Part shown: piece by piece, positions 1 through 64,000 of the stretch | How the letters are laid out: every line of letters starts with the position of its first letter | Position numbering within the stretch: the stretch's first letter is position 1 | Origin: Pseudothioclava arenosa | Lineage (GTDB): Bacteria; Pseudomonadota; Alphaproteobacteria; Rhodobacterales; Rhodobacteraceae | NCBI RefSeq assembly: GCF_002358085.1 | Contig: NZ_NTJD01000009.1 | Span: 1 to 64,000, forward strand | Length of the DNA: 64,000 nt | Direction: 5' to 3' | Made by a program: the position numbers and the translations under genes | Notes under the pieces: generated by a model | What the model was told of the DNA's origin: nothing | Seen by the model: the letters and a program-made list of their open reading frames with translations, nothing else | Database searches by the model: none

Positions 1-147
1 GTCCATGCCGCCATACTTGGCCTTCAGTTTGTAGAACGTCGCGGTGCTCAAGCCGTGCCTGCGGCACACCTCAGCCGTCGGCATCCCGGCCTCCTGTTCC
101 TTGATCATCCCGATTATCTGCGCCTCGGTGAAACGGCTCTTACGCAT
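1..147 (-). CDS. IS3-family transposase OrfA, N-terminal part (truncated by window edge)
   Basis: The 49 visible residues begin MRKSRFTEAQIIGMIKEQEA and continue with a helix-turn-helix of the form PTAEVCRRHGLSTATFYKLK. This is the DNA-binding N terminus of IS3-family OrfA proteins (HTH_Tnp_1). OrfA helps bind the terminal repeats and is normally joined to the DDE-type OrfB by a programmed -1 frameshift; OrfB would lie to the left of the window. The ATG is at 145-147, preceded by AAGGAGCAG. Only the start is present, so intactness cannot be judged. Confidence 0.88.
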   Translation of the reverse strand, partial: MRKSRFTEAQIIGMIKEQEAGMPTAEVCRRHGLSTATFYKLKAKYGGMD

Positions 148-214
148 GTGTCTGCTCCTTCAGAGTTGGCGCAGACTCTACATTAAAGTGAGGGATTTCG
201 CGGGGGGCAGGTCA
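1..214 (-). mobile_element. IS3-family insertion sequence, 5' end only (runs off the window)
   Basis: Read on the minus strand, the element starts near position 214 with TGACCTGCCCCC, a start typical of the terminal repeats of IS3-family (IS407-group-like) elements. The OrfA start follows about 65 bases further in. The rest of the element lies beyond position 1, so the second inverted repeat and the target duplication cannot be seen. The outer boundary could be off by a few bases. The element directly abuts the coding remnant at 215-333, which suggests it landed in that gene. Confidence 0.7.
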
Positions 215-333
215 CTGTCTCTAAAGGAACCCTCCGGCGCGCGCTGAAATACGCGGACGGCATGCCCGAATTCGACCTGAGCTATGCAGAGATATCCGCG
301 CTGCACGCCTATCTGAACACCCTCAATCATTAA
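215..333 (+). pseudogene. 3' remnant of a gene interrupted by the IS; possibly cytochrome c-like
   Basis: An open frame with no start of its own runs from the IS end to TAA at 331-333. It encodes about 38 residues ending in ADGMPEFDLSYAEISALHAY and a short tail. A GMP-E-F segment followed by an amphipathic helix with a terminal AYL resembles the C-terminal end of class I cytochromes c, where the Met would be the sixth haem ligand. That assignment is inference from a very short stretch. The missing N-terminal part should lie on the far side of the IS. Confidence 0.4.
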
Positions 334-362
334 ATCTGCCTCGAAGCAGAATTCGATCCGTG

Positions 363-1169
363 TCAGGGCGCGTAGCGGCCAAGCGCGGCCTTCAGCGTCT
401 GCGCAAGAATATCGGCCTTGCCGCGCCAGCCCGCAATCTTGGTCGGGATCTTGCCCTGATCGGGATATCGGCGGCTCACCGGCACTTCGGCGATGCGATA
501 GCCCAGCTGCCCTGCCCGCACCGTCAGATAGAACAGCAGCTCGTAGCGCTGAAACAGGTCGCGAAAGGGAGCCACGCGCGGGTCAAGCAGGTAGCGCCGG
601 GAATAGGCGCGAAACCCGTTCGTCGTATCGGTCAGCCGCCGACGCGCGGCGAGGCTCAGGATCGGCGCATGGATCATCCGGTTGCCGAAACTGCGGTCGC
701 GCGGGGTGTTGATCGCCGCGCCCCCCGGCGCATAGCGCGAGCCCTGCACGTAATCGGCCCCCGCCTCCAGTGCCGCAAGGAACCGGCGCACATGGGTCAC
801 GTCATCCTTGCCATTCCCATCCATGGTGACGATCCCCGCATAGCCTTCTTGCAGGCACCAGGCATAGGCCATGCGCAGCTGAGCCCCGAGCTTGCCCGGC
901 CCGGTCTTGACCAGAAGCGCGCGCGCATCGCACTCGGCAAGGATCCCGCCATCCAGCGAGCCATCGCTGGAACCGCCATCGGCCATCACCAGATCGACGG
1001 GCAGCCCCGCCGCCGCGAAGGCCCGCAATTGCGCGCGGATCTTCTCGCCCTCGTTGATGACCGGGATCACCAGCGCATGCTCCGCGCGCTTCTCGCGAAA
1101 GACATGGGTGTCATGCGCCGGCACCTGCCAGCCCTGCTGCGCGGTCAGGTCTGAACCCTCGCTCATCAT
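363..1169 (-). CDS. Family 2 glycosyltransferase, GtrB / dolichol-phosphate-sugar synthase type
   Basis: The 268-residue protein has a GT-A fold signature: VIPVINEGEKI at about 34-44, ADGGSSDGS at 63-71, an acidic TMDGNGKDDV motif at 115-124 and QGSRYAPGG at 142-150. The family transfers a sugar from a nucleotide donor to a polyprenyl phosphate at the inner face of the membrane. Typical GtrB proteins carry C-terminal membrane segments; this one has none, so membrane contact may come from its partners. It is the last gene of a seven-gene minus-strand operon and its ATG overlaps the gtrA stop (ATGA). Donor and acceptor cannot be read from the sequence. A second ATG one codon on would serve equally well. 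Confidence 0.85.
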   Translation of the reverse strand: MMSEGSDLTAQQGWQVPAHDTHVFREKRAEHALVIPVINEGEKIRAQLRAFAAAGLPVDLVMADGGSSDGSLDGGILAECDARALLVKTGPGKLGAQLRMAYAWCLQEGYAGIVTMDGNGKDDVTHVRRFLAALEAGADYVQGSRYAPGGAAINTPRDRSFGNRMIHAPILSLAARRRLTDTTNGFRAYSRRYLLDPRVAPFRDLFQRYELLFYLTVRAGQLGYRIAEVPVSRRYPDQGKIPTKIAGWRGKADILAQTLKAALGRYAP

Positions 1170-1579
1170 TCCATCTCCTTCGGCACGCGCGGCGCGGTAA
1201 AGACAAGCCCCCGGCTCAGCGCGAAGTTCAACAGCATAGAGACGCCGCTGGCCAAAACGAGGATCGCCATGGGATACTCGGCGAGCAGGGCAAGGCGCGA
1301 CAGCGCCGCCACCGCCGCCAACCGCCCGACAAGGACGATCCCCAAGACAGCCAGATACTTGCCGAACCGCCGCCCCGACAGGCGCCCCGCGCCGCCGCCG
1401 AAGGTCCAGATCTCGTGCAGCAGGTAGTTGAACCCCGCCCCCGCCAGAAACCCGATCGCCGCGGCCAGCGCAAGCGGCGGCGCGAACAGGTGCAAGACCA
1501 GCCAGCTTGTCGCCAGATCGACACCCAGCCCCGCCAGCGTCACGATGAAAAACCGCCCGAATGCGGCGTACCCGGTCAT
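1166..1579 (-). CDS. GtrA-family membrane protein (putative polyprenyl-phosphate-sugar flippase)
   Basis: This 137-residue protein has four predicted membrane segments and the hallmark NYLLHEIWTF near residues 51-60, matching the N-x3-R/H-x-W-x-F signature of GtrA. GtrA proteins are thought to flip polyprenyl-linked sugars so that a periplasmic GT-C enzyme can use them. The start at 1579 was chosen because it overlaps the TGA of the preceding FAD gene as ATGA; upstream extensions add only low-complexity residues. The 3' end overlaps the GT2 gene by four bases, so gtrA and the GtrB-like gene look translationally coupled. Confidence 0.88.
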   Translation of the reverse strand: MTGYAAFGRFFIVTLAGLGVDLATSWLVLHLFAPPLALAAAIGFLAGAGFNYLLHEIWTFGGGAGRLSGRRFGKYLAVLGIVLVGRLAAVAALSRLALLAEYPMAILVLASGVSMLLNFALSRGLVFTAPRVPKEME

Positions 1580-2739
1580 CGCGCGCCCTCCGCCCCGGGC
1601 ACGAGCCAGCCCAGATGGGCCTCGCGGCACTCTGGCAACTCGCGGCGCAACAGGTCGAAGAGGTCATAGATGTTATCAATCTTGCCCCCCATGATGCTGA
1701 TTACGCGCGCCTGCGGGCCGGCGCGGTGAAACAGGATCGGGCGGCCATCATCAACCTCGGACTGGACCAGAAGCGTCTTGACCTCAAAAAGCGAGTCCAC
1801 CACCTCGGCCTCGGAGATGCAGGGCATGTAGCGCGCGCAATCATTGATCATGAAGCGCGATTTCGAAGGTTTCGCCGCCGCCGCCAGCGCGTCATAGGGC
1901 GAAACCGGCGCGTCGGCATCCATCCAGGACAGCTGCGGTGTATAGCGCACATGGGTCAGCGAATAGCAACCGCGCGCGGGATAAGGCATCGAAGAAAAGA
2001 ACGGCCCATCCATCACCGTGACCGCAGCGCCATTCATCCCCGGGGGCGGACGGATCAGAACCAGCTCGGTCACCTGATGGCGCAGCATCGCAGGCCGCAG
2101 CCCCGAGCGCCGCAACAGCGCGTTGATCTCGGCATAGGTCACGTTGAACCCGTAGCGCGCGCTGATCTCGGAGCCGTCGGAGAGCTGCGCCAGCACACCC
2201 TCGGGGCCGTCTTGATAGCGCTCGACCGTGGTACCAAAGCGCAGCTCGATCCCGGCGGCATCGAGCCGCGTTTCAAGGTGGCGCGCAAGCTTCGACCAGT
2301 CGAAGGCCGCCTCCTGGCACTCGAACACCGCCTCGATCATCTCATCCTCGAACAGGCGCGCATCCTCGGGGCGCACAGGCGTTATCGGCGCCCCCATTTC
2401 CTGATAGAACCGCAGGAACCGGCTGGCCGACACCTTGGAACCATGGCGCGCCACCGCGTAGAGCATGCGGAAATCATCGACCACGGCATCGGGAAAATCG
2501 CGCGCGAATTGCCGGCTCAGCAGTTTCGAGCGCACCGCCGTCAGCGCGCTCCGCGGATAGTGAAACCCGGTATGAATACGCGCCTGATTGACCTGCGAGG
2601 CGCGGGTCAACAGCCCATCGGATCGCTCGATCAGCAGGACACGCGCCCCGAGCGAGCGTAGAAAAAGCGCGAGGCAACACCCATAGAAACCGCCCCCGGC
2701 GACGAGGTAATCCACATCATGGCGTGGGGTCGCCGTCAT
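1576..2739 (-). CDS. FAD-dependent oxidoreductase (DAO family)
   Basis: The 387-residue protein opens with a Rossmann dinucleotide fold, VAGGGFYGCCLALFL at about 13-27, with an acidic residue at the end of the second strand (LIERS, E39) that would bind the FAD ribose. HTGFHYPRS near 56-64 and a GGKIDN segment near the C terminus fit the D-amino-acid-oxidase superfamily. The substrate is unknown. The gene sits in the glycosylation operon, with ATGA overlaps at both ends, between the two-TM glycosyltransferase-like gene and gtrA. A role in oxidising a sugar or a lipid-linked sugar is inference from context; amine oxidation is the main alternative. Confidence 0.8.
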   Translation of the reverse strand: MTATPRHDVDYLVAGGGFYGCCLALFLRSLGARVLLIERSDGLLTRASQVNQARIHTGFHYPRSALTAVRSKLLSRQFARDFPDAVVDDFRMLYAVARHGSKVSASRFLRFYQEMGAPITPVRPEDARLFEDEMIEAVFECQEAAFDWSKLARHLETRLDAAGIELRFGTTVERYQDGPEGVLAQLSDGSEISARYGFNVTYAEINALLRRSGLRPAMLRHQVTELVLIRPPPGMNGAAVTVMDGPFFSSMPYPARGCYSLTHVRYTPQLSWMDADAPVSPYDALAAAAKPSKSRFMINDCARYMPCISEAEVVDSLFEVKTLLVQSEVDDGRPILFHRAGPQARVISIMGGKIDNIYDLFDLLRRELPECREAHLGWLVPGAEGAR

Positions 2740-3728
2740 CTCCCGCTCTCGTCGCGGCTGTCGGCGCGCGCATCGCGTTCAACATTCAGCGCATCCTCCA
2801 GCTCGCGAAACAGTTCGAGCGAGCCGCGCTCCTGCACCATCAGGTCGTCGAAGGCCGGCACCAGCAGCTCGATCAGCCGGTTGATCCCCGAGGTGATCGC
2901 CATCAGCGCGATCCCGAGGAAACCCGTCGTGCCGCTGATCGCGAGCGAGGTGGTAAACCAGCCCTCGGCAGTGTCGCGCGTGAGGAAGATCACCACCGCA
3001 TAGATCGCGTAGATCAGCGCCATCACCACGACCACCACCGACAGATAGCCCACCCAGCGCAGCACCGAGGGCGCCGCCCCCGTCATCAGGCGCTCCAGCA
3101 GGAACAGCCTTTGCTTCAGGTCCTTGCGCAATGAAAGGCCGGTTCCCTGCGCCGCTATCTCGGTGTCGAGCAATGCGAAGGACGGGTTGATCGGCGGGAA
3201 GCGCAATGCGATCTCGCGCGAGGGATGGCGCAGGATCAGGCCCAGGATTTCCTTGGGAATGGCGATCGTGCGCAGCCGCGCCGCATCCACCCTGAACCCC
3301 GCCACGCGGCCAAGCCCGACGATGACCTTGTTCAGCGCCCCGCCCGTGCCGGAGCGAAAGCTGACCATCGAATTGCTGTCATTCGCATCCCGGATCATGC
3401 CCGGCAGGTCCAGCACAGGCAACTCGTCAAGCGAGGTCATCACCACCACATCGCCAATCGCACGGGTGGCCAGCGCATAGCGGCGCGCATAGGCCGTAGA
3501 GCTGTTCCCGCTCAGCCGGATCAAGCGCAGGTTGCGGATGTCCTGCAGCAGGCTGTCCTCGGCGCACCCCCGGCCATCGACACAGGCCACGAGGATCTCC
3601 CAAAACCGGTAGCGGCTGTCGATCTCGGCTGCGACCGCCTTCAGCGCGGCGGCGGAAGCCGGCGAATAGCTGAAATCGTCGAAACAGATCGAGACGAGGA
3701 TATCGCTGCGCAGGGAAGCATCACTCAT
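2736..3728 (-). CDS. Glycosyltransferase-like protein with two C-terminal membrane segments
   Basis: This 330-residue protein starts with a GT2-like strand (DILVSICFDDFS) and a CVDG turn. The middle has a SLDELP acidic segment where a GT-A enzyme would bind its metal and nucleotide sugar. Two hydrophobic segments follow at about 227-250 and 259-285, then a charged cytoplasmic-looking tail. That order (GT domain, two TM helices, tail) is common in polyprenyl-phosphate glycosyltransferases. The classic DxD is not obvious, so it could be a degenerate or regulatory GT. The start at 3728 overlaps the previous stop by eight bases. It is the second candidate glycosyltransferase in this operon. Confidence 0.55.
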   Translation of the reverse strand: MSDASLRSDILVSICFDDFSYSPASAAALKAVAAEIDSRYRFWEILVACVDGRGCAEDSLLQDIRNLRLIRLSGNSSTAYARRYALATRAIGDVVVMTSLDELPVLDLPGMIRDANDSNSMVSFRSGTGGALNKVIVGLGRVAGFRVDAARLRTIAIPKEILGLILRHPSREIALRFPPINPSFALLDTEIAAQGTGLSLRKDLKQRLFLLERLMTGAAPSVLRWVGYLSVVVVVMALIYAIYAVVIFLTRDTAEGWFTTSLAISGTTGFLGIALMAITSGINRLIELLVPAFDDLMVQERGSLELFRELEDALNVERDARADSRDESGR

Positions 3729-4557
3729 GGTTTTCCTCCAGGGCGTCGCCAAGCCGCCGCAGGCAGCCCGCAAGCACCGTCAACCCGGGGTCATCCGGGA
3801 CCATCCGCATCTCGATCGAGGTCGATCCCACCCAATTCACCGCCCGCAGCGCCGCCACAGCACGCGCCGCATGCGCCGCCGAGGCCGGTGCAGGCGCCAG
3901 CATCGGCTCGCTGATATGCACATGCGAGACCCGGCCGATGCAGTCGCTCAGATCAAGCCCCTCGATCTCGCCGCTCAGCCAAAGCGTCCCGAAATCGAGG
4001 TTCAGCGTCAGCGCCGGGTGGTCGATCCGGTCGAGAAAACGAGTGGTGTCCTCCAGCGTGGTCAGGAAATTCGTGCCGTACTCCCTGGCATTAGGTTCAA
4101 GCGCGATCTTGCACCCCTCGGCAAGTGCCAGATCGGCCAGTGCCGCAAGCGTCTCGGCGGCGATCCCTTCTGCGACGTCGGCACTCATCCCAGACGGCAC
4201 CACGCGCTGGCGCGGCGACCCGAAGACAATATTGGGAATAGCCAGCATCCCGGCGAGCCGGATCGCGCGTTCCATTCCCTCGACAAGTCGCTGACGCTCG
4301 GCGGCCGTCTCGAACAGCGCCACCCCCTCAACCCCGAACAGCGGCGCCTGCAGAGACACCAGATCAAGCCCAAATGCCGCTATCTCGGCGCGGCGGGCCG
4401 CAACCTCGGCGGGCGCAGGACAGAACGGGTCGTCGAGCGACGCCAGAAACAGGTTCGGGGCGATTTCCAGCCCGCCAAACCCGGCCTCGGCCAGCAGTCG
4501 ATAGGCCTCCAGCCGCTGCGCCGGGTTCCAGGCAATGTTGGACGCGGCCAGCTTCAT
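3721..4557 (-). CDS. Sugar phosphate isomerase/epimerase-like TIM-barrel protein
   Basis: The 278-residue protein shows the AP-endonuclease-2/xylose-isomerase-like barrel: KLAASNIAW at the start, GFGGLEIAPN near 29-38, a CKIALEPN strand-loop with a conserved Glu, LNLDFGTLWL, and SHVHISEP near 210. The E, D and H residues in these loops would bind a divalent metal. Family members isomerise or epimerise sugars, inososes or hydroxypyruvate. The ATG at 4557 was preferred over a GTG two codons upstream because it overlaps the previous TGA as ATGA. The neighbourhood suggests it helps make the sugar donor for the operon's glycosyltransferases. Confidence 0.78.
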   Translation of the reverse strand: MKLAASNIAWNPAQRLEAYRLLAEAGFGGLEIAPNLFLASLDDPFCPAPAEVAARRAEIAAFGLDLVSLQAPLFGVEGVALFETAAERQRLVEGMERAIRLAGMLAIPNIVFGSPRQRVVPSGMSADVAEGIAAETLAALADLALAEGCKIALEPNAREYGTNFLTTLEDTTRFLDRIDHPALTLNLDFGTLWLSGEIEGLDLSDCIGRVSHVHISEPMLAPAPASAAHAARAVAALRAVNWVGSTSIEMRMVPDDPGLTVLAGCLRRLGDALEENHE

Positions 4558-5510
4558 ATCCACCCCCCATCCCGATACCAGCGCGCGATATCCGCGATCA
4601 CCGCCTCACGGCCTCGCAGATAGGGTGCTGCACCACCGAAGACCCCCGCATGACGGGTGTGAAAATCCTCGCGATGGAGCTTGGCCCCTGTCTCGGGCAT
4701 CTCGCGCCCCAGAAGCCGAAGGTGCACCTCGGCGGCCGAGACCGGCTCGGTCGCGACATGCAACGTCTCAACCCCTGCCTCAAGGGCGCGCGCGATCACC
4801 TCTGACAGGCCCGCGAGCCCGAAATACTGAAACCGGCTGTCCCGATGGGTGAATTGCAGCGCCGTGCGTCCAAGCGCGACCAAAGCTGTCTCGATCGCCG
4901 CGCGCTCTGGCCTGGCATTCAGCATGGCTCGGTCAAGGACATGCATCCCGATCCCGTCCTGCCAGCTCAGACACGACGCCAGCGCCGCGAAGGGGGGCGC
5001 CGGCATCGTCGCAGACAGCGCGTCGAACGCCTGCGCCGTCAGCATCGAGGGCACCGGGTTGGCGAGATCGAAAAGGAAATTCTTCTTCAGCCCCGCCCCG
5101 TACAGGGCCGGCAGCCGCAAGATCAGCGCGCCGGGAAATCGCGCCTGGCAGAAGGCTTCGAGGTGGCGGCGGTGACAACCATAGGCCAGATCCTCCTGAA
5201 AGCCCGTACTTGTCTCGTCATCGCCCGCATCGAACTGCGCGAGCACGGCGATGGTCGAGATCAGCACGAAGCGGCGAGCGGAGAGGGTTTCAAGATGCCC
5301 GATCAAATTCTCGATCGCGGCCCTGTCAGCCTCGGGCGCGCGATTGGCGGCAACCATCGAGCCCGGCGCCGCCGCACAAACCACCGTGTCAAAACGCCCG
5401 CCGCGCATCTGCGCGATCGTGGCCGAGTTGCACTGCGCGGCAAATCCCCGACTGCGCAAGAGATTGGTCCCGACGAACCCCGTCGATCCGATCAGCAGAT
5501 CGCCCGCCAT
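4554..5510 (-). CDS. NAD-dependent epimerase/dehydratase-like protein (extended SDR) with an altered catalytic motif
   Basis: The 318-residue protein begins with a Rossmann motif, LIGSTGFVGTNLL at about 6-18, and has a conserved VCAAAPGSMVAANRAP loop and an LISTIAV strand with the expected Ser. The catalytic motif reads YGCHRRHLE, so the Lys of YxxxK is Arg here. It may be a reductase or epimerase with shifted activity, or it may bind without turnover. Extended SDRs act on nucleotide sugars, which suits its place in the glycosylation operon. It starts four bases after the GT-C gene stop and overlaps the TIM-barrel gene by four bases. Confidence 0.75.
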   Translation of the reverse strand: MAGDLLIGSTGFVGTNLLRSRGFAAQCNSATIAQMRGGRFDTVVCAAAPGSMVAANRAPEADRAAIENLIGHLETLSARRFVLISTIAVLAQFDAGDDETSTGFQEDLAYGCHRRHLEAFCQARFPGALILRLPALYGAGLKKNFLFDLANPVPSMLTAQAFDALSATMPAPPFAALASCLSWQDGIGMHVLDRAMLNARPERAAIETALVALGRTALQFTHRDSRFQYFGLAGLSEVIARALEAGVETLHVATEPVSAAEVHLRLLGREMPETGAKLHREDFHTRHAGVFGGAAPYLRGREAVIADIARWYRDGGWI

Positions 5511-5514
5511 TCGC

Positions 5515-7059
5515 CTAATCCCCTTCGCGCTCGCACAGATAGATCATGATCGCTCCGACCTCGGTTTCCTCTTCACAATCCCACCCGTGCTTGAAGGCGG
5601 TTTCAAGGAAAACCAAAGGCTTTGTGCCCCAATGGTGCGATAAAATCATGCGCGCCCGATCATAGGGACGCATATCCTCGACGAAACGCATCGGATAGTC
5701 GTCGCGGATTTCGCCTTCTTCGTCACGCGCGCCACCCCGCACCGTCCAACTGGTGTAATCGCTCTCACGCCCGACAACCCCATGCACCGGCGCGCCCTGC
5801 CAGTTGGCGAAATCGAAGGTCGGCTGAGAGGCGAAGCTGATCCAGACCGGCAGCACTCCCTCCTCGTTCTCATCGGATGTGAGATAGGCCATCGCCACCA
5901 TGTCTTCGCCGCGCGGACGAAACATTCCGTTCAGGATGCCATCAAGGCCGAACACCAGCAACAGCACCACCGCCCATCGCGGAAACCGCGGCCAGCGCGA
6001 CAGAAACCGGAGCACAAGCAGCGCAATCAAAGTCAGCGTGAAGGGCTGAAGAAAACTGAAATGGCGTTCATAGGGGATCGGCAGCGCGCCCAGTGCATTC
6101 AGGACCATCGTGCCAAGCAGGGTCATCCCGCAGGCAAGCGCCACGAAGCGCAGCGTGCCCCCGCGCCGAAAGCCCATGAACAAAAACAACAGGATCGCGA
6201 AATTGAACAGGAAAAAGGCAAAGACCGGCGCGCCGTTACTGGCCAATGTGTCGAGGACCCGGTTCGAAACCGAGAACAGAACAAGGCGCAGAAACTCGCT
6301 CCCGGTCACCGCAAGGTCCCCCCCGGCGAAGAGATGTTTCTGGTAGACCTCGGGGTAGGCCGTCAGTTGATAGATCGCGGTCGGATCCACCAACAGGCGC
6401 TTGTAGATCAGGAAATATCCGGCCAGCCCGAGGCCCGTGAGCGCCACGCGCACAAGGGCGCCCTTGCGCCCGGCCCTCTCGCGCTCAAGCGCGAGATAGA
6501 TAAAAACCGCCGCCAGCGTGCCCATCGCGCTGATGATCGAGACGAAAGAGAACAGGGTGCCCGCAAGACAGATTGCGACGAAGGCACTCAGGCGTCCGAC
6601 CGTCGGCCCTTGGGTCAGGCGATATCCCGATGCCAGGATCGCCGCGCTGACAAAGGCGTCGAACATGTAATGCTTGGCCTGAGTCACCTGGTTCATAAGG
6701 AGCGGCGCCATCAGGATCAGCGCCAGAACCACCAGAGGAAACTCTGGTCTGCCCTCCGGCCGGAAGCTCTGCGCCAGGATCAGCACAAGCCCCAGATAGG
6801 CGCCAAGGGAAACCAGCTTGAGTCCGGGATAGACAGCCTCAAACCCGAAGAGATCGCGGATCAACAACCCCAGAGCAAGTTGCCCGGGCGGCGCGACCTG
6901 ATCGTAATAGGGCAGCGGGCGCCCGACATCCGTCCAGCCGATATCGCGCAGGTTCACCAGCAGCATCGACTCGTCAAGCCACGGCGTCCGTCCCGCCAGA
7001 GCAAAGAGCAGGATCGAAACCAGCAGCAAAAGATAGAACAAACGATTTTCGAAAGACAT
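5515..7059 (-). CDS. Multi-pass membrane glycosyltransferase, GT-C / ArnT-PMT-like
   Basis: About 514 residues with roughly ten to twelve hydrophobic segments and a soluble C-terminal domain. The first extracytoplasmic loop carries GRTPWLDES, with the Asp-Glu pair (D29, E30) expected for GT-C enzymes that use polyprenyl-phosphate sugars as donors. It is the first gene of the operon and would be the periplasmic transferase of a GtrA/GtrB/GtrC-like set. The ATG at 7059 gives the expected short cytoplasmic N terminus; an in-frame TTG nine codons upstream (7084-7086) is an alternative, and neither has a strong ribosome binding site. Acceptor unknown. The 183 bases upstream contain two TTAACC elements in an AT-rich stretch but no clear promoter. 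Confidence 0.8.
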   Translation of the reverse strand: MSFENRLFYLLLLVSILLFALAGRTPWLDESMLLVNLRDIGWTDVGRPLPYYDQVAPPGQLALGLLIRDLFGFEAVYPGLKLVSLGAYLGLVLILAQSFRPEGRPEFPLVVLALILMAPLLMNQVTQAKHYMFDAFVSAAILASGYRLTQGPTVGRLSAFVAICLAGTLFSFVSIISAMGTLAAVFIYLALERERAGRKGALVRVALTGLGLAGYFLIYKRLLVDPTAIYQLTAYPEVYQKHLFAGGDLAVTGSEFLRLVLFSVSNRVLDTLASNGAPVFAFFLFNFAILLFLFMGFRRGGTLRFVALACGMTLLGTMVLNALGALPIPYERHFSFLQPFTLTLIALLVLRFLSRWPRFPRWAVVLLLVFGLDGILNGMFRPRGEDMVAMAYLTSDENEEGVLPVWISFASQPTFDFANWQGAPVHGVVGRESDYTSWTVRGGARDEEGEIRDDYPMRFVEDMRPYDRARMILSHHWGTKPLVFLETAFKHGWDCEEETEVGAIMIYLCEREGD

Positions 7060-7242
7060 CGACCGGCTGAGTTGCACTATCCCCAAGGAAAATGATCCAC
7101 CCCCTCCGAAAAGAGGACGTTAGGTAACTTTGACAGAATTGGTGAAAAACGAAAGGTTAATATGCCTTAGAACACGGTTAACGGGGGACCAGCCGCGCCT
7201 CGGGCAGGCGCGACCGATAGCCGATTTCCGTTAAATCACCGC

Positions 7243-8853
7243 CTAGCGCGCCCAATCCAGCCGGATATCGTGGCGGTAGCGGTATTCGGGCGGCAGTGTG
7301 GGCGCGGTGGCCTCGTCGATCCCGGCATGGACATTCGCGGGCGGGGTCACCGTCGCGTCGCGGCCAAAAACAAAGCTCTGCTCCGCGACCAGCACCCGGT
7401 AGGCCTTGTTCAGCATCAGCGCACGCTCAGCCGAAGGCGCGATCAGCTCATAGACCGTCTTGCCCGCCAATGCCGCGTGGTCGACCTGCCCGGCGGGCGT
7501 GAACCAGCGCGCGCGCATCTCGGTGTTGGAGCGGAACTCATCACCGCCGCCCGCGCGCTGCAGGTATTGCGCGATCTCGCCCATCGCCTCGCCGCGATTG
7601 GGCACGTCGCGCTGCACGTGCAGGTCGATATAGCCCCAGCCCTCAGCGCCCGTCAGCTTGCGCGGAAAGGCCCAGGTCTGGTCGATATTCGCGCCGACCG
7701 AGGCATGGCAGCCGCGGCAAAAGAACAGCTCTTCGTTGGTCTGGCGGCGCAGCGCGCCCGAGGCGTCCTCGATAAAGGCCAGAAGCGTCCAGCCCTGCCC
7801 GTTATCCATCCCCTTGTCGCCCAGATCGAGGTAACGCGGCAGGTTTTCGTCCATCTTTTCCTGACGCTCGTTGCCATAGCGCGAGGCAATCTGCGGGATC
7901 GAGAGCGCGCGGGTCTTGACCATGTAGCGCAGCTCTTTCATGCGCCGCGCAACGGTGATGGCGCCCTGCGGATCGACCCCGACATAGCGCACCGAATGCA
8001 GGAACTCGGTGCCCTCGGGATAGAGCATCCGCGTCACCGGCTTATCGGCAGCGCCCCCCAGATAACTGGCGCGAGCGAGCACCCTGCCCGCCTGCCCCAG
8101 CGTGCCGTCGCCATCCAGATCGACGCCGATCGCCGCCTCGTCGAGGGGCGGCACGGTGACCTCGGGCAGGTCCTGAAACGCCATCTCCAGAAGCGCGAGA
8201 TTGGCGAAATAGAGGTCTTCGCTCGGGCGCCCGTCGGACAACGTGTAAAACGGCGCGGGCAGCCGGATCAGCACATCGTCAGTCGAGCCGTTGGTCGGCC
8301 AGAAGGTCGAGGGCTGCGGCTTGTAATTGAAAGCGACCCACCACGAGCCATCCAGGGCCAGACCACGCGCATCGAAGGCCGCCGCGCCCTCGGCGTAACC
8401 GGCCAGATCGGGCACCCAACCGCCGAACCCCTCGGCCGCGAGTCGCGGCGCGAGACCGCTGTAATTGTCCTGCCCGATCCAGTCGCGGATCTCGGCATCG
8501 GAAATCGCCGCGACCTCGGCCGAGCGGTCGATGAAAAGATTGACGTGGTGATTGGTCAGGCCCGCTTCGGAAAAGGCATATTCCGCCTGCAACCCGCCAT
8601 CGAGCATGAAATTCGGGCGCGTGGCGTCCTCGTTGGTCTGGTGGCAGACATAGCAGGGATTAAAGCGGCCCTCGATGCGGGTGTAGCATTGCGGCGGGAT
8701 CGGCGCCTCTGGGTTATAACGCCGACCGGCGGCGACAAGCGCCTCGGAGGCGGGGCGCAGCGCGCGCAGCGCGGCGCCATCAAGGCTGGACAGATCCTGC
8801 GCGAAGCCGGTGGCCGGCAGGGTCAGGGCGAGGCAAAGGGCAAGGCGGCGCAT
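7243..8853 (-). CDS. Exported protein with two CXXCH haem-binding motifs
   Basis: This 536-residue protein starts with a Sec signal peptide (MRRLALCLALTLPATGFAQ) and has two c-type haem motifs, CYVCH at about 67-71 and CRGCH at 379-383, so it is probably a periplasmic dihaem cytochrome-like protein. I do not recognise the family. It lies 71 bases after the PhoX-like gene on the same strand, with AGGAG before its ATG and a stem-loop between the two. The pairing suggests co-expression under phosphate limitation, but no electron-transfer role for a PhoX partner follows from the sequence. The start at 8853 was chosen for its signal peptide; an upstream extension adds unlikely residues. Confidence 0.75.
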   Translation of the reverse strand: MRRLALCLALTLPATGFAQDLSSLDGAALRALRPASEALVAAGRRYNPEAPIPPQCYTRIEGRFNPCYVCHQTNEDATRPNFMLDGGLQAEYAFSEAGLTNHHVNLFIDRSAEVAAISDAEIRDWIGQDNYSGLAPRLAAEGFGGWVPDLAGYAEGAAAFDARGLALDGSWWVAFNYKPQPSTFWPTNGSTDDVLIRLPAPFYTLSDGRPSEDLYFANLALLEMAFQDLPEVTVPPLDEAAIGVDLDGDGTLGQAGRVLARASYLGGAADKPVTRMLYPEGTEFLHSVRYVGVDPQGAITVARRMKELRYMVKTRALSIPQIASRYGNERQEKMDENLPRYLDLGDKGMDNGQGWTLLAFIEDASGALRRQTNEELFFCRGCHASVGANIDQTWAFPRKLTGAEGWGYIDLHVQRDVPNRGEAMGEIAQYLQRAGGGDEFRSNTEMRARWFTPAGQVDHAALAGKTVYELIAPSAERALMLNKAYRVLVAEQSFVFGRDATVTPPANVHAGIDEATAPTLPPEYRYRHDIRLDWAR

Positions 8854-8873
8854 CGGGGTCTCCTGTTCATATG

Positions 8874-8900
8874 GAAAGGGCGGCGCGATGCCGCCCTTTC
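8874..8900 (-). terminator. Intercistronic stem-loop between phoX-like and haem protein genes
   Basis: A perfect 11-bp stem (GAAAGGGCGGC paired with GCCGCCCTTTC) with a five-base loop lies in the 71-base gap, just before the ribosome binding site of the downstream gene. There is no long U-run after it. It could be a partial terminator or an mRNA-stabilising structure that lowers expression of the second gene relative to the first. Confidence 0.5.
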
Positions 8901-8924
8901 GCATGGGTCATGGCCGGAGCCGGA

Positions 8925-10487
8925 TCACTTCGCGGCGCGCGCGGGCGTCCAGAGCCACATGGCGTTGTTTTCGTGGTTGCCGGTGTCCTCACCGATCAGA
9001 ACCTCGCCCGAGGCCAGCACCACGATGTTGTCGGGGTTCGAGATCCCGGCCACGTCGCAGGCATTGGCTTCGTTGTTCTTGTCATAGGCACCGCCCGCGA
9101 CGACCGGCATCATGGTCGAGACGTTGAACGCCGCGTCGAGGGCCATTTCATAGACCACGCCGCATTTGTTCTCACCGACCTGAATGTCGCCCTTGTCGTC
9201 GGCCATGCCCTTGGCGACTTCCGACATCGCCATATACATGAACGGCACCGAGCCATCGGCGGCGGCATCATGGTTGATGTTCACGCCTTCCATCTTGCGG
9301 AATTCGGCGGTAGCGCCCTTGGCAGCGGCGGCCTTGCGGCTTTCGAGGAAGGCCACGCGGTTGTCGGCGGCTTCGCCCTTGGCCCAGGCGGCGACATCTT
9401 CGTCCGAGATATAGGAGGTCGCGCCTTCCTTGTAATCGGCCTGCGAGATGCCGTCATATTGCGCGATCCAGCCCGCGATATCGGCGTTCGAGGCATGGGC
9501 CAGCTCGATCCATTCCACGTCGAAGCCCGCTTCGGCAGCCGGGGTGCCCGGCGCGGCTTTCTGGGTCATCTTGGCGGCGTAAAGCGTGCCCACCGTCAGA
9601 TCGCCCGCGGTATCGGCCACGAATTTGAAGAACACCACATTGGTGCCGTCATCCGAGAGATAGACGGTTTTCTGGTCGGGCATCACCACCGCGTTTTCGT
9701 GGCTGAAACGGCCCAGCGAGAACAGTTTGTTCGGCACCGCGGCGCCCGCCGGATCGGTGATCTCGACGATATAGCCGTAGCGGTAGGGGTTCGGGTAATG
9801 GCCGAGATAACCTTCGAGCGCGGCCACATCACCGATTTCTTCATAGCTCGGGTTGTTCCAGTCGGCGGTGTTGTCGAAGTAAAGCTCTTCCGAGGTCAGC
9901 GGCGTGTTCCAGGGGCTCAGCGTGCCGAAGCAGTTCACCCAGGTGCCCTCGACGCCCGAGAAATCGAGCATCATCGCATCGGCTTCGTCCACCGACCACA
10001 GGCCCTCGGCCGAACGGGTCATGCGCACGCGCGACATGCCGCCGGGACGGTCTTCCCAGTTGGTGAACAGGTAGCCCTCGGTCTCGCCGGTGCGCACAAA
10101 AGCATTGAAATCGGGGTCGTTCGAGACCTTGATCTCGCCCGACTTGCCGGCGATATGGCCGATCTTGCCGAAATCGCCTTCGCGCACGAGAATCTGATAG
10201 GCGCCCATCGAGCTGGTCACGACCTTCTTCGCATCGCCATCGGCCAGCGCGAGTTCCGCCGCACCGAAATCGGCATTGGCGACGACGCCGACAGCGGCGC
10301 GGGCAAAGTCATTGCCCAGATCGTCAGCCGGGTGCTGCACGTTGAAGAACAGGTCGCCCCCTTCGAGGAACATGCCGGTGATTTCGCCACCCAGCGGCAC
10401 GCTGGCGACGCGCTTGAGCGTCTCGGCGAAGGCAGGCGCGCTGAGCGCGGTGGTGAGGATCAGGGCAGAAAGAATCCGGGTTTTCAT
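8925..10487 (-). CDS. PhoX-family (DUF839) secreted phosphatase
   Basis: The 520-residue protein has a signal peptide (about residues 1-21, ending SAPAFA) and PhoX/DUF839 features: GGEITGMFLEGGDLFFNVQHP near the start, VRTGETEGYLFTNWED, GYIVEITDP, and ASGEVLIGEDTGNHENN near the end. PhoX enzymes are calcium-dependent, monomeric phosphatases, often with an iron cofactor, that release phosphate from organic esters in the periplasm. This protein is shorter than classical PhoX and may be exported by Sec, since no twin-arginine motif is present. The phosphatase role is strongly supported by four PhoB half-sites 47-86 bases upstream of its ATG. Confidence 0.82.
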   Translation of the reverse strand: MKTRILSALILTTALSAPAFAETLKRVASVPLGGEITGMFLEGGDLFFNVQHPADDLGNDFARAAVGVVANADFGAAELALADGDAKKVVTSSMGAYQILVREGDFGKIGHIAGKSGEIKVSNDPDFNAFVRTGETEGYLFTNWEDRPGGMSRVRMTRSAEGLWSVDEADAMMLDFSGVEGTWVNCFGTLSPWNTPLTSEELYFDNTADWNNPSYEEIGDVAALEGYLGHYPNPYRYGYIVEITDPAGAAVPNKLFSLGRFSHENAVVMPDQKTVYLSDDGTNVVFFKFVADTAGDLTVGTLYAAKMTQKAAPGTPAAEAGFDVEWIELAHASNADIAGWIAQYDGISQADYKEGATSYISDEDVAAWAKGEAADNRVAFLESRKAAAAKGATAEFRKMEGVNINHDAAADGSVPFMYMAMSEVAKGMADDKGDIQVGENKCGVVYEMALDAAFNVSTMMPVVAGGAYDKNNEANACDVAGISNPDNIVVLASGEVLIGEDTGNHENNAMWLWTPARAAK

Positions 10488-10533
10488 GGTTTGCTCCAGG
10501 TGATGTTGCTGGCGCCTTCGCTAGCCCCGGCGT

Positions 10534-10573
10534 GTGACAGGCAACTTACAGCCAGATCACATGTTGATGACAG
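10534..10573 (-). promoter_or_regulatory. Tandem Pho box (four PhoB half-sites)
   Basis: Read on the minus strand, four heptamers occur with exact 11-bp spacing: CTGTCAT, ATGTGAT, CTGTAAG and CTGTCAC, separated by CAAC, CTGG and TTGC. The outer two match the CTGTCAT/C consensus fully or nearly so and the inner two match five of seven positions. This is the layout of two adjacent Pho boxes bound by PhoB. They lie 47-86 bases upstream of the PhoX-like ATG, in the divergent gap shared with pxpB. Confidence 0.8.
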
Positions 10574-10628
10574 CCGCCCCGCACCCTTCGGCGCTTGCAC
10601 GGGCGGCGTTTTTCCGCATCCTTGCGCC

Positions 10629-11375
10629 ATGTCCCATGCCGATCAGCCTTTTGCCGCGTCCCCCGATATCCTGCCGCTTGGGCTGGACGGGCTTCTGGTG
10701 CGATTTGCGCGGGGCTTCTCGGATCAGGCGAATGCCCGCGCGCTGGCGCTGCATCAGGCGCTTTGCACCGATCCGCCCCAAGGATATCTGGAAAGCGCCC
10801 CGGCGCTGGCCTCGCTGCAACTGCGATTCGACCGCGCGCAGGTGGACCGTGCGGCGCTGAAAACCGAGCTGCACGCCCGCCTCGCCGCCCTGCCCGAGAC
10901 CGCGCCGCGCCCGGCCCGGCTCTGGCATATCCCGGCCGCCTTCGGCGATTTGAACGGCCCGCAACTGGCCGAAACCGCCGCCCTCGCGGGCACCACGCCC
11001 GAGGCGCTGATCGCTGAATTCACCGCGACCGAGCTGCGCGTGCTCGCACTTGGCTTCGCGCCGGGCCAGCCCTATCTCGGCACGCTGCCGCCGCGTTGGG
11101 ACCTGCCGCGCCTCGACGCGCTGACGCCGCAGGTGCCGCGCGGCGCGATCACCACCGCGATCCGGCAGGTCGTGCTGTTTGCCAACCTCTCGCCGACCGG
11201 ATGGCGCTGGCTCGGGCGGACCGCCTTTCGCCCCTTCGCCCCCGAGGCCGAGACCCCGGTCGCGCTGGCCCCGGGCGATGCGCTGCGCTTTCACCCGATC
11301 TCCGCGCCCGAGCTTGACGCGCTTCTGGACACGGGCGACCCGCTGGGCGGCGCCCGGCTGGAGCGACGCGGATGA
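10629..11375 (+). CDS. pxpB: 5-oxoprolinase subunit PxpB (KipI family)
   Basis: The 248-residue protein matches the KipI/PxpB family: early DGLLVRF, then the conserved FAPGQPYLGTLP and PRGAITTAIRQVVLF strands near 145-185. PxpB works with PxpA and PxpC to cleave ATP-dependently the lactam of 5-oxoproline (pyroglutamate), giving glutamate. It begins a three-gene plus-strand operon with a four-base ATGA overlap into pxpC. No good ribosome binding site is visible before the ATG at 10629, but this start gives the expected family length and N terminus. The upstream gap is shared with the Pho boxes of the divergent phosphatase gene. Confidence 0.9.
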   Translation: MSHADQPFAASPDILPLGLDGLLVRFARGFSDQANARALALHQALCTDPPQGYLESAPALASLQLRFDRAQVDRAALKTELHARLAALPETAPRPARLWHIPAAFGDLNGPQLAETAALAGTTPEALIAEFTATELRVLALGFAPGQPYLGTLPPRWDLPRLDALTPQVPRGAITTAIRQVVLFANLSPTGWRWLGRTAFRPFAPEAETPVALAPGDALRFHPISAPELDALLDTGDPLGGARLERRG

Positions 11376-12397
11376 GCATGCTTTCGATCCTCTCAGCGGG
11401 CCCGGCAGTGTCGGTGCAAGACCTCGGCCGCCCGGGCTGGCTGGCCTCGGGGCTCGCGCGCGGCGGCGCGGCCGACCGGCGCGCGATCTTGGAGGCGGCG
11501 GCGCTTCTGGACCTGCCCGCCCCCGTCGCGGCGCTGGAAATGGCGGGCACGGGCGGGCGGTTTCGGCTCGCTCAACCCCATCGCATCGCGCTGACCGGTG
11601 CGCCGATGCGCGCCCGCCTCGACGGCACCCCGCTCGCCTGGAATGCAAGCCACCTGATCCCCGCCGGCGCGGTGCTGGAGATCGGCCCGGCCGAAGCGGG
11701 CGTCTATGGCTACCTCAGCTTTGCCGGCGGGATCGCAACACCGATGCGGCTTGGCGCGCGCGCAACCCAAGCCCCCGCCGGGCTCGGACGCCCCCTGCGC
11801 GCGGGCGATGGGCTGCCTCTGGCCCCCAACCCGGCCCCTGATGCGCCACCCCGCAGCCTGCCCCCGCCCGACCGTTTTACGGGTGGCACGCTACGCGTGA
11901 TCCCCGGCCCGCAGACCGCCCTTTTCGCCCCCGAAACCCGCGCGCGGTTTTACGCAACCGCCTTTCGCGCCGCGCAGGGCAACCGGCAGGGGCTGACACT
12001 GACGGGCGGTCTGTTCACCTTGGCGGAGGCCCGCTCGATCCTGTCCGAACCCGTGGCCGAGGGCGACATCCAGATGACCGGCGCGGGGGTTCCGGCGATC
12101 CTTCTGGCCGAATGCCAGACCATCGGCGGCTACCCGCGGATCGGCACGGTGATCCCCGCCGACCTGCCGCGCGCCGCGCAATCTGCACCCGGCACCGTGC
12201 TGCGCTTCAGGGAAATCACGCTCGCCGAGGCCGAGGCCACCTGCCCGACCGAACCCGCCGAACTGGCCGCGCTCCGCGCCGAGGCCCGCCCTGTCGCGGC
12301 CCTGCCCGGTGACTCCGCCGCACTTCTGGGCTATCAGCTGATCGGCGGCGCAATTCGCGGCGACGAGGAGGAAGAATGGCGCGCAGGGTCGATCTGA
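11372..12397 (+). CDS. pxpC: 5-oxoprolinase subunit PxpC (biotin-dependent carboxyltransferase family, KipA-like)
   Basis: The 341-residue protein shows the KipA/PxpC/urea amidolyase-like AHS2 domain: LSAGPAVSVQDLGRPGWLASG at the N terminus, GVYGYLSFAGGI near 110-121, and the C-terminal GYPRIGTVIPADLPRAAQ near 253-270. Together with PxpB it forms the phosphorylating part of 5-oxoprolinase. It overlaps pxpB by four bases and pxpA by 22 bases, which indicates coupled translation and a fixed stoichiometry. Length is normal and no key region looks damaged. Confidence 0.9.
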   Translation: MSMLSILSAGPAVSVQDLGRPGWLASGLARGGAADRRAILEAAALLDLPAPVAALEMAGTGGRFRLAQPHRIALTGAPMRARLDGTPLAWNASHLIPAGAVLEIGPAEAGVYGYLSFAGGIATPMRLGARATQAPAGLGRPLRAGDGLPLAPNPAPDAPPRSLPPPDRFTGGTLRVIPGPQTALFAPETRARFYATAFRAAQGNRQGLTLTGGLFTLAEARSILSEPVAEGDIQMTGAGVPAILLAECQTIGGYPRIGTVIPADLPRAAQSAPGTVLRFREITLAEAEATCPTEPAELAALRAEARPVAALPGDSAALLGYQLIGGAIRGDEEEEWRAGSI

Positions 12398-13119
12398 ATG
12401 CCGATCTGGGTGAGGGTTGCGGGCAGGATGCCCCGCTCGCGCAGATCATTACCTCGGCCAACGTCGCCTGCGGGCTGCATGCCGGCAGCCCCGCCGAGAT
12501 GGCGCGCACGATGCGGCTGGCGCAGGCCGCTGGCCTTGCGATCGGGGCGCATCCGGGCTTTGACGATCGCGCGAATTTCGGCCGCACCCGCATGGCGCTT
12601 GGCGCGGACGATCTGCGCGACCTGATCCGCTACCAGATCGGCGCGGCCAAGGCGGTGGCCGAAGGGCTGGGGCTGGGGCTCGCGCATCTGAAGCTGCATG
12701 GCGCGCTGGCGAATATGGCCGCCGAGGACGCGGATCTTGCGAAAACCTGTTTCGAGGCGGCGCTGGCGGTCGATCCTAACCTGCGGCTGATGGTGATTGC
12801 GGCGACGCAACAAGAGACCGCCGCGCGGGCCCTTGGCGCGCCCTGGATCGGGGAGATTTTCGCAGATCGCGCCTATGAGGACGACGGGCGGCTGGTCGAT
12901 CGCGCCAAGCCCGGCGCGGTCTTGCATGACGCCGAAGCCGCCGCCCGGCGCATCCTTCAGATGCTCGACGAGGGCGCGATCATCGCCGCCTCGGGCGCGC
13001 GCCTGCCCGCGCGGATCGACACGATCTGCCTGCATGGCGATACCCCCGAAGCCGTCGAGATGGCCCGCGCGATCCGCACCCGGCTGGAGGCCGCAGGCGT
13101 CACGCTGGCGCGTCCCTGA
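12376..13119 (+). CDS. pxpA: 5-oxoprolinase subunit PxpA (LamB/YcsF family)
   Basis: The 247-residue protein starts RRVDLNADLGEG, the signature of the YcsF/LamB family, followed by SANVACGLHAGSP and IGAHPGFDDRANFGR near 54-68, LHGAL near 113 and CLHGDTPEA near 217. These Asp and His residues line the active site of the barrel that opens the 5-oxoproline ring. The ATG at 12376 lies 22 bases inside pxpC, with GAGGAGGAAGA just before it as ribosome binding site. With pxpB and pxpC it completes the pathway that recycles the pyroglutamate formed from glutamine and glutathione. Confidence 0.92.
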   Translation: MARRVDLNADLGEGCGQDAPLAQIITSANVACGLHAGSPAEMARTMRLAQAAGLAIGAHPGFDDRANFGRTRMALGADDLRDLIRYQIGAAKAVAEGLGLGLAHLKLHGALANMAAEDADLAKTCFEAALAVDPNLRLMVIAATQQETAARALGAPWIGEIFADRAYEDDGRLVDRAKPGAVLHDAEAAARRILQMLDEGAIIAASGARLPARIDTICLHGDTPEAVEMARAIRTRLEAAGVTLARP

Positions 13120-13126
13120 CCCGCGA

Positions 13127-13387
13127 TCAAAGGCTGGCGAGCCAGGCGGCAATGGCGGCTGCGGCCTCGGGGCCGGGGCTGTGATGCGTCGCCAAAACCG
13201 CCTCGAAATGCGCAGCCTTTTCCTCGGGCGACAGCTCGGCGGTGGCGCGCAAGAGTGGCTCGGGCGTGCGATGGCAACGCTGGCATTTGGCCTGATACGC
13301 CGCCTGCCCCGCCGCGAGTTGCTCGGGGAGCGGATCGGCCAAAGCCGCCCCGCCCCAGCACAGCGCCAGAACCAGCGCGCGCCTCAT
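13127..13387 (-). CDS. Small exported c-type cytochrome
   Basis: An 86-residue protein with a signal peptide ending near ALA-D and one haem motif, CQRCH at 35-39. After the start codon it contains no methionine, so the usual Met sixth ligand is absent; His60, His68 or His69 could serve, or the haem could be five-coordinate as in SHP-like cytochromes. It would act in the periplasm as an electron carrier or ligand-binding haem protein. Its ATG overlaps the lpxB stop (ATGA), so it sits at the end of the lipid A operon. Its stop lies seven bases from the convergent pxpA stop. Confidence 0.78.
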   Translation of the reverse strand: MRRALVLALCWGGAALADPLPEQLAAGQAAYQAKCQRCHRTPEPLLRATAELSPEEKAAHFEAVLATHHSPGPEAAAAIAAWLASL

Positions 13388-14538
13388 CCCTTGCGCTCCA
13401 GAAACGCCAGAACCGAGCGCGCCGCGCGCAGACCCGGCGCCTCGCCGCCCTCGCCCAAAAGCTCCATCGTGCGCTCCATCGCAGCAAATTGCACCGCGCG
13501 CGCCTCCGGGTTCTCGATCAGCTCCAGCAACGCAGCCGCCATCGGCCCCGGATCGCAGGCCCGACCCAAAAACTCGGGCACGGCGCGGGTGTCACTGACC
13601 AGATTGACCAGCGTCACCGTGTCGATCTTGAGCATCCAGCCGATCATCATCCGCGTCAGCGGCGCCATGTCGTAGCCGATCACCATCGGCGTGCGCGAGG
13701 CGGCCAGCTCAAGGCTCACCGTCCCCGAGGCCGCCAGCGCGATATCGGCGGCGCCAAAGGCCGCGCGCTTGTCGGCGGCGTCCTCGACCACGATCGGCGC
13801 GACCGGCCAGCGCGCCGTCATCTCGCGCACCAGCCCGGACACGCCGCGCACCGTCGGCAGCACCACGCGCAGCCCCGGCTCGCGGTCGCGCAGGCGCATC
13901 AGCGCCTCGTCGAAACGCGGACCGAGGCGCTTGACCTCACCGCGCCGCGACCCCGGCAGGCAGAGCGCCAACGGCTGGTCGGGCGCAATCATATGGGTCT
14001 CGCGAAAGGCCGCGACCTCGGCGGCGCTGGCGCGCGGTTCCGCCACCACCGGATGGCCGACGAAATCACAGCTCATCCCCGCGGCCTCCATATAGGGCGG
14101 CTCGAAGGGCAAGAGCGCCAGCACGTGATCGACCACTTCGGCCATCTTCGCCGCGCGGCCCGGACGCCAGGCCCAGACGGAGGGCGCCACGTAATGGATC
14201 ACCTTGAAATCGGGGCGCGCCGCGCGCACGAGCCGCGCCACGCGCAGGCAGAAATCAGGGCTGTCGATGGTGATCAGCGCCTCGGCCCCCGAGGCCAGAA
14301 CCGCCTCGGCGGTCTCGGCGATGCGCGCCTTGAGCGCACGGTATTTCGGCAAGATCTCCCAGATCCCCATGACCGAGAGCTCTTCCATCGCGAACAGGCT
14401 GGAGAGCCCCCGCGCCTCCATGCCGGGGCCGCCGATGCCCGCAAACTCGACCCCGGGCGCGAGGCTTTCGAGCCCCTCCATCAAGGCCGCGCCGAGCTTG
14501 TCGCCCGAGGCCTCGCCCGCGATCAGGAAAAGCTTCAT
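13384..14538 (-). CDS. lpxB: Lipid-A-disaccharide synthase LpxB
   Basis: LpxB (384 residues) joins UDP-2,3-diacylglucosamine with lipid X to form the lipid A disaccharide at the inner membrane. The sequence has the family start MKLFLIAGEASGDKLGA, then GIGGPGM and IWEILPKYRALKARI near 60-85, HYVAPSVWAWRPGRA near 121-135 and LPGSRRGEVKRL near 187-198. The ATG at 14538 was chosen over an upstream start because it overlaps the lpxI stop (ATGA) and gives the canonical N terminus. It is preceded by lpxI and lpxA in the biosynthetic order used by alphaproteobacteria. Confidence 0.95.
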   Translation of the reverse strand: MKLFLIAGEASGDKLGAALMEGLESLAPGVEFAGIGGPGMEARGLSSLFAMEELSVMGIWEILPKYRALKARIAETAEAVLASGAEALITIDSPDFCLRVARLVRAARPDFKVIHYVAPSVWAWRPGRAAKMAEVVDHVLALLPFEPPYMEAAGMSCDFVGHPVVAEPRASAAEVAAFRETHMIAPDQPLALCLPGSRRGEVKRLGPRFDEALMRLRDREPGLRVVLPTVRGVSGLVREMTARWPVAPIVVEDAADKRAAFGAADIALAASGTVSLELAASRTPMVIGYDMAPLTRMMIGWMLKIDTVTLVNLVSDTRAVPEFLGRACDPGPMAAALLELIENPEARAVQFAAMERTMELLGEGGEAPGLRAARSVLAFLERKG

Positions 14539-15353
14539 GGTTCGCGCGCCCACAGGAAAAGCCCGTGATGTTCGGCCGCAGAAACGGTCGCGGCGCGATC
14601 AAGCAACAGCACCCCGTCCGCCTCCCAGACGATGCCGGCAAGCCCGGCTGCAGCGGCATTTTCAACCGTTTGCGGCCCGATCGCAGGCAGGTCGATACGC
14701 CGGTCCTGACCCGGTTTCGGCGCCTTGTAGAACACGCCGCGCGCGCCCTCCGGGTCAGGGCGCAGCGATTTATGCTGCGCAGCGAAGCGCAGCATTTCGT
14801 CGGTTCCGGGCAAAGATTCGGTCGCGATACAAAGGCCTTGCGCGACAACCGCACCCTGCCCCACATCGACCGCACCAAGGGCTGCCACGATGGATGCTGC
14901 GCGCGCAGCGTCGTGGCGATCCGCCTCGGAGGGCGCCCCGGTCAGAATCCCTGCGCCGGGCACCAGATCGGGTGCGATCTGATCGGCGCCGACGACCTCG
15001 AGGCCCCATTCCTCAAACAGCTCGATCACCGCGCGCAGGGTTTCATCGTCCCCCGCCTGCATCGCCCCCAGGAGCCGCGGCACGAGGCTTGCGGTGCGCG
15101 GGTCGAACAGCTCAGGCTCCAGCCGCGGGCGGCGCATGGCACCCGCAAACACCACCTGCTTCACCCCGCCATCGACGAGATGATCGAGGAAGGGCACCAG
15201 CCGCTCGACCCGGAATTTCAGCGTCTCGGCGCCCGGCACCGAGGCGGGAAACCCCTCCATCTCGCAGATCAGCATGTTGGGGCGCGCGGCGGCCAGAAGC
15301 GCCGGCAAGGCGCCCATCCCCGCGATCAGGGCGGTATCGGGCCGATCCGTCAT
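14535..15353 (-). CDS. lpxI: UDP-2,3-diacylglucosamine pyrophosphatase LpxI
   Basis: The 272-residue protein matches LpxI (DUF1009): ALIAGMGALPALLAAA at the N terminus, VVGADQIAPDLVPGAG near 120-135, VAQGLCIATESLPGTDEML near 170-188, and the C-terminal RIDLPAIGPQTVENA and AGIVWEADGVLLLD. LpxI hydrolyses UDP-2,3-diacylglucosamine to lipid X, replacing the unrelated LpxH of gammaproteobacteria. Its ATG overlaps the lpxA stop by four bases and its stop overlaps the lpxB start, so lpxA, lpxI and lpxB form one coupled unit. Confidence 0.94.
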   Translation of the reverse strand: MTDRPDTALIAGMGALPALLAAARPNMLICEMEGFPASVPGAETLKFRVERLVPFLDHLVDGGVKQVVFAGAMRRPRLEPELFDPRTASLVPRLLGAMQAGDDETLRAVIELFEEWGLEVVGADQIAPDLVPGAGILTGAPSEADRHDAARAASIVAALGAVDVGQGAVVAQGLCIATESLPGTDEMLRFAAQHKSLRPDPEGARGVFYKAPKPGQDRRIDLPAIGPQTVENAAAAGLAGIVWEADGVLLLDRAATVSAAEHHGLFLWAREP

Positions 15354-16132
15354 CGCGGCGTCAGGAACGAGCGGTCCGAGGGACCGAGGATGAAATCGAG
15401 CACCTCGCGCGCCAGATCGCTGTCGGGGCCGTCCTCGGACAGCTTGCGCGCCTGTTCGCGGAAATTGCCCTCGGAGAGCGCCATGTACAGCTCGCGCAGC
15501 GCGCTGATATCGGCGCGCGGCGTGCCGCGACGCTTGAGCCCGACAAGGTTCAGCCCTTCAAGCCCCGCGCGCGGCCCCGCAACCAGCGCATGCGGGATCA
15601 CATCGGCCGTCACCATCGAGAGCGCGCCGATGATCGCGCCGCGCCCGATGCGCACCCATTGGTGCACCCCCGAGAGCCCGCCGACGATCACGTCGTCCTC
15701 CAGAACGCAATGCCCCGCGACCGCGACCGAGTTCACCAGGATCACCCGGTCCCCGATCTGCGCGTCATGGGCGACGTGGCAATTGGCCATGAACAGCCCG
15801 TCATCGCCGACCCGCGTGACGCCGCCACCGCCCTCGGTGCCGGCGTTCATCGTGACATATTCGCGGATCCGGTTGCGCTTGCCGATGATCAGCCGGGTCT
15901 TTTCGCCCTTGAACTTCAGGTCCTGCGGGATTTGGCCCAGCGAGGCGAAGGGAAACACCGTGGTCTCGTCGCCGATCTCGGTCTCGCCCGCGATCACGAC
16001 ATGGGATTTCAGCACCACGCCCGCGCCGAGCGTAACCTCGGGGCCGATGTGGCAAAACGGGCCGATCTCGCAGCCCGGGCCGATCTTGGCGCCGGGTTCG
16101 ATCACCGCCGAGGGGTGAATGCGCGTCTCCAT
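15350..16132 (-). CDS. lpxA: UDP-N-acetylglucosamine O-acyltransferase LpxA
   Basis: The 260-residue protein is a left-handed beta-helix of hexapeptide repeats from IHPSAVIEPGAKIGPGC onward, with the catalytic-His region NCHVAHDAQIGDRVIL near 114-130, FASLGQIPQDLKFKGE near 62-77 and the C-terminal helices. LpxA transfers a 3-hydroxyacyl chain from acyl carrier protein to UDP-GlcNAc, the first step of lipid A synthesis in the cytoplasm. It lies seven bases after fabZ, whose product class supplies and competes for the same hydroxyacyl-ACP pool. Length and motifs are normal. Confidence 0.95.
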   Translation of the reverse strand: METRIHPSAVIEPGAKIGPGCEIGPFCHIGPEVTLGAGVVLKSHVVIAGETEIGDETTVFPFASLGQIPQDLKFKGEKTRLIIGKRNRIREYVTMNAGTEGGGGVTRVGDDGLFMANCHVAHDAQIGDRVILVNSVAVAGHCVLEDDVIVGGLSGVHQWVRIGRGAIIGALSMVTADVIPHALVAGPRAGLEGLNLVGLKRRGTPRADISALRELYMALSEGNFREQARKLSEDGPDSDLAREVLDFILGPSDRSFLTPR

Positions 16133-16139
16133 TCCGTCC

Positions 16140-16610
16140 TCAGCCCTTGAGGTCCATCATCGCGGTGAACTCGGCCGAGGCCGCCATTTCACCATCGACC
16201 TTGGCGATACCCTCGAATTTCCAGATCTTGCCGCCGCCGCGCAGCGCTTTCACATGCAGTTCGAGGCAATCGCCCGGAACCACCATGCGGCGGAACTTGG
16301 CCTTGTCGATGCCCATGAAATAGGTCAGCAGCTCCTTGCCGATCACATCCATCGAAACGCCCACCAGAACGGCGGCGGTCTGCGCCAGCGCCTCGACGAT
16401 CAGCACACCCGGCATGATCGGCTTCGAGGGGAAATGGCCTTCGAAATGAGGTTCGTTGCAGGTGACCATCTTGATGCCGACGGCGGTCTCGTTCGGGACG
16501 ATGTCGCGCACCTTGTCGATCATCAGGAACGGGTAGCGATGCGGGATGATCTGTTTGATCAGGTCCAGATCGGCATTCGTATGGGGCGCGGGAACGGGTT
16601 TCTCGGACAT
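16140..16610 (-). CDS. fabZ: 3-hydroxyacyl-ACP dehydratase FabZ
   Basis: The 156-residue hot-dog-fold protein has [14 protein letters not shown] near 22-35 with the catalytic His, [20 protein letters not shown] near 59-78 with the catalytic Glu, and [13 protein letters not shown]. FabZ dehydrates 3-hydroxyacyl-ACP in fatty acid elongation. The ATG at 16610 was chosen because AGGAG lies eight bases upstream and it gives the normal family length; the longer open frame has an atypical N terminus. A 117-base gap separates it from the skp-like gene upstream. The lpxD gene often found at this place is absent. Confidence 0.94.
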
Positions 16611-16727
16611 CTTGGCTCCTTGGCTGCGAGGGGCTGCGCGGGTCGGAAACGCACCGCTCTGCTCGAAACTTGCTAGCAATCGGGGGGGGCTATGGCAAGG
16701 CGCTCGGCGCCCTTTGCCGAGGCCCGG

Positions 16728-17396
16728 TTAGTTCTGGGGCGCCGGATCGGGGGTCGCCTCGGCGGGGCTGGTCGGTTCGGGCACAGGCATCGGGGCCTCC
16801 GTGGGCGCGCTCGTCTCCCGCGCGGCATCCTCCGAGACCACCCCGGCGCCGTCGCCCACCCTCTCGTCAACGAGGCGCACCAGCTCGGCGGTCACATCCA
16901 GATCGGCGAGCCCGCGAATGATGACCCGGCGGTCCAGCACAATCGCCGCCCCGCGCGCGACAAGCAATTCATCAAGGATCGGCAGTGTCGCCTGAATGAA
17001 GGCGCCGCGTTCCTGATCAAGCCGCGCCTGCAACGCCTGCGCCTTGGCCTTCTGCGCCGCGCGGATCTCGGTCGCGCGCTTGTCGAACGCCTCGGCCGCG
17101 GCCCGAAACGCCGCCAGTTCCATCGTCGCGCGTTGTTCGGTCAGCGCGCGCTCCTCGGCGACCAGCGCGTCGGCGATGCGGTTGTTTTCGGTGTTGAGCG
17201 CACGCGAGGCCTCGGCCACGTCGCGCACCACGCGCTTGCCCCAGGTCGAGCCCTCGTAAAGCCGGTCCCAGTCGAGCGTGAGGATCTGCTGCGTGGCCCG
17301 CGGCGCGGCTTGCTCCTGCGCCGCGACCCCGCCCGGCCCCGCCAGCAGGCCAAGGCCCACCGCCAGAACCAGTGCGAGACGCATCGGGCTTGCCAT
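16728..17396 (-). CDS. OmpH/Skp-family periplasmic chaperone
   Basis: The 222-residue protein has a signal peptide ending near VAAQEQ, an ILTLDWDRLYEGSTWGKRV strand, a long charged coiled-coil-rich helical stretch (about 60-130) and a distal strand with VLDRRVIIRGLADLDVTAELV, which is the OmpH/Skp pattern. Skp-like trimers hold unfolded outer-membrane proteins in the periplasm for delivery to BamA. A Pro/Thr/Glu-rich tail of about 30 residues follows the conserved domain. It starts two bases after the bamA stop, so the receptor and its chaperone are expressed together. Confidence 0.87.
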   Translation of the reverse strand: MASPMRLALVLAVGLGLLAGPGGVAAQEQAAPRATQQILTLDWDRLYEGSTWGKRVVRDVAEASRALNTENNRIADALVAEERALTEQRATMELAAFRAAAEAFDKRATEIRAAQKAKAQALQARLDQERGAFIQATLPILDELLVARGAAIVLDRRVIIRGLADLDVTAELVRLVDERVGDGAGVVSEDAARETSAPTEAPMPVPEPTSPAEATPDPAPQN

Positions 17397-17398
17397 GA

Positions 17399-19726
17399 TC
17401 AGAACCGGGTCGAAACCGTCAGGTCGAAGTTCTGCTCGCGGTCGTAGTCTTCTTTCTTGAGCGCCTTGGTGAAATCGAGGCGCAGCGGCCCGATCGGCGA
17501 GTTCCAGAGCACCGAGGCCCCCACCACCGCGCGCAGGTTCAGACCGTCGTCGATCCGCCCGCCATCGGTGTTCTCAAGACCCCAGAGCGAGCCGACATCG
17601 GCAAAGACCGCGCCAGCGAGGTTGTATTCCGAGGGCAGACCCAGCGGGAATTCCGCCTCGGCACGCGCCACCGCGTAATACAGACCGCCAAGCGCGTCCT
17701 CGTTGGCGACATCCATGTCGCGCGGACCGAAGCCGTTCGATTCAAAGCCGCGCATGATCCCCGAGCTGCGGAAGCGTTCAAGGATGCGGGTGTCATAATC
17801 ACCGAAGGAATGGATCGCGCCGCCTTCGAGGTCAAAACGCAGCGTAACCTCTTCCTGCATGATCTTGCGCTGCGCGCGCAGGAGCGCGGTGGTCTTGATA
17901 CCCTGATAATCGCCGCCGATTCCGTAGAAATCCTGGCCGAATTCGAAATACCAGCCAAAGCGCGGATCGAGCCCGGTGGTCCGGGTATCATAGGTGTAGG
18001 AGTAGCCGATCGAGGATTTCCAGAGCGAGCCATCCTCGATCATCGCCTCGTCTTTCAGAAGCTGCGAGGAATCGTCATCAACATCGGTCAGCGTGTCACG
18101 TTCAAGCGTGTAGCGCAGGCCAAGCCGGCCATTGTCCGAAATCGGGAATTCCAGCGAGGGCGTGATGCCCGCCGCCTTGGTGTTGTAATCCGCGTTCGAA
18201 TATTCCGAGGTACGGTACCAGGTCTTGAGGCCCGCACGCAGGTTGCGATCGAGGAACGAGGGCTCGACGAAGGTAAAGCCGTAGTTCTTGGTGTCCGTGC
18301 CCGACCCGAAGGACAGGCTGATATACTGCCCGCGGCCCAGGAAGTTCGATTCCTGGTAGTTGATGTTGAAGCCGATGCCCGATTCCACCCCGTAAGAGGC
18401 GCCGAAGGCGAGCGAGCCGGTGGGCTGCTCAGCGACGTTCACATCGACCACGACCTGATCGGAGGCCGAACCCGGACGCGTGTTCACATCAGCCGAAGAG
18501 AACAGGCCGAGCGCGCGGATACGCTCCGCCGAGGCGCGGATTTCACGCGGGTTGAAGGGGTCCCCTTCGACCGCGCGGAACTGACGACGGATCACCTTGT
18601 CCAGCGTGGTGTTGTTGCCCTCGATGTCGATGCGCTCGACAAAGACGCGCGGGCCCTTGGTGATAGCGAACTCGATATCGAGCGTCTGATCGCGGTCGTT
18701 ACGGGTGACGCGCGGCTCGACGCGGATGAAATCGGCGCCCTTGCGCAGCGCGAGCTCTTCCATCCGGGTCACGGCATAATCCACGGCCACCGGCGAATAG
18801 GTCGCCCCGGTGCGAATCTTGGCGAGCTTGTCGAATTCGGCCGCATCCAGCTCGGGCACGGTCGAAATCGTGGTGATGTTGCCAAAGCGGAACTGCTGGC
18901 CTTCGCGGATGTTAAAGGTCATGAACACGCCGTCGCGCGCATTGGCCAGTTCCGAGGAAACCCCGGTGACCTGCGCATCGACATAGCCGCGCGAGCGGTA
19001 GAACTCGGTCAGCATCTGACGGTCCAGCTCGACGCGCTCGGCGATATAGGTGTCGGACTGGATGAAGGCGCGCAGCAGGCCCGCCTGTTTCGTCGACAAC
19101 TCGCGGCGCAGACGGCGGTCCGAATAGGCGCGGTTGCCGGTGAACGAGACGCGCTCGACTTCGGTGACCTTGCCTTCCTTGATCTCAAAGGCCACGTCAA
19201 CGCGGTTGCCGTCGCGGCGGATGATCTTGGGATCGACACGCGCCGCCATGCGCCCGCCCTGGGCATAGGCCTCGACGATGCGCGCGGCATCAGCCTCGAC
19301 GGTCGCGGGGGAATAGACGCGGCGCGACTGGGTCTGAACGATCCCGGCCAGGAAATCGTCCTTGAGCTTCTTGTTGCCTTCGAAATTGACGATCGAGACC
19401 GTGGGATATTCCTGCACGCGGATCACCAGCGTCGAGCCCTGGGGCACCAGCTCGACCGACTCGAACAGGCCCGAGGCCTGAAGCCGCTGGTAAGCGTCGT
19501 TGAGCCCGCCCGCCGAGAGCGCCTCATTCCGACCGATTCCCGCGTATTTGATGATCGTTGCGGGTTCGATACGCTCGTTCCCTTCGATCTTGAGCTGGCT
19601 GAACTGGTAGTTCTGCGCCATCGCCATATCCGGCGAAGTCATTGCAACTGCAAGGAAAACCAATGCGCTCGTCGCAAGAGCACGCGCTTTGCCCGAGCGC
19701 TTTGCCCGAAGCCCCCAATCCGTCAT
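17399..19726 (-). CDS. bamA: Outer membrane protein assembly factor BamA
   Basis: The 775-residue protein has a signal peptide (to about MAMAQ, residue 37), five POTRA repeats (FSQLKIEGNERIEPATI, VSIVNFEGNKKL, VERVSFTGNRAYSDR, FRFGNITTIS and VERIDIEGNNTT mark their starts) and a C-terminal beta-barrel with the IMRGF-type motif of the Omp85 family and a terminal Phe. BamA folds and inserts beta-barrel proteins into the outer membrane. The start at 19726 gives a normal signal peptide. It is followed by the skp-like gene and preceded by an unannotated 56-residue membrane protein and rseP. Confidence 0.96.
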   Translation of the reverse strand: MTDWGLRAKRSGKARALATSALVFLAVAMTSPDMAMAQNYQFSQLKIEGNERIEPATIIKYAGIGRNEALSAGGLNDAYQRLQASGLFESVELVPQGSTLVIRVQEYPTVSIVNFEGNKKLKDDFLAGIVQTQSRRVYSPATVEADAARIVEAYAQGGRMAARVDPKIIRRDGNRVDVAFEIKEGKVTEVERVSFTGNRAYSDRRLRRELSTKQAGLLRAFIQSDTYIAERVELDRQMLTEFYRSRGYVDAQVTGVSSELANARDGVFMTFNIREGQQFRFGNITTISTVPELDAAEFDKLAKIRTGATYSPVAVDYAVTRMEELALRKGADFIRVEPRVTRNDRDQTLDIEFAITKGPRVFVERIDIEGNNTTLDKVIRRQFRAVEGDPFNPREIRASAERIRALGLFSSADVNTRPGSASDQVVVDVNVAEQPTGSLAFGASYGVESGIGFNINYQESNFLGRGQYISLSFGSGTDTKNYGFTFVEPSFLDRNLRAGLKTWYRTSEYSNADYNTKAAGITPSLEFPISDNGRLGLRYTLERDTLTDVDDDSSQLLKDEAMIEDGSLWKSSIGYSYTYDTRTTGLDPRFGWYFEFGQDFYGIGGDYQGIKTTALLRAQRKIMQEEVTLRFDLEGGAIHSFGDYDTRILERFRSSGIMRGFESNGFGPRDMDVANEDALGGLYYAVARAEAEFPLGLPSEYNLAGAVFADVGSLWGLENTDGGRIDDGLNLRAVVGASVLWNSPIGPLRLDFTKALKKEDYDREQNFDLTVSTRF

Positions 19727-19802
19727 CGCCCTCTCCCCAGATGGCCTTAATCAAATGTCCCTGATTGAGTATCGGGAAAGGCCAGTCTTGTCAAAACGCG
19801 AA

Positions 19803-19822
19803 CGCGCCCCGAGGGGGGCGCG
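19803..19822 (-). terminator. Stem-loop between the 56-aa membrane protein gene and bamA
   Basis: An 8-bp GC stem (CGCGCCCC/GGGGCGCG) with a four-base loop lies 30 bases downstream of the small gene's stop. In the minus direction it is followed by TTCGCGTTTTG, a weak U-rich tract. It could terminate the rseP-side transcript so that bamA uses its own promoter in the remaining ~75 bases. Confidence 0.45.
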
Positions 19823-19852
19823 CGTGGCAAAAACGTACCGATCGTTGCGAAG

Positions 19853-20023
19853 TCAGAGGCGGTCGATCAGGTGCGGGTCCATGCCGAACATCTCGATCAG
19901 GTGCAAACCCAGCATGCCCGCGCCGACCAGCGCGACCACCGTTGCGACCGGCACCACAATACGGTCAAGCGAGACCTCGAAGACCACCGACAGGCCACGA
20001 TAGCTTTCCGAAACAACATGCAT
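19853..20023 (-). CDS. Small membrane protein (56 residues) between rseP and bamA
   Basis: An open frame of 57 codons starts ATG-CAT-GTT and ends TGA at 19853. An AGGAGG ribosome binding site sits about seven bases upstream. The protein begins MHVVSESYRGLSVVFEVSLD, then has one hydrophobic segment (RIVVPVATVVALVGAGMLGL, about 21-40) and ends in a short MDPHLIDRL tail. I recognise no family. Its position between the regulated-proteolysis gene rseP and bamA suggests an envelope role, but that is inference. The perfect start signal and clean membrane segment make it likely to be a real gene. Confidence 0.72.
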   Translation of the reverse strand: MHVVSESYRGLSVVFEVSLDRIVVPVATVVALVGAGMLGLHLIEMFGMDPHLIDRL

Positions 20024-20098
20024 GACAAACCCTCCTGCTCACCGTGCAGGCTAGTCGCGCAATATGGCTGAAATGGGGCAGGTTTTTGGCAAAACCGG

Positions 20099-21433
20099 TC
20101 AGCAGAACAGGTCGTTCCAGAGCCCGAACAGCATCAGCGTCAGCACCAGGCTCAACCCCATCGCCATCAGCGCGTTCAGCACCTTGTCCGAGGGCGGCTT
20201 GCCGGTGATCCCCTCCCAGAGGTGGAACATCAGATGGCCGCCATCGAGCACCGGGATCGGCAGCAGATTGAGGAAGCCGACCGCCGTCGAAAGCACCGCG
20301 ATGAACCAGATGAAATCGGGCATGCCCCCCTTGGCCGCCGCCGCCGAGCTTTCCGCGATGCGCAGCGCGCCCGACAGGTTGCAGCTCGAAATCTGTTTCA
20401 GGATCATGGCCTTGAGCCCCGAGATCGACTGCGCGACGATGCCCCAGGTCTGGCGCACGCCGCCAATCAGCGCGTCGGAAATCGCCGTCGGGCGGGTCTC
20501 GGGCTCGAACACGAAGCCGCCATTGGCCCCGATCAGCCAGCGCGTCTCAAAAACGCCATCACCCACCGGCAGATCGGTGCGCCGCGCGGACAGCGTGACG
20601 GGGCGCGTCTCGCCGCTTGACGGGCTCCAGATTTCCAGCGCGAGCGGCTTTCCTTCGGCCGCGCGCACCGCCGCCTGCAGATCGGCAAAGCGCCAGATCG
20701 GCGCGCCGTCGATCGAGACGATCACGTCATCGGGCAGGATACCCGCGTCATAGGCCGCTGAACTCGGCGCAACCCCCACCAGAACCGGCGGGAAGAGCTG
20801 CGGCCCGGTGATCTCCTGCGACACTCCGTCACGCTCGATGCGCCAGGTCAGGGTCGGCTGCGAGGGCAGCTTTTCGACCAGCGTGTTGATCGTGTCGTAA
20901 TCGGGGGTCTCCTGCCCCTCGATCGCGATGATCTGGTCGCCCGGACGCAGATCGCCCGTGCCTTCGGGCAGCTCGATCAGCGTGGCGATGGCGGGTTTCT
21001 CGGTCGGCGTGCCCGACCACATCATCAGACCCGCGATCACCAGGATCGAGAGGATGAAATTGAACACAGGCCCCGCCGCAACCGTCGCCGCGCGCGCCCA
21101 GAGCGGCGCGCCATGCATGGTGTGGCGGCGTTCCTCGGGTGAAAGCACCGCCATCGCGCCCTCGTCCACCCCCGCCGAGGCCGCATTCGCATCGCCCAGG
21201 AATTTCACGTAACCGCCCAGCGGAATCGCCGCGATCTGCCAGCGCGTGCCCTGCTTGTCGACGCGGCTGATCAGCTTGGGGCCGAAGCCGAGGCTGAACA
21301 CCTCGGCCTTGATCCCGGAAATCCGCCCGATGATGTAATGGCCATATTCATGCACCGTCACGATCACCGAAAGCGCGATCACGAAGCTGACGATCGTGTA
21401 AAGCAGGTCTGCGAAGCCGCCGAGAAATTCCAA
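20099..21433 (-). CDS. rseP: Site-2 intramembrane metalloprotease RseP/MmpA
   Basis: The 444-residue protein has the zinc motif HEYGH at about 28-32 in the first membrane helix, a central PDZ pair (GDLRPGDQIIAIEGQETPDY and SSAAYDAGILPDDVIVSIDG near 135 and 225) and the second metal-site motif NLLPIPVLDGGHL near 395-407. RseP-type proteases cut anti-sigma factors or other single-pass proteins within the membrane. It follows dxr by ten bases, as in most alphaproteobacteria. The substrate here is unknown. Confidence 0.94.
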   Translation of the reverse strand: MEFLGGFADLLYTIVSFVIALSVIVTVHEYGHYIIGRISGIKAEVFSLGFGPKLISRVDKQGTRWQIAAIPLGGYVKFLGDANAASAGVDEGAMAVLSPEERRHTMHGAPLWARAATVAAGPVFNFILSILVIAGLMMWSGTPTEKPAIATLIELPEGTGDLRPGDQIIAIEGQETPDYDTINTLVEKLPSQPTLTWRIERDGVSQEITGPQLFPPVLVGVAPSSAAYDAGILPDDVIVSIDGAPIWRFADLQAAVRAAEGKPLALEIWSPSSGETRPVTLSARRTDLPVGDGVFETRWLIGANGGFVFEPETRPTAISDALIGGVRQTWGIVAQSISGLKAMILKQISSCNLSGALRIAESSAAAAKGGMPDFIWFIAVLSTAVGFLNLLPIPVLDGGHLMFHLWEGITGKPPSDKVLNALMAMGLSLVLTLMLFGLWNDLFC

Positions 21434-21443
21434 GGGCGCGTCC

Positions 21444-22613
21444 TCAGTTATGGGTCATTTCAAAAGCCAGACGCCGGGCCTCGGCATCCGCGGAGAGAAC
21501 GTTATCAAGGCTTAATGCGACATTTCCAAGACCGTGGCGTCCTGACATTTCCGCGAGCACCCGCTCGACCAAGGCCGCCATGTCGAGAAAACCGATGCGC
21601 CCGGCGATGAACTGATCGAGCGCGGCCTCTTTCGCGGCGTTGAACACCGCCCCGGCCAGCCCGCCGATCGCCATCACCTCGCGCGCGAGCCGCAGCGCGG
21701 GGAAACGCGCCAGATCGGGGGCGCGAAACTCAAGGCTGCCGATCTGCGCAAGATCGAGCCGCGCCACCGGCAGATCGCGCCGCTCGGGCCAGTTCAGCGC
21801 ATAGCCGATCGCGTGGCGCATGTCGGGCGCGCCCAGATGCGCCATCAGCGCCCCGTCGTTGAACCCCACCAGCGCGTGCACGATGGATTGCGGATGCACC
21901 AGCACCTCGATCCGCTCGGGTGCGATGCCGAAAAATTCGCGCGTCTCGATCACTTCGAGCGCCTTGTTGAACATCGAGGCGCTGTCGATGGTGATGCGCT
22001 GGCCCATCGCCCAGTTCGGGTGGCTGGAGGCCTCGGCCACGGTCGCCTGCGCGAGCCGCTCCAGCGGCCAGTCGCGAAACGCGCCGCCCGAGGCGGTGAT
22101 GATGATGCGCTCGACCGCGTCCATGTCCTCGCCGACAAGCGCCTGAAACACCGCCGAATGTTCGCTGTCGACGGGCAGGATCGTGGCGCCGTGGCGCTGT
22201 GCCTCGGCCAGAAGCAAGGGCCCCGCGGTGACCAGGCTCTCCTTGTTCGCCAGCGCCAGCCGGGTGCCGTGGCGCAGCGCGCGAAACCCGGGCGCCAGCC
22301 CCGCCGCGCCCACGATCGCCGACATGATCCAGTCTGCCGGGCGGTCTGCCGCCTCAAGCAGCGCCTCAGGCCCCGCCGCCGCCTCAACGCCCGAGCCATG
22401 CAAGGCCGCGCGCAGGGCGGGCAGTTGTTCGGGGTAAGCCGTGACGGCCAGCTCGGCGCGCAGCGCGCGCGCCTGCGAGGCCAAAAGGTCCACATTGCGC
22501 CCGCCGCTCAGCGCGACGATCTGGAACGCCTCGGCCCCGCCCTCACGGGTCAGGAGATCAAGCGTGTTGACGCCGATCGAGCCGGTCGATCCAAAGACGG
22601 AAATGCGGCGCAT
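21444..22613 (-). CDS. dxr: 1-deoxy-D-xylulose 5-phosphate reductoisomerase
   Basis: The 389-residue protein has the NADPH motif FGSTGSIGVNTLDL at 7-20, LANKESLVTAG near 120-130, PVDSEHSAVFQAL near 146-158 (metal and substrate site) and the MGQRITIDSASMFNKALEVIE signature near 200. Dxr rearranges and reduces DXP to MEP in the non-mevalonate isoprenoid pathway, which feeds undecaprenyl phosphate made by the nearby uppS. It begins three bases after the cdsA stop. Confidence 0.96.
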   Translation of the reverse strand: MRRISVFGSTGSIGVNTLDLLTREGGAEAFQIVALSGGRNVDLLASQARALRAELAVTAYPEQLPALRAALHGSGVEAAAGPEALLEAADRPADWIMSAIVGAAGLAPGFRALRHGTRLALANKESLVTAGPLLLAEAQRHGATILPVDSEHSAVFQALVGEDMDAVERIIITASGGAFRDWPLERLAQATVAEASSHPNWAMGQRITIDSASMFNKALEVIETREFFGIAPERIEVLVHPQSIVHALVGFNDGALMAHLGAPDMRHAIGYALNWPERRDLPVARLDLAQIGSLEFRAPDLARFPALRLAREVMAIGGLAGAVFNAAKEAALDQFIAGRIGFLDMAALVERVLAEMSGRHGLGNVALSLDNVLSADAEARRLAFEMTHN

Positions 22614-22616
22614 CGC

Positions 22617-23420
22617 TCAGCCTCCGGCAAAGGGCAAAGGCGCGATCTGCGCGATCAGCAGCACCACCAGCACCGCACCGATCAGCGCGTCAAAACGATC
22701 GAGCACCCCTCCGTGCCCCGGGATCAGGTTCGAGCTGTCCTTGATGCCGACATGGCGCTTGATCGCGCTTTCGACAATGTCGCCCATCTGCCCGGCAAAG
22801 GCCACGAAGGGCGACAGCGCCACCAGCGCCCAGCCGCCATCCGCGCCCGCAAAGGCAAAGCCCACCAGAGCCGCGCCGACCCAGCCCGCGATCGTGCCCG
22901 ACCAGGTCTTTTTCGGGCTGACGCGCGGCCAGAATTTCGGCCCGCCCAGCACCCGGCCCGCGAAATAGCCCGCGACATCCGACATCACCACCACGGCAAC
23001 GATCCAGGCGATCACTTCGACGCCCAAGCCGTCGCGCAGCGCGACCAGCCCATACCCCGCGAGCATCACCGCCAGGCCATAGAACAGCACCAGCGCCCGA
23101 TCCCGCCGCTGCGTCAGCGCCAGCGCCACCGGCGGCACCACCAGCGCGCCAAGCGCGAAGGGCGAATGCAGCGCCAGAACCGCCGCCAGCGCCAAAGCCG
23201 CCAACAGCCCCAGAAGCTGCGCGCGCAGCCCCTGCCCCGGATCGGTCATCCGCGCCAGTTCCCAGATCATCAGCCCGGTCACCACCACCGCCAGCGCCGC
23301 GAACACCATGCCGCCCGCCCAGATCGCACCGATCCCGACCACCAGCATCGCAATCCCCGACAGCGTCCGCGCTCGCAGGTCTCCCCATCGGCCCGAGGCC
23401 GCCGCACCGTTCTGGCTCAT
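22617..23420 (-). CDS. cdsA: Phosphatidate cytidylyltransferase CdsA
   Basis: A polytopic 267-residue membrane protein with about seven helices and the CDP-diglyceride synthase signature spanning the C-terminal part: KKTWSGTIAGWVGAAL, then DIVESAIKRHVGIKDSSN and PGHGGVLDRFDAL. CdsA makes CDP-diacylglycerol from phosphatidic acid and CTP for phospholipid synthesis. The ATG at 23420 overlaps the uppS stop as TGATG; a GTG one codon upstream is possible. Confidence 0.94.
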   Translation of the reverse strand: MSQNGAAASGRWGDLRARTLSGIAMLVVGIGAIWAGGMVFAALAVVVTGLMIWELARMTDPGQGLRAQLLGLLAALALAAVLALHSPFALGALVVPPVALALTQRRDRALVLFYGLAVMLAGYGLVALRDGLGVEVIAWIVAVVVMSDVAGYFAGRVLGGPKFWPRVSPKKTWSGTIAGWVGAALVGFAFAGADGGWALVALSPFVAFAGQMGDIVESAIKRHVGIKDSSNLIPGHGGVLDRFDALIGAVLVVLLIAQIAPLPFAGG

Positions 23421-24181
23421 CACTTGGTTCCTCCAAAACGGCGCTCGCGCCCGCCGAAACGGCGCAGGATCTCCACCAGCTCGCCCGGCGAAAAATCGGG
23501 CCAGAGCGTCGGGGTGAATTCATATTCCGAATAGGCGGCCTGCCAGGGCAGGAAATTCGAGGTGCGGGTCTCTCCGCTGGTGCGGATCACCAGATCGGGG
23601 TCGGGCAGCCCGGCGGTATCGAGCCGCGCCGCGAAGGACAGCTCATCAAGCGCCTCTTCGGGCACGAGCCCCGCCGCGTAATCGCGCGCCAGCTGCGCCG
23701 CCGCCCGCGCGATCTCATCGCGCCCGCCGTAATTGATCGCGATCGTCAGCACGAGACGCGAGTTGCCCGCGGTGCGCTCCTCGATCCCGGCCATCAGCCG
23801 CTTGAGCTTGGCATCGAGCCGCCCGCGATGACCGATAAAACGCAGCCGCACGCCCTGCGCCGAGAGCGCATCGGCCTCGCGCTCGATATAGCGCGCGAAA
23901 AGCCCCATCAGCCCCAGAACCTCTTCGGTGGAGCGTTTCCAGTTCTCGGTCGAAAAGGCGTAGACGGTCAGGTAGCGGATGCCGAACTCGGGGGCGACCC
24001 GGACGATCTCCTTGATCCGCTCGGCGCCACGGCGATGGCCGGCCAGCCGCGGCCAGCCGCGATTGGTGGCCCAGCGGCCATTGCCATCCATGATAATCGC
24101 GACATGGCGGACGCCATAATCGGCCTCGGCGCCCTCGGGACGATCACCGGGTGTGTCTGGGTCGCTCAGAGCCATCGGCAT
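23420..24181 (-). CDS. uppS: Isoprenyl transferase (undecaprenyl diphosphate synthase) UppS
   Basis: The 253-residue protein carries the cis-prenyltransferase signatures VAIIMDGNGRWATNRG near 27-42 with the catalytic Asp, GHRRGAERI, YAFSTENWKRS near 74-84, and RTSGETRTSNFLPWQAAYSEY near 200-220. UppS builds the C55 carrier lipid for peptidoglycan and surface polysaccharides, and so would also supply the lipid used by the operon at 363-7059. Two ATG codons two residues apart could start it. It follows frr by 21 bases and overlaps cdsA. Confidence 0.95.
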   Translation of the reverse strand: MPMALSDPDTPGDRPEGAEADYGVRHVAIIMDGNGRWATNRGWPRLAGHRRGAERIKEIVRVAPEFGIRYLTVYAFSTENWKRSTEEVLGLMGLFARYIEREADALSAQGVRLRFIGHRGRLDAKLKRLMAGIEERTAGNSRLVLTIAINYGGRDEIARAAAQLARDYAAGLVPEEALDELSFAARLDTAGLPDPDLVIRTSGETRTSNFLPWQAAYSEYEFTPTLWPDFSPGELVEILRRFGGRERRFGGTK

Positions 24182-24202
24182 CCCCCCGCCGGACCGCGCG
24201 GG

Positions 24203-24766
24203 TCAGACCTGCATGATCTCGGCTTGCTTGGCCTCAAGCGCCTTGTCGACGACGCCGATGTGCTTCTTGGTCAGATCCTCGACCTCGGATTCCCACAGCT
24301 TCACATCGTCTTCCGACATGCCGTTCGCCTTGGCCTTCTTGATCTGGTCCATGCCATCGCGGCGCACGTTGCGGATCGCGACGCGGGCATGCTCGGCATA
24401 TTGCGCGGCGACCTTGGTCAGCTCCTTGCGGCGCTCCTCGTTCAGCTCAGGGATCGGCAGCATGATGATCGGGCCGTTGGTCTGCGGGTTGATCCCCAGA
24501 CCGGACTCGCGGATCGCCTTTTCCACCTTGTTGATCATGCCCTTGTCCCAGACATTGATCGTCACCATCCGCGGCTCGGGCACGTTGATCGTGCCGACCT
24601 GGTTCACCGGCACGAGCGAGCCATAGGCATCGACCATGATCGGCTCGACCATCGAAGCCGAGGCGCGCCCGGTGCGCAGCGAGCCGAATTCGTGTTTCAG
24701 CGCCGTCATCGCGCCATCCATGCGGCGCTCAAGGTCATCCAGGTCAATCTCGATATCGTCGGACAT
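24203..24766 (-). CDS. frr: Ribosome recycling factor
   Basis: The 187-residue protein matches [38 protein letters not shown] is read near 14-49, with [17 protein letters not shown] and the C-terminal RREGMDQIK-type helix. RRF with EF-G splits post-termination ribosomes. It lies 68 bases after pyrH, the usual neighbour. Length is normal. Confidence 0.96.
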
Positions 24767-24834
24767 GTTATTCTTCCGTTTTCGTTGAAGCGGCTTTTCC
24801 CGGTTCTAGCCCAGGTCCGGCCGGAAAGATAGCT

Positions 24835-25566
24835 TTAGCCCTGCACCTTGGTGAAGGTGCCCTGCCCCGCGAGGATGCCGCGGAACCCGCCCGGCTCGTC
24901 GAGCGAGAACACGATGATCGGCAGGTTGTTGTCACGCGCGAGCGCAATCGCCGAGGCGTCCATCACGCCGAGGTTCTTCTGCAGCACCTCGTCGTAGCTG
25001 ACGACATCGTAGCGCTTGGCGTCGTCGTGCTTCTTCGGGTCCTTGTCATAGACGCCATCGACCTTGGTGCCCTTGAAGATCGCCTCGCAGTTCATCTCGT
25101 TGGCGCGCAGCGTGGCGGCGGTGTCGGTGGTGAAATAGGGGTTGCCAGTGCCCGCGGCAAAGATGCAGATCCGCTTTTTCTCAAGGTGGCGCACGGCGCG
25201 GCGGCGGATGTAGGGCTCGCAGACCTGATCCATCGGGATCGCCGAGATCACGCGGGTGTGCAGCCCCAGCGCCTCGAGCTGCGCCTGCATGCCAAGCGCG
25301 TTCATCACCGTGGCGAGCATCCCCATGTAATCGGCCGTGGTGCGCTCCATCCCCTGCGCCGAGCCCGCCAGCCCGCGAAAGATATTGCCGCCGCCGATCA
25401 CCATGCAGATCTCGACGCCGAGATCATGGACCGATTTCACCTCGCGCGCGATCCGCGCCACCGTCGGCGGGTTGAGCCCATAGCCCTGATCCCCCATCAG
25501 CGCCTCGCCCGAGATCTTCAGCAGCACCCGTTTGTATCTGGTGATCTCTTCTTTTTCGGTGCTCAT
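24835..25566 (-). CDS. pyrH: UMP kinase PyrH
   Basis: The 243-residue protein has the amino-acid-kinase fold with [13 protein letters not shown] near 13-25, [10 protein letters not shown] near 57-66, [17 protein letters not shown] near 134-150 and [15 protein letters not shown] near 170-185. It phosphorylates UMP to UDP. It is the promoter-proximal gene of the pyrH-frr-uppS-cdsA-dxr-rseP series and is divergent from miaA across a 130-base gap, which probably holds both promoters. Confidence 0.96.
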
Positions 25567-25696
25567 CGGCGAGGCCCTTTCCGGTTGTCATCAGGGCGCA
25601 AAATGTCCCAAATGGCGCCCGTGTTCAACCGCCCGCGACAGGCAAAGCGCGTCATCCGCGCCCCGCCGAGGCGCGGGCGCGCCCGGAAGGCCTGTG

Positions 25697-26587
25697 ATGC
25701 AAGGCAAATTGCCTGAAATCGACCCGAATTTGCCGGTGCTGATCGCCGGATCCACCGCCAGCGGCAAATCCGCACTGGCGCTGGAAATCGCGCGCGATCA
25801 GGGCGGCGTGGTGGTCAATGCCGATGCGCTGCAGGTCTGGTCGTGCTGGCGTCTGCTTTCGGCGCGGCCCTCGGTCGAAGAAGAATCGCAGGCGCCGCAC
25901 CTGCTTTACGGCCACAAGGCGCCGGGCGAAGACTATTCCGTCGGCCATTGGCTGCGCGAGGTCGCGCCGATCCTCGCCGCCCATCGCGCGGGCGGGCCGC
26001 GCCCGATCATCGTCGGCGGCACCGGGCTTTACTTCGCCGCGCTGACCGAGGGGCTGGCCGAGATCCCCGCGACCCCGCCCGAAATCCGCGCCGAGGCCGA
26101 CGCCCGCGTCGCGCGTGACGGCCATGCGGCGCTTCTGGCCGAGCTTGACGCCGCGACCGCCGCGAGGGTCGATCCGCTGAACCCGGTGCGCGTCCAGCGC
26201 GCCTGGGAGGTGCAGCGCGCGACCGGCCGGGGACTGACCGAGTGGCAAGACGACACGCCGCCCCCGCTCCTGCCGCTCGGGGCCTGCACGCCGCTGGTTC
26301 TGGCCGCCGGACGCGACTGGCTGGCCAACCGGATCGACCGCCGTTTCGAGGCGATGATCGACCAAGGCGCGATCGACGAGGTGCGCGCGGTGCTGCCGTT
26401 CTGGGATTCGGGCGCGCTCTGGGCGAAGGCGCATGGCGCGCCGGAACTTGTTGCATTTCTGCAAGGAAAGCTGCCGCTCGAGGCCGCAATTGCCCGCGCG
26501 CAGGCGATCACGCGCCAATATGCCAAGCGTCAGCGCACATGGTCTCGTAGCAGAATGGGGCTCTGGCACAAGATCGCGTGTCCCTGA
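25697..26587 (+). CDS. miaA: tRNA dimethylallyltransferase MiaA
   Basis: The 296-residue protein has the P-loop [17 protein letters not shown] near 17-33, NADALQVW near 40-47 and [16 protein letters not shown] near 102-117, the standard MiaA order, with a C-terminal [11 protein letters not shown] motif. MiaA adds a dimethylallyl group to A37 of tRNAs that read UNN codons. The ATG at 25697 was chosen; a longer frame would add an odd N terminus. No ribosome binding site of strength is visible. Confidence 0.92.
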
Positions 26588-26695
26588 CTAGAGCCCGGCG
26601 GGATTTTTCAGCGATCCTGAATTTTTGTTGGGAAATAAGAGGTTCGCGGCATATTCTCAGGCGGTCCGAAAGCCCCTGAACTCGCGTGGCCCGCC

Positions 26696-27586
26696 GTGAA
26701 ACTGTTCAATTCTCCGCCCCTGTCGCAATTCGCGAAACCGCAAAGCGGGGCCGCTGGCGCCACCGCCGCGCAGCCCGCGAAAACCGGCACGCTGATCCCC
26801 GAGACGCCGAGCGCGGTGCGGATCTTGCAACTGCAACGCCTTGCGCAGGCCGGACGCTGGCGCGCCGAGGCGATGCGCTCGCTCTCCGAGCCCTGCCTGA
26901 TCTGGTTCACCCGCGGCCAAGGCCGGATCACCATCAACGGTGTGACCCGCGGCTACGGGCCCAACAACGCGATCTTCATCCCGCCGGGCGTGATGCACGG
27001 CTTCGAGGTCGGCCCGCAGACCCATGGCGTGATCGTCTATTTCGGTCGCGGCACTGACCTGACGCTGCCGCATTCGACGCATCACCTGCGCATCCGCGAA
27101 TCCCATATCCAGTCCGAGCTGACCTCGACCATCGACGCGGTCCATCGCGAGTTGCTGAGCGACCGGCCCGGCTCGGAACGCGCCGCGCGCCATTACCTCG
27201 GGCTGCTGGGCGTCTGGCTCGAACGCCAGGTCGAGCTGACCCCGGCCGAACCGCCGCGGCTGAATGCTTCGAAACGCCTTGTCGCGCGCTATACCGCACT
27301 GCTCGAACGCGATTTCCGCTCGGGGCATGGCGTGGCCGATTTCGCCGCCGAACTGGGCGTGACGCCCACGCATCTGACCCGCGTCTGCCGCCAGAGCTGT
27401 GGCCGGGGCGCCTCGGAGCTGTTGCAGGAACGCCGCCTTTACGAAGCGCGCAGGCTCTTGTCGGAAACCCGCGCCCCGATCAAGCAGATCGCGGAAACGC
27501 TGGGCTTTGCCTCGGCGGCCTATTTCGCCCGCGCCTTCCAGCACAAGACCGGCAAGACCCCTTCGGCCTTCCGGCGCGGCAAGTAA
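26696..27586 (+). CDS. AraC-family transcriptional regulator
   Basis: The 296-residue protein has an N-terminal cupin-like sensing part (WFTRGQGRITINGVTRGYGP, then FIPPGVMHGFEVGPQTHGV) and a C-terminal double helix-turn-helix: FAAELGVTPTHLTRVCRQSCG and IAETLGFASAAYFARAFQHKTGKTPSAFRR. The start is a GTG at 26696, which gives the expected length, but no ribosome binding site is clear and the first ATG is about 60 codons further in. It converges on the aldehyde dehydrogenase gene, with hairpins between the two; a regulatory link to it is not shown. Confidence 0.8.
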   Translation: MKLFNSPPLSQFAKPQSGAAGATAAQPAKTGTLIPETPSAVRILQLQRLAQAGRWRAEAMRSLSEPCLIWFTRGQGRITINGVTRGYGPNNAIFIPPGVMHGFEVGPQTHGVIVYFGRGTDLTLPHSTHHLRIRESHIQSELTSTIDAVHRELLSDRPGSERAARHYLGLLGVWLERQVELTPAEPPRLNASKRLVARYTALLERDFRSGHGVADFAAELGVTPTHLTRVCRQSCGRGASELLQERRLYEARRLLSETRAPIKQIAETLGFASAAYFARAFQHKTGKTPSAFRRGK

Positions 27587-27608
27587 TCCCACCCTTTAGC
27601 GACATGAA

Positions 27609-27634
27609 AAAACGGGGCCTCGCGGCCCCGTTTT
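27609..27634. terminator. Rho-independent terminator after the AraC-type gene
   Basis: An 11-bp perfect stem (AAAACGGGGCC/GGCCCCGTTTT) with loop TCGC starts 23 bases after the stop at 27586. The stem's own T-run, extended by CTTTTGTTTTC, makes it a good terminator for the plus strand; the A-rich left arm also gives it some bidirectional character. Confidence 0.85.
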
Positions 27635-27685
27635 CTTTTGTTTTCCAACCCCGAGCCTCGCACAAAGCCAAGGGCAGGAAAAATT

Positions 27686-27720
27686 GGCCGCCTCCCTGAG
27701 AGAGAGGGAGGGAGGCGGCC
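27686..27720 (-). terminator. Terminator of the aldehyde dehydrogenase gene
   Basis: A 12-bp perfect stem (GGCCGCCTCCCT/AGGGAGGCGGCC) with an 11-base loop lies 27 bases beyond the stop at 27747. Read on the minus strand it is followed by AATTTTTCC, a clear U-run. Confidence 0.82.
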
Positions 27721-27746
27721 GAGGGCCGGGGAAACCCCCGGGAGGA

Positions 27747-29273
27747 TCAGAAGAACCCGAGCTTGTTGGGGTTGTAGCTCATCAGGATGTTCTTGGTCTG
27801 CTGGTAGTGGTCCAGCATCATCTTGTGGGTCTCGCGGCCGATACCCGACTGCTTGTAGCCACCGAAGGCCGCATGCGCCGGATAGGCGTGGTAGTTGTTG
27901 ACCCAGACACGACCGGCCTGAATGTTGCGACCGAAGCGGTAGCAGGTGTTCGCATCGCGCGACCACACGCCGGCACCGAGGCCATAGAGCGTGTCGTTGG
28001 CGATCTCGAGCGCCTCGGCTTCGTCCTTGAAGGTCGTGACCGACACCACCGGGCCAAAGATCTCTTCCTGGAACACACGCATCTTGTTGTGGCCCTTGAG
28101 GATCGTCGGCTGGATGTAATAGCCGTTCGCGATGTCGCCGTTGAAGCGCGCCGCATCACCGCCCGCCAGAACCTCGGCGCCTTCTTCGCGGCCGATGGTC
28201 AGGTAGGACATGATCTTGTCATGCTGCATCTTCGAGGCCTGCGCACCGACCATGGTTTCCATCAGGCGCGGGTCGCCTTGCTTGATGGCGTTAACGCGAG
28301 CGATGGCGCGCTCGATGAAGGCTTCGTAGATATCTTCCTGGATCAGCGCACGCGACGGGCAGGTGCAGACCTCGCCCTGGTTGAAGGCGAACAGAACGAA
28401 GCCTTCGATCGCCTTGTCGAGGAAGGCGTCATCTTTTGCCATCACGTCCGAGAAGAAGATGTTCGGCGATTTGCCGCCCAGTTCCAGCGTCACCGGGATC
28501 AGGTTCTCGGTCGCGGCCTGCATGATCTTGCGGCCGGTCGCGGTCGAGCCGGTGAAGGCGATCTTGGCGATGCGCGGGCTGCGCGCCAGAGCCGAGCCAA
28601 CCTCGCCACCGAAGCCGTTGACGATGTTCAGCACACCCGGCGGCAGCAGGTCGGCGATGACTTCCATCAGCACGAGGATCGCGGCCGGGGTCTGCTCGGC
28701 GGGCTTCATCACGATGCAGTTGCCCGCAGCCAGAGCTGGCGCCAGTTTCCAGGCCGCCATCAGGATCGAGAAGTTCCACGGGATGATCTGGCCGACGACG
28801 CCCAGCGGCTCGTGGAAGTGGTAGGCGACGGTATCGGCGTCGATTTCCGACATCGTGCCTTCCTGCGAGCGCAGGACACCGGCGAAGTAGCGGAAATGGT
28901 CGATCGCGAGCGGGATGTCGGCGGCCGTGGTTTCGCGGATCGGCTTGCCGTTGTCCCAGGTTTCAGCGGCCGCCAGCAGGTCGAGGTTTTCCTCGAGGCG
29001 GTCAGCGATCTTCAGCAGGATGTTCGAACGCGCGGCGGGCGAGGTGTTGCCCCAGGCGTCTTTCGCCGCATGCGCCGCGTCCAGCGCCAGCTCGATATCG
29101 GCTTCGTTCGAATGCGCGACTTCGCAGACCTTGCCGCCGGTGATCGGGGTGATGTTGTCGAAATACTTGCCGCTCGACGGGGGCACGAATTTGCCGCCGA
29201 TGAAGTTGTCGTAACGCTCGCGGAACGGCGAAACCATCACGCCCTTGAATTCAGGTGCCATGTCATTGGCCAT
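27747..29273 (-). CDS. NAD-dependent aldehyde dehydrogenase, AcoD/ExaC type
   Basis: The 508-residue protein has the ALDH order: [20 protein letters not shown], then [18 protein letters not shown] and LELGGKSPN (catalytic Glu), [13 protein letters not shown] with the catalytic Cys near residue 302, and EEIFGPVVS. The CTCPSRA pattern and length fit the acetaldehyde dehydrogenase II (AcoD/ExaC) subgroup, which oxidises acetaldehyde and similar short aldehydes. The ATG at 29273 follows GGGAGG by six bases; an upstream ATG in the same frame lacks such a site. A TGTCTC palindrome about 122 bases upstream is shared with an AcoR-like regulator gene (31449-32444). Confidence 0.92.
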
Positions 29274-29385
29274 GTTGTCCTCCCAGGTTTTCAAAGCTGC
29301 GGCACCCTCCTCGGCGCCAGATAGCCAGAGACTGCGGGAGGAAAACGCGCCTGCATAGTTCGACCAAGGTCTTATCCCGGCGCAT

Positions 29386-29405
29386 CTGTCTCAGCAGCGA
29401 GACAG
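29386..29405. promoter_or_regulatory. Palindromic operator TGTCTC-N6-GAGACA upstream of the aldehyde dehydrogenase gene
   Basis: CTGTCTC-AGCAGC-GAGACAG forms a perfect 7+6+7 inverted repeat, centred about 122 bases before the aldehyde dehydrogenase ATG and 24 bases from the 3' end of the LysR gene. The identical half-sites with the same six-base spacer recur upstream of the AcoR-like gene. The pattern resembles the TGTC-type inverted repeats bound by AcoR/ExaE-class Fis-type HTH regulators. Confidence 0.72.
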
Positions 29406-29430
29406 GTGCAGACGCAGAAACCGGGGGTTT

Positions 29431-30345
29431 TCAGGCTTCTCCCGCGCGGGCGGGGTCGCGCATCTCATCCATGATCGCGAGCATCGCCGCGACGGCGCGG
29501 GTGCGGTGGCGCTCGGGGTGGCTGAGCACGGCGAAAGGGCGCGAGGGCCGTGGCCCCCAGTCGACCGCGCGCACCGCGAGCCCCGGCACCCGGCCCGGCC
29601 CCACCGCGCGCCCCGAGATCATCGCCGCCGCGCCGCTGCCCGCCACCGCCGCGATCACCGCCTCGTTCGAGGGCAGCTCCAGCACCACCTCCAGATCGGC
29701 AGGCCGCAGCCCGAGCCCCGCCAGATGCGCCTCGAACACCGAGCGCGTCCCCGAGCCCGGCTCGCGCATCACCCAGCGCAGCGCGCGATACTCGCTGGCG
29801 CCGAAGCCCGGATGTTTAGCAAGCGGGTGAGATGTACCCATGATCAGAACCAGTTCGTCGCGCGCCACCACCTGCTGACGCAGCGCGCTTGGCGGCAGCT
29901 CGCCCTCGACAAACCCAAGATCCGCCGCCCCCTCTTGTACCGCGGCCGCCGCCTGCCGGCTGTTGCCGACGTTCAGCGTAACCTCGATGCCCGGATGGCG
30001 TTCGCGCAGCGCGACCAGCCGCGCGGGCAGCCAATAACTCGCCACCGACTGGCTGGCGAAGATGCGCAACGATCCGCGCGTCTGCTGCGCCAGATCCTGC
30101 AACAGGAGCCGCGCCGTCTCGGCCTGTGCCAACACCGCACGCGCGGCGGGCACGAAACTGCGCCCCTCCTCGCTCAGCTCGATGCCGCGCCCGACGCGAT
30201 CGAAGAGCCGCACGCCATGTTGCGCCTCCAGCGCCGCGATCGCCGCCGAGACCGCGGATTGCGTCAGTCCCAGCGCCTGCGCCGCACGGGTGACATGGCG
30301 CCGCTCGGCAACGGCAAGAAAGATGCGCAACTGATCGAGGGTCAT
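29431..30345 (-). CDS. LysR-family transcriptional regulator (YeiE/CysB-like), divergent from yeiH
   Basis: The 304-residue protein has the LysR HTH at its start (MTLDQLRIFLAVAERRHVTR and QALGLTQSAVSAAIAALE, residues 1-43) and a periplasmic-binding-protein-like effector domain with IFASQSVASYWLPARL and EPGSGTRSVFEA. These features fit the CbbR/CysB-YeiE part of the family, which senses small metabolites. The gene is divergent from a yeiH-type exporter across 102 bases, the layout of yeiE/yeiH, so it most likely controls that gene and itself. The effector, perhaps sulfite or a sulfur compound, is inference. Confidence 0.88.
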   Translation of the reverse strand: MTLDQLRIFLAVAERRHVTRAAQALGLTQSAVSAAIAALEAQHGVRLFDRVGRGIELSEEGRSFVPAARAVLAQAETARLLLQDLAQQTRGSLRIFASQSVASYWLPARLVALRERHPGIEVTLNVGNSRQAAAAVQEGAADLGFVEGELPPSALRQQVVARDELVLIMGTSHPLAKHPGFGASEYRALRWVMREPGSGTRSVFEAHLAGLGLRPADLEVVLELPSNEAVIAAVAGSGAAAMISGRAVGPGRVPGLAVRAVDWGPRPSRPFAVLSHPERHRTRAVAAMLAIMDEMRDPARAGEA

Positions 30346-30447
30346 GGTTATTCATCACATTTTTCGATTAATCTGGCAAGAATATTGAGTTGGACCGAAT
30401 GATGCCGTCACCGCGATACTGGGCGCAGTTAAAACCCCGGATTTGCC
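30346..30447. promoter_or_regulatory. Divergent promoter/operator region between the LysR gene and yeiH
   Basis: This 102-base gap is AT-rich compared with its surroundings (TTTTTCGATTAATC and AAGAATATTGAG at its core). LysR regulators usually bind such gaps at T-N11-A dyads, but I cannot single out one site. It would hold both promoters. Confidence 0.5.
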
Positions 30448-31452
30448 ATGACTCGCCTGACGCTTCGCGCTCCCGCCCTTCCCCTGATGCCGCGCCTTTT
30501 GCCGGGGCTCGGCCTTGCCGCGTTGATCGCGATGGCGGCGATGGCGGTGCAGCGCGCCTCGGGGATCGGCGCGCTCAGCCCGATGGTTCTGGCGATGCTG
30601 GCCGGGATCGCGCTGCGCAACACGCGCGGTGTCGCCCCCGCCTTCGGCCCCGGCATCGCCTTCGCCCTGCGCCCGGTGCTGCGCGCGGGGATTGTGCTTT
30701 TGGGGTTCCGGCTGACATTCACGCAGGTGGCCGAGGTCGGCGGCCCCGGCCTTGCGGTGATCGTGGCGGTTCTGATCGGCACCTTTGTCTTTACCAAGGC
30801 GGCGGGGCGGCTTTTGGGCGTGGAGGCGCGCCTGGCCGAGCTGATCGCGGCGGGAAGCGCGGTGTGCGGCGCCTCGGCGGTCTTGGCGGTAAACACGGTG
30901 ACGCGGGCGCGCGACGCCGATGTCGCCTATGCGATCGCCTGCGTGACCGTGTTCGGCACCCTTTCGATGCTGGGGTTTCCCTTGCTGGCCAGCGCCCTGC
31001 AGATGAGCGACACGCAGCTTGGCCTCTGGGCGGGGGCAAGCATCCACGAGGTGGCGCAGGTGATCGGCGCGGCCTTCGCCAAGAGCGACATCGCCGGACA
31101 GGCCGGGACCGTCGCCAAGCTGAGCCGGGTGATGATGTTGGCACCGCTGATCCTGAGCCTTGGCGCCTTCGCCCGCCGTCGCGGCGCCGAAGCCGGGCGC
31201 GCGCCGATGCCGCTCTTTGTGCTGGGCTTTGTCGCGGCGGTGGCGATCAACTCGACCGGCGCCCTGCCCGACAGCCTGCAGCCGCTGATCGCGACCACGG
31301 CAAGCTTTTTCCTGACCACGGCGCTGGCCGCGATGGGGCTCGAAATCGACCTTGGGCAATTGCGGCTGAAGGGCCTGCGCCCGCTGATCCTCGGGGCGCT
31401 GGCCTGGGTGTTCGTGTCGGCGCTTGGCCTGGGGCTGGTGCTGGCGCTCTAA
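30448..31452 (+). CDS. YeiH/UPF0324-family putative sulfate exporter
   Basis: The 334-residue protein has nine to eleven predicted membrane helices and the family motifs LSPMVLAMLAGIALRN near 43-58, GIVLLGFRLTFTQVAEVG near 84-101, GSAVCGASAVLAV near 136-148 and SIHEVAQVIGAAF near 197-209. YeiH proteins are predicted anion exporters, linked to sulfite/sulfonate metabolism in several bacteria; direct transport data are limited. It is regulated presumably by the divergent LysR protein. Its stop overlaps the convergent AcoR-like gene stop by three bases. Confidence 0.87.
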   Translation: MTRLTLRAPALPLMPRLLPGLGLAALIAMAAMAVQRASGIGALSPMVLAMLAGIALRNTRGVAPAFGPGIAFALRPVLRAGIVLLGFRLTFTQVAEVGGPGLAVIVAVLIGTFVFTKAAGRLLGVEARLAELIAAGSAVCGASAVLAVNTVTRARDADVAYAIACVTVFGTLSMLGFPLLASALQMSDTQLGLWAGASIHEVAQVIGAAFAKSDIAGQAGTVAKLSRVMMLAPLILSLGAFARRRGAEAGRAPMPLFVLGFVAAVAINSTGALPDSLQPLIATTASFFLTTALAAMGLEIDLGQLRLKGLRPLILGALAWVFVSALGLGLVLAL

Positions 31453-32444
31453 ACCCCGAGGTTCAGCGCCTTCGCCTTGCGATAGAAGGTGGCACGGGCA
31501 ATGCCCAGATCGCGCGCCGCCGCCGAGACATTGCCGCCATTGCGCGCCAGAGCCCGCGCCATCGCCGCGCGCTGCGCCTCTTCAAGGCCCCCGCGCGGCC
31601 CCTGCCCGATCACGTCATTTGCCGGCAGCCGGCCGATCTGGCTGTCCTCGATGCCAAGATAGCGCCGCGCCGCCCGTGTCGCCCCGACCACCAGATCGTC
31701 GCGATCCAGCGCCAGCAGCATCACGCCCTGCGGCGCATTCTCGCCCGAGCCCGTCGAGAGGATCCGCGCGCTCTGATAGGAGGCGCGGAACAGGTCGCCC
31801 TCGATCCGCTGCGCCGCGTCCTGCACCGTCAGCGACACGAGGCTCGCATAGCCCTCGGTCATATCCGAGCGCGCCGAGGACACGTCGATCACCCCTGCCA
31901 GATCGCCGTTCGCACCAAACACCGGCGCGCCCATGCAGGTCAGCCCGATATTGCCCGCGCGGAAATGCTGATCGCGCCAGACGGTGACGGGGCGCCCTTC
32001 GGCAAGGCAGGTGCCGATGCCATTGGTGCCTTCGGCGCCTTCGGACCAATCCGAGCCGGTCACAAGGTTCGAGGCGTGAAAATCGACCTGATCGCCCGCG
32101 CGCACACGTTCATCCAAAATCAGCCCGCCCGCATCCGACAAAAGCACCGTGCAGCCCGCGTCGCAGGCCGCGCGCGCAAGCCGGTCCAGCACCGGCGTCG
32201 CGATCTTGAGCAACAGCCCCGAGGCTTCGCGGCGCGCGCGGATCTCTGCTGCGCTCAGCCGGTCCGAACGGCCCTTCTGGCCCGGGTCGATCTTGTGATG
32301 CATGAGCGAGCGGCGCCAGCTCGCGGCAAAGCCCGCACGCCCCGCAGCCGAGGATGAGGCGACCACGTCGCGCACGATCTCGGCGTGATTGCGCGGGCCG
32401 CCACGTCCGACCCTCTGGTGCGTATCGTCTCCTTGAGACGGCAT
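31449..32444 (-). CDS. AcoR-like regulator with GAF domain and Fis-type HTH but no AAA+ domain
   Basis: The 331-residue protein has an AcoR-type N terminus (AASWRRSLMHHKIDP), a GAF sensing domain (about 70-210, with EGTNGIGTCLAEGRPVTV and FGANGDLAGVIDVSSA) and a C-terminal Fis HTH (ALARNGGNVSAAARDLGIAR, about 300-320). The AAA+ sigma-54 interaction domain that sits between them in AcoR is absent, so it cannot activate a sigma-54 promoter in the usual way. A TGTCTC palindrome about 100 bases upstream matches the one before the aldehyde dehydrogenase gene, so autoregulation and control of that gene are likely. The ATG at 32444 follows GGGGAGG. Confidence 0.85.
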   Translation of the reverse strand: MPSQGDDTHQRVGRGGPRNHAEIVRDVVASSSAAGRAGFAASWRRSLMHHKIDPGQKGRSDRLSAAEIRARREASGLLLKIATPVLDRLARAACDAGCTVLLSDAGGLILDERVRAGDQVDFHASNLVTGSDWSEGAEGTNGIGTCLAEGRPVTVWRDQHFRAGNIGLTCMGAPVFGANGDLAGVIDVSSARSDMTEGYASLVSLTVQDAAQRIEGDLFRASYQSARILSTGSGENAPQGVMLLALDRDDLVVGATRAARRYLGIEDSQIGRLPANDVIGQGPRGGLEEAQRAAMARALARNGGNVSAAARDLGIARATFYRKAKALNLGV

Positions 32445-32535
32445 GCGAAAGCCTCCCCTCTTCCAGATGCCTGTTCAGGAAAGACTAGGCCGATTCGACC
32501 CGCCAGCAAGGAAATTCAGCCGCCGCGCGCGCAAA

Positions 32536-32557
32536 ACTGTCTCGGGATCGAGACAGT
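32536..32557. promoter_or_regulatory. Palindromic operator ACTGTCTC-N6-GAGACAGT upstream of the AcoR-like gene
   Basis: A perfect 8+6+8 inverted repeat with spacer GGGATC lies between the rlmE stop (four bases away) and the AcoR-like ATG at 32444, about 100 bases upstream of that start. Its half-sites and spacing are the same as those of the element at 29386-29405. It was checked on both strands by reading the overlapping codons. Confidence 0.75.
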
Positions 32558-32561
32558 CCGG

Positions 32562-33296
32562 TTACTCGTCCTCGTGACGTTTGCCCCGGAAGCCCTGCGC
32601 GACAACGAATTTTTCCGAGCTGTCCTGACGGCTTGAGGGCGGCTTCACATTGGCGACCTTGTCGAAGTTCTTCTTGAGCACGGTAAGCAATTCCTGCTCG
32701 GCCCCGCCCGCCAGAACCTTGGCGACAAAAGTACCGCCCTCTTCGAGCACGTCGAAGGCGAAATAGGCGGCGTGTTCGCACAGCGTAATGATCCGCAGGT
32801 GGTCGACCTGCTGGTTGCCCGAAGCCGCCGCCGCCATGTCCGACATCACCACATCGGCCTTGCCGCCGAGCCAGGCCTTGACCTTGTCATCGGCGTCATC
32901 CTCAAGGAAATCGAGCTGGTGGATCTCGGCGCCGGCGATCGCATCGACCTCTTGCAGGTCGACCCCCAGCACGGTGCCGCGCTTCTTGCCGGATTTCTCG
33001 CCCAACGCATTGACGCGCTTCACCGCGACCTGACACCAACCGCCCGGCGCGCAACCAAGGTCCACCACCCGCGCGCCCGGCACGAGGAAGCGGTATTTCT
33101 CATCAAGTTCGAGGATCTTGTAGGCCGCGCGGCCGCGGTAGCCCTCTTTTTTCGCGCGCTGCACATAGGGGTCGTTTAGCTGCCGCTCCAGCCAGAGCGT
33201 CGAGGAAAGCTTGCGCCCTTTCGCGGTCTTCACGCGCACCCGCAGGTCGCGCTGCCCGCGCCCGGAAGTGTTCTTGCCCGTGGGGGTCTTGGCCAT
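32562..33296 (-). CDS. rlmE: 23S rRNA (uridine-2'-O) methyltransferase RlmE (FtsJ)
   Basis: The 244-residue protein has the RrmJ/FtsJ layout: SRAAYK-type region [17 protein letters not shown] near 53-69, SAM motif [15 protein letters not shown] near 77-91, VMSDMAA near 150, FVAKVLAGG near 190 and [11 protein letters not shown] near 230, which supply the K-D-K-E catalytic set. RlmE methylates U2552 in the ribosomal A loop. A basic N-terminal extension of about 40 residues may aid rRNA binding. Its ATG overlaps the ppx stop as TGATG. Confidence 0.94.
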
Positions 33297-34417
33297 CAGA
33301 TTTGTCCCATTTCTTCCAGCACGCCATCGGCGGCCATCTGTGCGTATAGCAGCCCCTCGCGCAGGCCGCGATCGGCGATCGACATCCGGTCGGTCGGCCA
33401 GACCCGCATCAGCGCCTGCAGGATCGCCGCCCCCGACATGATCAGCGTATGCCGGTCGCGCCCGATGCGCGGGTCGGTGCGCCGCCCTTCGGGGCCGAGC
33501 ACGAGGAAGCTGCGGATCACCGCGTCGATCTGCGCCGAGGTCATCGTCAGCCCGTCGACGCGGTTGCGGTCATAGCGGCGCAGCCCGAGATGGCAGGCCG
33601 CCACCGTCGTCACCGTGCCCGAGGTGCCGATCACCTGAAACCCCTCCTGCGGGCTGCCCGAGGCATAGGGCGAGAAATCGGCAAGCTTTTCCTCGAAGAA
33701 CCAGCTCATCAGCGCGAAGCGCGCGGCGTCGTCCTCGACATCCGAAAACTGATCCTTGAGCGTCGCCACGCCAAGCGGCACCGAGATCCAGTCGAGCACG
33801 CGCGCGGCGGGCACCTCGCCCAAAGGCTGGTTGAACCCGCCCGAGAGCTTGAGGATCGCGCGGGCGCGTTCGGGCGGAGCCACGTCGGAAATGTCGATCC
33901 AGACCAGCTCGGTCGAGCCGCCGCCGATGTCCACCACCAGAAGCTGCTCGGTCTTGGGCGACACCAGCGAGGCGCAGGAAATCACCGCCAGCCGCGCCTC
34001 TTCCTCGGCCGGGATGATCTCCAGCGGCAGGCCGGTTTCCTTGCGCACGTAGCGCAGAAACTGCTTGGCGTTGGCCGCACGGCGGCAGGCCTCGGTCGCG
34101 ACCAGCCGCATCCGCTTGACGCCATGGCTCTCGATCTTGCGACGACAGATTTGCAGCGCCTGCACGGTGCGCGCCATTGAACTGCGCGAAAGCCTCCCGG
34201 AGGCTTCAAGCCCCTGGCCAAGCTGGACCGCCTTGGAAAAGCTGTCCACGACCTGAAACTGATTGCCCGTCGGTCGGGCGATCAGCATCCGGCAACTGTT
34301 GGTGCCAAGATCGAGCGCAGCATAAAGCTCGCCCGGCTCGGCGCGGGGTTTGGTCGCGGGGTGCTCTACCTTTTTCTTCGGGAACGCGCCCGCGGACCGT
34401 GGACGCCTGGGCGCCAT
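33296..34417 (-). CDS. Ppx/GppA-family phosphatase
   Basis: The 373-residue protein has the ASKHA-type motifs [18 protein letters not shown] near 29-46, [17 protein letters not shown] near 134-150 and [15 protein letters not shown] near 158-172. Ppx/GppA enzymes hydrolyse polyphosphate or pppGpp; the one-domain length here fits the alphaproteobacterial exopolyphosphatase type without extra C-terminal helices. The N terminus is basic and proline-rich. It is paired with rlmE, a common alphaproteobacterial arrangement, and is divergent from queF across 176 bases that show no recognisable riboswitch. Confidence 0.9.
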
Positions 34418-34593
34418 GATACGCCCTCCGATTTCAAGTTACCCCCAAGGTAGCGGCTCGGGCGCGCCGGTTCAAGGGACGAGGTGTCGCGAATGTGACA
34501 GTCTCGCGCGCACGCCCTGCGCTGCGTGCGTGACAAAACCACGCCCCGGCGCTACAGAGCCGCAGCCCGTCCCGCCCGCATCCGGAGCCTGCC

Positions 34594-35055
34594 ATGAGCG
34601 ATATCTACAGCCATCTCACCCAGCTCGGCGGTCCGTCCGCCCTGCCCGCCTCGCCCGAGGAGGCCGTGCTCGAACGCGTACCCAACCCCGAGGCCGGCAC
34701 CGATTACTGCGTGCGCTTCACCGCGCCCGAGTTCACCTCGCTCTGCCCGATCACCGGCCAGCCCGATTTCGCGCATCTGATGATCGACTACATCCCCGGC
34801 GAGTGGCTGATCGAGAGCAAGGCGCTCAAGCTCTATCTCGGCTCGTTCCGCAATCACGGCGCCTTCCACGAGGCCTGCACCGTCTCGATCGGCAAGCGGC
34901 TGGTGGAGTTTCTCGATCCGAAATGGCTGCGCATCGGCGGCTACTGGTATCCGCGCGGCGGCATCCCGATCGACGTCTTCTATCAGACCGGCGCCGCGCC
35001 CGCGGGCGTCTGGATCCCCGAACAGGGCGTGCCGCCCTATCGCGGCCGGGGCTGA
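34594..35055 (+). CDS. queF: NADPH-dependent 7-cyano-7-deazaguanine reductase QueF
   Basis: The 153-residue protein is of the short (unimodular, YkvM) QueF type. It has the catalytic Cys in [13 protein letters not shown] (C51, D58), the [16 protein letters not shown] motif near 74-89 and IGKRLVE. QueF reduces preQ0 to preQ1 in queuosine synthesis; the tgt gene for the later exchange into tRNA is at 50783-51913 in this window. The upstream 176 bases do not fold as a preQ1 riboswitch that I can recognise. Confidence 0.93.
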
Positions 35056-35109
35056 TCCCTCCGCCTTTCCTGAGCGCGGCTCATCAAGTTCTTGCGGATT
35101 TTTCCGATC

Positions 35110-35139
35110 CCGGGGCGTGGCCTGCAGGCCGCGCTCCGG
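35110..35139 (+). other. Strong 13-bp hairpin in the queF to virulence-factor gap
   Basis: CCGGGGCGTGGCC pairs with GGCCGCGCTCCGG (two G-U pairs) around loop TGCA, 55 bases after the queF stop and 100 bases before the next ATG. No U-run follows, so it is not a standard intrinsic terminator. It may be a leader structure for the following one-carbon genes or a transcript-end hairpin. Confidence 0.45.
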
Positions 35140-35241
35140 ATAGAAACACCCATGACGTCGCCCAAGCGCGTCCAGATGTCGAAATCCGTCATCGGAAATG
35201 TCGTGTTTTTCGCAATGCTGCGCGGAAGGAAAGGATTCGAG

Positions 35242-35553
35242 ATGGCTCAGATCACGCTGGTTCTTTGGCGCGACATCCCCGCCCAGATCATTGCGGGGGC
35301 AGGTCGGCGCGGGGTCAAGAAACCCCTGCCCGAGCGCTTTGAACAGGCGATCGACCGCTGCGCGATGAAGGTGGGTGCGAAAGACAGCGACGCCTATCTC
35401 GCGGAATGGCGCAAGGCGCCCGCGGGCGAGATCGACGGGCCGGACGCCGAAGCGGCGCAGGCGATGCTCGACCGAATTCTCTCCGACTATGGCCCCGAGC
35501 GCCTGCGCGCGCTCATCGACAATGACGGCTGGGATCAGACCCCGCCCGCCTGA
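35242..35553 (+). CDS. 'Virulence factor' domain protein (PF13769-like)
   Basis: A 103-residue protein starting MAQITLVLWRDIPAQIIAG, with GRRGVKKPLPERFEQAIDRCAM near 21-42 and DAYLAEWRK near 49. This is the small conserved protein annotated as virulence factor in alphaproteobacteria; no function is established. The start at 35242 follows AAGGA and was chosen over a longer frame that begins with a TTG in the leader. It lies 12 bases before a MetF-like gene and a methyltetrahydrofolate methyltransferase gene, so a one-carbon role is more plausible than virulence. Confidence 0.78.
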   Translation: MAQITLVLWRDIPAQIIAGAGRRGVKKPLPERFEQAIDRCAMKVGAKDSDAYLAEWRKAPAGEIDGPDAEAAQAMLDRILSDYGPERLRALIDNDGWDQTPPA

Positions 35554-35565
35554 CGGAGAACAGAC

Positions 35566-36459
35566 ATGGCGCTTGTGAATTTTCGCCGCGAGGCAAATGC
35601 GGGGCCGGTGAACGGCCAGGTTGCGGCCCTGGTCGAGGGCTGCTCGATCGAGGTGATGCCGCGCACCGCCGCAGGCGTCGAGCGCTTCGGCGACATCCTG
35701 CCCGCGGGCACGCGCGTCTATATCGCCCATATCGAAGGCACCCCGATCGAAGAGATGATCGCCACCGCCAAGCGCCTGCGCCTTGAGGGGTTCGAGCCGA
35801 TGCCGCATTTCCCCGCGCGCATCATCCGCGACGCGGCGCAGCTGAATGACTGGGTGACGCGCTACAAGGGCGAGGCCGATGTGAAGCAGGCGCTCCTGCT
35901 GGGCGGCGGCGTGAAAACCCCGGCGGGCGAGCTCGACAATTCGATGCAACTGATCGAAAGCGGCGCCTTCAACGGCTTTGCGCGCCTTCACATCGCCGGC
36001 CACCCCGAGGGCAACCGCGACATAGACCCCGCGGGCGGCGACAAGAACGTGATGGAAGCCCTCCTGTGGAAACAGAAATTCTCGGAGCGTACCGATGCCG
36101 ACATGGCGATCGTGACGCAATTCGCCTTTGAAGCCGGCCCGATCATCGCCTGGGCCGAGCGCCTGGCTGAAGCGGGCGTGACGATCCCGATCCATCTGGG
36201 CGTCGCTGGCCCCGCGAAACTGCAAACGCTGGTCAAATTCGCCATCGCCTGCGGCGTGGGCCCCTCGCTCAAGGTGTTGCAGAAACGCGCCCGCGACGTG
36301 ACCAAGCTGCTGCTGCCCTTCGAGCCGACCGACCTCTTGTCGGAAATCGCCGCTTACAAATCCGCGCATCCCGCCTCGCTGATCGAGGCCGTGCATTTCT
36401 TCCCGCTCGGCGGTATCAAAACCAACGCGACCTTCATCGCCGAAACCCTGAAAGGCTGA
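35566..36459 (+). CDS. Methylenetetrahydrofolate reductase-like protein (MetF family)
   Basis: The 297-residue protein has MetF-type barrel features: SIEVMPRTAAGVERFGDIL near 27-45, VYIAHIEGTPIEEM, PMPHFPARIIRDAAQL near 80-95, GGGVKTPAGELDN near 114-126 and the VTQFAFEAGPIIAW motif near 185-198. MetF reduces methylene-H4folate to methyl-H4folate, or runs in the oxidative direction. Here it sits two bases before a corrinoid-type methyltransferase gene, so the pair may oxidise methyl groups taken from methylated compounds. It is a short, divergent MetF. Confidence 0.82.
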   Translation: MALVNFRREANAGPVNGQVAALVEGCSIEVMPRTAAGVERFGDILPAGTRVYIAHIEGTPIEEMIATAKRLRLEGFEPMPHFPARIIRDAAQLNDWVTRYKGEADVKQALLLGGGVKTPAGELDNSMQLIESGAFNGFARLHIAGHPEGNRDIDPAGGDKNVMEALLWKQKFSERTDADMAIVTQFAFEAGPIIAWAERLAEAGVTIPIHLGVAGPAKLQTLVKFAIACGVGPSLKVLQKRARDVTKLLLPFEPTDLLSEIAAYKSAHPASLIEAVHFFPLGGIKTNATFIAETLKG

Positions 36460-36461
36460 CC

Positions 36462-37436
36462 ATGACCCGCACCGTAATCGAGTCCAAGACCAAGACCGTC
36501 GTGATCGGCTTTGACGAGCCCTTCTGCGTGATCGGCGAACGCATCAACCCGACCGGGCGCAAGAAACTCGCCGCCGAGCTGGAGATGGGCGATTTCTCGA
36601 CGGTGGAAAAGGATGCGCTCGAGCAGGTGATCTGCGGCGCTACGGTGCTGGACATCAACTCGGGCGCGGTGTTCTCGAACAAGATGGCCGAAGACCCGCG
36701 TTACGCCGACAACAATTTCGTCGAGCCGCCGCTGATGGCCGAACTGATCGCCCGCGTGCAGGCCATCACCGATGTGCCGCTGTGCATCGACAGCTCGGTG
36801 CCCGCCGCGCTTGAGGCGGGCCTTGCCGCCGCCGAGGGTCGCCCGCTGCTGAATTCGGTCACCGGCGAGGAAGAGCGTCTGGAGCGCGTGCTGCCGCTGG
36901 TCAAGAAATACAACGTGCCGGTGGTGGCGATCTCGAACGACGACACCGGGATTTCGGAAGACCCCGACGTGCGTTTCGAAGTGGCCAAGAAAATCGTGCA
37001 GCGCGCCGCCGATTTCGGCATTCCCGCGCATGACATCGTGGTCGATCCGCTGGTGATGCCGGTGGGTGCGATGGCGACCGCCGGGCGCCAGGTCTTCACG
37101 CTGGTCCAGCGCCTGCGCACCGAGCTGGGCGTCAACACCACCTGCGGCGCTTCGAACATTTCCTTCGGGCTACCGGGCCGCCACGGCATCAACGCCGCCT
37201 TCCTGCCGATGGCGATCGGCGCGGGGATGACCTCGGCCATCATGAACCCGGTGCGCGCGCAGGAAATGGAGGCGATCCGCGCCGCCAACCTGCTGATGGA
37301 TCACGACGCGAACGGCATGGAATGGATCAAGCTGGCGAAGGTGCTGGAGGCGATGAAGGACGGCGCGAGCTTTGCCGAAGCCTCGGCCGCAGCGGCCGCC
37401 TCGGGCGGGCGTGGCCGCCGCCGCGCGCGCGGCTGA
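36462..37436 (+). CDS. Methyltetrahydrofolate:corrinoid methyltransferase-type protein (pterin-binding domain)
   Basis: The 324-residue protein is a single pterin-binding barrel: GERINPTGRKKLAAEL near 24-39, VLDINSGAV near 62-70, PLCIDSSVPAALEAGL near 106-121, LLNSVTGEEER near 126, VVAISNDDTG and GASNISFGLPGRHGINAAFL near 225-245. These match the folate domain of MetH and stand-alone AcsE/MtvA-like proteins, which move methyl groups between a corrinoid protein and H4folate. The corrinoid partner is not in the window. A low-complexity Ala/Gly/Arg tail of about 20 residues ends the protein. A clear terminator follows. Confidence 0.85.
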   Translation: MTRTVIESKTKTVVIGFDEPFCVIGERINPTGRKKLAAELEMGDFSTVEKDALEQVICGATVLDINSGAVFSNKMAEDPRYADNNFVEPPLMAELIARVQAITDVPLCIDSSVPAALEAGLAAAEGRPLLNSVTGEEERLERVLPLVKKYNVPVVAISNDDTGISEDPDVRFEVAKKIVQRAADFGIPAHDIVVDPLVMPVGAMATAGRQVFTLVQRLRTELGVNTTCGASNISFGLPGRHGINAAFLPMAIGAGMTSAIMNPVRAQEMEAIRAANLLMDHDANGMEWIKLAKVLEAMKDGASFAEASAAAAASGGRGRRRARG

Positions 37437-37462
37437 TCCGAGCCGACGATTCGACCCGAAAT

Positions 37463-37487
37463 GCCCCGCCTGCCTGCGGGGCGTTTT
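37463..37487 (+). terminator. Rho-independent terminator after the methyltransferase gene
   Basis: A 7-bp GC stem (GCCCCGC/GCGGGGC) with a six-base loop, followed directly by GTTTTG, lies 27 bases after the stop at 37436. Confidence 0.82.
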
Positions 37488-37750
37488 GCTTTGGAAACGA
37501 CGCCACAATTTTCTGCATAATAGTTTCCATTTTGGAAACCCGTTCGGCGCGAGAAATTCGTCGCAATCATCTCCAATATCGCAACAAACCGCCGAAAGTG
37601 GTCAGTTTTATCCACAATTGTTTCCACAACAGATAACAATCCCGCATCCCCCGACCGGCCGCTTTTCTTACCCCTCCCCGCAAGAGTGACTGGCCAGCGC
37701 GTTGCCGCTGCGGCATGGTTTTCGCATCATTCCTGTTCGAGCAGCCCTCC
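37488..37750. other. AT-rich gap with four TGGAAAC/GTTTCCA heptamers and a DnaA-box match
   Basis: The 263 bases between the terminator and the lipoprotein gene hold no convincing gene. The first part is clearly more AT-rich than its surroundings. It contains GTTTCCA/TGGAAAC at 37492-37498, 37523-37529, 37533-37539 and 37620-37626; the middle two form an inverted repeat with a TTT spacer. TTATCCACA, a perfect DnaA-box consensus, lies at 37608-37616. The last 60 bases are GC-rich and lead into the next start. A protein-binding region is plausible, but the binder is unknown. Confidence 0.5.
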
Positions 37751-39175
37751 ATGCGCCTCCCGTTCCGCCCCCTTGCCCGCCGCAAGACGCCGCTCCTCAC
37801 GGCGCTGCCGCTCTGGCTCGGGCTTGCGGCGCTTGGGCTCACGGGGTGCGCGCCCCAGCCCGAAGCAACCGCGCGGGCGCCCGCCAATGCGCTGATCCTG
37901 CCGCTGGCCGAGCCCACGCCCCTGCCCGCGACGCCCGCGCCCGGCGCGCGCCTGCCCCCGAACAGCCAACTCGCGCAGGATTTCCTTGAACTGAACTTCG
38001 CGCTGGAAACCGGGCGCGAGCTGCCCCGATTTTCCCGCTTCGAGGGGCCGATCTCGGTCTCGATGGCGGGGCGCATTCCGGCCACCGCGCAGGTCGATCT
38101 TGCGCAGCTTCTGTCGCGGCTGCGCAACGAGGCGGGCGTGCCGATCTCGACCGCGCCCGGCGCCGCCAACCGCATCCAGATCGAGTTCCTGCCCAAGCGC
38201 CAGATGCAGGCGCGCGTCCCGAATGCCGCCTGTTTCGTCGTGCCGGGCGTTGCGGGCTGGGCCGATTACCTGCGCCATCGCAACGGCCCGCGCACCGATT
38301 GGGCGGGCCTGCAGACGCGCCAGCTGGTCAGCGTGTTCATCCCCTCGGACGCGAGCCCGCAAGAGGTGCGCGACTGCCTCCACGAAGAGATCAGCCAGGG
38401 TCTCGGGCCGCTGAACGACCTCTATCGCCTGCCCGACACGGTCTGGAACGATGACAATTTTCACGCCGTTTTGACCCGGTTCGACATGCTGATGCTGCGT
38501 CTGGCCTATGCGCCCGAGATGCGCTCGGGGATGAGCCGGCCCGAGGTGATGGCGCGGCTGCCCGGCCTGCTCGCGCGGCTCAATCCCGGAGGCGGCGCTG
38601 CGATGGGCGTGGCCCCACCCGCGCCGACACCGCAGGCCTATGTCGAGGCTGTCACCGGGGCGCTTGGCGGGGCGCGCTCGACCCCGCAGCGGCACGCGAG
38701 CGCGCAACGCGCGTTGATGATCGCGCAGGCGCAGGGCTGGGCCGACAGCCGCACCGCCTTTGCCTGGTTCGTGATCGGGCGGCTGAGCCTGCAAGCCGAT
38801 CCGCCCGCCGCACTCGCGGCATTCGACCGGGCCGAGGCGCTTTATCACCCGCTGCCCGGCGCGGGCATCCAGATCGCGCATATCGACATGCAGCGCGCGG
38901 CCCATGCGCTCGGCACCGGCCAGCCCGAACAGGCCACGCGCCTTGTCGATCGTGCGCTCGGGCCTGCCCGCGCGGGCCAGAACGCGGCGCTGATGACCAC
39001 GCTTTATATGATCCGCGCAGAGGCGCAGGCGCGCCTTGGCAACACGGCGGCTGCGCGGCAGGCCCGGCTCGACATGGGCCGATGGGCGCGCTATGGCTTT
39101 GGCTCCGACGTGGCGGTCCTGCGCCGCGTGGCCGAAGTCGCCGCCCTTGCCGAGGCCGGGGCGCGCATCAACTGA
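37751..39175 (+). CDS. DUF2927 domain lipoprotein
   Basis: About 474 residues with a basic n-region, a hydrophobic core and the lipobox LALGLTGC, so it is probably a lipoprotein. A DUF2927-like region follows: LNFALETGRELPRFSRFEGP, IEFLPKRQM, a conserved FVVPGVAGWADYL, and DCLHEEISQGLGPLNDLYRLPDTVWNDD (read in parts at about 215-245). The last 150 residues are helical repeats resembling TPR. Function is unknown. The ATG at 37751 gives the best signal peptide; an in-frame ATG twelve codons upstream is an alternative. The gene starts a plus-strand run of envelope and unknown genes. Confidence 0.75.
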   Translation: MRLPFRPLARRKTPLLTALPLWLGLAALGLTGCAPQPEATARAPANALILPLAEPTPLPATPAPGARLPPNSQLAQDFLELNFALETGRELPRFSRFEGPISVSMAGRIPATAQVDLAQLLSRLRNEAGVPISTAPGAANRIQIEFLPKRQMQARVPNAACFVVPGVAGWADYLRHRNGPRTDWAGLQTRQLVSVFIPSDASPQEVRDCLHEEISQGLGPLNDLYRLPDTVWNDDNFHAVLTRFDMLMLRLAYAPEMRSGMSRPEVMARLPGLLARLNPGGGAAMGVAPPAPTPQAYVEAVTGALGGARSTPQRHASAQRALMIAQAQGWADSRTAFAWFVIGRLSLQADPPAALAAFDRAEALYHPLPGAGIQIAHIDMQRAAHALGTGQPEQATRLVDRALGPARAGQNAALMTTLYMIRAEAQARLGNTAAARQARLDMGRWARYGFGSDVAVLRRVAEVAALAEAGARIN

Positions 39176-39213
39176 GCGGGGGCCTGTGTGGTCCGACCGA
39201 AAGCGAGGGGCTG

Positions 39214-39387
39214 ATGATCGTCATTGCCGGGGCCGTGATCGGCGCGTTTCTGGGCTATCTGCGGGCCGCCAAGGCGGGCGGCAACGGGTTTGACCGCGCG
39301 CAATATGCGGCTGTCTACGCGATCGGGCTGGCGCTTCTGGGGCTGCTGATCACGCTGATCGCCGACAGGATGATGCGCGGAGGCTGA
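39214..39387 (+). CDS. Small two-helix membrane protein (57 residues)
   Basis: The protein begins MIVIAGAVIGAFLGYLRAAK, then has a short polar loop (AGGNGFDRAQ) and a second hydrophobic helix (YAIGLALLGLLITLIAD). GAGGGG lies three to eight bases before the ATG at 39214, and the frame upstream of it is arginine-rich shadow sequence, so the short form is the likely gene. It lies one base before the VWA-protein gene. No function is known to me; it is probably co-expressed with the VWA protein. Confidence 0.68.
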   Translation: MIVIAGAVIGAFLGYLRAAKAGGNGFDRAQYAAVYAIGLALLGLLITLIADRMMRGG

Positions 39388-39388
39388 G

Positions 39389-40566
<1,178 letters not shown>

Positions 40567-40570
<4 letters not shown>

Positions 40571-40944
40571 GCCCGGTGCTCAAACGGCTCTGGCGCGAGC
40601 AGCGGGTGGTGTTCATCGCCTTTCTGCTGGCGGTCGGTCTGACGCTGTTTTTCGGCGGGCGGATGGTGATACGCGGCCTCTATTGGGCCGACCCCGAGCA
40701 TCGCCATCAGGCGCCCGAACCCTGGATGACGCCGGGCTATCTTGCGCGCAGCTGGCACCTGCCGGTGGAAGAGGTCGATGCGATCCTCGGCGTCGGCGAC
40801 GACCGCGCGCTGGTCGGATCGCGGCGCCCCACGCTTGAGGCGATCGCGCAGGCGCTCGGCGTGCCGGTCGCGGATCTGATCGCGCGGCTGACGACCGAGC
40901 TGCCCGCCCGCGCCGCCGACCACGCCGCCGGGGCGCGGAAATGA
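40567..40944 (+). CDS. Unknown membrane-anchored protein (125 residues)
   Basis: One membrane segment (VVFIAFLLAVGLTLFFGGRMV, about 14-34) is followed by a soluble C-terminal domain of about 80 residues with an alpha-helical LEAIAQALGVPVADLIARL stretch that resembles a helix-turn-helix without basic residues. I recognise no family. It overlaps the VWA gene and the DedA gene by four bases each, so it belongs to the same transcript. Confidence 0.6.
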
Positions 40945-41558
40945 CCGAGACCGCGCTGGTCGATATGCTGCTTGCGGCCCTGCCCGCCTTTGGGCCGTGG
41001 CTTCTGGGGCTTACGACCTTCCTGAGCTGCCTCGCGATCCCGGTGCCATCGTCGATCATGATGATCGCCTCGGGCGCCTTCGTGGCCTCGGGCGACCTTG
41101 CGCTGGTGACGGTTACGAGCGCGGCCTTTACCGGAGCCGTGCTGGGCGATCAGACCGGGTTCTGGCTCGGGCGCAGGGCCGAGCGGTTCCTGCCCGCCCC
41201 CGAGACCAAACGCGGCAAGCTCGTCGCCTCGGCGCTGGCGCAGCTCGCGCGGCGCGGCGCGATCACGGTGTTCTTCTCGCGCTGGATGTTCTCGGCGCTG
41301 GGGCCCTGGGTGAACCTTGCCGCAGGCGCCTCGGGCTTTGCCCATACGCGGTTTTCGCTGGCGGGAATTCTGGGCGAGGCGGTCTGGGTCTCAGTCTATG
41401 TCGGGCTGGGCATCACCTTTGGCGCGAACCTGCAGGCGGCCGCGGACCTTGCCTCGAACGCGCTGGGGATGATGGCGGCCGGCGCGCTCGCGCTCGCGCT
41501 CGGGGCCTGGCTCTGGCATGCGGCACGCCATCCCGGCCATCATCGCGCCCCGCATTGA
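40941..41558 (+). CDS. DedA-family membrane protein
   Basis: The 205-residue polytopic protein has the DedA/VTT layout: an early re-entrant segment FLSCLAIPVPSSIMMIASGAF near 28-48, GDQTGFWLGRR near 68-78, FFSRWMFSALGPWVNLAAGAS near 109-129 and further membrane helices. The family is linked to lipid flipping and membrane homeostasis. Conserved Glu/Asp in the early segment is weak (SS-I-M), which is a departure from many DedA proteins. It overlaps the previous gene by four bases. The M48 protease gene follows on the same strand. Confidence 0.82.
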   Translation: MTETALVDMLLAALPAFGPWLLGLTTFLSCLAIPVPSSIMMIASGAFVASGDLALVTVTSAAFTGAVLGDQTGFWLGRRAERFLPAPETKRGKLVASALAQLARRGAITVFFSRWMFSALGPWVNLAAGASGFAHTRFSLAGILGEAVWVSVYVGLGITFGANLQAAADLASNALGMMAAGALALALGAWLWHAARHPGHHRAPH

Positions 41559-41589
41559 CCCGGCGCCACCCGCGCGCCATATCAAGCCC

Positions 41590-42282
41590 ATGTTCTGGCG
41601 TATCCTGCCCATTCTCGCGCTGATCCTCTACGGGCTCGCCCTGTGGCATTTCTCGGCATGGTCGCTGAAGCGCCAGCTCGACGGCAATTCGCGCCGCCTG
41701 CGCGACACCCGGCTGCAACCCGTGCTCGACCGGCTCGCCCGCGCGCTCGATGTCCCAGATATCCCGGTCTACGTCTATCAGGTCGCCCCGGTGAACGGGC
41801 TTGCCGCCCCCGATGGCCGCGTCTTCCTGACCGAAGGTTTCATGGAGAAATACCGCGCGGGCGAAGTTACGCCTGAGGAAATCGGCTCCGTCGTCGCCCA
41901 TGAACTGGGCCATGTGGCGCTTGGCCATTCGCGCCGCCGGATGATCGACTTTTCCGGCCAGAACGCGCTGCGCGTGCTGTTGATGACGGTGCTCGGGCGG
42001 TTCCTGCCCTTCATCGGGATCTGGCTTGCCAATATCCTGACCACCGCCCTGGCCGCGCGCCTGTCGCGCCGCGACGAATTCGAGGCCGATGAGTTCGCCT
42101 CGGCGCTGATGCTCAAGGCGGGCTACGGCATCGGCCCGCAGGTCTCGCTGTTTCGCAAGCTCGACGCGCTGACCAAGGGCGGCGGCGAGGGCGTGCCCGC
42201 CTGGCTCCTGACCCACCCGAAAAGCCCCGAGCGCATCGCCGCGATCGAAGCCCATGCGACCCGCTGGACGCCCGCGCCCTAA
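41590..42282 (+). CDS. M48-family membrane metalloprotease
   Basis: The 230-residue protein has one N-terminal membrane anchor (RILPILALILYGLALW) and the zinc motif VVAHELGHVALGH near 101-113 (H104, E105, H108), with the third ligand in RDEFEADEFA near 165. It also has a VNGLAAPDGRVFLTEGF segment near 68-84. Such HtpX/Ste24-like proteins degrade misfolded membrane or envelope proteins. The ATG at 41590 was chosen to give a standard anchor; an upstream ATG within the DedA gene would add an unstructured extension. Confidence 0.87.
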   Translation: MFWRILPILALILYGLALWHFSAWSLKRQLDGNSRRLRDTRLQPVLDRLARALDVPDIPVYVYQVAPVNGLAAPDGRVFLTEGFMEKYRAGEVTPEEIGSVVAHELGHVALGHSRRRMIDFSGQNALRVLLMTVLGRFLPFIGIWLANILTTALAARLSRRDEFEADEFASALMLKAGYGIGPQVSLFRKLDALTKGGGEGVPAWLLTHPKSPERIAAIEAHATRWTPAP

Positions 42283-42336
42283 GCCCTTACATCGACGCGC
42301 ATTCCGCGCTAGCGTGGCGCCCGGTGCGAGGATCGG

Positions 42337-43608
42337 ATGCAGGCAGGAACGGATAGACAGGTGCGGCGACGGAGGGTGTTCTACATCCCCGGCTACGACC
42401 CGATTCACCCGCGCCGCTACCGCGAACTCTATCGCAGCGAAAGCGCCGCCCAAGCCGCAATCTCGGGCTATGAGATCGCGCTGCGCCCGAAAACGACGGG
42501 CGGCCCCTACGGCTGGCATGTCAGCGCGACGCAGGACGGCCAGCACACCGAAACCGACGTCGAGGTGCTGGTCTGGTCCGACATCGTGCGCGCCTCGATG
42601 GGCGCCTCGATCCCGGCGACCTACTGGCAATTGCTGCGCACCGCATGGGTCTATATCGCCTCGGGCGCGCTGTTCCGGCTGATGCGGCTGCGCAAGGGCC
42701 CGGTGATCGCCGCGCTCTACCCGATCGCGGTGCTGCTGGTACAGGCGCTGGGCGGCGCGCTTCTGGGCTGGGCGGTCGCAGCCCTCACCGGCCTCCTGCC
42801 GCCCTTCCCGGGCCGCGGCCTCGTTGCGCTGGGTCTGGCACTTGCCACGCTCGCGCTCACGCTGCGCTGGTTTCGCAAGCACGACAACCGCATCTACGCC
42901 TATTACCTGATGCATGACTACGCCTTCTCGGCCCGCTGGAAAGGCGCCAACCCGCCCGCGCTCGAAGCCCGCATGGCCGAGTTCCGCCATGCCATCGAGA
43001 CCGCGCTGACCGAGGACTGGGACGAGGTCCTCGTCATCGGCCACAGCTCGGGCGCGCATCTGGCCATCTCGATCCTCGCCGATCTCCTGCGCGCCCGCCC
43101 CCTTTCATCGAGCCCGAAATACTCCGGGGGGGATTTGGCCGCAGGCCAAGGGGGGGCAGCGCCCCCCGCGCTTTCCTTCCTCTCGCTCGGCCAGGTCGTG
43201 CCGATGATGAGCTTCCTGCCCAAGGCCAACCGCCTGCGCGCCGACCTGCGGTTTCTGGCGGGCTCCGAGGCGCTCGCCTGGGTTGATGTGACCGCGCCGG
43301 GCGACGGCTGCGCCTTCGCGCTCTGCGATCCGGTCAAGGTCTCGGGCGTCGCCCCCGCCGATCAACACGGCCCCTTGGTGATCTCCGCCGCCTTCACCCA
43401 GACGCTCAGCCCCGAACGCTGGGCGGCGCTACGCTGGCGCTTCTTCCGGCTGCATTTCCAATATCTCTGCGCCTTCGACCGGGTCGGCGATTACGACTAT
43501 TTCCGCATAACCGCCGGGCCGCAGACGCTGGCCGCGCGCTTCGCCGGACGCACCCCGTCAAAAAGCCGCATTGAGCGCGCCGTCAACCGCTATAGGGACT
43601 GCGCATGA
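42337..43608 (+). CDS. Membrane-associated alpha/beta hydrolase-like protein carrying an in-frame repeat
   Basis: The 423-residue protein begins with a basic stretch and FYIPGYDPIHPRRY, contains two to three hydrophobic segments near 120-178, and has the nucleophile elbow GHSSGAH near 235-241 (Ser237). A catalytic acid and His can be guessed in VTAPGDGCAFALCDP and FQYLCAFDRVGDYDYFR but not proven. Residues 256-278 (LSSSPKYSGG to APPA) are encoded by a dispersed palindromic repeat (43102-43170). The gene overlaps the cytochrome P450 gene by four bases, so the two are probably co-translated. Substrate unknown. Confidence 0.7.
   Translation: MQAGTDRQVRRRRVFYIPGYDPIHPRRYRELYRSESAAQAAISGYEIALRPKTTGGPYGWHVSATQDGQHTETDVEVLVWSDIVRASMGASIPATYWQLLRTAWVYIASGALFRLMRLRKGPVIAALYPIAVLLVQALGGALLGWAVAALTGLLPPFPGRGLVALGLALATLALTLRWFRKHDNRIYAYYLMHDYAFSARWKGANPPALEARMAEFRHAIETALTEDWDEVLVIGHSSGAHLAISILADLLRARPLSSSPKYSGGDLAAGQGGAAPPALSFLSLGQVVPMMSFLPKANRLRADLRFLAGSEALAWVDVTAPGDGCAFALCDPVKVSGVAPADQHGPLVISAAFTQTLSPERWAALRWRFFRLHFQYLCAFDRVGDYDYFRITAGPQTLAARFAGRTPSKSRIERAVNRYRDCA
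43102..43170. repeat. Dispersed palindromic repeat, copy A (inside the hydrolase gene)
   Basis: It carries CTTTCATCGAG, CGAAATACTCCGGGGGGG, TTGGCC-GCA-GGCCAA and GGGGGGC-AGC-GCCCCCC. Reversed and complemented, it matches copy B (50648-50706) over most of its length: GGGGGGC-n-GCCCCCC, GGCCTGCGGCC, CCCCGGAGTATTTC and CTCGATGAAAG in the same order. It lies in frame in the hydrolase coding sequence. Confidence 0.75.
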
Positions 43609-44990
43609 ACTGCCCGATCCCGCCAAAACCGCCCGCCCGCCCCGACAAGGTCTCGCTCTGGCGCTATTTCCGGCTGTTCCGCCAAGACATCCTCTCGGCG
43701 CAGCCCGCGCGGCTCTACCGCGCCTGGATGGCCGAGTTTCGCACGCCGTTCTTTCGCTCGTTCCTGTGCAACGACCCCGATCTGGTCGATCTGGTGCTGC
43801 GCGAGCGCCCGCTCGACTTCCCGAAATCCGACCGCGTGCGCGAAGGGCTGAAGCCGCTCTTGCGCGACAGCGTCTTCATCACCAATGGCGAGACCTGGGC
43901 GCGCCAGCGCCGCATCATCGACCCGGCGTTTGAGGGCGGCCGCCTGCGCGACACGTTCGGCGCGATGTGGGATGCAGGCGAGGCCTGCGTCGAGCGCCTG
44001 CGCCGCAAGACCGGCGCGGAACCCATTGAGATCGAATCCGAAACCTCGCATGCCGCCGCCGATGTGATCTTTCGCACCCTGTTCTCGATCCCGATCGAGA
44101 ATGAGACCGCCGCGGCGGTGTTTTCCGAGTTCAAGGCGCATCAGCGCTCGGCGCCGGTGGTCAATCTGGGCGCGCTCTTGCCGCTGCCACGCTGGTTTCC
44201 GCGTTTTCACGGGCGCGAAACACGCCGTACCGCCGCGCGCATCCGTGCCCTGATCGAAGGGCTGACGCGCGCCCGCGCCGCCGAGATCGCGGCGGGCACC
44301 GCGCCCGACGATCTCGCGACCAAGATCATGACCACGCCCGACCCCGAGACCGGCAAAACCTTTGGCACCGGTGAGATGGTCGATCAGGTCGCGATCTTCT
44401 TCCTCGCAGGGCATGAAACCTCGGCCTCGGCGCTGGCCTGGGCGCTTTACCTGCTGGCCACCCATCCCGAGTGGCAAGAGCAGGTCGTAACCGAGGCCGA
44501 ACAGGCCTTTGGTCATGAAGTCCCTTATTTTTCAACGCTCAACAAGCTAAAGCTCAGCCGCGCCGTGTTCCGCGAGGCAATGCGGCTTTACCCGCCCGTG
44601 CCGATGTTCGTGCGCGAAGCGACGCGGCCCGAATGTTTCCGTGACCGCTCTGTCGCCCCCGGCGATCAGGTCATCGTCAGCCCCTGGCACCTGCATCGCC
44701 ACGCGCGGATCTGGGACAATCCCGACGGGTTCAACCCCGCCCGCTGGGACAGCGAGAACGGCAAAGAGGGGCTGCGGCGTGCCTATATCCCGTTCTCGGC
44801 GGGCGCGCGGGTCTGCCCCGGTGCGGGCTTTGCCATGGCCGAGGGGCCACTGATCCTGTCGATGATCACGCGGGCGTTTCGCCTGACCGCGCTGCCCGAG
44901 CGCCCGCCGATGCCGGTCGCGCATCTGACGGTGCGGGGCGCGGACGGGATCTGGTTGAAGCTGGAAGATCGCGTGAAATCAGTTGCTTAA
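43605..44990 (+). CDS. Cytochrome P450
   Basis: The 461-residue protein has the P450 landmarks: I-helix AGHETSASALAW near 268-279, K-helix EAMRLYPPVP (ExxR) near 325, PERF-like region FNPARWDS and the haem loop FSAGARVCPGAGFA with the ligand Cys404. It has no membrane anchor and would need a ferredoxin/reductase pair, which is not in the window. It is likely to oxidise a lipid or other hydrophobic substrate prepared or released by the coupled alpha/beta hydrolase; that is inference from the shared transcript. Its stop overlaps the convergent kinase gene by four bases. Confidence 0.92.
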   Translation: MNCPIPPKPPARPDKVSLWRYFRLFRQDILSAQPARLYRAWMAEFRTPFFRSFLCNDPDLVDLVLRERPLDFPKSDRVREGLKPLLRDSVFITNGETWARQRRIIDPAFEGGRLRDTFGAMWDAGEACVERLRRKTGAEPIEIESETSHAAADVIFRTLFSIPIENETAAAVFSEFKAHQRSAPVVNLGALLPLPRWFPRFHGRETRRTAARIRALIEGLTRARAAEIAAGTAPDDLATKIMTTPDPETGKTFGTGEMVDQVAIFFLAGHETSASALAWALYLLATHPEWQEQVVTEAEQAFGHEVPYFSTLNKLKLSRAVFREAMRLYPPVPMFVREATRPECFRDRSVAPGDQVIVSPWHLHRHARIWDNPDGFNPARWDSENGKEGLRRAYIPFSAGARVCPGAGFAMAEGPLILSMITRAFRLTALPERPPMPVAHLTVRGADGIWLKLEDRVKSVA

Positions 44991-45673
44991 TCTCGGATCA
45001 CGAAATCCGCGCCGCGGTTTTCCTGAACCGTGATCTGCCCGTTCGGCAGATCGTTCTCCGCCACACGCCGCGCAATCTCCTCGGGCGCCAGACCAAGATC
45101 GCGCCAGCGCGCCTCAAGCCGCGCGCGCAACTCGTCAGCCGGAACATCAAGCCGCACGGTCAGGTCGAAGCAGGGGAACAGGTCACGCCAAGGCGCACGC
45201 GTCAGCAGAAGGTAATTGCCTTCGACCAGCAGGAATTGCGCGCGCGCGGGCACCAGATGCGCCGCCGGAACAACCGTGTCGGCCACCCGGTCGAACCCCG
45301 GCACGGCAACATCGGCATCGCCTGCACGCAACGCCATGAGAGCGGATGATATCCCTTCGATATCAAACGTTTCCGGCGCGCCCTTAACGTGCAAAAGATC
45401 GCGATCTTTGAGCGTCGCATTGTCCAGATGGAACCCATCCATCGGCACCACCGCCGCCAGGCCCGGCGCTTGCGCGTTCAGCGCCTCGGCCAGTTCCGCA
45501 GCCAGTCGCGACTTGCCCGAGCCCGGCGCGCCCGCGATCGCGACGATCACCCGGCCCCCGCCCAGCTGCGCGATCTGCCCGGCCAGCTCGGCGCGCGGCA
45601 GGCGCAGCTCGGAGGACATGAACGCCCCCCATTCGCCCATCGGCCCGTCGGAATCGCCCAGCCAGTCGCTCAT
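44987..45673 (-). CDS. P-loop nucleoside/sugar kinase family protein
   Basis: The 228-residue protein has a Walker A GAPGSGKS at 48-55, MDGFHLDNATL near 77-87 (uridine-kinase/panthothenate-kinase fold), a FLLVEGNYLLL strand near 147-157 and VPADELRARLEAR near 175-187. Relatives are uridine, pantothenate and fructose/ribose-type kinases. The substrate is unknown. An N-terminal acidic stretch may be spurious; a later Met (about residue 19) is an alternative start. It precedes a ThiE-like gene on the same strand by four bases. Confidence 0.78.
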   Translation of the reverse strand: MSDWLGDSDGPMGEWGAFMSSELRLPRAELAGQIAQLGGGRVIVAIAGAPGSGKSRLAAELAEALNAQAPGLAAVVPMDGFHLDNATLKDRDLLHVKGAPETFDIEGISSALMALRAGDADVAVPGFDRVADTVVPAAHLVPARAQFLLVEGNYLLLTRAPWRDLFPCFDLTVRLDVPADELRARLEARWRDLGLAPEEIARRVAENDLPNGQITVQENRGADFVIRD

Positions 45674-45677
45674 ACGC

Positions 45678-46298
45678 TCAGCCCATCGCTGCGATCAGGC
45701 GGCCCATCTCGGCGACCGGATCTTCGGCGCCCCAGACTTCTTCGCCGATCGCGAAGAAATCAGTGACCGGCGCGAATTCACGGATCAGATCGAGGCTCAG
45801 CGCGCCTTCGGCCACCACCGGCACCTCGATCATCTGCGACCACCATTCAAACAACTCGAAAGGCGCGCGCGCGCCGGTGCCGAGCGTGCTTTCGCCGATC
45901 GGGCCGAGACTCACGTAATCGGCCCCCGCCTCTCCCGCGTTCATCCCGTCATGGCGCGAGCCGCCGCAGAAGGCGCCCACCACCGCATCCGGCCCCAGCG
46001 CCTTGCGTGCGGCGCGCACCGAACGCGCACCGTCCCCCAGATGCACACCATCGAGCCCGTGACGCTCGACCAGTTGCAGATGGCTGTCGATCACCAGCGC
46101 CACGTCGCGCGCATGCGCGATCTCGCGGCAGGCGTCGGCCGCGCGCCCGATCGTGTCTTCGTCGCGCGTGGCCAGCGCCAGCCGGATGCAGGCGATCTCA
46201 TGCGCGTCCAGCATCCGCCCCAAAATCGCGGGGAAGCTGCCGAGTTCAAAGGCGGGCGGCGTGACAAGATAGATCTGCGGGCGGTTTTCGTCGGCCAT
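45678..46298 (-). CDS. Thiamine-phosphate synthase-like protein (ThiE family)
   Basis: The 206-residue barrel protein starts PQIYLVTPPAFELGSFPAIL and has IACIRLALATRDEDTI, VALVIDSHLQLVERHGLDGVHLGDGARSV (read in parts near 65-95) and AGADYVSLGPIGES near 128-141. ThiE condenses HMP-diphosphate with the thiazole phosphate. Key Arg/Lys residues of canonical ThiE are partly replaced (DSHLQL instead of NDR), so it may be a TenI-like or divergent paralogue. Its upstream partner on the transcript is not seen; the P-loop kinase gene follows. Confidence 0.75.
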   Translation of the reverse strand: MADENRPQIYLVTPPAFELGSFPAILGRMLDAHEIACIRLALATRDEDTIGRAADACREIAHARDVALVIDSHLQLVERHGLDGVHLGDGARSVRAARKALGPDAVVGAFCGGSRHDGMNAGEAGADYVSLGPIGESTLGTGARAPFELFEWWSQMIEVPVVAEGALSLDLIREFAPVTDFFAIGEEVWGAEDPVAEMGRLIAAMG

Positions 46299-46394
46299 GG
46301 CGCGTCCTTTCGGTTTCGCCCGCTTCTAGCGCAAGGCGCGCGCCCTTGCCAGAGGGGAGCGCGGCAAGTATGCGGGGCCCCGAAGGAGAGGCCC

Positions 46395-47129
46395 ATGGAC
46401 ACCCACCCCGCGATCATCCTCGTGCGCCCGCAGATGGGCGAGAATATCGGCGCCGCGGCGCGCGCGATGCTGAATTTCGGCCTCGACAAGCTGCGACTGG
46501 TCGATCCGCGCGATGGCTGGCCGAACCCGAAGGCGGTGGCGATGGCCTCGGGCGCGGCGGGCAAGGTGCTGGATCACGCGGGCGTCTTCGCCGATGTCGC
46601 GGGCGCCGTGGCCGATTGCGATTTCGTTTTTGCCACCACCGCGCGCGGGCGCGAGTTGCCGAAACCCATCTACACCCCCGAGGCCGCGATGACCGAGGCG
46701 CGCGCGCGCATCAAGGCGGGCCAGCGCGTGGGCATCCTGTTCGGACCCGAGCGCACCGGGCTGGAAAACGACGACATCACGCGCGCGAATGCGATCATCA
46801 CCGTGCCGGTGAACCCCGAATTCTTTTCGCTCAACCTCGCGCAGGCGGTGCTGCTGACCTCCTATGAATATTCGCGCCATACGCTTGAAGCGGTGCCGGT
46901 CGATCCGGGGCTGGCAGGGTTCGACCTCGCCAACCAGACCGAGGTGGAAAAGCTTGGCGATCACTTCGAGGAGCGGCTGGAAGAGGCCGGGTTCTTCTTT
47001 CCCGAGCACAAGGCCCCGATGATGAAGCGCAACCTGCGCAACATGTGGACGCGCTTTGGCATGACCCGCGCCGAGGTGCAGACGCTCCATGGCGCGCTGC
47101 GCCAGCTGATGCGCGGGCGCGACCAATAG
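46395..47129 (+). CDS. SpoU-type RNA 2'-O-methyltransferase, TrmJ-like
   Basis: The 244-residue protein is a SPOUT knot methyltransferase with AIILVRPQMGENIGAAARAMLNF near 6-28, LVDPRDGWPNP, FATTARGRELPKP near 84-96, GILFGPERTGLENDDI near 118-133 and VPVNPEFFSLNLAQAVLL near 141-158. These match TrmJ, which 2'-O-methylates position 32 of some tRNAs. The ATG at 46395 follows GAAGGAGA. It is divergent from the ThiE-like gene across 96 bases. Confidence 0.9.
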   Translation: MDTHPAIILVRPQMGENIGAAARAMLNFGLDKLRLVDPRDGWPNPKAVAMASGAAGKVLDHAGVFADVAGAVADCDFVFATTARGRELPKPIYTPEAAMTEARARIKAGQRVGILFGPERTGLENDDITRANAIITVPVNPEFFSLNLAQAVLLTSYEYSRHTLEAVPVDPGLAGFDLANQTEVEKLGDHFEERLEEAGFFFPEHKAPMMKRNLRNMWTRFGMTRAEVQTLHGALRQLMRGRDQ

Positions 47130-47169
47130 GCGCGTTGCCGTTCGGTGCGCGCGGCCCCACCTAGGGCGG

Positions 47170-47931
47170 ATGTGGCAAAGCCTGAAAATAGCGTTGATGG
47201 CGACCCTGACCGGCTCGATCCTGGGCGGGCTGGTGCTGATGTGGGTTTACCCCGCGCTGCGCGCGGCCGCCTTCCCCGAGCGCATGGGGCTGGTGACGCT
47301 CGCGCCCGGCGTAGCCGCCGACACCGCTTTCACCCTGCCCGAGCGCGCGCAGCTTCTGGCCAATATCGACACGGCCCGCGCCCGCGTGGCCGCGTTTTAC
47401 GGCGCGTTTGATGCGAATGTGAAGCTTGTCGCCTGCAAGACCGACGCCTGCGACACGCGGCTTTCGGGGCGCGCGCCGGGCACGGCGGGGGCTGCGGCGA
47501 TGACCTATGGCACGCCGGTCGTCTCGGTCCTGCACCTCAGCCCGCGGGGGCTCACGCCCACGATCATCGCGCATGAGTTCTCGCATGCGGAACTGGCGCG
47601 GATCACCGGGCTACGCGCGAGCCTGCAAGGCAAGATCCCGGCCTGGGTGAACGAAGGCCTCGCGGTGATCGTCTCGGACGATCCGCGCTATCTGGGTGCG
47701 GGCATGGGCCCCGAACGCTGCCTTGCGCCGCCTGTCGATCTGGTCGAGGGCCTGACCGAGTTTCGACGCAAAGGGGCAACGGACGACACGCTTTATGCGC
47801 GCGCGGCTTGCGGGGTGCTGCACTGGATGGCGGTGAATGGCGGGCGGCGCGGGCTTCTGGAGGCGCTGCGCGAGATCGGCGCGGGTCAGACACCCGCCGC
47901 GCCCTTCACCCTTGGCCGCTCCCCCGCCTGA
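47170..47931 (+). CDS. Membrane-anchored HExxH protein (putative gluzincin-like peptidase)
   Basis: The 253-residue protein has an N-terminal membrane anchor (IALMATLTGSILGGLVLMW) and a zinc motif IIAHEFSHAEL near 131-141 (H135, E136, H139), with a Glu 23 residues further on in WVNEGLAV. That HExxH-x22-E spacing fits gluzincins. Several Cys residues suggest disulphides and an extracytoplasmic site. I recognise no named family. A GTG or ATG start slightly upstream is possible; the ATG at 47170 gives a clean anchor. Confidence 0.7.
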   Translation: MWQSLKIALMATLTGSILGGLVLMWVYPALRAAAFPERMGLVTLAPGVAADTAFTLPERAQLLANIDTARARVAAFYGAFDANVKLVACKTDACDTRLSGRAPGTAGAAAMTYGTPVVSVLHLSPRGLTPTIIAHEFSHAELARITGLRASLQGKIPAWVNEGLAVIVSDDPRYLGAGMGPERCLAPPVDLVEGLTEFRRKGATDDTLYARAACGVLHWMAVNGGRRGLLEALREIGAGQTPAAPFTLGRSPA

Positions 47932-48012
47932 GCCGCACAATCGCAGCTTGAACGCCCCGCGCCCCCCGCCTAGGTTGGGCGCGCATCAGAAGCCCGCAAC
48001 AGGGAGAGGCGC

Positions 48013-49155
48013 ATGAGCGGCAAGCGCAGCATTTTCGAAGAGGTGGGCGAGACGTCGGCGAAACCCGCCGCCCCCAAAGGCGGCATGATCGACACCCGTC
48101 CCAAGGGCGCGCGCGCCGCGATCCGGGTCTGGCTGTTCGCGCTCTTCGCGCTGGTCGCGGCGATGGTGCTGGTGGGGGGCGCGACGCGGCTCACCGACTC
48201 CGGGCTGTCGATCACCGAATGGAAGCCCGTCACCGGCGCGCTGCCGCCGATGTCCGCCGCCGACTGGCAGGTGGAATTCGAGAAATACCAACAGATCCCG
48301 CAATTTGCCGCGCTGAATGCGACGATGACCGTCGAGGAATTCAAGGGCATCTACTGGTGGGAATGGGGGCATCGCCAGCTTGGCCGCTTCATCGGTCTGG
48401 TCTGGGCGGTGGGCTTCGTCGGCTTTTGGGCGACGAAGCGTATCCCGACCGGCTGGACGGGGCGGCTTTTGGGCTTGGGCGTGCTGGGCGGGCTGCAAGG
48501 CGCGATCGGCTGGTGGATGGTGTCTTCGGGGCTGGGGGGCGAGATGGTCTCGGTCGCCTCCTATCGCCTCGCGGTGCATCTGGGGCTGGCCTTCGCGATC
48601 CTCGGGCTGATCGCCTGGTATGCGCTGGCACTGGGGCGCAAGGACTCCGACCTCTTGCAGGCGCGCCGTCTGGGCGAGCCGAAGCTGTTCGGCATGGCCA
48701 CGGGCGTGATGCATTTCGCCTTCCTGCAGATCCTGCTGGGCGCGCTGGTGGCGGGGCTCGACGCCGGGCGCGGCATGACCGACTGGCCGCTGATGGGCGG
48801 CGAGATCCTGCCCTCCGAGGCTTTCGATCTCGAACCCCTCTGGAAGAATTTCTTTGAAAACCCGGTGCTCACGCAATTCCTGCACCGGATGGCGGGTTAT
48901 GGGCTGGTGATCTTTGCAGGCATCGCCGCGCTCAAGGGCCGCCGCTCGGCCCATGGCGCAACCCGCACCGCGTTTCTGTGGATGGGGGCGGTCGTGCTCT
49001 TGCAACTTGCGCTTGGCATCGTCACGCTGGTCCATGGCGCGCCGCTGTCGCTGGGCCTCGTGCACCAGGCCGGCGCGATCCTCGTCTGGGTGATTGTGAT
49101 CCGCGCGCGCTTCCTTGCGCGGCACCCGATCCTGCGCTCGATCCGGGAGGGCTGA
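48013..49155 (+). CDS. ctaA: Haem A synthase CtaA
   Basis: The 380-residue protein has about eight membrane helices and CtaA-type features: LVGGATRLTDSGLSITEWKP near 55-74, YWWEWGHRQLGRFIGLVWA near 115-133 with the His ligand, VHLGLAFAILGLIAWY, and LTQFLHRMAGYGLVIFAG near 285-302. It oxidises haem O to haem A for cytochrome aa3 oxidases. A cytoplasmic N-terminal tail of about 35 residues precedes the first helix. The oxidase genes are not in the window. Confidence 0.93.
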   Translation: MSGKRSIFEEVGETSAKPAAPKGGMIDTRPKGARAAIRVWLFALFALVAAMVLVGGATRLTDSGLSITEWKPVTGALPPMSAADWQVEFEKYQQIPQFAALNATMTVEEFKGIYWWEWGHRQLGRFIGLVWAVGFVGFWATKRIPTGWTGRLLGLGVLGGLQGAIGWWMVSSGLGGEMVSVASYRLAVHLGLAFAILGLIAWYALALGRKDSDLLQARRLGEPKLFGMATGVMHFAFLQILLGALVAGLDAGRGMTDWPLMGGEILPSEAFDLEPLWKNFFENPVLTQFLHRMAGYGLVIFAGIAALKGRRSAHGATRTAFLWMGAVVLLQLALGIVTLVHGAPLSLGLVHQAGAILVWVIVIRARFLARHPILRSIREG

Positions 49156-49157
49156 TC

Positions 49158-50627
49158 ATGAACGCATTCGCCGAGCTGATGGCATTTCAACGCGAGACCG
49201 AGGCGCTGGCCTCGGTGGCGGGGCGACTGGGCTGGGATCAGGAGACGATGATGCCGCGCGGCGCGGCCGAGCAACGCGCCGAGGAAAGCGCCGCGCTTGA
49301 GGCCGTGTTGCATGCGCGGCGCACCGATCCGCGGCTGGGCGACTGGCTGGCGCGCGCGAATGCCCCGGATGCCGCCGGCGAACGCGCGCTGGACCTGATC
49401 GCGCGCAGCTACAACCGCAACACCCGCATTCCCGCCCGCCTCGCCGCTGAACTGGCGCGGCTGACCTCGCTCGCGCAGGGGATCTGGGCCGAGGCCCGCG
49501 CCAATGAGGCCCCCGCCGATTTCCTGCCCACCCTGACCGAGGTGCTGGCGCTGAAACGCGAAGAGGCCGCCTGCCTTGCCGAGGGCAATCTCTATGATGC
49601 GCTTCTGGACGATTACGAGCCGGGCATGACCAGCGCCGAGATCTCGGCCATGTTCGAAGCCCTGCGCCCGCGCCTTGTCGCGCTGCGTGAGGCGGTCTTG
49701 GGCGCGGATCGCCAGCCCGCCGAAATCAGCCATATCTTCCCGGAAAACGCACAGCTGCGGCTGGCCAAGATCTGCGCCACCGCCTTCGGCTATGACTGGA
49801 CGCGCGGGCGGCTCGATATGGCCGTGCATCCGTTTTCCTCGGGCTCGGGCCATGACGTGCGCATCACTACGCGGATCTCGGAAACCGACCCGTTCAACTG
49901 CATCTACTCGACGATCCACGAGGTCGGCCACGCCTGCTACGAACAGGGCATCGACCCCGATTACCTGTTCACGCCGCTCGGCGCCGGGGTCTCGATGGGT
50001 GTGCACGAAAGCCAGAGCCGGATCTATGAAAACCAGCTTGGCCGCTCCGCCGCTTTCACCGGCTGGCTGCACACTCGCATGGTCGAGATGTTCGGCGATT
50101 TCGGCGTCTCCGACCCGCAGGCCTTCCACGCCATCGTCAACCGTGTCTCGGACGGGTTCATCCGCACCGAAAGCGACGAGCTGAGCTATAACCTGCATGT
50201 CATGCTGCGCTTCGATCTGGAGCGTGACCTGATCGCCGGGACACTCGAGGCGGCCGATCTGGAAGAGGCCTGGAACGCGCGCTTCGCCACCGACTTCGGC
50301 CGCGCGCCCGAGCGCCCCTCGCAGGGCTTCTTGCAGGATGTGCACTGGTCGGTGGGGCTGTTCGGCTATTTCCCGACCTACAGCCTTGGCAATCTCTACG
50401 CAGGCTGCCTCAACAAGGCGCTGCGCGCGGCGGTGCCCCATGTCGATGCGGCACTCGCTCAGGGCGACGCGAGCCCCGCCACCGGCTGGCTGCGGGAAAA
50501 CCTGCAACGCCACGGCGGGCTGCGCCAACCGCGCGAGACGATCGAGACCGCCTGCGGCTTCGCCCCCACCGCCGAGCCGCTGCTGGACTATCTGGAACAG
50601 AAATTCAGCGCGATCTACGGGCTCTGA
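49158..50627 (+). CDS. M32-family carboxypeptidase
   Basis: The 489-residue protein has the thermostable carboxypeptidase 1 order: MMPRGAAEQRAEE near the N terminus, DVRITTRISE near 231-240, the zinc site TIHEVGHACYEQG near 252-264 (H254, E255, H258), ESQSRIYENQLGRS near 286-299 with the third ligand, and FIRTESDELSYNLHVMLRF near 334-352. M32 enzymes remove C-terminal residues from peptides in the cytoplasm. It starts two bases after the ctaA stop. Length is normal. Confidence 0.93.
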   Translation: MNAFAELMAFQRETEALASVAGRLGWDQETMMPRGAAEQRAEESAALEAVLHARRTDPRLGDWLARANAPDAAGERALDLIARSYNRNTRIPARLAAELARLTSLAQGIWAEARANEAPADFLPTLTEVLALKREEAACLAEGNLYDALLDDYEPGMTSAEISAMFEALRPRLVALREAVLGADRQPAEISHIFPENAQLRLAKICATAFGYDWTRGRLDMAVHPFSSGSGHDVRITTRISETDPFNCIYSTIHEVGHACYEQGIDPDYLFTPLGAGVSMGVHESQSRIYENQLGRSAAFTGWLHTRMVEMFGDFGVSDPQAFHAIVNRVSDGFIRTESDELSYNLHVMLRFDLERDLIAGTLEAADLEEAWNARFATDFGRAPERPSQGFLQDVHWSVGLFGYFPTYSLGNLYAGCLNKALRAAVPHVDAALAQGDASPATGWLRENLQRHGGLRQPRETIETACGFAPTAEPLLDYLEQKFSAIYGL

Positions 50628-50647
50628 GCGGGCCGGTTCAAGCGGAT

Positions 50648-50706
50648 GGGGGGCTCTGCCCCCCGGCCTGCGGCCTCCCCCCGGAGTATTTCACGCTCGA
50701 TGAAAG
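50648..50706. repeat. Dispersed palindromic repeat, copy B
   Basis: GGGGGGC-TCT-GCCCCCC, GGCCTGCGGCC, CCCCCCGGAGTATTTC and CTCGATGAAAG follow in that order, in reverse orientation to copy A. It lies in the M32/tgt gap. The adjacent element at 50713-50782 starts with the inverse CTTTCAT end, so the two make a head-to-head pair around CCGGGG. Confidence 0.75.
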
Positions 50707-50712
50707 CCGGGG

Positions 50713-50782
50713 CTTTCATTTTGCCGGAAATATCCCGGGGTGAATGGCGCGGAACGCGCCAGAGGGGCGGCGCCCCTGCCCC
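50713..50782. repeat. Dispersed palindromic repeat, copy B' (diverged, opposite orientation)
   Basis: CTTTCATTTTGCCGGAAATA, then TCCCGGGG, an internal GGCGCG-GAA-CGCGCC stem, and GGGGC-GGC-GCCCC parallel copy A (CTTTCAT, CGAAATACTCCGGGG, GGGGGC-n-GCCCCC) with differences. It ends exactly at the tgt stop; the final GC stem may act as the tgt terminator or as an RNA 3' end. Confidence 0.6.
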
Positions 50783-51913
50783 TCAGAGCGGCTCGATATC
50801 GCCCATCGCGCGCTGCGCGTGGAAGTCAGCCACGAATTGCTTCAGGCTCCCCGCCGCGATCGCATCGCGCAGGCCCTGCATCAGCTCCTGATAATAATGC
50901 AGGTTGTGCCAGGTCAGCAGCATCCCCGAGATCATCTCTCCGGCGCGGAAGACATGGTGCAGATAGGCGCGCGAATAGTTGCGGCACGCCGGGCAGGTGC
51001 AGGCCTCGTCGAGCGGGCGCGGGTCGTCCTGATGGCGGGCGTTCTTGATATTGACCTGCCCGCGCCGGGTCCAGGCCTGCCCGGTCCGGCCCGAACGCGA
51101 GGGCAGCACGCAATCCATCATGTCGATGCCGCGCTCGACGGCGCCGACGATATCGTCGGGCTTGCCGACCCCCATCAGGTAGCGCGGCTTGTCCTCGGGC
51201 AGGAAGCCCGGCGCGTAATCGAGCACGCCGAACATCGCCTCCTGCCCCTCGCCTACCGCCAGCCCGCCGACCGCGTAGCCGTCGAACCCGATCCGGGTCA
51301 GCGCCTCGGCGCTTTCCTCGCGCAGCTCGCGGGTAACACCGCCTTGCATGATGCCAAAGAGCGCATGGCCGGGGCGGTCGCCGAAGGCATCGCGTGACCT
51401 CTGCGCCCACCGCATCGAAAGCCGCATGGATTTCGCCACCTCGTCATCGGTCGCGGGCAGCGCCGGGCATTCGTCAAACGCCATCACGATATCCGAGCCC
51501 AAGAGCTTCTGGATCTCCATCGAACGTTCGGGCGTCAGCATGTGTTTCGAGCCGTCGATATGGCTGGAAAAGCGCACGCCCTCCTCGGTCAGCTTGCGCA
51601 GGCTGGCGAGGCTCATCACCTGAAACCCGCCCGAGTCGGTCAGGATCGGACGTTCCCAGTTCATGAACTTGTGTAGCCCCCCGAGCCGGTCGATGCGCTC
51701 GGCGGTGGGGCGCAGCATCAGGTGGTAGGTGTTGCCGAGAATGATGTCGGCGCCGGTCGCGCGCACGCTTTCGGGCATCATCGCCTTGACCGTCGCCGCC
51801 GTGCCCACCGGCATGAAGGCGGGCGTGCGGATCTCGCCGCGCGGAGTCGAAATGACGCCGGTTCGGGCCGCGCCATCGGTGGCGTGAAGGGCAAAGCTGA
51901 ATTTCTGGCTCAT
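50783..51913 (-). CDS. tgt: tRNA-guanine transglycosylase Tgt
   Basis: The 376-residue protein has [16 protein letters not shown], then [17 protein letters not shown] near 62-78, [12 protein letters not shown] near 92-103 with the catalytic Asp, the [11 protein letters not shown] motif near 218-228 and the zinc site [16 protein letters not shown] near 306-321. It replaces guanine at position 34 with preQ1, completing the pathway served by queF (34594-35055). The ATG at 51913 follows AGGAG and gives the standard length; the longer frame adds an Arg/Pro-rich extension. Confidence 0.95.
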
Positions 51914-51980
51914 TGGCTGGCTCCTGAGGTCAGGCGCGCAATTAGCGCGGATGCGGGCCGAAGGGAAGCCGGGCGGCGCG

Positions 51981-52439
51981 TCAGCTTTCGGCCTTCTTCT
52001 GCCAGCGCCCGGCCTCTTCGGCCCAATAGGCGGCCTGCGCGCCGGCACCCGTCAGCGCTTTCCATTGCCCGCGCGCGGCCTGGGTCGCGGCCTCGTCGCG
52101 CCCGTCGAACAAGATCCAGACCCGTTCGCGCGCGGCGATTTCCTCGGCCGAAACCTCGGCGCCATCGAGCGCCATCAGCGCGTCGAACGCGCCCGGCGCG
52201 GGCGCCGTGCCCAGCAGCACCGGCTGATGCGCGTCCTGCGGCCCGCCCGCCAGACCATGCGGCAAGAACCCGTCCTCGGGCGTCTTTTCCCAGAGCCACT
52301 GATCGAGCCAGGCAAGCCGCGCCGGGTCGCCCCCGCGCAGCTCGATCCGCCAGCCCTGATCCAGCGCGCGGCTCAACAGGTTCGCCACCACGGCCTCCAG
52401 CGGCGACTCGGTCACATGGTAGAAATTGGCCGCACCCAA
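51981..52439 (-). CDS. holC: DNA polymerase III chi subunit HolC
   Basis: About 152 residues starting [20 protein letters not shown], with [28 protein letters not shown] near 50-62, PVLLGT near 70 and [13 protein letters not shown] near 105. Chi links the clamp loader to single-stranded-DNA-binding protein. The start is uncertain: a TTG at 52437-52439 with GAGGG eight bases upstream fits the family N terminus; a GTG eight codons further up would overlap pepA by 20 bases. It follows pepA, its usual neighbour. Confidence 0.85.
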
Positions 52440-52443
52440 GGGC

Positions 52444-53907
52444 TTAGCCCTCGAACTTGTCACGGATCAGGCGATCGAGCGTCATCACGCCCCAGCCCGT
52501 CGGGCCCTTCGGCGCCAGCGCGGTTTCGCCCGGCGGCAGCGCCACGCCCGCGATGTCGATATGGCACCACGGCACCTCATCCTTGACGAAACGCTTGAGG
52601 AAGGCCGCCGCGGTGATCGAGCCCGCAGGCCGCCCGCCGGTGTTCTTGATATCGGCCAGGCGCGACTTGATCAGCGTGTCATAGGCCGGTTGCAGCGGCA
52701 TCGGCCAGGCGCCTTCGCCCTCGGCGCGCGCGGCCTCGGCGATCTGGCCGACAAAGCCCTCGTCATTGCCGAAGAGCCCCGCGTTTTCATGGCCGAGCGC
52801 GATGATGATCGCGCCCGTCAGCGTGGCGAGGTTGATCATCGCGCGGGGCGCGAAGCGTTCTTGCGCGTACCAGAGCACATCGGCCAGCACGAGGCGGCCT
52901 TCGGCATCGGTGTTGATGACCTCGATCGTGTCGCCCTTCATCGACTTCACGATATCGCCCGGACGCTGTGCGCGCCCGTCGGGCATGTTCTCGACCAAAC
53001 CGACAAGGCCCACGACATTGGCCTTGGCCTTGCGCAGCGCCAGCGTGCGCATCACGCCCGAAACGACGCCCGCGCCGCCCATGTCCATCGTCATCTCTTC
53101 CATACCGCCCGCGGGCTTGATCGAGATGCCGCCGGTGTCGAACACGACGCCCTTGCCGACAAGCGCCAGCGGCGCCTCGTCGCCACCGCCGTTCCAGCGC
53201 ATCACCACCACTTTCGAGGGGCTTTCCGAGCCCTGCCCCACGCCCAGCAGCGCGCGCATGCCCAGTTTTTTCAGCTCGTCCTCTTCGAGGATCTCGACCT
53301 CGAGGCCAAGCTCCTGCATCGCGGCAAGGCGGGCGGCGAAATCATCGGTGGTCAGGATGTTGGCGGGCTCGTTGACGAGATCGCGGGTAAAGAACACGCC
53401 CTCGGCCAGCGCGGCATGGGGGGCGGCGCGGGCGGCGGTTTTCTCGGGGTTCGCAACCATCACCACGACCGGGCCGGGCGCGGGTTTCGCCTCGGAGTGG
53501 TAGTCGAAGCGATAGGCGCGCAGCGCGAGGCCAAAGGCCACCTGACACGACAGCGGATGATTGCCCGCCAGCACCAGCGCGCCCTTTTCGCCCAGCACCT
53601 TGCCGACCAGCGCACCGGCCTTGCGCGCCTCGGCAAGGCAGGCCTTGCGGTCGAGCTTGATGATCTGCAGCGCCTCGGCGGCCAGCCCGCCCGGCCAGCC
53701 CAGCTCAATCGATTCGGCGGGCTTGAGCTTGGTGAAGGCCTCGGAGCCGATCGCCCGCGCCAGCGCGCCCCGCGTCAGCTTGTTCAGGCGGCGCGCCTCG
53801 GGGCCCATCTTGCCTTCGGAATTCACGATCAGCGCGATGCGCCCCTCGCGCCCGGCCAGAGCCTCGATATCGGTTTCGCGGAACTGGATGGCAACGGGAT
53901 CGGTCAT
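52444..53907 (-). CDS. pepA: Leucyl aminopeptidase PepA
   Basis: The 487-residue protein has the M17 signatures: VGKGVVFDTGGISIKPAGGM near 245-264, MDMGGAGVVSGVM near 268-280, VINTDAEGRLVLADVLWY near 327-344 with the di-metal ligands, and ATLTGAI near 358. It removes N-terminal residues from peptides and may bind DNA as in other bacteria. The ATG at 53907 was chosen because it gives the family N terminus. It is divergent from lptF across about 180 bases that must hold both promoters. Confidence 0.93.
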   Translation of the reverse strand: MTDPVAIQFRETDIEALAGREGRIALIVNSEGKMGPEARRLNKLTRGALARAIGSEAFTKLKPAESIELGWPGGLAAEALQIIKLDRKACLAEARKAGALVGKVLGEKGALVLAGNHPLSCQVAFGLALRAYRFDYHSEAKPAPGPVVVMVANPEKTAARAAPHAALAEGVFFTRDLVNEPANILTTDDFAARLAAMQELGLEVEILEEDELKKLGMRALLGVGQGSESPSKVVVMRWNGGGDEAPLALVGKGVVFDTGGISIKPAGGMEEMTMDMGGAGVVSGVMRTLALRKAKANVVGLVGLVENMPDGRAQRPGDIVKSMKGDTIEVINTDAEGRLVLADVLWYAQERFAPRAMINLATLTGAIIIALGHENAGLFGNDEGFVGQIAEAARAEGEGAWPMPLQPAYDTLIKSRLADIKNTGGRPAGSITAAAFLKRFVKDEVPWCHIDIAGVALPPGETALAPKGPTGWGVMTLDRLIRDKFEG

Positions 53908-54089
53908 GTCTGTCTCCGGGCAAGGCGCGGACATCGGCGGAAATCCACCGCTCCGCGCGTTCATTTCAGCGCCCAACACTAGACCCGCCCCTGAAAAATG
54001 AAAAGCGCCTCGGCAGGGTGGTTTCCGGCCCTTCCCCAGAGCCGGAGTTCCCGCTAGAGAGGGGACATATCCGGGGGGATATTTTTGGT

Positions 54090-55217
54090 TTGAAGCGTCT
54101 CGACAGATATCTGCTGTCCCAGTTCATGGTGCTGTTCGGGTTTTTTGCCCTGGTGCTGGTCTCCGTCTACTGGATGAACCGGGCAGTTCTGCTGTTCGAC
54201 CGGCTGATCGGTGACGGTCAGACCGCGAGCGTGGTGCTGGAATTCACCGCGCTGACCCTGCCCAACGTGATCAAGGCGGTGCTGCCGGTGGCGGCCTTCG
54301 CGGCGGTGCTGACGACGATCAACCGGCTCAACCAGGATTCGGAATTCGTGGTGATGAAGGCGCTTGGCGTCTCGCCGTGGCGGCTGGCGGTGCCGGCGGT
54401 GGCGATGGGGCTGATCGTGATGGTGATGCTCTCGGCGCTGACGCATGTTCTGGTGCCCGCCGCGAAGGCGCGGCTCGCCGATCGCGAAGCCGAGGTTGCG
54501 CGCGACCTGAGCGCGCAGCTTCTGGTCGAGGGCACCTTCCAGCACCCCGCCGAGGGGCTGACGGTTTATGTCCGCTCGATCTCGGATCTGGGCGTGCTCA
54601 AGGACATCTATATCTCGGACCGCCGTTCGGACCGCACGCGCACGACCTATACCGCCGAAAAGGCGCTGATCGTGCGCACCGAGACCGGGCCGAAACTGGT
54701 GATGTTCAATGGTATGGCGCAGGTGCTGCGGCAGTCGGACAGCGCGCTTTCGGTCACGCGCTTCGCCAATTTCACCTATGATCTCGGCACCATCCTCGCC
54801 GGGCGCGAGCGCAGTGCGCGCGATGTCGAGGAATTGTCGACCGCGCGGCTGATCGCGCCCGATGACGCGGTGTTTGCGGCCACGGGCGCCACCCCCGAGG
54901 CGCTGCGCACGCTTGTCCATGAGCGTTTCGCCGAGCCGCTGCTGGCGCCGGCTGCGGTGCTTCTGGGCTTCTCGATCCTGATGCTCGGCTCGTTCTCGCG
55001 CTTTGGGCTGTGGCGCGAGATCGGCATCGCGGTGGTGGCACTGATCGTGCTGAACCTGATCCAGAACGCCGTGACCGGGCAGGTCAACAAGGATGCGCAG
55101 CTCTGGCCGCTCTATTATGGCGTGCCGCTTCTGGGAATTGCGGCGGGGGTCGTGATGCTGGGCCTCGCCGCCCTGCCGCGCCGTCGGCGCCGGTCCGCGC
55201 AGGAGGTGCCGGCATGA
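54090..55217 (+). CDS. lptF: LPS export ABC transporter permease LptF
   Basis: About 375 residues beginning KRLDRYLLSQFMVLFGFFAL, with six membrane helices and a periplasmic beta-jellyroll domain between helices three and four. The pattern EFVVMKALGVSPWRL near 90-104 is the conserved coupling-helix region. With LptG and LptB it extracts lipopolysaccharide from the inner membrane. The most likely start is a TTG at 54090-54092, with GGGGGGAT about ten bases upstream; the earlier GTG at 54018 would add an unlikely N-terminal tail. It overlaps lptG by four bases. Confidence 0.9.
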   Translation: MKRLDRYLLSQFMVLFGFFALVLVSVYWMNRAVLLFDRLIGDGQTASVVLEFTALTLPNVIKAVLPVAAFAAVLTTINRLNQDSEFVVMKALGVSPWRLAVPAVAMGLIVMVMLSALTHVLVPAAKARLADREAEVARDLSAQLLVEGTFQHPAEGLTVYVRSISDLGVLKDIYISDRRSDRTRTTYTAEKALIVRTETGPKLVMFNGMAQVLRQSDSALSVTRFANFTYDLGTILAGRERSARDVEELSTARLIAPDDAVFAATGATPEALRTLVHERFAEPLLAPAAVLLGFSILMLGSFSRFGLWREIGIAVVALIVLNLIQNAVTGQVNKDAQLWPLYYGVPLLGIAAGVVMLGLAALPRRRRRSAQEVPA

Positions 55218-56332
55218 CGCTGTCATTCTATATCGCGCGGCGCTTCCTGCGTGCCTTCGGCATCGTCGGCGGGGCTTTTGCCGGGATCCTGTTCCTGATC
55301 AACCTCGCCGAGCTGGCCCGCAGGCTTTCGGGCGACGATTACGGGATCGGGGCGCTGTCGCGCTTTGCGCTGCTGAAACTGCCGCAGACGCTCTATGAGA
55401 TCCTGCCGCTGGTGATGGTGCTGGCGGCAGTGACGCTGTTCATCGGGCTCGCGCGCAGCTCGGAGCTGGTGGTGATCCGCGCCGCCGGCCGCTCGGCGCT
55501 GCGGATGCTGGTGGCGCCGGTGCTGGTGGCGGTCGCGATCGGCATGATCGCGGTGACGATGGGCAACCCCATCGTTTCGGCCACCAAGAACCGTTACGAG
55601 CAACTGATGTCCGAGCGCAAATCGGAGACCCGCAGCACGATCTCGATCGGGCGCGAGGGTGTCTGGATGCGTCAGGGCGCAGGGCTCGCCGCCGATGGCA
55701 AGACCCCGGCGCAGGCGGTGATCCAGGCGGCTTCGGCCAATGCCGACGCGACACGGCTGAGCGATGTCACCTTCCTGATCTTCGTGCCCGGTCAGGGCCC
55801 GGTGCGGCGGCTGCGCGCGGCCTCGGCCGAGCTGGTGCCCGGCGCCTGGGCGCTGACCGATGTGAAGGACTGGAACCTCGGCGGCTCCACCAACCCCGAA
55901 TTCGAGGCGACCCGCCACGACAGCCTGCGCATCGACTCCGACCTGACCGCCGCGCGCATCCGCGAAAGTTTCGGCGAGCCCGAGGATGTGGCGCTGTGGC
56001 AATTGCCGGGCTTCATCGCCTCGCTCGATGCGGCCGGGTTTTCCTCGCTGCGCCACCGCGTCTGGTTCCTCAGCGAACTCAGCCTGCCGATCTTTCTGGG
56101 GGCGATGGTGCTGGTCGCAGCCGCCTTCACCATGCGCCACGCAAGATCGGGGCGAATGGGGATGATGGTGCTCTTGGCCTTTGGCCTCGGATTGGGCATG
56201 TTCTTCCTGCGCTACGTCGCGCAGATTCTCGGCGGAAACGGTCAGGTGCCATTGATGCTGGCCGCCTGGGCCCCGCCACTGATCGCGGTCATCGTGCCGC
56301 TGGCTTTCGTGCTGCATCTGGAGGACGGCTGA
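55214..56332 (+). CDS. lptG: LPS export ABC transporter permease LptG
   Basis: The 372-residue protein starts MTLSFYIARRFLRAFGIVGG and has the LptF/G layout of three membrane helices, a periplasmic domain (about 120-260) and three more helices. ARSSELVVIRAAGRSALRML near 79-98 is the coupling-helix region that contacts LptB. AGGAGGTG precedes the ATG at 55214, which overlaps the lptF stop. Its own stop overlaps lptD as TGATG. The ATPase lptB is outside the window, as is usual. Confidence 0.92.
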   Translation: MTLSFYIARRFLRAFGIVGGAFAGILFLINLAELARRLSGDDYGIGALSRFALLKLPQTLYEILPLVMVLAAVTLFIGLARSSELVVIRAAGRSALRMLVAPVLVAVAIGMIAVTMGNPIVSATKNRYEQLMSERKSETRSTISIGREGVWMRQGAGLAADGKTPAQAVIQAASANADATRLSDVTFLIFVPGQGPVRRLRAASAELVPGAWALTDVKDWNLGGSTNPEFEATRHDSLRIDSDLTAARIRESFGEPEDVALWQLPGFIASLDAAGFSSLRHRVWFLSELSLPIFLGAMVLVAAAFTMRHARSGRMGMMVLLAFGLGLGMFFLRYVAQILGGNGQVPLMLAAWAPPLIAVIVPLAFVLHLEDG

Positions 56333-58509
56333 TGGCGCGTCTCGGAGCAACGGCAATCACCCGGTCCCTCGGCGTTCTGGCGCTGGCGGGGGGGCTGACG
56401 CTTGCCGCGATTGCACCGCGCGCCGAAGAACCCGCCGCGCTGCTGGCCAACCGGGTGATCCTGACCGGCTCCAACATGCTGATCGCGGAAGGCTCGGTCG
56501 AGGTGCTCTATCGCGGCACCCGCATGACCGCGCGCCGCGTCACCTATGACAGCACGACCGAGCAACTCTCGATCGAGGGGCCGATCCGGCTGACCGAGCC
56601 GGGCGCGCGGGGCAATGTGCTGGTCGCCGATCAGGCCGAGCTGTCGCGCGACTTGCAAAACGGGCTTCTGGCTGGCGCGCGCATGGTGCTGGCGCGCGAA
56701 TTGCAACTGGCCGCCGACACGATCGAGCGCCGCAAGGGGCGCTATACCGTGCTCAAGCGCGTTGTCGCCTCGTCTTGCGAAATCTGCGCCGAGAACCCCA
56801 CGCCGCTGTGGGAGATCCGCGCCCGCAAGGTCACCCATGACGCCGAAACGCGGCAGATCTCGTTCGAGTCGGCGCAGCTGCGCGCGATGGGCGTGCCGAT
56901 TTTCTACCTGCCCTACCTGCGTGCGCCCGACCCGACCGTTGAACGCATGAGCGGCTTTCTCAGCCCCCAGTTCCGCACCACCTCGCTTCTGGGCTTCGGG
57001 ATCAAGACGCCCTATTTCCTTACGCTCGGCCCCTCCGCCGACCTGACCTTCACGCCCTATGTCGCGGCCTCGCAGACCAAGACGCTCGGGCTGCGCTATC
57101 GGCGCGCCTATGACTGGGGCGACCTGCTGCTCGAAGGCGCGCTGAGCGACGACTCGATCGAGCCCGATGAGACCCGCGGCTACCTCTTCGGCGACCTGAC
57201 GGCCCAGCTGCCCCGGGATTTCCGCCTGAGCGCGCAGCTGCGGCTGGTTTCCGACCCGTCCTACCTGCTCAATTACGACATTTCCGACGAGGACCGCCTC
57301 TGGTCCGGCATCGAGATCGAACGCGTGAAGCGCGATCAGCTGATCTGGGCGCGCATCGGCAACACCCATTCGATCCGTGAGGGCGAAAGCAATTCGACCC
57401 AGCCGATGGCCTCGGCCACGGCGCAATGGATCGACGTGTTCCGCCCGGCCGGGATCGGCGGCGAGCTGACGCTGGACTGGCAGCTGGCGACGGCGCGGCG
57501 CGCTTCGGACTCGGTGCTGGATGGCGATGGCGACGGGGTTGCGGACGGGCGCGACAGCGGCCGGCTGTCGATGGTGGCGGACTGGCGGCGCAACTGGCTC
57601 CTGCCCGGCGGCATTCTGGCTACGGCCGAGGCCGAGCTGGCGCTCGATGCGATCAGCGTCGGCACCGATCCGGCCTATGACAGCACGATCACGCGCGCCC
57701 TGCCCTCGGCGGCGGTGGAACTGCGCTGGCCCTGGATCTCGACCTCGGGGCGCGCGGCGCATGTGATCGAGCCGATCCTGCAGCTGGTCTGGAGCGGCGA
57801 CGACCCCGAAGCCTCGCCCAACGAGGACAGCCTGCTGACCGAATTCGACGAGGGCAACCTGTTCGCGCTGTCGCGCTTTCCGGGCGGCGACGCGCGCGAG
57901 GCGGGCACGCGGGCGAATCTCGGGCTGAGCTACACCCGCCACGACCAGTCGGGCTGGTCGCTCGGGCTGACGGCGGGGCGCGTGTTCCGGCTCGACGATC
58001 TCGGGCAGTTCTCGTCGGGCTCGGGGCTTTCGGGCACGCGCTCGGACTGGCTTTTGGGCGCGAATCTCGCCACCGCGTCGGGCCTGACCGTCGCCAACCG
58101 CGCGCTCTTCGACGATGACCTCTCGATTTCGCGCAACGAATTCACGCTGGGCTATGACGGCGAGGCCTATGATATCGCGACGCGCTACCTCTGGATGGAG
58201 GCGAATGCGGCCGAAGGGCGGCTCGAAGACCTCTCGGAGCTGATGCTCGACACCGAATGGCTGTTCGCGCCGGGCTGGTCGGGCAAGCTCTCGGCGCGCT
58301 ATGACCTGACCGAGGATCGCGCCAGCCGCACCTCTCTTGGGCTGCAATATGCCAATGAATGCATCACGGTCGATCTTTCCCTCTCGCGCCGCTTCACTTC
58401 CTCGTCTAGTGTGGAGCCCGAAACCGGGATCGGCATCTCGGTCGCGCTGGCGGGCTTCGGCGCGGGCGGCGATGCACGAAATGCAACACGGCGGGTCTGC
58501 GCGCGCTAA
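56332..58509 (+). CDS. lptD: LPS-assembly protein LptD
   Basis: The 725-residue protein has an Ala-rich signal peptide, an N-terminal OstA-like jellyroll (VILTGSNMLIAEGSVEVLYR near 40-59, then repeating strands) and a C-terminal beta-barrel from about residue 200, ending in ECITVDLSLSRRF and a short tail. The pair SSCEIC near 147-152 may take part in disulphides; the C-terminal Cys pair of E. coli LptD is reduced here. It forms the outer-membrane gate for LPS. It is shorter than the E. coli protein, as usual in this class. SurA, its chaperone, is encoded next. Confidence 0.92.
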   Translation: MARLGATAITRSLGVLALAGGLTLAAIAPRAEEPAALLANRVILTGSNMLIAEGSVEVLYRGTRMTARRVTYDSTTEQLSIEGPIRLTEPGARGNVLVADQAELSRDLQNGLLAGARMVLARELQLAADTIERRKGRYTVLKRVVASSCEICAENPTPLWEIRARKVTHDAETRQISFESAQLRAMGVPIFYLPYLRAPDPTVERMSGFLSPQFRTTSLLGFGIKTPYFLTLGPSADLTFTPYVAASQTKTLGLRYRRAYDWGDLLLEGALSDDSIEPDETRGYLFGDLTAQLPRDFRLSAQLRLVSDPSYLLNYDISDEDRLWSGIEIERVKRDQLIWARIGNTHSIREGESNSTQPMASATAQWIDVFRPAGIGGELTLDWQLATARRASDSVLDGDGDGVADGRDSGRLSMVADWRRNWLLPGGILATAEAELALDAISVGTDPAYDSTITRALPSAAVELRWPWISTSGRAAHVIEPILQLVWSGDDPEASPNEDSLLTEFDEGNLFALSRFPGGDAREAGTRANLGLSYTRHDQSGWSLGLTAGRVFRLDDLGQFSSGSGLSGTRSDWLLGANLATASGLTVANRALFDDDLSISRNEFTLGYDGEAYDIATRYLWMEANAAEGRLEDLSELMLDTEWLFAPGWSGKLSARYDLTEDRASRTSLGLQYANECITVDLSLSRRFTSSSSVEPETGIGISVALAGFGAGGDARNATRRVCAR

Positions 58510-58548
58510 GGCGCGGCCCGAAACGACAAGACGAGCACGGACGGACCA

Positions 58549-59784
58549 ATGAAGCGATTTCTTCCCCTTCTCGCCCTGGTGATCGCGACGAGCCTCGGAC
58601 TGGGGGCACGCGTCGAGGCGCAAGGCTATGTGCAGGGCAATCTCTTTGCGCCGCAGATCACCGTGAACGGCCATGGCATCACCGGCTTTGAAATCAACCA
58701 GCGCATGCGGCTGATGCAGCTCTTGCGCGCGCCCGGCGACCTGCGCGAAGGCGCCGAGAAGGCGCTGATCGAGGATCGTCTGCGCCTCGATATCGCCAAG
58801 CAGATGGGTCTTTCGGTCAGCGAAGACGAGATCGCCGCCGGCATGGCCGAATTCGCCGGCCGTGCGAACCTCGACACCGAGCAATTCCTGAAAGCGATCG
58901 GGGAAGGCGGCGTCGAGCCGCAAAGCTTCCGCGATTTCGTGCGCGCGGGCCTCGCCTGGCGTGCCGTCGTGCGGGAAAAATACCGTGGCTCGATCAACAT
59001 CCACGAGGCCGATATCGACCGCGCGCTGCTGGCGGAATCCGATCTGGGCCAGGGCACCAAGGTGCTGCTGTCGGAAATGATCATCCCCGCGCCCGCCGGT
59101 GAAGAAGGCCGCGCCATGGCGATCGCGCGCGAGGCTTCGGCCCTGCGCTCGCCCGCGGCTTTCGCCGAGATGGCCGAGCGGGTGTCTTCGGCGCCCTCGA
59201 AAGCGCGCGGCGGTCGTCTCGACTGGATGCCGCTCGAAGGCCTCCCGGCCGAGCTGCGCCCGGTACTGCTGCGCCTCAAGCCCGATACCGCGACCCAGCC
59301 GATCCGCCTGCCGAACGCGGTGGCGGTGTTCATGCTGCGCGGCATTCAGGATGGCGGCAAATCCGGCGCCCCGGCGATGACGCTCGATTACATGCTTTAC
59401 GCGCTTGGCCCGACCGGTGCGGCTGCGACCGCGACTGCGGCGCAAAAGACCATCGCCGAGATTGACCGCTGCAACGATCTTTACGGCCTTGCCGAAGGGC
59501 AGCCCGCCGATCGCCTGCTGGTCGAAAGCGCGCCTGCGGGCAGCATCGACCCCGAGATCGGCGCCGCGCTGGCCGCGATGGATATCGGGGAGACCCGCGT
59601 GATCGCGCGCGGCGGCAATGACATGCTGCTGATGCTCTGCGAGCGCGCGCCGACGCTGGTGGGCGAAGAGGCCGCCCTCGATCGCAACGGCACGCGCGAG
59701 CGGCTGGTGAACGAGCGGCTGCGCGTTCTGGCCGAGAATTTCTTTGCCGATCAGCTCGAGACGGCGGTGATCACCCGGCCATGA
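58549..59784 (+). CDS. surA: SurA-like periplasmic chaperone / peptidyl-prolyl isomerase
   Basis: The 411-residue protein has a signal peptide ending ARVEAQG, a SurA N-terminal helical domain (FAPQITVNGHGITGFEINQR, then EKALIEDRLRLDIAKQMGL near 63-90) and one parvulin-like part (GGRLDWMPLEGLPAELRP near 221-238, with AVAVFMLRGI). Classical SurA has two parvulin domains; only one degenerate copy is obvious here. It chaperones outer-membrane proteins such as LptD, encoded 39 bases upstream. Its stop overlaps pdxA by four bases. Confidence 0.88.
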   Translation: MKRFLPLLALVIATSLGLGARVEAQGYVQGNLFAPQITVNGHGITGFEINQRMRLMQLLRAPGDLREGAEKALIEDRLRLDIAKQMGLSVSEDEIAAGMAEFAGRANLDTEQFLKAIGEGGVEPQSFRDFVRAGLAWRAVVREKYRGSINIHEADIDRALLAESDLGQGTKVLLSEMIIPAPAGEEGRAMAIAREASALRSPAAFAEMAERVSSAPSKARGGRLDWMPLEGLPAELRPVLLRLKPDTATQPIRLPNAVAVFMLRGIQDGGKSGAPAMTLDYMLYALGPTGAAATATAAQKTIAEIDRCNDLYGLAEGQPADRLLVESAPAGSIDPEIGAALAAMDIGETRVIARGGNDMLLMLCERAPTLVGEEAALDRNGTRERLVNERLRVLAENFFADQLETAVITRP

Positions 59785-60770
59785 GCCACCCCGCCCCGTT
59801 CGAACGCCCCGTCGCGCTGAGCTGCGGCGATCCCTCGGGCATCGGCCCCGAAATCGCCGCCCGCGCCTGGGAACAGCTGCGCGCGTCGCTGCCCTTCGTC
59901 TGGATCGGCGACCCCGCGCATCTGCCACGCGGCACGAAGATCCGCGAAATCTCCGAGCCCGCCGAGGCGATGAGCCATGCCGGTTCGGCGCTGCCGGTCT
60001 TGCCGCTGGAATTTGCCGCCGCCGCCCTGCCCGGCCAGCCCGATCCGGCCAATGCCACGGGCGTGATCGAGGCGATCCGGCACGGCACGGATCTGGCGAT
60101 GCGCGGCGAGGCCTCGGCGCTCTGCACCGCGCCGATCAACAAGAAGGCGCTGAAGGACGGTGCGGGCTTCGCCTTTCCGGGCCATACCGAATATCTCGCG
60201 CATCTCGCGGGCGGGGCGCGCGTGGTGATGATGCTGGCCTGCGACACGCTGCGCGTGGTGCCCGCGACGATCCATATTGCTCTGTCCGAGGTGCCGCGCG
60301 CCTTTACGCCCGCGCTCTTGCGCGAGACGGTCGAGATCACTGCCGCCGGGCTGGCGCGCGATTTCGGGCTGGAAAACCCGCGTATCGCGATTGCGGGGCT
60401 GAACCCGCATGCGGGCGAAGGCGGCGCGATGGGCCATGAAGAGATCGACTGGATCGCGCCCCTGATCGCGGATCTGCGCGCCGAGGGCCATGCGGTCTCC
60501 GGCCCGCATCCGGCCGATACGCTGTTCCACGCAGCCGCGCGGACGCGCTATGACGCGGCGATCTGCGCCTATCACGATCAGGCGCTGATCCCGATCAAGA
60601 CGCTGGCCTTCGATGAGGGCGTGAACGTGACGCTGGGCTTGCCCTTCGTGCGCACCTCGCCCGATCACGGCACCGCCTATGACATCGCGGGCCAAGGCCG
60701 GGCGAACCCCGCGAGCCTGATCGCCGCCCTGCGGATGGCGGCACGGATGAGGGCGGCGCGCGGGCTCTGA
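59781..60770 (+). CDS. pdxA: 4-hydroxythreonine-4-phosphate dehydrogenase PdxA
   Basis: The 329-residue protein has SCGDPSGIGPEIAARAW near 14-30, TAPINKKALKDGAGFAFPGHTEYLA in parts near 115-140, IAGLNPHAGEGGAMGHEEI near 210-228 and AICAYHDQALIPIKTL near 255-270, including the metal-binding His. PdxA acts in the DXP-dependent vitamin B6 pathway. The order surA-pdxA-rsmA is conserved in many proteobacteria. The ATG overlaps the surA stop. Confidence 0.94.
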   Translation: MSHPAPFERPVALSCGDPSGIGPEIAARAWEQLRASLPFVWIGDPAHLPRGTKIREISEPAEAMSHAGSALPVLPLEFAAAALPGQPDPANATGVIEAIRHGTDLAMRGEASALCTAPINKKALKDGAGFAFPGHTEYLAHLAGGARVVMMLACDTLRVVPATIHIALSEVPRAFTPALLRETVEITAAGLARDFGLENPRIAIAGLNPHAGEGGAMGHEEIDWIAPLIADLRAEGHAVSGPHPADTLFHAAARTRYDAAICAYHDQALIPIKTLAFDEGVNVTLGLPFVRTSPDHGTAYDIAGQGRANPASLIAALRMAARMRAARGL

Positions 60771-60820
60771 GCCGCGGCGGCGCTTGCCCTTTCGAGCCGT
60801 GTCACATATCCCGAGGGCAG

Positions 60821-60872
60821 GCCGGGGGCTGTCTGCCCCCGGACCCCCGAGGATATTTGCGGCAACGTGAAG
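60821..60872. repeat. Dispersed palindromic repeat, copy C
   Basis: CCGGGGGC-TGTCT-GCCCCCGG is followed by CCCCCGAGGATATTTGC and CAACGTGAAG, the same order as copy B (GGGGGGC stem, CCCCGGAGTATTTC, CTCGATGAAAG) without the middle GGCCTGCGGCC stem. The opposite flank at 60787-60817 (CCTTTCGAG, ACATATCCCGAGGG) looks like a diverged inverse copy. It lies in the pdxA-rsmA gap, and its right end touches the rsmA ribosome binding site. Confidence 0.65.
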
Positions 60873-60884
60873 GAGGCGGCGAGA

Positions 60885-61727
60885 ATGGCGGCGATCGACG
60901 GGCTTCCGCCCCTGCGCGAGGTGATCCAGACCCATGATCTGGTGGCGAAAAAGAGCCTCGGGCAGAACTTTCTGCTGGACCTGAACCTGACCGCCAAGAT
61001 CGCGCGCGCGGCGGGCGATCTGCGCAATTGCGATGTGCTTGAAGTGGGGCCCGGCCCCGGCGGGCTGACGCGCGGGCTGCTGGCCGAGGGCGCGCGCAGG
61101 GTGTTGGCGGTTGAGAAGGACGCGCGCTGCTTGCCGGCGCTGGCCGAGATCGCGGCGCATTATCCGGGGCGGCTTGAGGTGATCAATGGCGATGCGCTGG
61201 AGGTGGATGTCTCGGCGCATCTGACGCCGCCAATCCGGATCGCGGCGAACCTGCCCTATAACGTGGGCACCGAGTTGCTGGTGCGCTGGCTGACGCCGCC
61301 GGAATGGCCGCCGTTCTGGCAGAGCCTGACGCTGATGTTCCAGAAAGAGGTCGCCCAGCGGATTACCGCGAAAGTGGGCGACAACCATTACGGACGGCTG
61401 GCGATTCTGGTGCAATGGCGCTGCGATGCGCGGATCGTGATGTATCTGCCGCCCGAGGCCTTCCAGCCCGCGCCCAAGGTGCATTCGGCAGTGGTGCATC
61501 TGACCGCCCTGCCCGAGCCGCGCTTTCCGGCCGATGCCAAGGTGCTTGAGCGGGTCGTGGCGGCGGGTTTCAACAAGCGCCGCAAGATGCTGCGCGCGTC
61601 GCTGAAAGGCGTGCATCCGCGGATCGAGGCGCTGCTGGAAGAGGCGGGTATTGCGCCCACCGAACGCGCCGAACGGGTCAGCCTGGAGCAATTCTGCACA
61701 CTGGCGCGGCTGGTCGCGCGGGGCTGA
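60885..61727 (+). CDS. rsmA: 16S rRNA dimethyladenosine transferase RsmA (KsgA)
   Basis: The 280-residue protein has [20 protein letters not shown] near 26-45, the SAM motif [16 protein letters not shown] near 56-71, [10 protein letters not shown] near 104 and the [15 protein letters not shown] catalytic region near 123-137. It dimethylates A1518/A1519 of 16S rRNA. The ATG at 60885 has AGGAGG eight bases upstream and was preferred over an in-frame GTG at 60867 that lies within a palindromic repeat. Confidence 0.93.
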
Positions 61728-61748
61728 GCACCCGCGCCGAACAAACGA

Positions 61749-61776
61749 AAAAGCCGCGCTCTGGGGCGCGGCTTTT
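61749..61776. terminator. Bidirectional terminator between rsmA and the DUF4167 gene
   Basis: An 11-bp perfect stem (AAAAGCCGCGC/GCGCGGCTTTT) with a six-base loop lies between the converging stops at 61727 and 61794. Its A- and T-rich ends give a U-run in both directions. Confidence 0.88.
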
Positions 61777-61793
61777 GTTGTTTCGGGGCCGGA

Positions 61794-62390
61794 TCACTCG
61801 CTCTCGGCGGGCGCCTCGGGGGCCGGTGCGTCAGTGCCCGTGCCATCGGCTTGCGCCTCGCCCTTGGGCTTGCGCGGACCGCGACGGGTGCGCGGGGTTT
61901 TCTCGCGCTTGGGTTTGTCTTGCGGCTCGCTCGGAGCCTCTTCGGCACTGTCGCGGCTTTCGGGCGTCTCGACCAGCGTCGAGGCGGCATCGTCGTCCCC
62001 CGACACTTCGGGCAAGGGCGCGCGGGCCTCGGCCTCGGGGCGATCGTCGTTCCGGCTCTCGCCGCGATCACGCCCGCCGTTCTGGCCGTTGTTCTGATGA
62101 TTTTGCTGGTTCTGGCGCTGACGCTCTTCCTGCTCGCGCGCAAGCTCGCGCTGCGCCTCGCCCAGCATACGGGTGTAATGCTCGGCGTGCTGGAGGAAGT
62201 TCTGCTCGGCCACGCGGTCATTCGAAAGCTGCGCGTCGCGGGCCAGCGCGAGATATTTGTCGATGATCTGCTGCGGCGTGCCGCGCACCTTGCCCTCGGG
62301 TCCGTTGGAATCGAAGACGCGGTTGACGATATTGCCGATCGAACGCTGACGGTTCGACTTGTTACGCGAACGGGATTTCGAAGATCTCAT
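61794..62390 (-). CDS. DUF4167 domain protein
   Basis: The 198-residue protein has a basic N terminus (RSSKSRSRNKSNRQRS) followed by the DUF4167 core: VNRVFDSNGPEGKVRGTPQQ and IIDKYLALARDAQLSNDRVA, then QNFLQHAEHYTRML, at about 22-75. The rest is disordered: Gln/Asn-rich, acidic, then Lys/Arg/Pro-rich. DUF4167 proteins are widespread in alphaproteobacteria and may bind RNA, but function is unproven. The ATG at 62390 gives the usual basic start; a longer frame upstream is a shadow. It lies 283 bases after prmC. Confidence 0.82.
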   Translation of the reverse strand: MRSSKSRSRNKSNRQRSIGNIVNRVFDSNGPEGKVRGTPQQIIDKYLALARDAQLSNDRVAEQNFLQHAEHYTRMLGEAQRELAREQEERQRQNQQNHQNNGQNGGRDRGESRNDDRPEAEARAPLPEVSGDDDAASTLVETPESRDSAEEAPSEPQDKPKREKTPRTRRGPRKPKGEAQADGTGTDAPAPEAPAESE

Positions 62391-62606
62391 GAGCTTTCGT
62401 TCGTAATGCGCTCTGGGCGCGATGGGTCTGGCTGCAAGGCCTGTGCGGTGACCTGTCCGGGAGGGCGATGCCTTGGCATCAGATCCGGGCCGGCTATGTA
62501 AAGCTGAGCCGCGCGGGGGAGCGAACTTCCGCCCTGCGCTGCATTCGAATAACCATGTTGCGCTGCGGGTGACAAGGCGGAAAAACACGGCTGTGGCGTT
62601 TTCGCT

Positions 62607-62628
62607 GCGGATTTTCGCGCAAATCCGC
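62607..62628 (-). terminator. Hairpin downstream of prmC
   Basis: An 8-bp perfect stem (GCGGATTT/AAATCCGC) with a six-base loop lies 46 bases beyond the prmC stop. No U-run follows in the minus direction, so it may be only a partial terminator. The remaining ~220 bases before the DUF4167 start show no gene or motif that I can support. Confidence 0.4.
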
Positions 62629-62673
62629 CGGGATCTTGAAGAAACAGGCTGAAATCTCGCCGATGCCTGCCAA

Positions 62674-63531
62674 TCAGGCGCAGCCGCAGCCGATTTCATC
62701 CACGGGCTTCCAGCCCTCGACCACGCGGTCGCGGCCATCGAGATCGGGTCGGATCGCGATACGTTCAAAGCCTTGTGCGGCCAGCAGCGCCGCGACCGCA
62801 GCCCCCTGCGTCGGCCCGATTTCCAGCAAGATCCGCCCGCCCGGCATCAGCCGGCTCCCCGCGCCGCGCGCGATCGCGCGATAGGCATCGAGCCCGTCGC
62901 CGCCCGGCGTCAGCGCCAGATGCGGCTCCCAGTCGTGGACCTCGGGCGAAAGCCCGGCCATCTCATCCGCCCCGATATAGGGCGGGTTCGAGACGATCAG
63001 GTCAAACCGCCCCTCGACGCCCGCAAACCAGTTACCCTGTTGAAACCGCACGCGGTTGCCAAGGCCATGGCGCTCGGCATTTTCGCGCGCGACCGCGAGG
63101 GCTGCGGGCGAGAGGTCTACCCCCAGCCCCGCCGCGAAATTCATGGATTTCAGCAGCGAGATCAGGATGCAGCCGGTGCCCGTGCCCAGGTCGATCACCT
63201 TAACGAAAGGCTTTTCCAGCGCGGCGGCGACGAGGATCTCGGTCTCGGGGCGCGGGTCGAGCGTGTCTTGCGTGACCTTGAAGGCGCGGCCCCAGAACAT
63301 CCGCTCGCCCACGATCTGCGAGACAGGGCGGCGCGCGAGGCGGGCCTCGATCGCGGCGTCGAAAGCGGCCTGCGCCGCATCAGACATCGCATCTTGCAGC
63401 ACCAGCGTGAGGCGGTCGGGTGCAACACCAAGCGCATGGGCCAGAAGCCTGCGGGCATCGGCGGGCGCGCCTTCGATCCCGGCCGCGGCCAGACGGCGCG
63501 TACCCGCGACCAGCGCGGCCTGCGCGCTCAT
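62674..63531 (-). CDS. prmC: Peptide chain release factor N5-glutamine methyltransferase PrmC
   Basis: The 285-residue protein has an N-terminal helical domain, then [20 protein letters not shown] near 70-89, [16 protein letters not shown] near 113-128 (SAM) and the catalytic [15 protein letters not shown] near 177-191. It methylates the GGQ glutamine of release factors. Its ATG overlaps the prfA stop (ATGA), so enzyme and substrate are translated together, a widely conserved pairing. Confidence 0.95.
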
Positions 63532-64000
63532 CCCTCCATCTCCGCCAGTTTCGCGGCCTGATCCTCGGCGATCAGCGGGTCGATCACCGGGTCGAGATCG
63601 CCCTCCATGATCTGACCGAGCGCGTAAAGCGTCAGGTTGATGCGGTGGTCGGTCATCCGGCCCTGCGGGAAATTATAGGTGCGGATCCGCTCCGAGCGAT
63701 CGCCCGAGCCCACCTGCGCCTTGCGGCTGTCGGCGCGCTCCTTGGCGGCGCGGTCGCGTTCCAGCTCGTAGAGCCGCGCGCGCAGAACGGCCATCGCATT
63801 GGCGCGGTTCTGGTGCTGCGACTTCTCGGAGCTCGTCACCACGATGCCGCTGGGCAGGTGGGTGATGCGCACCGCCGAGTCGGTGGTGTTCACGTGCTGC
63901 CCGCCCGCGCCCGAGCTGCGCATCGTGTCGATGCGGATGTCGGCGGCGGGAATGTCGATATCGACCTCTTCGGCCTCAGGCAGAACCGCGACGGTCGCGG
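63528..64000 (-). CDS. prfA: Peptide chain release factor 1, C-terminal part (truncated by window edge)
   Basis: The visible 157 codons run from [16 protein letters not shown] through the conserved [18 protein letters not shown], which holds the GGQ tripeptide that triggers peptidyl-tRNA hydrolysis, to [20 protein letters not shown] and [20 protein letters not shown], and end at TGA overlapping prmC. The N-terminal part with the anticodon-like PxT tripeptide lies outside the window. The sequence is typical of RF1, which reads UAA and UAG. Confidence 0.94.

Follow-up and report, generated by a model that had tools for sequence, protein, structure and literature searches.

The operon described here lies on the minus strand, from position 7059 to position 363 of the window, by which we mean the whole stretch of DNA that was analysed (positions 1-64,000, the start of contig C25 in an assembly of 2.79 Mb). 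The earlier note had proposed seven genes on one strand, with gaps or overlaps of a few bases, and this description holds: all seven co-directional ORFs were found in that order, with the products listed in Table 1. Five of the six junctions overlap by 4-8 nt (SDR/TIM, TIM/two-TM, two-TM/FAD, FAD/GtrA, and GtrA/GT2), and a 4-nt gap separates the GT-C-like gene from the SDR gene. These seven genes form a genuine operon. Five of the seven proteins pass the curated Pfam cut-offs (Epimerase, AP_endonuc_2, DAO, GtrA_DPMS_TM, and Glycos_transf_2), and in the same search of the window proteins, no Pfam family rose above its cut-off for the GT-C-like and two-TM proteins. The Pfam search of the seven proteins also found no nucleotidyltransferase, aminotransferase, or dehydratase in the operon.

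Table 1. Genes of the operon, in the order of transcription, with the function presumed for each product.
Product	Positions	Strand	Presumed function and basis
GT-C-like polytopic membrane protein, 514 aa	5515-7059	-	Presumed final transferase; topology and W-x-D-E loop
Extended SDR, 318 aa	4554-5510	-	Presumed keto-sugar reductase; Pfam Epimerase; YxxxR, not YxxxK
Xylose-isomerase-like TIM barrel, 278 aa	3721-4557	-	Presumed keto-sugar epimerase; Pfam AP_endonuc_2 2e-20
GtrB/ArnC-fold GT2 with two C-terminal TM helices (two-TM protein), 330 aa	2736-3728	-	Presumed platform for lipid-linked sugar; DxD lost
DAO-superfamily FAD oxidoreductase, 387 aa	1576-2739	-	Presumed secondary-alcohol sugar oxidase; Pfam DAO 2e-19
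GtrA-family membrane protein, 137 aa	1166-1579	-	Presumed exporter or membrane part of the synthase; Pfam GtrA_DPMS_TM 4e-16
Soluble GT2, AglJ/PpgS/DPMS neighbourhood, 268 aa	363-1169	-	Presumed polyprenyl-phosphate sugar synthase; Pfam Glycos_transf_2

The operon is accessory. It begins beside a gene for a secreted-looking protein with CxxCH motifs (7243-8904; CYVCH and CRGCH), which is 77% conserved in G001, a genome of the same genus. The upstream neighbours as a group are conserved in that genome at 77-81%, synteny stops at window position 7251, and other genes are found beyond this point. Strict vertical inheritance is unlikely, given that the FAD gene occurs in only 7 of the 295 genomes of the family and the two-TM gene in one other genome of 101. 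In Ruegeria, Sagittula, and Sphingomonas, the operon's relatives on plasmids sit among exopolysaccharide genes, and further plasmid copies are carried by Cereibacter sphaeroides and Roseobacter litoralis. We rejected a phage serotype-conversion cassette because no more than two viral contigs, besides one short phage record, carry a relative of the FAD gene. At the opposite end of the operon, positions 1-147 of the minus strand hold a partial IS3-type OrfA, as the earlier note had seen when it placed the locus next to an IS element, although this is a contig-end fragment that need not be linked to the locus. Next to it, positions 217-333 of the plus strand encode the C-terminal 38 residues of a different protein (SKGTLRRALKYADGMPEFDLSYAEISALHAYLNTLNH), apparently the end of a gene that the insertion truncated.

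For the comparison across genomes, 80 loci were drawn from GTDB genomes by similarity to the FAD protein alone, and the profiles of the remaining families were run against all ORFs of these loci. The scan with the FAD protein gave at least 597 candidate stretches and at least 579 confirmed relatives, and the system is thus common. All five core genes (two-TM, FAD, SDR, TIM, and soluble GT2) were found nearby in 70 of the 80 FAD-selected loci, in eight phyla, which rules out a chance cluster or a local novelty; taken family by family, the same FAD-selected loci contain the two-TM gene in 78 cases, GT2 in 75, TIM in 74, and SDR in 72. The loci with all five, several of which are MAGs, come from alpha-, beta-, and gammaproteobacteria, Desulfovibrionaceae, Leptolyngbya, and Paenibacillus, as well as from Chloroflexota, Planctomycetota, Verrucomicrobiota, and Acidobacteriota, so the five-gene core recurs in many unrelated phyla. 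Gene order had been set beforehand by the earlier note as one point on which its proposal should be judged, and the order does recur: SDR-TIM-2TM-FAD-GtrA-GT2, the arrangement of the window, is the commonest and is exact in 19 of the 56 loci with long flanks, among which 2TM-FAD-SDR-TIM-GT2 and SDR-TIM-2TM-GT2-FAD-GtrA are also seen. The pairwise identities of the different families correlate (r 0.56-0.93), and as shared host ancestry contributes to this, the correlation serves as support only. A variant was found in two Pseudomonas loci (L075:6973-11212 and L077:6961-11199), in which two-TM, FAD, GT2, and GtrA genes are accompanied by an aldo/keto reductase that occupies the place of the missing SDR and TIM genes.

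The genes around this core are more changeable. Near the FAD gene, the exporter-type gene is GtrA in 39 of the 80 loci, SMR/EamA in 22, and both in 2, and neither a GtrA nor an SMR gene was found nearby in 21 of the 80 FAD-selected loci; the GtrA protein of the window is a clear family member (PF04138, 59.6 bits against a cut-off of 26.1). Proteins of both types are known, or have been proposed, to export polyprenyl-phosphate sugars (PMC11127046). Some polytopic protein is encoded nearby in 62 of the 80 loci, whereas relatives of the GT-C-like protein of the window occur in only 12 of them, and the position of its gene varies, being upstream in the window and in L028 and downstream of GT2 elsewhere. 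Three residues after its first helix (W27, D29, and E30) are invariant among 7 relatives, and we presume from the topology and this W-x-D-E loop that the first gene product is a GT-C. The GT-C membrane enzyme named in the earlier note is thus a putative one: the protein matches no Pfam model, an hhalign comparison with a PMT_2 protein gave no match, and the protein did not match an ArnT/PMT model either. From the exporter swap and the variable large membrane protein, it follows that the system is a conserved donor-making core with a changeable exporter and a changeable final transferase.

The core encodes two proteins of the GT2 fold, and it is the soluble one that most likely forms, together with GtrA, the working polyprenyl-phosphate sugar synthase. 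This assignment rests on the family neighbourhood of the GT2 and on a fusion. The protein exceeds the Pfam cut-off for Glycos_transf_2 (27.1 bits against 23.3), falls under the NCBIfam cut-offs for AglJ (45.8 bits against 325) and PpgS (33.9 against 370), and is nearest to AglJ, haloarchaeal dolichyl-phosphate hexose transferases, and PpgS. Its DGGSxD and DGNGKD stretches are invariant in 30 sequences, with D-G-N in place of DxD in all 30 aligned members, and it is better conserved than the two-TM protein, at 48-66% identity to the window copy. In a Glaciecola MAG, GtrA and the soluble GT2 are fused into one chain of 418 aa (L029:9147-10403). Pyrococcus DPMS has the same two parts in the opposite order, and the soluble GT2 and GtrA look like a split synthase of the dolichol-phosphate-mannose type.

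The earlier note had called this last gene GtrB-like, and here it was mistaken, as the relative of GtrB and ArnC is the two-TM protein. The profile of the two-TM family matches GtrB of Synechocystis (5ekp, 8.7e-32) and, as second-best PDB match, ArnC (1.5e-28) along the full chain, including the TM pair. The metal motif, however, has been lost: the window has S-L-D at the DxD position, and DxD is present in only 4 of 81 copies, two of which are low-scoring neighbours from other clusters; it stands at the motif position in two Caulobacteraceae copies. The DDGSxD-type stretch is eroded in most alphaproteobacterial copies and retained in gammaproteobacterial and some other ones. Two active synthases of the GtrB type are therefore unlikely, and of the two glycosyltransferases claimed earlier, both are present as GT2 folds, but one may be a pseudo-glycosyltransferase beside a single synthase. 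After the two helices, a C-terminal Asn-Val is nearly always present (N315 invariant, V316 in 90% or more), which hints at a docking tail. In 63 of the 80 loci, the two-TM and FAD genes share a strand and are no more than 60 bp apart; in 15, the two are not adjacent.

The remaining three core proteins appear to be sugar enzymes. For the FAD enzyme, the family profile matches GlpO (1.1e-08) and the L2HGDH-like 3dme (2.9e-06), with the HxG motif aligned, and the model (pLDDT 92) has its best fold match in GlpD (Z 31.3, rmsd 3.2, 357 aligned residues). Glycine oxidase is also close (Z 29.3), and the DAO fold therefore cannot separate hydroxyl from amine substrates; from the sequence and the model, we presume that the protein is an oxidase of a secondary alcohol of a sugar. 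DprE1 is a VAO-type flavoprotein, and a flavoprotein of that type was discarded here, as both Pfam and the fold identify the FAD enzyme as DAO. A relative of the FAD enzyme with 45% identity was also observed on a contig labelled viral in IMG/VR (L087:8001-9098).

The TIM barrel scores 73.7 bits with PF01261, and its metal-type residues (E156, D190, H216, and E251) are invariant in 29 sequences. Its family profile is nearest to IolO (2zvr) and ketose 3-epimerases, the best match of the single sequence is a 3-keto-D-glucoside 4-epimerase (6wn6), and its score with the IolO equivalog (41.7 bits) is below the cut-off of 300; it is presumably a metal-dependent keto-sugar epimerase. Its start is likelier to be the ATG at 4557 than the GTG at 4563, because relatives begin MKLAVSNIAW. 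The SDR has a Rossmann fold with G8, G11, and G14 (GxxGxxG) invariant in 44 sequences, an invariant Y110, and R114 in place of the catalytic Lys of YxxxK in 44 of 44 sequences. Its model (pLDDT 97) matches the folds of GalE, RmlD, and MoeE5 (Z about 22), which act on nucleotide sugars and not on lipid-linked ones, and we presume it to be a keto-sugar reductase. In the structure comparison that the earlier note had proposed for predicting substrates, the SDR showed a keto-sugar reductase/epimerase fold, and hydroxyl and amine substrates stayed unseparated for the FAD enzyme. That an oxidase, an epimerase, and a reductase are encoded together suggests that the configuration of a sugar is changed by redox chemistry.

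Starting from what was observed directly, namely the gene set, its order and conservation, the family or fold to which six of the seven proteins belong, the motifs kept and lost, the exporter swap, and the GtrA-GT2 fusion, we infer, with good support, that the sugar is delivered on polyprenyl phosphate; the product of the operon is probably an uncommon sugar, built on a membrane lipid and handed on to the cell surface. As a tentative reading, whose chances we place just short of even, it would be a surface glycosylation system of the three-component Gtr type, extended by enzymes with which it prepares an unusual sugar of its own, as follows. The soluble GT2 and GtrA would load polyprenyl phosphate with a common hexose taken from a nucleotide sugar; the FAD enzyme would then turn a secondary hydroxyl of the lipid-linked sugar into a ketone, the metal-dependent TIM barrel would invert a carbon beside it, and the SDR would reduce the ketone, so that the sugar ends in a different configuration. 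Meanwhile, the two-TM protein, with a GtrB fold and anchor and without the metal motif, may keep the lipid-linked sugar within reach of the soluble enzymes. Judging from their families, GtrA, or SMR/EamA in other lineages, would carry the lipid-linked sugar across the membrane, where the lineage-specific GT-C-like protein would attach it to a surface glycan. The GtrB-like partner beside the FAD gene, together with precedents (PMC11127046; DprE1/E2), suggests that the remodelling may take place on the lipid. The boldest form of this proposal, a widespread pathway in which an oxidise-epimerise-reduce trio alters the configuration of the sugar on polyprenyl phosphate, anchored at the membrane by a GtrB-fold protein turned non-catalytic platform, is somewhat unlikely.

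The strongest competitor, doubtful though a serious contender, is that the SDR, TIM, and FAD enzymes do their work first and in the cytoplasm, on a nucleotide sugar or sugar phosphate, after which GT2 loads the finished sugar on polyprenyl phosphate; the two-TM protein would be a second, unusual synthase or a relic. The nucleotide-sugar enzymes nearest to the SDR model would fit this order of events. In four loci (L020, L042, L047, and L053), moreover, there are two divergent gene groups, with SDR and TIM (and GT2 in some) apart from two-TM and FAD, which would allow each module its own stage of action, and in some lineages, the two-TM protein has kept one Asp together with its DDGS-type stretch. 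A relic, however, would hardly be retained in 78 of 80 loci despite the loss of its motif, no nucleotidyltransferase travels with the core, and the published epimerases of such systems work after lipid transfer (PMC11127046).

It is distinctly less probable that the extra enzymes make a keto sugar, a sugar acid, a cyclitol, or a branched sugar without any inversion and hand it to the same export machinery. The breadth of the DAO fold, which includes amine and hydroxy substrates, leaves room for such a product, as do the weak scores of the TIM protein with hydroxypyruvate isomerase and inosose dehydratase models and the atypical YxxxR of the SDR; yet epimerases, not dehydratases, are the closer matches of the TIM profile, and a redox-neutral route is the simplest account of an oxidase, an epimerase, and a reductase occurring together. 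Finally, an Arn- or Rgt-type modification of lipid A or core (the addition of L-Ara4N or galacturonic acid) would account for the ArnC match of the two-TM family and for the SMR/EamA exporters, which occur in Arn systems, but it is very improbable, as no relative of ArnA, ArnB, or ArnD is found among the seven proteins, the first gene lacks an ArnT/PMT model match, and the core is also conserved in Paenibacillus, which has no lipid A.

The earlier note knew of no description of this gene set, and we likewise found none in the open-access papers searched; as far as those papers show, the conservation of the five core genes, the exchange of one exporter type for another, and the loss of the metal motif in the two-TM protein are new. 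If the preferred Gtr-type reading is true, the core would provide a general route to rare surface-glycan sugars without a dedicated nucleotide-sugar pathway, common to distant phyla and borne on plasmids. With five co-conserved genes named, the product can be sought directly, and the idea that a glycosyltransferase fold has become a scaffold can be put to the test in the two-TM protein.

Among known systems, the closest frame is that of the three-component Gtr systems (GtrA, GtrB, and GtrC/Gtr*), which decorate O-antigen and cell-wall polymers. The operon shares with them GtrA, a GtrB fold with two C-terminal TM helices, and a variable large membrane protein, that is, a constant donor part and a changing acceptor-specific enzyme. 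In contrast to these systems, the core adds three sugar enzymes and a second, soluble GT2, its GtrB-fold protein is without DxD in nearly all copies, and SMR/EamA may replace GtrA. The earlier proposal of Gtr-like delivery with extra sugar enzymes survives in outline, with its assignment of the GtrB role corrected; the gene order is conserved, and relatives lie in surface-polysaccharide clusters. The synthase itself is reminiscent of AglJ, PpgS, and the dolichol-phosphate-mannose synthases, with a soluble GT2 domain and a GtrA-type membrane domain that are fused in the Glaciecola chain, although the GT2 lies far below the NCBIfam cut-offs and carries D-G-N for DxD in the 30 aligned members.

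For the remodelling enzymes, the mycobacterial decaprenyl-phosphate arabinose pathway (DprE1/DprE2) offers the idea of a flavoprotein and an SDR that together invert a lipid-linked sugar, whereas the operon has a DAO-fold flavoprotein, an added TIM epimerase, and a GT2 synthase. The Actinoplanes gsf cluster has a different gene set. A further parallel is the three-component pentofuranose system of Citrobacter youngae O1/O2 (GT136), which starts from PRPP and uses a phosphoribose synthase, a MATE exporter, and one SDR epimerase (PMC11127046). There, as proposed here, an epimerase is encoded with a lipid-linked donor system, and the exported sugar is altered before transfer (PMC11127046); the operon differs in having a GT2 synthase and in conserving FAD, TIM, and SDR enzymes together.
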